Positions 1 through 24,942 of a stretch of DNA of 24,942 bases are shown one piece after another. The notes beneath the pieces were generated by a model, which saw only the letters and a program-made list of their open reading frames with translations, had not been told where the DNA came from and made no database searches. Each line of letters starts with the position of its first letter. Position 1 is the stretch's first letter. The stretch spans positions 1 to 24,942 of IMG/VR virus record IMGVR_UViG_3300022540_000114; one strand, written 5' to 3'. The stretch is from a virus. Both the position numbers and the translations under genes were made by a program.

Positions 1-2
1 TC

Positions 3-443
3 GAGGGTTACAGTAACGCTCACATGGAAAGGGGGCACGAACAAGAGCCGATTGCCAGAGGGCTATACGAAGACCTAACTTTTTGCGATGTATTAAACGG
101 CGGCTTTTATGATAACGGTTTAACAGGATGCTCTCCTGATGGCCTTGTTAATGATGACGGACTAATTGAAATTAAATCAGTTATTGATACGACACACTTT
201 GCAACAATGCAGCGCAATAGTTTCGATCCGGCTTATAAGTGGCAATTATATTTTAATCTTAAAGAGTCTGGCAGAGAGTGGATTGATTTTATTAGTTATT
301 GTGCTGACTTTCCTGAAAAGACACAATTATTTGTTCATAGAATACACGCAAGCCTTTCTGAGGAAATGTTTACCAAGATAGATGTGAGGCTTTCGGAGTT
401 TGAATCACTAATCAATACATATAAGGGCGTTATTCGTGGCTAA
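3..443 (+). CDS. YqaJ/lambda-exonuclease-like recombination nuclease, C-terminal part (5' truncated by window edge)
   Basis: Probable 5'-3' DNA exonuclease of phage recombination, of the kind that makes single strands for an annealing protein. The frame is open to the left edge. Residues before the first ATG (EGYSNAHMERG, then EPIAR) fit the family's N-A-x-x-x-G and E-P-x-A-R region, so the true start lies outside the window. Visible PD-(D/E)XK signs are SPDGLV (acidic residue), then IEIKS (the E-x-K pair), then YKWQLYFNL, with the family's conserved glutamine. The next gene begins inside its last codons. An annealing protein gene would be expected upstream but cannot be seen. Family assignment is firm; activity is inferred. 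Confidence 0.85.
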   Translation, partial: EGYSNAHMERGHEQEPIARGLYEDLTFCDVLNGGFYDNGLTGCSPDGLVNDDGLIEIKSVIDTTHFATMQRNSFDPAYKWQLYFNLKESGREWIDFISYCADFPEKTQLFVHRIHASLSEEMFTKIDVRLSEFESLINTYKGVIRG

Positions 444-654
444 AACCTGTAAAGACACCAAGTCAGTCAAAGGCTGCGGAAGAAGCAAGCCTGATATTGA
501 GTTTAAAATTATCCGTATAAATAAAAACACAGGCGCTATATACAGAAAAAGATTGTGCAGAAAGTGTGAGAATAAAAGCTATCGGGTGAAAAAAATATAT
601 AAGCCGGTAAATGAAACAGAGCTTTATAATATGGCAAATATTGCATGGAGATAA
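436..654 (+). CDS. small Cys4 zinc-ribbon protein
   Basis: A basic 72-aa protein that starts at a GTG inside the end of the exonuclease gene. Cysteines at residues 5, 13, 41 and 44 (the last pair as CRKC), around a KPDIEF segment, look like the small phage zinc-finger proteins of pattern C-x-x-C ... EF ... C-x-x-C. Here the first pair is spaced more widely (C-x7-C) than usual. Such proteins often bind DNA or RNA, but nothing here shows a specific role. The position between recombination genes suggests DNA metabolism. The overlapping start implies translation coupled to the exonuclease. Confidence 0.7.
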   Translation: MAKTCKDTKSVKGCGRSKPDIEFKIIRINKNTGAIYRKRLCRKCENKSYRVKKIYKPVNETELYNMANIAWR

Positions 655-656
655 CA

Positions 657-861
657 ATGAACATATTAAAAGCAGAAATAGTTGTACCTGACTGGGTTAA
701 TTGGATAGCGGTTGATAAGAATGGAGATGTTTGGGGTTACGAAACCGAGCCTAGAATTAGGGTTGGGGGGTAAGTATTGGCTATCTTATGATAGCAATGA
801 AATCATCCATCAAGGCAAGCCACCTAAAAACTTTAGAAACGAGCTATACACTTGGAAATGA
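657..861 (+). pseudogene. small phage protein interrupted by a +1 shift at a G6 run
   Basis: The ATG at 657 opens a 38-codon frame that ends in TAA at 771-773, directly after a run of six G at 765-770. Removing one G, or slipping +1, lets the frame continue with KYWLSYDSNEI and on to TGA at 859-861, giving 67 aa. That extended stop overlaps the next ATG (858) as ATGA, the same coupling used elsewhere in this window, which supports the joined frame. The start (DWVNWIAVDKNGDVWGYE) resembles a common small phage protein of unknown function. It may be a sequencing over-call, a decayed gene or programmed +1 frameshifting; the sequence alone cannot tell. Confidence 0.55.
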
Positions 862-1277
862 ATAAATCTGGCCAACAGGGATTGTCATTCGTAAAGCAGC
901 AGAAAGTCTTAGCAGCTATTGAAAGGAGTAAGAAAGTGGAGAAAATAACAATGCTGGATATTCATTCTATCCATTTGGGAAAGCCTATCGAGCTGACTTA
1001 CAACCAATGCAAGAAGATAGACGCCTGGTTAGATGAAAAAGAAGAAATGATTTACAACCGATTCAACAACAAAATAGAGCTTAAAAGATTAAAAGCGATG
1101 AAAGTTGACGAAAAAGACCGGATGAGGATGCACGAATCAATCGAGAAAGGCGAAAACATGATCAATAAGCAGACTAGGGCAATATCCAAGCTGTCCATAA
1201 ACTCGATAGCTATGCGGTTAAAGATGCCTTATGAAAGGATTGAGTACTACGCAAACAAGAAGCGGTATGTAGAATGA
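858..1277 (+). CDS. charged helical protein of unknown function
   Basis: 139 aa from the ATG at 858; a TTG two codons upstream is less likely. It is rich in Lys, Glu, Met and Ile, with a long, probably helical and partly coiled middle (about residues 50-105). The C-terminal part (SINSIAMRLKMPYERIEYY) looks like a helix-turn-helix-like segment, which could mean DNA binding, but this is weak. The family is not recognised. The start overlaps the stop of the shifted upstream frame, and its own stop overlaps the next gene as ATGA, so it sits in a tight translational chain. Confidence 0.7.
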   Translation: MNKSGQQGLSFVKQQKVLAAIERSKKVEKITMLDIHSIHLGKPIELTYNQCKKIDAWLDEKEEMIYNRFNNKIELKRLKAMKVDEKDRMRMHESIEKGENMINKQTRAISKLSINSIAMRLKMPYERIEYYANKKRYVE

Positions 1278-1504
1278 GTGGCTTGTTATATTCTGTTGAA
1301 GAAAATCTAATGAAGCGAATGTATTTCGCATTAGAAACAGCAAGAGATAATGCCCTTGAATCCTTTAATGCCCATGTAGTTAGTATTAGTGGAGAGCCAA
1401 CAAGAAAAGAGAGCTATATTACAAAGTTACTACTTGATGATGTCAATGAAGCCACTGATTTAATTAAAGGGCTAAGCGATAAATACGGTAAGTTTGGAAT
1501 ATAA
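1274..1504 (+). CDS. small hypothetical protein
   Basis: 76 aa, family not recognised. It starts at an ATG that overlaps the previous stop (ATGA at 1274-1277). It reads as a soluble, mainly helical acidic protein with no cysteines, signal peptide or membrane segment. Its only support as a gene is the coupling to its neighbour and the intact frame in a gene-dense region. Confidence 0.6.
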   Translation: MSGLLYSVEENLMKRMYFALETARDNALESFNAHVVSISGEPTRKESYITKLLLDDVNEATDLIKGLSDKYGKFGI

Positions 1505-1516
1505 CTAGGTAATACT

Positions 1517-1756
1517 ATGCCAATAAGCAGAAGTTTGTTAAATGAGGATTTGGTTATGGCTAAAATGAAAGAAAGTAGTGCGGCATACAATGACGAAGCG
1601 ATACAGCTTGCTCTTGGCAGAGTCACTATAAAGCCTTGTATAAAATGCGGGCATCCAGTTAATGAGGGCTTTTGCTGTCAGCATTGCGGTAGCGGTAAAG
1701 GAGTTGTTAATACTGATGAGAGCTATATAGCTTATAAAGCTATTAGTGCTGCATAA
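1517..1756 (+). CDS. small zinc-ribbon protein
   Basis: 79 aa with a compact metal-binding core in its second half: CIKC, then FCCQHC, giving two Cys pairs as in a zinc ribbon. Function unknown; such ribbons often mediate nucleic acid or protein contacts. Two starts are possible. The ATG at 1517 is 12 nt after the previous stop with a weak AGG. The ATG at 1556 gives 66 aa and has a better GAGGA at 1544-1548 with 7-nt spacing. Both keep the zinc core. The first is listed because spacing between genes here is usually short. Confidence 0.65.
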   Translation: MPISRSLLNEDLVMAKMKESSAAYNDEAIQLALGRVTIKPCIKCGHPVNEGFCCQHCGSGKGVVNTDESYIAYKAISAA

Positions 1757-1758
1757 TA

Positions 1759-2049
1759 ATGAGTAGAAACCGATACTCAGCAAGGACAGATACTAACGAG
1801 AAAGATATTGTTAGCGACTTGAGAGATTTAGGCTACAAAGTAGAAACAGGTCATGATGATATATTAGTGGGCGCTAATGGCCTTAATTACTGGTATGAAA
1901 TCAAGCAAGAAAAGCACGTTAGCAAGAAAACAGGCAAGATAAACGAATCAGCCAAGAAGAAAAGCCAGATACGACTAGAAAGCGAATGGACAGGACATTA
2001 TAAAATTGTGAGCACATTAGACGAGATATTGAGAGATATAAATGATTGA
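1759..2049 (+). CDS. VRR-NUC-like PD-(D/E)XK nuclease
   Basis: 96 aa, about the length of stand-alone phage VRR-NUC domains. These are thought to be structure-specific nucleases, possibly replacing a Holliday-junction resolvase. It has the expected order: an N-terminal helix with E14 (DTNEKDIVSDLRDLGYKV), D33/D34 in HDDILVG, E47-x-K49 in WYEIK, and a late SQ...EW.G...I.S.DE segment typical of the family. It lies directly before the methyltransferase gene and overlaps it by 8 nt. No strong ribosome binding site is seen. A role in DNA recombination or in trimming replication intermediates is inferred from the family and neighbours. Confidence 0.78.
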   Translation: MSRNRYSARTDTNEKDIVSDLRDLGYKVETGHDDILVGANGLNYWYEIKQEKHVSKKTGKINESAKKKSQIRLESEWTGHYKIVSTLDEILRDIND

Positions 2050-2681
2050 ATTAATACATGATGATTGCATGACAGTGATGGCGAAATATCCAGATAATCA
2101 TTTTGACCTTGCGATTGTTGATCCGCCTTATGGGATTGAGAGATTTAAAAAAGCATCAGGCAAGACTAGGTTTAAAGCGCACAAAGCCATGCAAGAAGAT
2201 GGGCTGCAGTGGGACATTAAGCCAAATCAAGAATATTGGGATGAACTGTTCAGAATCAGCAAAAACCAGATTGTTTGGGGGAGCTAACAACTTTCAATTA
2301 CCGCCAACAGAATATTTCTGCATATGGGATAAACAGCAAACCGTGGATAACTTTGCAACTGCCGAATATGCGTGGGTATCGATGGGGTTGAAAAAACCAG
2401 CAAAGATATTTAGATACAGCATACATCAGCATAATTGCGATCACTTAAAGCAAGGTAAAATCCACCCAACTCAGAAGCCCATAAAACTTTATCAATGGCT
2501 ATTAGATAACTACGCTTTCAAAGACCACAAAATCCTTGACACTCATCTTGGCTCTGCATCTAGCGCAATAGCAGCACACTACTTTGGCTGTGACTTCGTA
2601 GGGGTAGAAATAGACGAGGACTATTATGTTGCAGCATGTGAGAGATATACGGCTGAGACAGCACAGGAGGCATTATTTTGA
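2042..2681 (+). CDS. beta-class N6-adenine/N4-cytosine DNA methyltransferase, split by a +1 frame change
   Basis: Orphan phage DNA methyltransferase that would transfer a methyl group from S-adenosylmethionine to an adenine or cytosine amino group. The first frame (2042-2287) carries the catalytic DPPY motif (residues 27-30). It ends in TAA just after a G5 run at 2277-2281. The rest, with an IHPTQKP segment and the SAM-binding region (ILDTHLGSAS, then FVGVEID), is in the +1 frame and ends at 2681. Dropping one G gives IVWGANNFQLPP, the junction expected for this family, and a protein of about 212 aa. Catalytic motif before SAM motif is the beta-class order. No paired restriction gene is seen. 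Whether the shift is an error, decay or programmed is open. Confidence 0.8.
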
Positions 2682-2809
2682 TTGAATACAGAGTCATTTT
2701 GTCAAAAGAACAATCTGAGAAATTATGCAAGCTATCAGAATCAGCCGGTGAAGATAACGAATTAGTATGGATAGATAAGAAAATAGAGGAATGGTTATGT
2801 CAAATATGA
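2678..2809 (+). CDS. small hypothetical protein with TTG start
   Basis: 43 aa beginning at a TTG that overlaps the methyltransferase stop. The start is supported by a strong AGGAGG at 2665-2670 with 7-nt spacing, one of the best ribosome binding sites in the region. The frame ends at TGA 2807-2809, inside the next gene. It is acidic and helical (SKEQSEKLCKLSESAGEDNE), with no recognised family. Confidence 0.55.
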   Translation: MIEYRVILSKEQSEKLCKLSESAGEDNELVWIDKKIEEWLCQI

Positions 2810-3003
2810 CATTCACGGCAGGACGTATGCTTTGTGGGAAAGTGAGAGACTTCTTAAACCAATGCAAATTTAAGGGGATGGATATTGATTATATTGAATC
2901 ATCTGGATGGATAGAGCGTGATTTTACAATAAAGGGCGCGGATAAGGATATATTAACTGTAGCCACATCACTGGAAAACTGGGCTAACAGCCTAGACAAG
3001 TAA
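2797..3003 (+). CDS. small hypothetical protein
   Basis: 68 aa from the ATG at 2797, chosen over the ATG at 2791 because AGAGGA at 2785-2790 lies 6 nt upstream; the ATG at 2806 is also possible. It seems a small alpha/beta protein (FTIKGADKDILTVATSLENW at the end) of unknown function. It directly precedes the NinB-like gene with no gap, so the two are probably made together. Confidence 0.6.
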   Translation: MSNMTFTAGRMLCGKVRDFLNQCKFKGMDIDYIESSGWIERDFTIKGADKDILTVATSLENWANSLDK

Positions 3004-3420
3004 ATGAAAAAGACAACCATCATTCAGACTGAGTCCGATAAGCAAAAGTTTATAAAATCACTGGAAAATGCTATAATTGATAAGCCGGTGTTGGTTGAAA
3101 CTAGTCTCTATAAGAAGAAACGGAGCCTAGCCATTAACAGATTAATGTGGATGTGGAATGGTGAGATACAGGAGTTTCTAAAAGAGCACAAAGGCCAAAT
3201 TTATTCCACAGATGATATACATGAATTTATGATTAACCTTCTTTTACCAAGAGAAGTAGTTGAGATAAACGGAAAAACACGAGTGATACGAGCGCACACA
3301 AGCAAAATGAACAATAAGGAAATGTGTCTATACTTGGAAACGCTTGACCACTACTGTGGCTCTGAGTTGGGATTATCACTCACTCATCCATCAGATTTGT
3401 ATAACGAGGCTATGAAATGA
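3004..3420 (+). CDS. ninB: NinB-like recombination protein
   Basis: 138 aa, close to the length of lambda NinB (Orf), a recombination mediator that binds single-stranded DNA and can replace RecFOR function. Seen here: KKRSLAINRLMWMWNGEI, matching the conserved R-S-x-x-x-N-x-x-x-W stretch; then HEFMINLLLPREVV; then a TSKMNNKEMCLYLETLD segment like the family's Ser-Lys-Leu/Met plus E-M helix; and a C-terminal LTHPSDLY. Together with the YqaJ-type exonuclease and the VRR-NUC protein it makes a recombination module. It starts directly after the previous stop, and its own stop overlaps the next ATG. Confidence 0.8.
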   Translation: MKKTTIIQTESDKQKFIKSLENAIIDKPVLVETSLYKKKRSLAINRLMWMWNGEIQEFLKEHKGQIYSTDDIHEFMINLLLPREVVEINGKTRVIRAHTSKMNNKEMCLYLETLDHYCGSELGLSLTHPSDLYNEAMK

Positions 3421-3611
3421 CCGATTTAGAGATACAAAACCTTTGCCTAAACGTCATTAAGTCTCTAGAGGTATCAGCAAAAGCACAGAAATACGCTGGT
3501 GACTTAGTATTTAAGCTGCTGCAAAAAGAGATTGGCAAGCCAAAGATGGAAATAGTCAAAAACTCTATTGCAGAAGCATTAACGGATGTGATAAAAGATG
3601 ACGGTGAATAA
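3417..3611 (+). CDS. small hypothetical helical protein
   Basis: 64 aa, started by an ATG overlapping the ninB stop (ATGA). It is predicted to be all-helical, with alternating Lys/Glu and hydrophobic residues, one Cys, no membrane segment and no recognised family. Coupling to ninB suggests it is made at the same time, but a shared function is only a guess. Confidence 0.6.
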   Translation: MTDLEIQNLCLNVIKSLEVSAKAQKYAGDLVFKLLQKEIGKPKMEIVKNSIAEALTDVIKDDGE

Positions 3612-3625
3612 ACGAGGAGAAATGA

Positions 3626-3805
3626 ATGGACGAATTTAAACTTTGTAAGAACTGCACGAATATGAGCGCCAACAAACCACCAAGATGCAAGTCTAGTCGT
3701 ATGATAGACCTGATTGACGGCAATAAAGATAGGTTATGTATGCTCGAAAGGATTGACGGGATTGGCAGATGCGGAACAATGGCAAATAACTATTCCCCAA
3801 AATGA
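3626..3805 (+). CDS. small Cys-rich metal-binding phage protein
   Basis: 59 aa from the ATG at 3626, with GAGGAG at 3614-3619 and 6-nt spacing; the ATG at 3622 would stop after five codons. It shows LCKNCTNM, PPRCK, LCMLER and GRCGTM. This pattern of a CxxC pair followed by spaced single cysteines and an R-C-G near the end is widespread in short phage proteins and probably binds zinc. Specific role unknown. The stop overlaps the next start. Confidence 0.65.
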   Translation: MDEFKLCKNCTNMSANKPPRCKSSRMIDLIDGNKDRLCMLERIDGIGRCGTMANNYSPK

Positions 3806-4020
3806 ATAGATTATACATACCACTAGCTTTTATCTGCGGAATGCTGTTTATGCACTCTCTAACAGGCGAATATTCAAGATACGGTATGAATATCGCTGCT
3901 GAGGTGGATGATTGTGAAGCTAAGGAGCAAAGGGAATGTGATTATATAATCGCTCCGGTTCATTTTATTCCTTTTTCAGTTTCGCCATTGCTTCATCACG
4001 CTCCTTCCGAGATTTCTTGA
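3802..4020 (+). CDS. small protein with N-terminal membrane/signal segment
   Basis: 72 aa starting at an ATGA overlap. Residues 3-20 (RLYIPLAFICGMLFMHSL) form one hydrophobic segment, either a membrane anchor or an uncleaved signal, followed by an acidic stretch with two Cys (DDCEAKEQREC). Small phage membrane proteins with a C-E ... C tail are common and of unknown function. The last ~18 codons overlap the - strand gene at 3965-4114, so the C-terminus (HFIPFSVSPLLHHAPSEIS) may have been acquired or altered by that gene rather than being ancestral. Confidence 0.55.
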   Translation: MNRLYIPLAFICGMLFMHSLTGEYSRYGMNIAAEVDDCEAKEQRECDYIIAPVHFIPFSVSPLLHHAPSEIS

Positions 4021-4114
4021 GTTTCTTAGCTGCAAATTTAGCTAATCCCCAACCTAGATACCAGGGCTTAGGTTTAGGATTCTTTTTTGGGTCTTTCTTC
4101 TTATCTTCGGGCAT
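3965..4114 (-). CDS. 49-aa lysine-rich protein on the opposite strand
   Basis: The only convincing - strand gene. Read on the complement it starts ATG at 4114, with AGGAG (complement of 4121-4125) and 6-nt spacing, and ends TAA at 3967-3965. The product is very basic: it opens with MPEDKKKDPKKNPKPKPW, has a short aromatic-hydrophobic middle (WYLGWGLAKFAAKK), and ends in a charged helix. No family recognised. The Lys/Pro-rich start and amphipathic helix could bind nucleic acid or membrane, which is inference. Its 3' end lies antisense to the preceding + strand gene, and its start faces the next + strand gene only 11 nt away. Confidence 0.55.
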   Translation of the reverse strand: MPEDKKKDPKKNPKPKPWYLGWGLAKFAAKKLKKSRKERDEAMAKLKKE

Positions 4115-4125
4115 GATTTTCTCCT

Positions 4126-4287
4126 ATGAATAAGCTAAAGTATAACAACTATGAGGAAAAAGCCAAAGCCTTCAAAAAGGAGACAGGGCTTGAAACACCT
4201 TATTACTCTGGATTTGACATTGGCTCCGCTGACCACGGCAAAAGAATGAAGGTATATCTTGAGTGGCTGAGAAATGGATATAAATAA
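4126..4287 (+). CDS. small hypothetical protein
   Basis: 53 aa: starts MNKLKYNNYEEKAKAFKKE and ends with VYLEWLRNGYK. The ATG at 4126 is the only usable start, since the frame has a stop at 4114-4116. No + strand ribosome binding site is visible, because the upstream bases are TTTTCTCCT, the complement of the - strand gene's own site. Translation may therefore depend on read-through ribosomes or be weak. The gene overlaps the next one by 14 nt. Function unknown. Confidence 0.5.
   Translation: MNKLKYNNYEEKAKAFKKETGLETPYYSGFDIGSADHGKRMKVYLEWLRNGYK
4139..4166 (-). promoter_or_regulatory. candidate sigma70 promoter for the - strand gene
   Basis: On the complement: -35 TTGGCT (4166-4161), 16-nt spacer, -10 TATACT (4144-4139). 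The -10 matches the consensus at 5 of 6 positions and the -35 at 4 of 6. Transcription would begin near 4132 and give a leader of about 18 nt containing the AGGAG of the 49-aa gene. It lies inside the + strand gene at 4126-4287, so chance resemblance in coding DNA is possible. Confidence 0.35.
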
Positions 4288-4540
4288 GCTAATAGATGAG
4301 ACTATTGATCAGCTTGCAGATGATCGCGTTGATTCAGGGGTGGAATGTCTCTATGAACTCGCTATAATTTGGAAAAGCGCGGGACTCACAAGAGAGGACT
4401 TTGCTGATATTTGCGGCTATATTGAAATGGAAGCAACTAAGAAGTCAGATGAAACCTTCGTACAGATAAAGATACAAAACGCCCTAATTAAGATCAGAGA
4501 GCAAAAACACGGCATAATACTAATGAGGCCATTACATTGA
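4274..4540 (+). CDS. hypothetical acidic helical protein
   Basis: 88 aa, mostly helical and acidic in the first two thirds (INKLIDETIDQLADDRVD), then a more basic tail. No cysteine motif beyond two isolated Cys, and no membrane segment. Not recognised. It starts within the previous gene and its stop overlaps the TTG start of the next, keeping the chain of coupled small genes that leads into the terminase. Confidence 0.6.
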   Translation: MDINKLIDETIDQLADDRVDSGVECLYELAIIWKSAGLTREDFADICGYIEMEATKKSDETFVQIKIQNALIKIREQKHGIILMRPLH

Positions 4541-4692
4541 GCGACCTCAAGAAGATACAAGAGATTCTTGATCAATACGGAATAGACGACAGAGGTAGAA
4601 TGTTATATTTCACAAAGGACGGCCAAGAATACAAAGTAAGGCTAGACAGCAAATCCAATGATTACATATTAAGGCAATTCAAGCATGGCTAG
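4537..4692 (+). CDS. small hypothetical protein with TTG start
   Basis: 51 aa from a TTG that overlaps the previous stop. GAGG at 4525-4528 with 8-nt spacing supports this start. It is a charged alpha/beta protein (MSDLKKIQEILDQYGIDD at the start, FTKDGQEYKVRLDS in the middle). It runs 8 nt into the terminase small subunit gene. Family unknown; the position directly before the terminase is its only functional hint. Confidence 0.5.
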   Translation: MSDLKKIQEILDQYGIDDRGRMLYFTKDGQEYKVRLDSKSNDYILRQFKHG

Positions 4693-5050
4693 ACCCACTA
4701 AGTATAATGATGCAATATTAGAGAAGGCTAATACTTATCTAGGTGGAGACTATCATCATCATGGAGCGGTATTTCCTAGCCATATAGGACTTGCTTTATA
4801 CTTAGAGCTAAACACTGACACGTTATACGATTGGGCTAAACAAGAAGAAAAGAAAGCATTTTCCGATATATTAGCTAAAATCAAGTCAATACAGCATGAA
4901 ATGGTTATGTCTGGAGCAATAACAGGGGATTATAACGCTAACATTGCCAAGCTATTACTCGGCAAGCATGGATACTCCGACAAACAAGAGCTAACAGGCG
5001 AAGGCGGCAAAGACCTACTCCCATCTACTATCCAAATAATCAATGAGTGA
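4685..5050 (+). CDS. terminase small subunit
   Basis: 121 aa. It recognises phage DNA and guides the packaging motor. It resembles the P22 gp3-type small subunit family: MARPTKYN at the start, a PSHIGLALYLELNTDTLYDW helix-turn-helix-like segment (about 31-50), a helix with QHEMVMSGAITG, and the late family signature NIAKLLLGKHGYSDK. Length is as expected. AAGG at 4671-4674 is its likely ribosome binding site. It overlaps the large subunit gene by 8 nt, the usual terS-terL order. Confidence 0.85.
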   Translation: MARPTKYNDAILEKANTYLGGDYHHHGAVFPSHIGLALYLELNTDTLYDWAKQEEKKAFSDILAKIKSIQHEMVMSGAITGDYNANIAKLLLGKHGYSDKQELTGEGGKDLLPSTIQIINE

Positions 5051-6329
5051 TAATGTCGTAGTACGATTCCCTAAAGTCTACAAGCCATTAGCCGACCCGT
5101 GGCGATACAAAGTATTGTATGGCGGTAGAGCAGCAGCTAGGTCATGGACCATAGCCAGACGGTTACTTATTAGAGGCACACAAAACCCTGAATTTATCCT
5201 CTGCACTCGTGAATTACAGAAGTCCATCAAGCAATCCGTACATAGACTGCTAAAGAAACAAATCAGACTATTACACCTGGAAGCCTTCTACACCATCACA
5301 GAGCAATCCATTAAGGGCATTAACGGCACTGAGTTCATGTTCTTAGGTGTTAAGGCTAATCCAGAAGAAGTTAGGTCCACAGAAGGCGTGACAATATGCT
5401 GGATTGAAGAAGGCCACAGCCTGTCAGAAGCATCATGGGATATTATCGACCCCACCATACGTGAGGAAGGCTCTGAGATATGGATTTCATTCAATACAAG
5501 ATTCAAGTTTGATTACCTTTATCACAAATTTGTAGTCTCTGAGCCGCCCTCTAACGCATTAGTATTGAAGACCTCATACCAAGACAACCCCTATTTCTCA
5601 GAAGTCCTGCGTGAACAGATGACCAAAATGAAAGAGGATGATTATGAGAAATACCTCAATATCTGGGAAGGCGAATTAAAACTACTGGCTGAGGGCGCGG
5701 TATTCGGTAAGCAAATCAAAGCAATCAGGCAAGAAGAGAGATTATTAAAGATTCCTGTAGTTAAAGATGTTGAGGTTGAAACCTTCTGGGATGTGGGCAA
5801 GTCAGATTATACCGTGATATGGTTTATGCAAAGAGTGGGCAAAGAGTACCGATTCATTGATTTCTACATGTCCAGGGGTGATGATTTAGAGGATTATGCT
5901 AAAGTCTTAAAGAAACTGGATTACAACTATGGTAGACATTATTTGCCCCATGACACCAAACATGAGCGGCTAGGCATGGTAAGCAGCATAGAAGTACAGC
6001 TTAGGAACCTCGGCATTAAACCCGCCACAGTTGTCCCTAGAATCCCTGAGAAGCAAGCAGCCATCAGAATGACACAGAACATGTTAAACGAGTGCTATTT
6101 CCATACGGGCGACGATCCAAGAGGCCGGAGAATGGCGCAAGGATGGGATGGACTGTGTAATTTCCGTTATAAGTTTGTGGATGACAAGAACAAATACAAT
6201 GAAACCCCCTTTCATGACTGGGCTATGGACGTGGCTGATGCGTTTATGCAGTTTGCACAAGGTTATAATGAGAAACTAAAGGCGTATGAGAAACCTATCG
6301 TGATGAATAATGCGTTTAATATCTTCTAA
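5043..6329 (+). CDS. terminase large subunit
   Basis: 428 aa packaging motor: N-terminal ATPase plus C-terminal RNase H-like nuclease, of the PBSX-type large terminase family. The ATP-binding loop is at residues 26-35 (YGGRAAARSW), where the usual Gly-Lys-Ser is Ala-Arg-Ser. The Walker B region is CWIEEGHSLS (E122/E123). The motor coupling segment WISFNTRF follows near 147-154. Nuclease acidic residues are probably D250 (FWDVGKSDYTVIW), D304 (LPHDTKHERLG) and D396 or D399 (HDWAMDVADAFMQFA). Length and motif order are complete. Arg in the ATP loop is seen in some related terminases, so the protein is probably active. Confidence 0.92.
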   Translation: MSDNVVVRFPKVYKPLADPWRYKVLYGGRAAARSWTIARRLLIRGTQNPEFILCTRELQKSIKQSVHRLLKKQIRLLHLEAFYTITEQSIKGINGTEFMFLGVKANPEEVRSTEGVTICWIEEGHSLSEASWDIIDPTIREEGSEIWISFNTRFKFDYLYHKFVVSEPPSNALVLKTSYQDNPYFSEVLREQMTKMKEDDYEKYLNIWEGELKLLAEGAVFGKQIKAIRQEERLLKIPVVKDVEVETFWDVGKSDYTVIWFMQRVGKEYRFIDFYMSRGDDLEDYAKVLKKLDYNYGRHYLPHDTKHERLGMVSSIEVQLRNLGIKPATVVPRIPEKQAAIRMTQNMLNECYFHTGDDPRGRRMAQGWDGLCNFRYKFVDDKNKYNETPFHDWAMDVADAFMQFAQGYNEKLKAYEKPIVMNNAFNIF

Positions 6330-6775
6330 TGCTAAAGAATCACAGTTTATTAGACTCTATTCACTTAGCAGGGCTATCACGCACACGGATATATCTGCTT
6401 TATTCTGATAAAGACGACACATGGTGGTCTAAATTCCTTAAAAAAGGCTATAAACATGTGTTAGCAGTCAAATTTGACGGATTATTCTGGATTAAAATGG
6501 ATTATACGCTAGGCTGGACGGATTGTGATGTGCTATTGTATGATTACAAGGACACGATTAAAGACGTGGCTATGGGTTATAAGACCCAGTATGTAGAAGT
6601 ATGGCGAAGACAGAGATACCGCAGACTATTCGCGCCTCATTCTTGCGTTGAAATGATGAAATCATTACTAGGCATAAGAGCTTGGTGGATTTTAACCCCA
6701 TATCAACTGTATAAGTATTGCGAGGCGCACCATGGGAAGCAAACCAAAGAGATCACAAGCATCAATAACTCTTGA
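6329..6775 (+). CDS. candidate permuted papain-fold (NlpC/P60- or YiiX-like) phage protein
   Basis: 148 aa, next to terL in a position where related podoviruses often carry an unnamed protein. The layout suggests a circularly permuted NlpC/P60-type domain: His43 in GYKHVLAVKF begins a beta hairpin, and Cys106 in PHSCVEMMKSLLG starts a helix, followed by a TPYQLYKYC segment like the T-P-x-x-L end of YiiX-type proteins. In that fold Cys and His form the catalytic pair for amide or ester bonds in peptidoglycan or lipids. Activity is inference. The first G of its ATG is shared with the context of the terL stop (TAATG). Confidence 0.5.
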   Translation: MLKNHSLLDSIHLAGLSRTRIYLLYSDKDDTWWSKFLKKGYKHVLAVKFDGLFWIKMDYTLGWTDCDVLLYDYKDTIKDVAMGYKTQYVEVWRRQRYRRLFAPHSCVEMMKSLLGIRAWWILTPYQLYKYCEAHHGKQTKEITSINNS

Positions 6776-7076
6776 GCAGCGACAACTCCGTGAAATCGAG
6801 AAGCTGGAGAGGCAAACAGAACAACGAAAAATAGCGGCACAACGTAGAACACGAGGCCGCGCTTCATTAATATCAGGCTCAGAGCAGGGTATTGGTGGAG
6901 ATCCAGAGTTTGGCGCTAAGAATCTAGCCACTAAAGAGAAAATAGGTGTAGCGGCTAAAGCAGAAACAGCAAGATTAGCTAAAGTAGAAAGTGATTTTGA
7001 AGCTTCTCTTGTCGGTTTGGATATGGATCAAACTAGACGAGCACGTAGAAACCGTAAAGCGGGGCTTCTCACATGA
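6732..7076 (+). CDS. small charged structural-region protein
   Basis: 114 aa, very rich in Arg, Lys, Glu, Gln and Ala, and probably a coiled coil through residues 14-45. It begins MGSKPKRSQ and has a Gly-rich turn (SGSEQGIGGDPEFG). Short MGxxP-starting, Gln/Arg-rich proteins sit between terminase and portal in many podoviruses, with no established role. It overlaps the previous gene by 44 nt in another frame, and GAGG near 6720 may serve as its ribosome binding site. It ends on the portal start (ATGA). Confidence 0.65.
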   Translation: MGSKPKRSQASITLEQRQLREIEKLERQTEQRKIAAQRRTRGRASLISGSEQGIGGDPEFGAKNLATKEKIGVAAKAETARLAKVESDFEASLVGLDMDQTRRARRNRKAGLLT

Positions 7077-8581
7077 AGGGCCAAGACCTCCTTAAACGCT
7101 TTAATGCGGCAAATGCTCGTAAAGCGTTATGGCTCGATGTATTACAGCAAGCATATCAATATGCTCTACCGCAACGAGAAGAATTTTATCTAAATCAGAG
7201 AGAAGGACAAAAGAAAAACGAGGAAGTATATGACTCTACCGCTATTAACGGGTTGCAGAAATATGCCTCACGAATGCAAGCCACTCTTATGCCTCCGTGG
7301 AGAAAGTGGGCTACTCTGACCCCTGGCCAAGAAATACCAGAAGATGACAAAGACAATGTAAAGGTAGGACTTGAACAGGCCACTGACATCTTGTTTGCAG
7401 CCTTTAATCACTCACCGCTAGCAACGCAAGCACATGAGGCTATTTTAGAATGTGGCGTGTCTACAGGAGCCTTGTTGTTCCAAGAGGGTGCGCCTGACCA
7501 ACCCTTTAACATCACAGCTGTACCACTCGCGCAGATTGTTCCAGAAGAAGGGCCAGATGGCACGATTGAGACAGTATTCAGAGAATGGGACGTGCCTGCA
7601 CGTTTAATAATGCGTAAATGGCCTGATGCTAAACTTGATGACACCACTAAGAGGTCTATTGAGACTAAGCCCGATACTAAGATTAAAATAATCGAAGCCA
7701 CTCTATTCAATCCAAAAACTAAGAATTACGACTATAATGTAATGATTAAGCAGGGCATGAAGATTATCGTCGAACGGGAAGAAGAAGTAAGCCCGTGGAT
7801 AGTCTTTAGAACATCAGTAATGCCTGGAGAAATATTAGGTCGTGGCCCTATAATGCAAGCCTTACCTGATATTCTTACGGCGAATAAGGTGGTAGAGTTT
7901 ACATTAAGACGCGCAGCAATAGATATTGGTGGCATTTACACAAATGTATCGGATGGCTCTATTAATCCTTATACAATACAGTTAGTACCCAATTCCATTA
8001 TCCCTGTAAACAGTAACTCTAATGATAATCCCACTCTTAGACGACTAGACACAGGTAGCGGGATAGACGTATCACAAATCATACTGGCTGACCTACGGGA
8101 GAATATTAACGATGCTTTATTTAACAATCAGCTTGGGCCAGTGGAGGGTCCAACGAAGTCAGCCACAGAAATCAGCATTAGACAGCAAGATTTGGTTCAA
8201 ACTGCGGGGGCAACTTTCGGACGGTTACAAACTGAGCTGCTTGAGAAGCTCGTGCGCCGCGGTGTCTACATATTACAACGACTTGGCAAGATTCCCGATT
8301 TCAAAGTAAACGGTAAAGAAGTCACGCTAAAATACGAATCTCCACTCGCAAGAGCGCAGGATGCTGATGAAATCCAAAGCATTACACGATGGATTGAGAT
8401 TAACGCACAGTTAGGGCCGCAAATCTTCATGGGTACAACTAAGGTCGAGGAAATACCTAAGAAACTAGGCGAGTTACTTGGCGTGCCTGCCGACCTCAAC
8501 CGTGATGATGGAGATAAAGAGAAACTACTTGAAATGGTTGCACAACTAATCGCGCAATCACAAATACCGGAGGGCGCATAA
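7073..8581 (+). CDS. portal (head-tail connector) protein, T7 gp8-like
   Basis: 502 aa, the expected size for a podovirus portal that forms the 12-subunit ring through which DNA enters and leaves. The family's start is plain: LLKRFNAANARKALW, then the YALPQREEF segment, then YDSTAINGLQKYASRMQATL and MPPWRKWATLTPG. Further on, WIVFRTSVMPGEILGRGP and the PTKSATEISIRQQDL stretch match the conserved core. The C-terminal part (AQLIAQSQIPEGA) is helical, as expected for the barrel. It is placed after terL and before the scaffold and capsid, the usual order. Confidence 0.93.
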   Translation: MKGQDLLKRFNAANARKALWLDVLQQAYQYALPQREEFYLNQREGQKKNEEVYDSTAINGLQKYASRMQATLMPPWRKWATLTPGQEIPEDDKDNVKVGLEQATDILFAAFNHSPLATQAHEAILECGVSTGALLFQEGAPDQPFNITAVPLAQIVPEEGPDGTIETVFREWDVPARLIMRKWPDAKLDDTTKRSIETKPDTKIKIIEATLFNPKTKNYDYNVMIKQGMKIIVEREEEVSPWIVFRTSVMPGEILGRGPIMQALPDILTANKVVEFTLRRAAIDIGGIYTNVSDGSINPYTIQLVPNSIIPVNSNSNDNPTLRRLDTGSGIDVSQIILADLRENINDALFNNQLGPVEGPTKSATEISIRQQDLVQTAGATFGRLQTELLEKLVRRGVYILQRLGKIPDFKVNGKEVTLKYESPLARAQDADEIQSITRWIEINAQLGPQIFMGTTKVEEIPKKLGELLGVPADLNRDDGDKEKLLEMVAQLIAQSQIPEGA

Positions 8582-8721
8582 TGTTTTGGGCGAAAAAGAA
8601 AATAGCGGGATTTTGTAAAGATTGTAAATATAAAAGCAGAGACAAGAAACGCATTGTTTGCAAGCGATACCCTACTCCAATACCTAAAAACCCCGAGGAT
8701 TGGTGCGGTGAATTTAAATGA
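8581..8721 (+). CDS. 46-aa Cys4 rubredoxin-like zinc protein
   Basis: Starts at the ATG overlapping the portal stop (TAATG) and ends on the next ATG (ATGA). It has FCKDCKY (Cys12, Cys15), VCKRYPTP (Cys27) and DWCGEF (Cys42). The CxxC...CxR-P...WCGE-F pattern is typical of short phage metal-binding proteins found near portal and capsid genes. Function unknown. It is probably co-translated with the portal. Confidence 0.7.
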   Translation: MFWAKKKIAGFCKDCKYKSRDKKRIVCKRYPTPIPKNPEDWCGEFK

Positions 8722-9017
8722 AGAAAGTCGTAAGCATTAAAAACCCATTAAGAGGGTTTGAAGCATTAGACCTCGATAACCCTGAATACGGCGCTATCCG
8801 TAAAGTTCAAGCTGAACACATTAAGCAGCTTGATTCTGATATGCGTGAGACATTCTCCACAGATGCAGGGAAAAGAACATTAGAAACACTCAAAGGCTGG
8901 ACGATTAACCGCCCTGCTTGCGACCCACTAAGCTCAGAACGGCTCGATATGTTTCGTTCTGGCCAAGATGATATTGTCCGTTGCATTTTAGCAGCGATAC
9001 ACAACTCAGGAGAATAA
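8718..9017 (+). CDS. Bbp19-like structural-region protein
   Basis: 99 aa. The middle (FSTDAGKRTLETLKGWTINRP) and the end (MFRSGQDDIVRCILAAI) fit the Bbp19 family, named from Bordetella phage BPP-1: a T-x-x-G-x-R-x-L helix, a variable loop and an F-x-x-G-x-x-x-x-V helix. Members lie next to portal and capsid genes; a head or connector role is likely but not proven. It overlaps the preceding gene as ATGA and is followed after 1 nt by the scaffold gene. Confidence 0.65.
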   Translation: MKKVVSIKNPLRGFEALDLDNPEYGAIRKVQAEHIKQLDSDMRETFSTDAGKRTLETLKGWTINRPACDPLSSERLDMFRSGQDDIVRCILAAIHNSGE

Positions 9018-9018
9018 A

Positions 9019-9753
9019 ATGGAAGAAGAATCACTATTACCAGAAGCAGACGAAGCAGCAACCGAGACAGCAGCAGAAACAGCAGAAACAACAGCAGAAG
9101 TAACTCCGTGGTATGTATCAGAGGGAATAGAAGGGACAGGCGATAAACCTGACTTTTTGCTGGATAAATACACGACTATGGCAGACCAAGCCAAAGCATA
9201 TCCTGACTTAGCCTCTAAATTTGGTGGCTTTACAGGCGCTCCCGACGATTATGAGATGAGTATGCCTGATGGAATAGATGGTGAAATAGCTTCTGATGAC
9301 CCTTTAGTGGGTGAATTTCAGCAATGGGCTAAAGATAACAACCTAAACCAGGATGGTTTTACCAACATCTTGCATATGTTCATTAAGAATGAGTACGAAA
9401 CAACCGGCACCAACCGAGAATCAGAGCTTAATGCTATCGGTGACAACGCTAAAGAAAGACTACAGAATGTAAGCGACTTTGCTCAAGCTAATCTGAGTGA
9501 GGACGGCTTTGAAGGTTTAAAGGATATGCTCACCACAGCGTCAGGCATGAAAGCGGTTGAAGAATTAATTAGTTTAACACGCTCATTAGGCGTACCAGAC
9601 AACAGCGAAACAGTATCAGGCTTGACCCATAGTGACCTTAAAGAGCGTATGAGCGATCCAAGACAGCAATCCGACCCTGATTTCCGCAAAGAAACAAGCA
9701 GATTGTACGGAAAACTGTTTGGTAACGAGCCAAGTCAAAATATTGTAGGTTGA
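9019..9753 (+). CDS. capsid scaffolding protein
   Basis: 244 aa, acidic, placed right before the major capsid gene. The N-terminus is a Glu/Ala/Thr-rich low-complexity stretch (about residues 1-30). Then comes the DKYTTMADQAKAYPDLASKFGGFTGAPDDYEM segment type seen in podovirus scaffolds. A long helical middle follows, and a C-terminal helix (about 215-240) would contact the capsid protein. Ribosome binding site AGGAG at 9009-9013. The scaffold directs procapsid assembly and leaves before DNA packaging. The capsid promoter overlaps its stop codon. Confidence 0.8.
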   Translation: MEEESLLPEADEAATETAAETAETTAEVTPWYVSEGIEGTGDKPDFLLDKYTTMADQAKAYPDLASKFGGFTGAPDDYEMSMPDGIDGEIASDDPLVGEFQQWAKDNNLNQDGFTNILHMFIKNEYETTGTNRESELNAIGDNAKERLQNVSDFAQANLSEDGFEGLKDMLTTASGMKAVEELISLTRSLGVPDNSETVSGLTHSDLKERMSDPRQQSDPDFRKETSRLYGKLFGNEPSQNIVG

Positions 9754-9777
9754 CAATATATATAAGTACGTTATGAT
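9750..9777 (+). promoter_or_regulatory. strong sigma70-type promoter for the capsid unit
   Basis: -35 TTGACA (9750-9755, 6 of 6), 16-nt spacer, -10 TATGAT (9772-9777, 5 of 6), in one of the few non-coding stretches of the structural region. The -35 overlaps the scaffold TGA. Expected transcription start is near 9784. It would raise capsid messenger above scaffold and portal, which fits the hundreds of capsid copies per particle. Confidence 0.72.
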
Positions 9778-9783
9778 TTACTC

Positions 9784-9883
9784 ACAGACACCCTTTATGG
9801 CCTGTATTAAACAGAACATCTAGGCCCCAGCCTAAGCTGAGATACCCTAAAAACATATTATTTTAATTTTTTAGGAGTATCTT
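9784..9883 (+). promoter_or_regulatory. structured 5' leader of the capsid mRNA with ribosome-site hairpin
   Basis: About 100 nt without a gene between promoter and capsid start. By eye it can form three stems. The first is GGCCT (9799-9803) with AGGCC (9822-9826), with TGT/ACA (9803-9805 with 9811-9813) as a competing or nested pair. The second is CAGC-CTAA-GCTG (9828-9839). The third is an A/T-rich stem CCTAAAAA (9846-9853) with TTTTTAGG (9868-9875) around a 14-nt loop. The last stem includes the first bases of the AGGAG (9873-9877) that lies 6 nt before the ATG, so it could limit ribosome access or protect the messenger's 5' part. No known riboswitch is recognised. Confidence 0.5.
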
Positions 9884-10741
9884 ATGAGCAAGAATCTAAG
9901 TGCTGCTGCTTCCACCGAGTTTGACGATATGGTTAAACACGAGTACCAGACTATGGGTGCTACTAACGGTGGTATAGTAAATGCAGTCACACAACGCAGC
10001 AACGTAGTAGGCGATACCTACAAATTCCGCGCTATGGGTAAAGGACTGGCTAATCAGAAAGCAAGCCAAGCCGATGTTACACCTATGGACATCTCTCACA
10101 GCCTTATCACCGCAACATTAGGTAACTGGAACGCTCCAGAATATACCGATATTTTTGACGCGGCTGAGGTCAACTTTGACGAAAAACAAGAGTTAGCGCA
10201 TACAATTGCTGGCGCTTTACATCGTCGTCAAGAACAAATCATCATTGATGCAATGGACGATGCTACACCTGGCGCGACTATCGCAACCAGTGTCGGTGGT
10301 GCTGCTACAAATATGAACATCGAAAAAGTTATTGCTGCTTCTAAAGAGCTTAACGATGCTGGTGTTCCAATCGACCAAGACCGTCATATTGCGACTTCTG
10401 CTCAGGGCTTGCAGTTCATGCTCTTAGAAACCCAAGTTGGTTCAGCCGATTATAATAGTGTTCAGTCATTAATGACCGGAACATTGGATTATTGGATGGG
10501 CTTTCATTGGCATATCATTGAATCTCGTGATGAGGGTGGCCTAACAGTTGCTGCTGGCGATGTGCGTCAAAACTATGCTTGGCATAAGTCAGCGGTAGGC
10601 CTTGCAACAGGTTTAGATATACGCACTGACGTAAACTGGGTTCCACAAAAGACTTCATGGTTATGCAATGGCATGATGAAGTGTGGTGCAGCCATTCGTG
10701 ACACGTCTGGTTTAATTCTAATCAACGCTGACGAAACATAA
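9884..10741 (+). CDS. major capsid protein (HK97-fold, podovirus type)
   Basis: 285 aa. The start (MSKNLSAAASTEFDDMVKHEYQ), an RGxx-like segment (NVVGDTYKFRAMGKGLANQK), the WNAPEYTDIFDAAEVNFDEKQELA stretch, and the alternating AGALHRRQEQIIIDAMDDA spine helix fit the phage capsid family used by BPP-1-like and related podoviruses. Length is at the short end for HK97-type proteins without a pro-domain. It is preceded by scaffold, promoter and AGGAG, and followed by a decoration-like gene. It should be the most abundant virion protein. Confidence 0.9.
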   Translation: MSKNLSAAASTEFDDMVKHEYQTMGATNGGIVNAVTQRSNVVGDTYKFRAMGKGLANQKASQADVTPMDISHSLITATLGNWNAPEYTDIFDAAEVNFDEKQELAHTIAGALHRRQEQIIIDAMDDATPGATIATSVGGAATNMNIEKVIAASKELNDAGVPIDQDRHIATSAQGLQFMLLETQVGSADYNSVQSLMTGTLDYWMGFHWHIIESRDEGGLTVAAGDVRQNYAWHKSAVGLATGLDIRTDVNWVPQKTSWLCNGMMKCGAAIRDTSGLILINADET

Positions 10742-10752
10742 GGAGAACTAAA

Positions 10753-11025
10753 ATGGCTTTTAATGCAGATAATCTAATCCCTATGTCAGCTTCGGCTAAC
10801 AGTTCGGCCCCCAAGCATTGGTCTTACGGTACTACAGACACAAAGGCAACTGCTGTTGCGTCTGGATACTTTGACGATGCTGTTATCATGGGCTTGAAAG
10901 CTCAAGATATTATATGGTGTGTGTCGGCTACTGGCGGCACAGAGACTTTCGATAACATTTTTGTTGACGCGATTAGCGCCGCTGGTGTTGTTACTGTTCT
11001 TTCAACCGTTCAGATATTAGCTTAA
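10753..11025 (+). CDS. small capsid-associated (decoration-like) protein
   Basis: 90 aa, likely all-beta: starts MAFNADNLIPMSASANSSAP, then WSYGTTDTKATAVASGYFDDA, then a hydrophobic beta region to the end. Proteins of this shape (Y-x-T-x-D ... GYF) follow the capsid gene in many podoviruses and are thought to decorate or stabilise the head. Ribosome binding site AAGGAGAA at 10740-10747. It shares the capsid promoter and lies before the terminator, so it is probably made in amounts close to the capsid protein. Confidence 0.65.
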   Translation: MAFNADNLIPMSASANSSAPKHWSYGTTDTKATAVASGYFDDAVIMGLKAQDIIWCVSATGGTETFDNIFVDAISAAGVVTVLSTVQILA

Positions 11026-11030
11026 TTAGT

Positions 11031-11058
11031 AAGGGGCTTTAATCGGCCCCTTCTTTTT
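11031..11058 (+). terminator. rho-independent terminator closing the capsid unit
   Basis: Stem AAGGGGC (11031-11037) with GCCCCTT (11046-11052), an 8-nt loop, then C and TTTTT (11054-11058). It lies five bases after the decoration-gene stop and before the next gene's AGG-containing leader. Together with the promoter at 9750 it frames a two-gene unit. Read-through must occur, or another promoter must exist, to express the tail genes. Confidence 0.85.
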
Positions 11059-11072
11059 ATTAAGGCAGGACT

Positions 11073-11621
11073 ATGGCTACTGACATATCAATGTCGTCTA
11101 ATGCCCTATTGCTCATAGGTCATAACACAATAAATTCCTTTACTGATGCAGGAGCCGGAGCAAGAGCAGCCGCTAATCTGTATGAAGTTGTATATGAGGA
11201 CGCCATTACCAGCCACGCTTGGCGCTTTGCGATGGGTAAGGTTACTTTATCCAAATTGGCAGCGGCACCATTGAATGAATGGACAAATGCTTTCCAGCTC
11301 CCTGGCGACCTATTACTGACTTACCGTAACTATCCACGCAGTCCTTTTGAGATTTACGAGGACATGCTGTTTTCAGACCAAGAAACAATGGAAATCGACT
11401 ATTGGTTTAAACCGGCAGAGACCACGCTACCCCCTTATTTTGTTAAACTCATGCAGTATTTATTAGCTGCTGAGTTTGCTATATCCGTAACAGATAACAG
11501 AACATTGGCCGAAACCTTTACTAATGCGGCAGACCGGCAACGGCTTGTGGCAATGAACCGAGACTCACAAGGCCGCACCAATAATGCAATAGAATCAGCT
11601 CCTTTCCTTGAGGTAAGATAA
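11073..11621 (+). CDS. tail adaptor (T7 gp11-like, tail tubular protein A)
   Basis: 182 aa, close to T7 gp11. It forms the ring joining the portal to the nozzle. The family's opening (ISMSSNALLLIGHNTINSF), then the ARAAANLYEVVYEDAITSHAWRFA region, FQLPGDLLL with PRSPFEIYED, and the PYFVKLMQYLLAAEFAISV helix are all present. Ribosome binding site near 11063 (AGGCAGGA). The stop overlaps the nozzle start. First gene after the terminator. Confidence 0.88.
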   Translation: MATDISMSSNALLLIGHNTINSFTDAGAGARAAANLYEVVYEDAITSHAWRFAMGKVTLSKLAAAPLNEWTNAFQLPGDLLLTYRNYPRSPFEIYEDMLFSDQETMEIDYWFKPAETTLPPYFVKLMQYLLAAEFAISVTDNRTLAETFTNAADRQRLVAMNRDSQGRTNNAIESAPFLEVR

Positions 11622-13729
11622 TGCCACGCCTTAGAAGGTTGCAATCATCATTCAGCGCAGGGGTGCTAGACCCAAAAGCAGCGGCTCGTATTGACTTAAA
11701 GGCTTATTACAACGGTGCGGAGAAGCTAGATAATGCTATTTGCATACCTTTTGGCGGAGTTAGCCGTAGACCTGGCACCAAATATATCGATGACTGTCAT
11801 CCCGTCATTACTCGCGTCACTAGCGTCACTATTACCGCGCCAAATGGCGGCACAGCAGCCAGTGCAAATGACGATGATGATACGACCTATCTATTAACAA
11901 CGACTAATATAGGTGTAGTAGACCCTTATGTGGTTGTTCATTACGATTTAGGCTCCGCTAAAACAATCCATTTTGCTGATGTTAGGTTAATGAGTCTGAC
12001 AACCTCGACGAATGACGAGTTTAAAATTCAATATTCAACGGATGACATTAGCTGGACATCTGTTTACACGATTAATTTATCATCCTCAGAAGTTTCTTAT
12101 CGGTCACATCCGGACGTAACCGCAAGATATTGGCGTGTAGCCCGCATCGGCACGACTGATTTAACCACAGAAAGGGCTAAAATAGCCGAATTTGAATTAT
12201 GGGAAAGATCCGCAGCAATAAGTGATACTCGCTTAATCCCGTTTTCATTCAATACTGAACAAACCTATATGCTAGTGGCCACCGACCAAAACCTGCAAAT
12301 ATATAAGGATGATGTTGTTATTGCGGCAGCTCATATTCCTCATACGACTTCACAGTTAAATGAGATTAACTGGGCGCAAACTGCTGATACCCTTATCATT
12401 ACCCATAAAGATATCGCGCCACAAAGAATTACCAGAGACACAACCTCAGAGGGGATATGGACAGTTGATGACGTCCCTATTACCAACACGCCTCAGTTTG
12501 ACTTCGGTGGTGGCGCAGAGGATGTATGGTCTACATCAAGAGGATGGCCGAGAACAGTAACTTTCTTTAATGGCCGCATGGTCTTTGGTGGCTCACTTGG
12601 AAGACCTCAAGGTATATGGCTATCTAAAGCAAATGATTTCTATAATTTCGATGTGGGGACAGGGCAAGCTGATGAAGCTGTGGCTGGCGCATTGGATACT
12701 GACCAAGTAAATGAGATAAGAAACGTAGTACCTGGACGCAAATTAGAAATATATACCTCCGGCGGTGAGTTTGTTGTCCCTGATAACCCGATTACACCGA
12801 GTAACTTTGCCGTTATAAGACAGACTTCCTATGGTTCAGCCGCAGTTAGGACAGCAGCGATTGATGGCGCGACCATTTTCATACAGAGAAGCGGCCAGAG
12901 TGTTAGAGAGTTCTTATATTCATTTCAGGAAAACGCGCATGTATCGAGTTCAATCTCTCAACTGTCTACTCATTTAATCCAGACGCCGGTAGACATTGAC
13001 TCTGTGATTAGTGCGGATTCGTCTGAAAGCAATTATATCTATATTGTGAATACCGCAGGAGATGTGGTTGTTTTAAATACGTTACGCGAGCAAGAAGTAA
13101 ACGCATGGTCAGGACCGTGGGAAACAGAAGGCGACTTTAAGCGTGTCGGAGTATTAGACAGAGATACCTATTTTATTGTTCAACGCATTATAAACTCAGT
13201 GACAGTAAACTATTTAGAGAAATTAAGCTCAGAGATATACACTGACAGCGCCTTAGTGATTGCAAGCCATTCCAGCGCCACAGTGACAGGGCTTGACCAC
13301 TTAGAAGGCGAAGTTGTACGTGTTAAACTAGGCGGGGCAGTCCAAACAGACGCAACGGTATCAAGTGGACAGATTACCCTCGACAGAACACCGTCAGCCG
13401 AGACTCTTGAGGTAGGATTAGACTTTAACCCTAAGATTACTACAATGCCTGTATCTGATGGCTTTCAAGACGGGCCAACTCTTAACAGAGAGAAACGGAT
13501 TGTAAGATGTACGATTAACCGCTATCAGTCGCTAGGTATATTAGTGAACGGTGAAGTAATACCTGACAGACAATTAGACGTTGATACGTTTGATGATGTG
13601 CCTGATCCAAGTGATGAAGTAACAGAAATTTATCTAAACGGGTGGTCGCAGACCGCTCAATTAACCATTACACAAGTTGACCCTGTACCCATGACGATAT
13701 TAGGGTTAGACCTGGAGGTATCAGCCTAA
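11621..13729 (+). CDS. tail nozzle (T7 gp12-like, tail tubular protein B) with inserted F5/8C-like domain
   Basis: 702 aa. The nozzle start is typical: LQSSFSAGVLDPKAAARIDL, YYNGAEKLDNAI, GGVSRRPGTKYI (to about residue 56). It normally runs straight into a segment like TRLIPFSFNTEQTYML, but here that begins at about residue 203. Between them (about 65-196) lies a beta-rich domain with YDLGSAKTIHFADVR, FKIQYSTDDISW, YRSHPDVTARYWRV and IAEFELWE, the pattern of F5/8 type C (discoidin-like) carbohydrate-binding modules. The remainder (FFNGRMVFGGSLGRPQGIWLS, LEIYTSGGEFVV, FIQRSGQSVREFLYS) is the usual nozzle body. The extra domain may decorate the tail and bind cell-surface sugars, which is inference. 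Confidence 0.85.
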   Translation: MPRLRRLQSSFSAGVLDPKAAARIDLKAYYNGAEKLDNAICIPFGGVSRRPGTKYIDDCHPVITRVTSVTITAPNGGTAASANDDDDTTYLLTTTNIGVVDPYVVVHYDLGSAKTIHFADVRLMSLTTSTNDEFKIQYSTDDISWTSVYTINLSSSEVSYRSHPDVTARYWRVARIGTTDLTTERAKIAEFELWERSAAISDTRLIPFSFNTEQTYMLVATDQNLQIYKDDVVIAAAHIPHTTSQLNEINWAQTADTLIITHKDIAPQRITRDTTSEGIWTVDDVPITNTPQFDFGGGAEDVWSTSRGWPRTVTFFNGRMVFGGSLGRPQGIWLSKANDFYNFDVGTGQADEAVAGALDTDQVNEIRNVVPGRKLEIYTSGGEFVVPDNPITPSNFAVIRQTSYGSAAVRTAAIDGATIFIQRSGQSVREFLYSFQENAHVSSSISQLSTHLIQTPVDIDSVISADSSESNYIYIVNTAGDVVVLNTLREQEVNAWSGPWETEGDFKRVGVLDRDTYFIVQRIINSVTVNYLEKLSSEIYTDSALVIASHSSATVTGLDHLEGEVVRVKLGGAVQTDATVSSGQITLDRTPSAETLEVGLDFNPKITTMPVSDGFQDGPTLNREKRIVRCTINRYQSLGILVNGEVIPDRQLDVDTFDDVPDPSDEVTEIYLNGWSQTAQLTITQVDPVPMTILGLDLEVSA

Positions 13730-14142
13730 TGGCAACAATGGCAGCAGCACAAGGGCTTATGACCGTTTTAACGGTAGGCGCAACTCTCTACAGCGGTGTC
13801 GCACAAAGTAGAGCCTATAAAGTACAAGCCAAAGCAGAAGAAACCAACGCGAGGACGCGAGAGATTGAACGTAAGCGTAATCTTATAAGATCACTTGCTA
13901 TGCAAAATGTAAAAGCAGGCGCATCAGGCTTCACTTCTGGTACGGGTTCAAGTGCTCAAGCTATTCAATTAGAGGATATTAGTCGATTTGAATTAGACGA
14001 ATTAACCGATAAAGCCGCAACAGAGCAACGAGTCAGCCAGTTACAAGCCAATGCAAGGACAGCAAGACGCTCTAGCCTGATTTCAGCAGGGGCGGAGATT
14101 GGTGAAGCCAGAGTTAGAACATTAAAACGCGGTAAATTATGA
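13729..14142 (+). CDS. internal virion protein, T7 gp14-like
   Basis: 137 aa, nearly all helical. A short hydrophobic N-terminal part (AAQGLMTVLTVGATLYSGVA) is followed by a long Arg/Lys/Glu/Ala helix and a Gly/Ser-rich middle (GASGFTSGTGSSAQ). This is the layout of the small ejection protein that enters the host outer membrane in T7-like phages. It sits in the same place as T7 gene 14, after the nozzle and before two large ejection proteins, and overlaps both neighbours by 1-4 nt. Confidence 0.7.
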   Translation: MATMAAAQGLMTVLTVGATLYSGVAQSRAYKVQAKAEETNARTREIERKRNLIRSLAMQNVKAGASGFTSGTGSSAQAIQLEDISRFELDELTDKAATEQRVSQLQANARTARRSSLISAGAEIGEARVRTLKRGKL

Positions 14143-16253
14143 GATACCAGTCACAACCAGTCAGTATGCGACCTATCGCAAGCACAGAAGGGCGGCTATT
14201 CGAGTCTTTGGCTTCTCGTTTGTCCAGATTTTCAGCGCAGCAAAGCGATGAATTAGACGCCCAAATGCAAAAGAAAGCCAAAGAACAAGGGCTTATTGAC
14301 ACACAAGGCAAGACAGAGATTACTTTAAGAGATGGCCAAACCATAGCAGATGAAGCATGGAACTCTGGTGCAATCACTTCTTATACGGCAGCAGTAGAGT
14401 TAGATGTAGCCGATAACCTTACCCGTATTGGCATGGATCACCCTGCCGATCCAGAAGCCTTTACTAATGCCGCTAAAGGATATGCCCGCGGCATTTTAGA
14501 AGGTGCAGACGATTCCATTAAGCCATCTATTCAAGATATGCTTTCCACCAATATCTTAAAAGGCACTTTATCAGCAGAAAAAAACCGCAGAACTAATGAG
14601 AGGGCGGAGCAAGCAGGCATTTTAGAAAACGGGCTTTCTGTAGCCGCGCAAACAGCCGTTGATTTGGCCGAAGATGGCGACCTAAATGGAATGCTTGATA
14701 GTCTTGGAAGGGCTTATATAGCCATTGATTCATTGGAGGCGGGTGGGTTTTTAACGCCAAAACAGGCCAATAAACGCCGTGATGAACTCAGCCAGTCAAC
14801 AGACAAAGCCGTAGTCATGGGGCAGTTTAACGATGCTCGCAGAGCAGGCAAAGGTGATGAGTTTCTAACTAAATTCATCGACAAACCGCCTAAGAATATC
14901 GGTTTAGACGAGGCGTACAAGTATGCCAATATTATGGACAAGACTTTAACCCGTGATATTCGCATAAACAAACGTGCTCAAGCAGAAGAATTGGCTGAGA
15001 TTTCACGCGCCAGGGGCAAGCAAGCCTCCGACCTATCTATTGCAGTAAGCCGTGGTGAAGCCACAGAAGTGGATATTGAGGACGCTTACCAGAAACAAAT
15101 CATAAGCGCAGAGAAAAGAACCTCTTTAACTAAAGAATTAGACAATCAAACGCAAAAAGCAGGTAAAAAAGCAGACCAAGTAGCCCTAGTTGCTGCATCA
15201 TTAAACGCTAACGTACCTTTAAGCTCTCGCAATACTGACCACAAGAACGCAGTAGAAGCGTATTATATCGAGAATATTGCAGAACCCTTCTCGGATGAGG
15301 GTATGAATCAGACTGTCGATTTAGTTAATGCAACAACCATTATTCCGAAAACAGCACAAGAGCTTATGCAGTCTCACTCTAAATCAGGCAATCCTGAGCA
15401 AGCTGTACAAGCAGCAGAGCTTATTGCCCGCATTAATGAAAAGACACCACAAGCATTATCAAGCGTACCAGCCGATGTAAAAGCCTTTAGCCTTTTGGTG
15501 TCAAGAGACATAGCCGCTGGAATGGATGGAGAGAAAGCCGTTGAGCTATCACGTTTAAGTGTATATGGGTCGACTCCAGAGGAAAAGAAAGCCTTTGCTG
15601 ACGAATTTAAAACCAATACAAAGAATTACCGAGAAGATAATAGGTCTTTTTTGAATGATGGGATAGATGATGATTTCGACCCCAATTTATTCGACTCACA
15701 ACCTGCCACTCCTTTACCGATGGAGGCTGAGTTTAATTTAATGGTAGACCAATACTTGCCTTTAACTAAAGACTTAGAGCAGGCCAGAGAGCTTGCTTAT
15801 ACCGATTTAAAGAATGTTTGGGCAAGAACAGAGATTAACGGCTACCCTGAGATGTCAAAATATGCGCCTGAATCTTACTATGGCGAAGGCGACTGGATGC
15901 GAAATCAGTTGATTGATGACGTTAAAAAACAGTTAGGGCAAGACATTGGTGAGGTTAACCCACAGATTGTTGTTGACCCTCGTACCGCCCGCGAAGCTAA
16001 CCCCTCTTATTTTGTTACAACACTAAATGAAGATGGCGTAGCAACCCCAATTTTAGACGAAAACAACCAGCCTATGCGATGGATGCCTGATTACAGCGTT
16101 AGCCAGGAAGGTATAGAGCAACAAGCCGAGCTTGAAGAAATGCTTGAGGCCGCTAAAGAAGAAAGAGCGCAACGCACCGAGTCTATGCCTGAGCAGCCTG
16201 TAAGAATGAGAAATCCTCAAGGCGAGCTATTTGAAATGACAGGGACTATGTAA
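14139..16253 (+). CDS. large ejection (internal core) protein
   Basis: 704 aa, highly helical, Ala/Glu/Lys/Asp-rich, with many ~30-residue helical stretches and few aromatics before residue 500. No transglycosylase or peptidase motif was found. By position between the gp14-like and the largest ejection protein it corresponds to T7 gp15: a core protein stored above the portal that passes through the tail to form a channel across the periplasm. Sequence similarity to T7 itself is not visible by eye; the call rests on order, size and composition. Confidence 0.65.
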   Translation: MRYQSQPVSMRPIASTEGRLFESLASRLSRFSAQQSDELDAQMQKKAKEQGLIDTQGKTEITLRDGQTIADEAWNSGAITSYTAAVELDVADNLTRIGMDHPADPEAFTNAAKGYARGILEGADDSIKPSIQDMLSTNILKGTLSAEKNRRTNERAEQAGILENGLSVAAQTAVDLAEDGDLNGMLDSLGRAYIAIDSLEAGGFLTPKQANKRRDELSQSTDKAVVMGQFNDARRAGKGDEFLTKFIDKPPKNIGLDEAYKYANIMDKTLTRDIRINKRAQAEELAEISRARGKQASDLSIAVSRGEATEVDIEDAYQKQIISAEKRTSLTKELDNQTQKAGKKADQVALVAASLNANVPLSSRNTDHKNAVEAYYIENIAEPFSDEGMNQTVDLVNATTIIPKTAQELMQSHSKSGNPEQAVQAAELIARINEKTPQALSSVPADVKAFSLLVSRDIAAGMDGEKAVELSRLSVYGSTPEEKKAFADEFKTNTKNYREDNRSFLNDGIDDDFDPNLFDSQPATPLPMEAEFNLMVDQYLPLTKDLEQARELAYTDLKNVWARTEINGYPEMSKYAPESYYGEGDWMRNQLIDDVKKQLGQDIGEVNPQIVVDPRTAREANPSYFVTTLNEDGVATPILDENNQPMRWMPDYSVSQEGIEQQAELEEMLEAAKEERAQRTESMPEQPVRMRNPQGELFEMTGTM

Positions 16254-19177
16254 TGCCATTTATTCCTCAACAGCCTATCTCAGAGCGCGGAACATTGCCG
16301 AAAGTGGATGAGCCTGATGCTGGGTTTGTAGATTCTATAGGCGCGGCGTTTGCAACCCATAACACTTTAGGCTCAATGATAGACCGAGGCGTAAAAGAGC
16401 AATTCCCTCTAAATCCGTCATCACCTGAGCTTAGCCTGGCCAATGATGAATACGATCCTTTTGACGATATAAAGGGATATGAGCAATATCCTGATAGCTT
16501 TATTAATGTTGAGTCTCAAGAAGAAGCGGAATATGTCAAAATGAACATTGACCGCGAAAACTCTAACAGACAGATTATTAGTGATTCAGGTGCTTCTGGT
16601 TATGTTTCCTCATTTATTGCTGGAATGACTGACCCTGTAATGCTGCCCCTTTTCTTTATGGGTGGCGGCACTTTATCAGGCGCAAGAAGCGCCACAGTAG
16701 CCGGATTAAAGCTAGGTGTTGAGACTGGTGCTGTTTTAACGGTATCAGAGGCTTTGCTTCACGGAACCCAAGAAACACGCACAATAGAAGAAAGTGTTAT
16801 TAATATATCTGCCGGAACCCTGCTAACAGGTGTGATTGGTGGCGCAATGGTGGGGATGTCTAAAAAACAAATCTCTCAAATAACTAAAGCGATTGATGAC
16901 GACTTACAGCCATCAGTCCCGACAAGCGCAGGCGCTGCCGCGGTAAGACAAACAACCAAAGAGCAAGAAACTCTTATAAGTGCTGCTGGATTAGAGAAGG
17001 TAGGATTATCGCCTGATGTGCGATTAAGTCAGTCTGAATCCTTGTTAGCTCGGCAGATTAAAGAGGATTTAGTTGAAAGCTCACTACGCAAGCAAAAGAA
17101 TCTTGAAGGCATAGCAACCGCAGAAGGCGGGAGCGTAGAAACCCGCATCAAGCAATACGACTTTATTCTAGGTGAGTCCCTGACAAAGATTGACGATGCT
17201 TATTTAATGTATCGAAAAGGCCAGACAGGGCTTGCAGCAGGCATGAAAACGAAGGTAGGCGACTTATTTGGTGCTCGCAGACGTAGCGGACACCTCACAG
17301 CTAAAGAGTTTAGAGAAGAATTAGGCCGCGCTATGATCAGAAACGATACTCATGCCATTAAAGAGATCGATAGCCTAGCTAAATATATCCGCTCTAAAGT
17401 TATTGACCCGATTAAAAACAAAGCAATCGACCTCAAACTGTTTGCTAAAGACATAAAGGTTAAAACAGCGCCGTCCTACTTTACCCGCGTATGGCGACCA
17501 GAGGTAGTAGCGGCAAAAAGAACAGAGTTAAACGACATTATCACTAATTGGATGGTGAGAGAAACGAAAGACCTTGACGCATTGGAAGCAAGCAGTATTG
17601 CAGATGATGCTATTAATAATATTTTAGGGCATCCAGAAGGCCGCATACCATTGGACATTATGGGTAAAGCTGGCCCACTACACGAAAGGACACTATTAAT
17701 CCCTGATGAAATGATTGAGCAGTTTTTAGAGCATGATGCTGAGGTGGTGCTTAGATACTACGTTCGCACTATGGCTCCTGATTTAGAATTAACCGCTAAG
17801 TTTGGCTCTAAAGACATGAAAGACCAAATCAGCTCTATTTCTAATGAGTACGCTAATAAAGTGGCAAACCTCAAAGGAAAAGACATTGAGAAGCAAGCGG
17901 CTAAATTGAATAAAGCAAAGGTCAAGGACATTAAAGACCTTGAAGCATTGAGGGATATGTTGTCAGGTACGTTTGGACGGCCTGCTGATCCAAATGATAT
18001 CTTCTATCGTACAAGCGCATCACTGAGAAAAGTAAACTTTCTGTCTAAATTAGGCGGTATGACCATGTCTGCTATGCCTGATATGGCCAATCATGTGTTT
18101 GCTCACGGCTTTAAACCTGTCGGTAAGGCTCTAGTACAAATGATTGCAGACCCTAAAATGTTTAAAGGGGCTGCTAGACAGGTTAAAGAAACAGGCGCGG
18201 CATGGGATATGGTTTTGAATACTAGAGCTTTATCCCTTGCTGATGTAGGTGATAGCTTTGGACGACATACAATGCTTGAAAGAGGATTACAGTCAGAGTC
18301 TAACCGATTTGGCCTTATCTCTTTGATGGCTCCGTGGAATGCTGCACAAAAGCAGTTTGGCGGCATCATCACAACGAATGAGACTTTAAGAGCTATTAGT
18401 AAGTGGTCAACTGGCACTGTGAATCGGCACGATAGGCTGTTAATGACTAGCTCCGGCATCAATAAAGACATGGCTAAACGTATCGCAAAAGAGTTTAAAG
18501 CACATGGACAGACTGAAAAGGCCGGTTTAAAGCTGCCTAATACGAATAAATGGAAAGATAAGGAAGCAGCGCAAGCCTTTAGAACAAGCGTATTACGGCA
18601 GGTTGATGAGATCATTGTTACTCCTGGCGTTGCTGATAGACCTTTAGTGATGGGCGGCTCAGAAGTCGGACGGCATTTAGGGCAATTCAAGTCTTTTATG
18701 TTTGCAGCCACTAATAAGATGGCGATTGCCAGAATGCAGCAACGAGATGCAGAGGCCCTAAGTGGTATGCTATTATCTCTTGCATTAGGAGCAATGACCT
18801 ACGCATCTAAAGAAGCGGTAGCAGGACGAGATATTAGTTCAGACCCCGCTATTGTGATTAAGGAGGCGTTAGATCGCTCCGGCATGACAGGCTGGGTAAT
18901 GGAAGGCAATAACATTATGGAAAAATTGACAGAAGGCAAATTAGGGCTAAGTGCCATGTTAGGTGGCCCGCAGTCAGCAAGATACTACTCAAGAAACAAA
19001 GTGGGCGCGATTGCAGGCCCTACTTTCGGTACAGTCAAAGACATGCTCGATGTTATTGGGGCAACAGCCACAGGCGAAATAGGCAAAAAAGAGCGCCACG
19101 CTATCAGGAAGTTAATGCCTTATCAGAACTTGTTTTATATTCGGCGCTGGCTTGACGGATTAGAGGATAAAATGTAA
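16253..19177 (+). CDS. very large ejection protein (T7 gp16 position)
   Basis: 974 aa, the longest gene. Glycine/alanine-rich hydrophobic stretches lie at about residues 116-170 and 183-202 (SAGTLLTGVIGGAMVGM), able to insert into the inner membrane. A long charged helical body and a C-terminal hydrophobic/helical part (MLLSLALGAMTYASKE) follow. This fits the last ejected protein of short-tailed phages, which forms the inner-membrane channel. No lytic transglycosylase motif is seen at the N-terminus, unlike T7 gp16. Starts TAATG on the previous stop. Confidence 0.7.
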   Translation: MPFIPQQPISERGTLPKVDEPDAGFVDSIGAAFATHNTLGSMIDRGVKEQFPLNPSSPELSLANDEYDPFDDIKGYEQYPDSFINVESQEEAEYVKMNIDRENSNRQIISDSGASGYVSSFIAGMTDPVMLPLFFMGGGTLSGARSATVAGLKLGVETGAVLTVSEALLHGTQETRTIEESVINISAGTLLTGVIGGAMVGMSKKQISQITKAIDDDLQPSVPTSAGAAAVRQTTKEQETLISAAGLEKVGLSPDVRLSQSESLLARQIKEDLVESSLRKQKNLEGIATAEGGSVETRIKQYDFILGESLTKIDDAYLMYRKGQTGLAAGMKTKVGDLFGARRRSGHLTAKEFREELGRAMIRNDTHAIKEIDSLAKYIRSKVIDPIKNKAIDLKLFAKDIKVKTAPSYFTRVWRPEVVAAKRTELNDIITNWMVRETKDLDALEASSIADDAINNILGHPEGRIPLDIMGKAGPLHERTLLIPDEMIEQFLEHDAEVVLRYYVRTMAPDLELTAKFGSKDMKDQISSISNEYANKVANLKGKDIEKQAAKLNKAKVKDIKDLEALRDMLSGTFGRPADPNDIFYRTSASLRKVNFLSKLGGMTMSAMPDMANHVFAHGFKPVGKALVQMIADPKMFKGAARQVKETGAAWDMVLNTRALSLADVGDSFGRHTMLERGLQSESNRFGLISLMAPWNAAQKQFGGIITTNETLRAISKWSTGTVNRHDRLLMTSSGINKDMAKRIAKEFKAHGQTEKAGLKLPNTNKWKDKEAAQAFRTSVLRQVDEIIVTPGVADRPLVMGGSEVGRHLGQFKSFMFAATNKMAIARMQQRDAEALSGMLLSLALGAMTYASKEAVAGRDISSDPAIVIKEALDRSGMTGWVMEGNNIMEKLTEGKLGLSAMLGGPQSARYYSRNKVGAIAGPTFGTVKDMLDVIGATATGEIGKKERHAIRKLMPYQNLFYIRRWLDGLEDKM

Positions 19178-19539
19178 TGGGTTTTGCTGAACACATGCAG
19201 TCTATGCCTAAACAGGCTAAGAAAAAAGCCAAAAAGAAAGATGCTAAAAAGGTCGCGCCTATCCCTAAAGCCACCGATAGGATAGTTGAGAAACCTATTG
19301 CTCCAATCATCAAAGTGATTGAGCAGCCTGATTACTCACCTATGGTAGAGAAGCAAGCAACAATAACTGCCGTATTAGCAGAGCAGGCTATGGCATCTAT
19401 GCGTGATTCAGTCAACAACAATCAAGTTGTAATGGCAGAGATAATGCGTAAAATGCTTATTAAGCCTATTAGATTCATTATTAAATCAGACAATCAAGGT
19501 AATTTAACTGAGATAATACCAGTATATAAGGAAGGTTAA
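19177..19539 (+). CDS. hypothetical protein with Lys-rich N-terminus
   Basis: 120 aa. Residues 9-31 are dominated by Lys and Ala (QSMPKQAKKKAKKKDAKK). A helical middle and a beta-like end (KPIRFIIKSDNQGNLTEIIP) follow. The C-terminal part resembles short phage proteins that end in a beta hairpin of the form I-x-R-D-x-x-G-x-x-x-x-I, of unknown role. Last gene of the ejection block; coupled to the previous gene by TAATG. Confidence 0.6.
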   Translation: MGFAEHMQSMPKQAKKKAKKKDAKKVAPIPKATDRIVEKPIAPIIKVIEQPDYSPMVEKQATITAVLAEQAMASMRDSVNNNQVVMAEIMRKMLIKPIRFIIKSDNQGNLTEIIPVYKEG

Positions 19540-19542
19540 ACC

Positions 19543-19584
19543 ATGGCATTTGACAGAAACAACCCAGCAAGATTAGATAGTTAA
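19543..19584 (+). CDS. 13-codon mini-ORF, possible remnant of a phage gene
   Basis: ATG at 19543 with AAGGAAGG upstream (19529-19536), reading MAFDRNNPARLDS then TAA. The opening MAFDRNNPA is the usual start of a common ~100-aa phage protein, so this may be what is left of such a gene after a deletion, with the start and ribosome site kept. It could equally be a leader peptide. Expression is unknown. Confidence 0.3.
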   Translation: MAFDRNNPARLDS

Positions 19585-19649
19585 TGGATATAACTGTTGA
19601 ACTATTAGCAGTATCAAAAACACATAACCTTAATTCTGACTATCCATTA
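19582..19649 (+). repeat. inverted repeat with 9-bp arms in the tail-module spacer
   Basis: TAATGGATA (19582-19590) pairs with TATCCATTA (19641-19649), about 50 nt apart. A smaller ACTG/CAGT pair lies inside. No T run follows, so it is not a clear terminator. It may be a chance pairing in AT-rich DNA, an mRNA structure, or a scar of a past deletion. The whole stretch 19540-19749 holds no ordinary gene. Confidence 0.35.
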
Positions 19650-19661
19650 TATCCTGCTTAA
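19584..19661 (+). CDS. 25-codon mini-ORF coupled to the previous one
   Basis: ATG overlaps the preceding stop (TAATG at 19582-19586) and the frame runs to TAA at 19659-19661. The peptide (MDITVELLAVSKTHNLNSD...) has no recognised relatives. The overlap copies the coupling used by real genes here, but the short length and AT-rich DNA make chance likely. Confidence 0.2.
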   Translation: MDITVELLAVSKTHNLNSDYPLYPA

Positions 19662-19704
19662 TTTTCTGCATAATTTCAGTGCTCATATTAAAACCCCATT
19701 TATA

Positions 19705-19713
19705 TGTTATAAT
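19705..19713 (+). promoter_or_regulatory. extended -10 promoter for the adhesion module
   Basis: TG at 19705-19706, one base, then a perfect TATAAT (19708-19713), 37 nt before the first tail-module ATG; the -35 region (around 19685-19690) is poor. Transcription would start near 19720. AGTGCT (19678-19683) and its reverse complement AGCACT (19724-19729) flank the site, and CTCATATT follows closely after each, so a regulator could bind here; that is a guess. Confidence 0.55.
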
Positions 19714-19749
19714 GCAAACTATAGCACTCATATTGATAAGGTATAAGCA

Positions 19750-20244
19750 ATGACAAGTAAAGCATACCAGCTACCGGAAACGGCTCTTACGTGGGACAGC
19801 GCAGGAACTACTGAATTATTTACATGCACAAGTGTTGCAGCCAATGCAGGCAGGCAAGGCGCATTGCATGACTTTGGAACATCGGCCCATGCAAGAGACT
19901 ATGCTTTTAGGGGTTATGTTAAATTCGCTACTGCTCCTGTAGTAGGTCAAGCTATCACTGTTTTCTGGAAATCATCAGACGGTACACATCCAGATAATGA
20001 TGACGGGACAGGTGATATTGCAGTCTCAGCACAGGATAAACTTTTGAATTTAGAGTTTCTTGGAAGTATTATCGTTGATGAAGTAAGCACAACTGCTGAA
20101 ATGGTTGTTAGTGGTCTTTTAGAAGTAGTACACCGTCATGGCTCACCTGTATTCTGGAATCAAACAGCAGATGCATTAAGTGCAACAGCAGCAGATTGTG
20201 GTTTTATTCTAACGCCTATGCCAATGCAAGGCCAAGACACTTAA
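19750..20244 (+). CDS. beta-rich tail-associated structural protein
   Basis: 164 aa, all-beta by eye (alternating hydrophobic strands, many Thr, Ser, Gly), with no helix-rich part. It resembles unnamed virion proteins encoded beside receptor-binding genes in marine podoviruses: a FRGYVKFATAPVVGQAITV strand pair and a C-terminal SPVFWNQTADALSATAADCG. First gene after the extended -10 promoter; AAGG near 19738 may be its ribosome site. Probably part of the tail fibre or tip assembly; direct function unknown. Confidence 0.55.
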   Translation: MTSKAYQLPETALTWDSAGTTELFTCTSVAANAGRQGALHDFGTSAHARDYAFRGYVKFATAPVVGQAITVFWKSSDGTHPDNDDGTGDIAVSAQDKLLNLEFLGSIIVDEVSTTAEMVVSGLLEVVHRHGSPVFWNQTADALSATAADCGFILTPMPMQGQDT

Positions 20245-21092
20245 TGTCTATTGTAGTTAGAAAACGGAAGCAGACGATAACACCGGATTTAGCCGGTAAA
20301 GTCGATTGGTCTAATCCATTAAACAGAGGGATGAAGGCTTTAATCGTCCACAACACAACACCTGCCTTCGATATTGTACAAAGGTCATGGGGTACTACTC
20401 CACCTGGCGGTACAGAGCCAGAATTACACACAGGCAAACAGGGTAAGCATCATTCAAGCGAAGCTGCCACGGATTGTTATACCTTTCCTTTAAACGCAGA
20501 ATATCAACTAACAGGAAGCATGACCGCTTTTTGTTATGGTAAGTTCAATACCCTTAGTGGGGCCAGTGTTATGCTTGGCGTTGCTGATAATAACGATGAG
20601 ACAGAGGCAGCAAATTTCCTGTTCATTATTAATATCCTCAATACAACAACCATTCGTGTTCTTTATGAATATGGCGCTGGTAATAATGTAATAGTGGATG
20701 CAACCGTTTCACCGGCTTTAGTGGCTAATGATTGGCGGCTATTTACAATAACAAGAGAAACAGGCGCGACAAGTGAAGTTAAAATATATCTTGACGGTGT
20801 ACTACTAACGACTTCATCCGGACTAACAAATGCAAGCGGCGGTACAAATGCCACTCTTAACTCCATGTTTGGGCAAGATGGTGGAGCAGCACCAGCCTCA
20901 ATGTATGATGGTGACGTAATTCTATCAGGTCTAGCGGATAGAGCATGGTCTGAGCAAGAGGTTAAACAACATTCTGAGAATATCTGGCAGCTACTAAAGC
21001 CTAAGAAACAATATATATTTCTAGAGGCCGCAGTAGCAAGTAACCCAGTACCACCACTAAGGCGCAGAATAATGATGAGGAACGCAGCATGA
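20244..21092 (+). CDS. LamG/concanavalin-like tail protein
   Basis: 282 aa from the ATG at 20244, which overlaps the previous stop (TAATG); an upstream TTG at 20196 would extend the frame but lacks support. After a short basic tail anchor (RKRKQTITPDLAGKVDWSNPLNRGM), a LamG-like jelly roll follows: MTAFCYGKF, NDWRLFTITRE, EVKIYLDGVLLTTSSG, then a DGDVILSGLADRAWSEQEVKQH end. Such domains bind sugars, so a role in host recognition is likely. The C-terminal PPLRRRIMMRNAA is a short basic tail. Confidence 0.75.
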   Translation: MSIVVRKRKQTITPDLAGKVDWSNPLNRGMKALIVHNTTPAFDIVQRSWGTTPPGGTEPELHTGKQGKHHSSEAATDCYTFPLNAEYQLTGSMTAFCYGKFNTLSGASVMLGVADNNDETEAANFLFIINILNTTTIRVLYEYGAGNNVIVDATVSPALVANDWRLFTITRETGATSEVKIYLDGVLLTTSSGLTNASGGTNATLNSMFGQDGGAAPASMYDGDVILSGLADRAWSEQEVKQHSENIWQLLKPKKQYIFLEAAVASNPVPPLRRRIMMRNAA

Positions 21093-22117
21093 TATTGGGT
21101 AAGTATAATCAATCTAAAACAATAACTTTTGATTTAGTTGCTCCTGATGGGGTTGATTTAATCATCAATGCCACGTTTGCTGCCGGTGATTTGAAGATAA
21201 TGAAAGACGAAGGGGCAGAAGCTAATACTACTAATCTGCCCACAGATGAAGGCACAGGCTATTCATTAGTCTTGACTGCAACAGAAATGAGCGCAGCCCG
21301 TATCAGGGTGTATGTTATCGATCAAACAGCCACAAAGATATGGCTTGATGTATCTTTGGGGCTTGAAACGTATGGCAACGCAAGCGCAGAGCACGCCTTT
21401 GATTTGGATACCGCAGCAGAAACTATGCGCGGGACTGATAATGCTTTATTAGCCGCAAGCATTAATTTAACAGGTGGCGCGGTTGATACGGTGACAACTT
21501 TAACCAATCTGCCATCCATCCCCGCTAATTGGCTAACCGCATCAGGTATAGCGGCAAGCGCATTGAATGGTAAAGGCGATTGGAATATTGGCAAGACAGG
21601 ATATTCATTAACCCAGTCATTCCCTACTAATTTCGCGGATATGTCTATCTCTGTCACTACAGGCTTGGTTGATATTACTCAGACGGCAGCCGATAAGGTC
21701 TGGGGTACAGCAGCGCGAATATTAACCGCAAGTACAAACTTTAACGATTTAAGTGCGGCCCAAGTAAATACCGAGTGTGATACTGCATTGACAGATTATG
21801 GCGGCCCAACCAATGCAGAGATGGAAGCCAGAACTCCAACAGCAGCCCAATTACTGTATATAACTCGTCATGCTGCAACAGCTTTACCTGTTACATTTAC
21901 AGGCGGTACAACGACTACGGCTATATTAGGAAATGTTGATGGAGTGGCCGCGTCAAGTACGGATGATGTTTATAACTCAAGATTGCTTGTCTTTAATGCA
22001 GGAACGCTGGGCGAGCAAGTTTGCCAGATAACGGATTATGTTGGCTTAACCAAAACAGCAACGATTTCAGCGGTCACTACTGCTGTAACAAGCGGTCATA
22101 CTGCCGTATTGGTTTAA
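21089..22117 (+). CDS. tail protein, possible baseplate/receptor-binding component
   Basis: 342 aa. The N-terminal ~100 residues (YNQSKTITFDLVAPDGVDL...) look like a beta domain of the kind at the head end of BppU-like tail proteins. A Thr/Ala/Asn-rich low-complexity middle follows, including DKVWGTAARILTASTNFNDL, a segment common in environmental phage tail proteins. A final beta domain (LLVFNAGTLGEQVCQITDYVG) ends it. Likely an elongated trimeric spacer or adhesin. Coupled to the previous gene (ATGA). Confidence 0.55.
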   Translation: MILGKYNQSKTITFDLVAPDGVDLIINATFAAGDLKIMKDEGAEANTTNLPTDEGTGYSLVLTATEMSAARIRVYVIDQTATKIWLDVSLGLETYGNASAEHAFDLDTAAETMRGTDNALLAASINLTGGAVDTVTTLTNLPSIPANWLTASGIAASALNGKGDWNIGKTGYSLTQSFPTNFADMSISVTTGLVDITQTAADKVWGTAARILTASTNFNDLSAAQVNTECDTALTDYGGPTNAEMEARTPTAAQLLYITRHAATALPVTFTGGTTTTAILGNVDGVAASSTDDVYNSRLLVFNAGTLGEQVCQITDYVGLTKTATISAVTTAVTSGHTAVLV

Positions 22118-22120
22118 ATT

Positions 22121-22498
22121 ATGGCGCAATTAACGCGCATTGGAATTGGGGGTGTCGGCAAAACATACGGCACCATCACGGCAAAAGCTGAGTCTGCTCC
22201 TCCAAGCGCACCGGCAGATTTACTTACCAGGATAGCGGCAGGTGGAGTAGGTCAGACTTACGGCACAATCACTGATAAAAGTGAGGGTGTTGGAGCAAGC
22301 CCAAGACCAGGCGACATATTTACCCGTATTGGCGTGGGTGGCGTAGGAATAACATACGCTATTGTCGATAAAGAGGCTTCTGAGGTAATATCAGAAGATA
22401 CTAATGGATATTATGGGGCAGGCGTTAAACGTCCCAAGAAAAGAGAAGACCAAATTATTGCCCTTATTATGGCAATGTATGAATCAGGAACATTCTAG
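22121..22498 (+). CDS. small tail-module protein with three GGVG repeats
   Basis: 125 aa made of three copies of an ~18-residue unit, L-T-R-I-x-x-G-G-V-G-x-T-Y-G-T-I-x-x-K, joined by short Ser/Pro/Ala linkers. A helical tail with KKREDQIIALIMAMYESG follows. Single copies of an R-x-G-x-G-G-x-G-x-x-Y-G motif are common near phage tail genes; three in one short protein are less usual. It may form a small beta element that links subunits of the fibre complex. Function unknown. Confidence 0.65.
   Translation: MAQLTRIGIGGVGKTYGTITAKAESAPPSAPADLLTRIAAGGVGQTYGTITDKSEGVGASPRPGDIFTRIGVGGVGITYAIVDKEASEVISEDTNGYYGAGVKRPKKREDQIIALIMAMYESGTF
22130..22372 (+). repeat. three in-frame protein repeats (R-I-x-x-G-G-V-G-x-T-Y)
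   Basis: Copies at 22130-22186, 22223-22279 and 22319-22372 (19, 19 and 18 residues). The DNA of the copies has diverged (different Gly, Val and Thr codons), so these are old duplications kept by selection on the protein, not fresh DNA repeats. Confidence 0.75.
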
Positions 22499-22507
22499 GA
22501 GAATGTC

Positions 22508-23845
22508 ATGGCTTTATTAGTAAACGATGTTACACCAAACGTACAGTACACAGCAACCGCCTCACAAACGACTTTTGCTTATCCATTTGCCATCTTTGAA
22601 GATGCAGACTTAAAGGTGTATCAGGTCGCATCAGGCGGGACACCAGACGACACGACTGACTTACTGACTCTGACCACCCATTACACGGTAACAGGCGCAG
22701 GCACGACGGCAGGCGGTAACGTGGTACTCGTAACAGGCGCAACTTCTGGCGATGTGGTTACGATTAAACGTGACCTTGCCATCAAAAGAACGACCGATTA
22801 CCAGAATAACGGTGATTTAGCCGCAGAATCGTTTAATGATGACCTCGATAAGCTGGTTATGATGGTCCAACAAAACGAGGAAGCGTTTGGCCGGTCTATT
22901 TCTTTACAAGAATCCACCCAAACCCCGACCACATTTAATATTGATGATCCGGTTGCGGAATATTACGCAGTAGCTAAAGCGGATTTATCTGGCATTAAAT
23001 GGTTACAATTACAATCTGCAGGAGATATATCTGTATCGGCTTTCGCTGAAACCTTCTTAGATGATACAACTGCCGCAGAGGTAAGATCGACATTAGGTGT
23101 TATATCTGAGGGCGTTTATCGCGGCATAGGAGGAGGCACTGCCGACGCAATCACTAGCGCGCTATCCCCAACTATGGCCGCCTTGTCTGATGGTCAGATT
23201 GTATTTGTTAAAGCCTTGCTTGCTAATGCGACTACCACGCCGACTTTTAGCCCTGACGGATTAACCGCACATACGATTGTTAGGGATGGATCACAACCTC
23301 TTGTAATAGGGGATATATCGCGCTTAGATCATGAATTAATCCTAAGATATAACGCCACAAACACAGAATGGGAACTGCTAAACCCCACTCCCAAAAAGTT
23401 TAAAGGCGCTTTAGCCTATAAGTCTGCAAGCGAGACAATCACCACATCAACTTATACCCATTTATCATTTGATTCAGAAGATTATAATACGGACACAATC
23501 CACGATACCGTTACAAACAACCAAAGATTAACCGTACCTGCTGGAATAACAAAAATACGGCTCTCTGGGCAAGTTGTATGGGGAACGAGTGCTACAGGTG
23601 AAAGGAATGTAGGTATATCGAAAAACGATGAAACCACAAACCCGACAGGCGGCATTGGTATGCCTAAAGTCTTCAGTAATGCTACGGGGACATTGGGCGC
23701 GGTTCAAAATTTCTCGTCCTCCATTATAACAGTAGCAGGAGGGGACTATTTTACTTTATATGTTTGGCATAATGTTGGTTCAGACTCAAGTGTAATCGGG
23801 AATGTGCAGCATAGAACGTGGTTCGCTATGGAAATAATTGAGTGA
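22508..23845 (+). CDS. tail fibre with T7-fibre-like N-terminus and C1q-like tip
   Basis: 445 aa. The N-terminal ~140 residues fit the tail-attachment domain of T7-type fibres: VQYTATASQTTFAYPFAIFE, DLLTLTTHYTVTGAG, GDVVTIKRDLAIKRTTDYQ, and a helix with FNDDLDKLVMMVQQNEE. The middle is an irregular beta stretch. The last ~150 residues (GALAYKSASETITTSTYTHL to the end) look like a C1q/jelly-roll head, with SFDSEDYNTDTIHDTVTNN and LTVPAGITKIRLSGQVVW. The tip should contact the receptor. AGGAGA at 22497-22502 is its ribosome site. Confidence 0.8.
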   Translation: MALLVNDVTPNVQYTATASQTTFAYPFAIFEDADLKVYQVASGGTPDDTTDLLTLTTHYTVTGAGTTAGGNVVLVTGATSGDVVTIKRDLAIKRTTDYQNNGDLAAESFNDDLDKLVMMVQQNEEAFGRSISLQESTQTPTTFNIDDPVAEYYAVAKADLSGIKWLQLQSAGDISVSAFAETFLDDTTAAEVRSTLGVISEGVYRGIGGGTADAITSALSPTMAALSDGQIVFVKALLANATTTPTFSPDGLTAHTIVRDGSQPLVIGDISRLDHELILRYNATNTEWELLNPTPKKFKGALAYKSASETITTSTYTHLSFDSEDYNTDTIHDTVTNNQRLTVPAGITKIRLSGQVVWGTSATGERNVGISKNDETTNPTGGIGMPKVFSNATGTLGAVQNFSSSIITVAGGDYFTLYVWHNVGSDSSVIGNVQHRTWFAMEIIE

Positions 23846-24099
23846 GGCTCTTGATACCTTTATTGCTATTATGCTCGTCTGTACAAGCGGGCCCTTATAT
23901 TGATTTAAGCCTGGAAATCCATAATGAGAAAAAAGATTCTTTTTGGCAAAGGGACGGAATACCTATCGATAACGCAATAGGCGGTATTGAGCTAGGTTAT
24001 GAGTATAAGGGCTACAGTGTTTTTTTGAGGCACCTATCAAGCCTTAATCAAAAAGATACTGGGCTAAACACAATCGGAATAAAGGTTAGACTACAATGA
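23842..24099 (+). CDS. small secreted beta-rich protein, possible outer-membrane type
   Basis: 85 aa from a GTG that overlaps the fibre stop. Residues 1-16 form a signal peptide (MRLLIPLLLLCSSVQA, cleavage likely after VQA; no proper lipobox). The mature part alternates beta strands: YIDLSLEI, GGIELGYEY, YSVFLRHLSS, TGLNTIGIKVRL. The H-x-S-S plus D-x-G-x-N ending resembles small phage proteins distantly like PagL/outer-membrane barrels. A complete barrel would need more strands than ~69 residues allow, unless it oligomerises. A surface or superinfection role is a guess. Confidence 0.55.
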   Translation: MRLLIPLLLLCSSVQAGPYIDLSLEIHNEKKDSFWQRDGIPIDNAIGGIELGYEYKGYSVFLRHLSSLNQKDTGLNTIGIKVRLQ

Positions 24100-24539
24100 A
24101 CATGCCCCCCAATTTCTCAATAAGCGAGCTAACCTTTTCCCAAACCGCAACAAGGAATGGGATTGATAACACGCCAGACGATGAAGCCCTTATTAATCTG
24201 ACTCAATTAGCGTGGACACTACAGGAAATAAGGGACGGGATTAAGTCCCCTATTATTGTGTCCTCTGGATACCGCAGTCCTTACCTTAATAATGCTATTG
24301 GTGGCTCAAAGACCTCGGCACACATGAAAGGCATGGCCGCCGATATATCAACCCCATCCATGACCCCGCTCGAATTATCCCAATGGATAGCTGAAAACAT
24401 ACCAGGCTTTGACCAAGTAATACATGAATTTGGAAGGTGGACACATTTAGGCTTTGCACAAGCACCGCGAGGCCAACTGCTAACCGCTATGAGAGAGAAC
24501 GGTAAAACAATATATGTTAATGGGCTAATCGAGGTTTAA
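24096..24539 (+). CDS. M15-type peptidase endolysin
   Basis: 147 aa, zinc-dependent D-Ala/L-Ala-type peptidase that cuts peptidoglycan cross-links at lysis. Zinc ligands are probably His76 and Asp83 (SAHMKGMAADIS) and His117 (WTHLGF), with Glu111 in QVIHEF as a likely general base. The upstream SGYRSPYLNNAIGG segment is also typical of the M15_3 family. No signal peptide, so it needs a holin or similar to reach the wall, and the next gene could provide it. It begins on the previous stop. Confidence 0.88.
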   Translation: MNMPPNFSISELTFSQTATRNGIDNTPDDEALINLTQLAWTLQEIRDGIKSPIIVSSGYRSPYLNNAIGGSKTSAHMKGMAADISTPSMTPLELSQWIAENIPGFDQVIHEFGRWTHLGFAQAPRGQLLTAMRENGKTIYVNGLIEV

Positions 24540-24797
24540 ATGGAAGCTAAAATACAAAAAGTAGCGGATGATTTAGCGAGTTGCAGAGCAGATGTAGGGG
24601 ATAAAATAGAAGTATTGAGTGGTGACCTCGCAGCGGTAAGAGAGGATATTGCAGAAATACTTACAATATTCAGGTCGTCTAAAGGCTTTTTTAAAGTAGT
24701 GGGTTGGCTTGGTAAATTTGTTATTTGGGGTTCGATTATCGCAGGCGGTCTAGCTGCCTTCTTTCACTTAATATCAACAGGAGAATGGCACAAATGA
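24540..24797 (+). CDS. holin-like coiled-coil membrane protein
   Basis: 85 aa. Residues 1-45 are a heptad-like helix (DDLASCRADVGDKIEVL, LAAVREDIAEIL), then one hydrophobic segment at about 56-77 (GKFVIWGSIIAGGLAAFFHL) and a short polar end. This resembles XhlA/hemolysin-type lysis proteins and several small phage holins. Starting directly after the endolysin stop, it probably helps release the endolysin. The single membrane segment makes the exact holin class uncertain. Confidence 0.65.
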   Translation: MEAKIQKVADDLASCRADVGDKIEVLSGDLAAVREDIAEILTIFRSSKGFFKVVGWLGKFVIWGSIIAGGLAAFFHLISTGEWHK

Positions 24798-24942
24798 AAT
24801 GGTTTATTTTAGGACTACTTATTATTATGACCGTAGCTGCATTATCTGATGCAAATGCAGATGACCCGCATGGGGTGGTTATTGAAAAAAGCTCCACTAA
24901 TAACTATTACACTAGCGAAGGGGTAGCCTCGGCAATAAGCGC
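24794..24942 (+). CDS. secreted protein, 5' part only (cut by window edge)
   Basis: ATG overlaps the previous stop (ATGA) and the frame is open to the right edge (49 codons seen). Residues 1-22 are a signal peptide (KWFILGLLIIMTVAALS, then ANA with cleavage before DD). The mature start, DPHGVVIEKSSTNNYYTSEG, is not recognised. It could be a spanin partner, another outer-membrane-type protein or a surface moron; the missing 3' part decides. Confidence 0.6.
   Translation, partial: MKWFILGLLIIMTVAALSDANADDPHGVVIEKSSTNNYYTSEGVASAIS

Follow-up and report, generated by a model that had tools for sequence, protein, structure and literature searches.

A conserved twin-loop RNA ahead of the major capsid gene in uncultured podoviruses and its possible role as a translational switch

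The DNA analysed in this work, called the window, is one IMG/VR record, IMGVR_UViG_3300022540_000114, taken at its full length of 24,942 bases. A PHROG search identified large terminase, portal, major capsid protein and tail protein genes in the usual order and, judged from sequence, the record is a fragment of an uncultured podovirus. A YqaJ-type recombinase gene (24-443) is cut by the record start, which means that the early genes are missing. No RNA polymerase gene was found among the open reading frames (ORFs) scanned, these being a part of the ORFs of a record that is itself a fragment. The features in and around the spacer between the scaffold and capsid genes are listed below.

9019-9753, + strand: scaffold (capsid assembly) gene (ORF; weak match to phrog_458 'protease', E=1.7e-5; synteny with phage MEP301)
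9750-9777, + strand: sigma70-type promoter TTGACA-16-TATGAT (11/12 consensus matches; predicted transcription start ~9784)
9784-9805, + strand: module A hairpin (covariation of columns 22-43 and 28-40 to 31-37; model R1)
9821-9849, + strand: module B hairpin (covariation of columns 62-83, 63-82 and 64-81; model R1)
9836-9889, + strand: hairpin predicted to mask the Shine-Dalgarno sequence (SD), alternative to module B, GCUGAGAUACCCUAAAAA paired with UUUUUUAGG(A)GUAUCUU..AGC (folding; own versus permuted complementarity)
9873-9877, + strand: SD AGGAG of the capsid gene (sequence)
9884-10741, + strand: major capsid gene, 285 aa (phrog_3437 major head protein, E=3e-56)
10753-11025, + strand: 90-aa ORF between capsid gene and terminator (phrog_18004, unknown function, E=1.7e-16)
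11031-11062, + strand: intrinsic terminator, end of the capsid transcription unit (sequence)

The scaffold gene holds the position of the 'capsid assembly protein' gene of MEP301, and its stop codon (9751-9753) is followed by a scaffold-capsid spacer of 130 nt. A preliminary description of this DNA had noted a near-consensus promoter over the scaffold stop, and such a promoter does overlap the stop codon. It scores highest among the 34 sites present in 20 kb; promoter-like sites are in total about as numerous as chance predicts, so that only the strength and the place of this one are notable. Among 33 divergent leaders, 26 have a promoter-like site 5' of the element, with a mean score of 9.9 bits versus 5.4 bits in shuffles. 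In the close relatives L002-L005 and L007 a similar terminator stands about 1145 nt past the capsid start, nearly the distance seen in the window. Taken together, promoter, leader, capsid gene, 90-aa ORF and terminator look like a separate transcription unit, in which the 90-aa ORF is a candidate decoration protein. In the related locus L155 a terminator with a CU-rich lead-in lies directly past the scaffold stop and parts scaffold from the capsid promoter; upstream, at this terminator, positions 2760-2818 match the SorX / betaproteobacterial toxic sRNA with E=4e-5, under the gathering score.

Relatives were collected by an IMG/VR search with the capsid protein (401 found, 80 kept) and by further scans with three other capsids. 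From these, 163 distinct leaders were extracted, the main groups being the window's group (89) and the MEP301-type group (65), whose cultured member is Methylophilales phage MEP301. A non-coding spacer is retained at the scaffold-capsid junction of the relatives, with a median of roughly 160-340 nt depending on the group.

Covariation was tested in an R-scape-like manner on structure-blind alignments, using the G statistic with average product correction, against a null in which the substitutions of each branch of a FastTree tree were re-placed on random columns. The preliminary description had called for such a test against free drift of the spacer, and covarying pairs were found in both main groups. 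In the MEP301-type group five pairs reached E<0.05 and two further ones E<0.06, in nested helices, and the top nine pairs agree with nested helices save for one alternative pair. In the window's group the top pair, 62-83 (E=0.032), belongs to the outer stem of module B, and next in rank are pairs from hairpin A and from the inner stem of B (E 0.07-1.2); module B columns 63-82 are paired in 87 of 89 leaders and 64-81 in all 89. Few pairs are individually significant, yet the leading ones sit where a single structure predicts them. In alignment A3 pairing holds in 94.7% of the cells and double changes occur in 7 pairs, which is above slid controls and was equalled by 0 of 500 shuffles, while alignment A5 has 93.9% paired and both-side changes in 13 of 16 pairs.

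The structure consists of two hairpins. In module A an outer stem, ACAG (9784-9787) with CUGU (9802-9805), is separated from the inner pairs C9792-G9800 and C9793-G9799 by an internal loop in which ACAC (9788-9791) faces C9801. In module B the outer stem UAGG (9821-9824) with CCUA (9846-9849) is followed by an internal loop, C9825 facing AUAC (9842-9845), and by an inner stem of C9826-G9841 and CAGC/GCUG. The strands of hairpin A read 5' G-AYAC-C and 3' G-C-C, and module B is made of the same two strands in reversed order; A and B therefore share one 4-by-1 internal loop. The window leader thus has both hairpins with AYAC opposite C, in mirror order, A before B. At the same place MEP301-type leaders mostly carry G-CNNAC-C opposite G-C-C. 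The twin-loop motif is enriched about 15-20-fold in capsid leaders versus the remainder of the loci. In a few leaders both loops depart alike (AYAA in L028, L184 and L216; AACAA in L283), and this anecdotal parallel departure would fit one shared partner.

Several further hairpins of this kind were seen. In L041 (4843-4952), and also in L042, L172 and L173, an extra module-B-like hairpin, CUCGAG-C-CCGC..GCGG-ACAC-CUUGAG, lies 5' of the usual pair, and the loop strands occur more than two times in these four capsid leaders. Single module-B-like hairpins stand upstream of 2492 in L086 (Vibrio phage CKB-S2; GUCG-C-CC-GCAA-GG-AUAA-CGAC) and upstream of 2501 in L089 (Manatee Spring podovirus; GG-C-CC-GCAA-GG-ACAA-CC); lying before more distant capsid genes, they suggest that the loop may be still more widely distributed. 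The loop bears some likeness to the theophylline aptamer, and two strings resemble the 11-nt tetraloop receptor; neither resemblance was retained, as they are not conserved.

Covariance model R1 was constructed from 16 leaders of other clades without any window-type sequence. In the window it found 9782-9855 with 21.2 bits and E=0.00049 (filters off), the runner-up in the 25 kb having E=1.2. Across 122 sources (837 kb) all R1 matches, among those listed, lie directly 5' of capsid genes. In this 837-kb search R1 did not reach the MEP301-type or Vibrio/Pelagibacter leaders, and a search of phage records with the leader nucleotide sequences returned no homologue beyond MEP301 itself; because neither search joins the two main groups, the argument for a common origin of their twin loops is drawn only from the shared loop and gene position. 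Rfam 15 gave no match on the window, nor, even with E-values relaxed, on the leaders from 14 related loci, and no description of the RNA was found in the literature searched (a 2017 survey of 224 candidate RNAs lies outside that search). Three DNA-pattern candidates for window-type leaders, L305-L307, proved to be unrelated chance matches. We class the capsid-leader RNA as a new cis-acting leader RNA family and consider it nearly certain that this is a real element, conserved and folded.

Energy-based folding of 9784-9895, a check proposed earlier, gave a strong fold: -28.7 kcal/mol versus -15.1 +/- 2.9 for shuffles (z = -4.7; 0 of 200 shuffles equal). The last hairpin, 9836-9889, reaches z = -5.3 by itself and pairs the complete AGGAG plus its flanks, A9876 alone being bulged. 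The three stems of the preliminary description are recovered by RNAfold, the last of them pairing the entire SD instead of covering only the start of the ribosome site. RNAfold stems 1 (9797-9819) and 2 (9821-9834) are non-conserved; comparison places modules A and B there. By nearest-neighbour energies the masked state of the window leader is about 18 kcal/mol lower than the A+B fold, and with A+B enforced the SD is still not predicted to be fully free.

Complementarity to the SD was assessed in 33 representatives below 75% identity as the duplex energy of a leader segment with its own SD region versus swapped pairs. Exactly two segments are SD-specific in the window's group. One is hairpin A, at columns 24-46, where z reaches -5.8; the other is the B 3' strand, at columns 76-98, where z reaches -5.9. 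Own-SD complementarity of the linker, and of the inner hairpin of B, was weak or absent in the same representatives. In window-type leaders GCUGAGAUACCCUAAAAA, which forms the 3' strand of module B, can pair with an upstream partner, UAGGCCCCAGC, or with a downstream partner, UUUUUUAGGAG.., which comprises the SD and its flank. The hpB arm and the downstream flank change in step (GAGAUAC/GUAUCUU, GGAUAC/GUAUCC, GCGAG/CUCGC, GCUG/CAGC), and across nine window-type leaders the fit of the hpB 3' arm to its own post-SD flank exceeds that to permuted flanks (p=0.0001), shared ancestry being removed only in part by such permutation tests. Since both anti-SD segments also build the twin-loop fold, this fold and SD masking exclude each other. 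An anti-SD strand common to two mutually exclusive helices is the architecture of an SD switch, and the computation shows such a strand in window-type leaders. We judge it likely that fold and SD do compete in the window's group, where the computational support for this competition is good.

Predicted masking is clear in window-type and L065-type leaders. As a family-wide property it was rejected, since in the l42, l66 and MEP301 groups the mean predicted accessibility is close to the level of shuffled leaders; MEP301-type leaders have no SD-specific segment, and one weak segment pairs 5' of the SD. In L064, L065, L230, L235 and L276 an extra long-range helix is suggested between the 3' side of A and the 5' side of the B loop strand, which would form a pseudoknot. 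A compensatory change in this helix is seen between L291 (CCGUAUUC/GAAUACGG) and L294 (CCGAAUUC/GAAUUCGG).

The conserved fold, its twin loops, the complementarity to the SD and the exclusivity of SD pairing with module B or A are computational results, and the leader probably governs the timing or the amount of capsid protein synthesis. Their best explanation, to which we give somewhat more than even credence, is a translational switch, a conserved twin-loop RNA controlling capsid synthesis. The mRNA from the gene's own promoter would begin with the cis-acting hairpins A and B, with identical AYAC-opposite-C loops between G-C and C-G pairs. In window-type leaders the default state would be masked, GCUGAGAUACCCUAAAAA pairing with UUUUUUAGGAG.. 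and burying the SD, together with the start codon in some relatives, whereas pairing of GCUGAGAUACCCUAAAAA with UAGGCCCCAGC would complete module B and free the SD. In related clades the anti-SD role would fall to hairpin A, through its 5' arm and loop. A ligand would stabilise the twin-loop fold and so turn capsid translation ON; we infer that it may be a late phage protein, capsid or scaffold, or another signal of the infection stage, and two loops would fit a dimer. As the masked state of the window is favoured by about 18 kcal/mol, unmasking would need a ligand, tertiary contacts or noncanonical loops, or co-transcriptional folding. The ligand-driven ON switch is our preferred, unproven mechanism. 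In some clades kissing of the hairpin A loop with the SD, the hairpin staying intact, could reverse the sign of the switch.

The opposite sign would result from an autogenous repressor, in which capsid or scaffold protein bound to the twin loops keeps the mRNA closed and a build-up of free protein stops synthesis (OFF). The position of the element solely before capsid genes, among the matches listed, is what one would expect of it, a duplicate loop suits a dimeric protein, and the A loop is able to pair with the SD in several clades (L018, L051, L055, L214). Window-type masking, however, needs no helper, and the twin-loop fold would unmask the SD, so that we regard this reading as rather unlikely. 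A small molecule bound by the twin loops, that is a metabolite riboswitch, would account for aptamer-like conserved loops joined to an expression platform of mutually exclusive helices; it is nevertheless very improbable, as the element lies, among the matches listed, only before capsid genes and never before metabolic genes in the loci searched, and has no Rfam relative.

Other readings dispense with a ligand. A passive leader of the T7 gene 10 kind, whose 5' stem-loop stabilises the mRNA while the translation rate stays fixed and nothing switches, agrees with the demand for an abundant and stable capsid mRNA and, in window-type leaders, with a predicted start on the base that opens helix A (8-9 nt from the -10 end to the loop-strand G). 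It leaves the near-invariant twin internal loops and the two SD-specific strands unexplained, and we consider it improbable. An RNA thermometer, with an SD hairpin melting on warming, could draw on the A/U-rich composition of that hairpin, but predicted masking in the window leader is the same from 4 to 42 C, which makes it scarcely credible. The temperature switch by melting is accordingly the part of the earlier interpretation that we abandon; its other parts, an own promoter, a leader under selection and a likely control of capsid translation, are retained, and to them are added the twin internal loops, the two exclusive anti-SD pairings and the capsid-unit terminator, which it had omitted. 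Finally, inverted repeats occur in DNA too, and the element might act as an operator or be a terminator relic instead of an RNA. G-U pairs barely outnumber A-C mismatches in the helices of the window's group (59 vs 48), as this would allow, but MEP301-type helices favour G-U over A-C by 40 to 13, and pairing with the SD is specific; a DNA-level element is thus highly unlikely.

Among known systems, gene 10 of the podovirus T7, encoding the major capsid protein, has its own promoter and a structured 5' leader. The window resembles it in both respects and in its T7-type tail genes; its promoter is of the sigma70 type, and T7 uses its own RNA polymerase. To our knowledge the T7 leader has neither a strand that competes for the SD nor twin internal loops. 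The cultured relative MEP301 lacks an RNA polymerase gene (PMC8024684). With translational riboswitches and other SD-sequestering leaders the element has in common exclusive helices that share an anti-SD strand; unlike them, it has no aptamer match in Rfam 15 and the controlled gene encodes a virion protein. Phage-borne glutamine riboswitches are known from Melnitz, Mosig and a cyanophage (PMC9004378). These are likewise cis-acting RNAs of marine phages, but they have a tmRNA context and a known ligand class, while the capsid leader has no Rfam match. The MS2 coat hairpin, the T4 gene 32 leader and the autoregulation of P22 scaffold are autogenous translational operators. Like them, the present element precedes a phage protein gene with probable control at its own ribosome site; in place of one operator at the start it has twin internal-loop hairpins upstream, to which a protein may bind.

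The large late output of capsid relative to scaffold in tailed phages has mostly been put down to gene order and to the strength of promoters. In the present case a single folded RNA, found neither in Rfam 15 nor in the literature searched, precedes the capsid gene across a broad range of related virus contigs and, in the window's group, stands in a switch-like relation to the ribosome site. We put forward, tentatively and with less than even confidence, that it may represent a widespread, undescribed class of virus-encoded RNA switches, in which two identical internal-loop receptors would detect capsid or scaffold protein in its free form, or some other signal of the state of assembly, and would expose or hide the ribosome site of the capsid gene. 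In uncultured podoviruses the production of capsid protein would in this way be tied to assembly. An RNA of about 100 nt, together with the cultured relative Methylophilales phage MEP301, offers a direct handle on capsid control at the RNA level.
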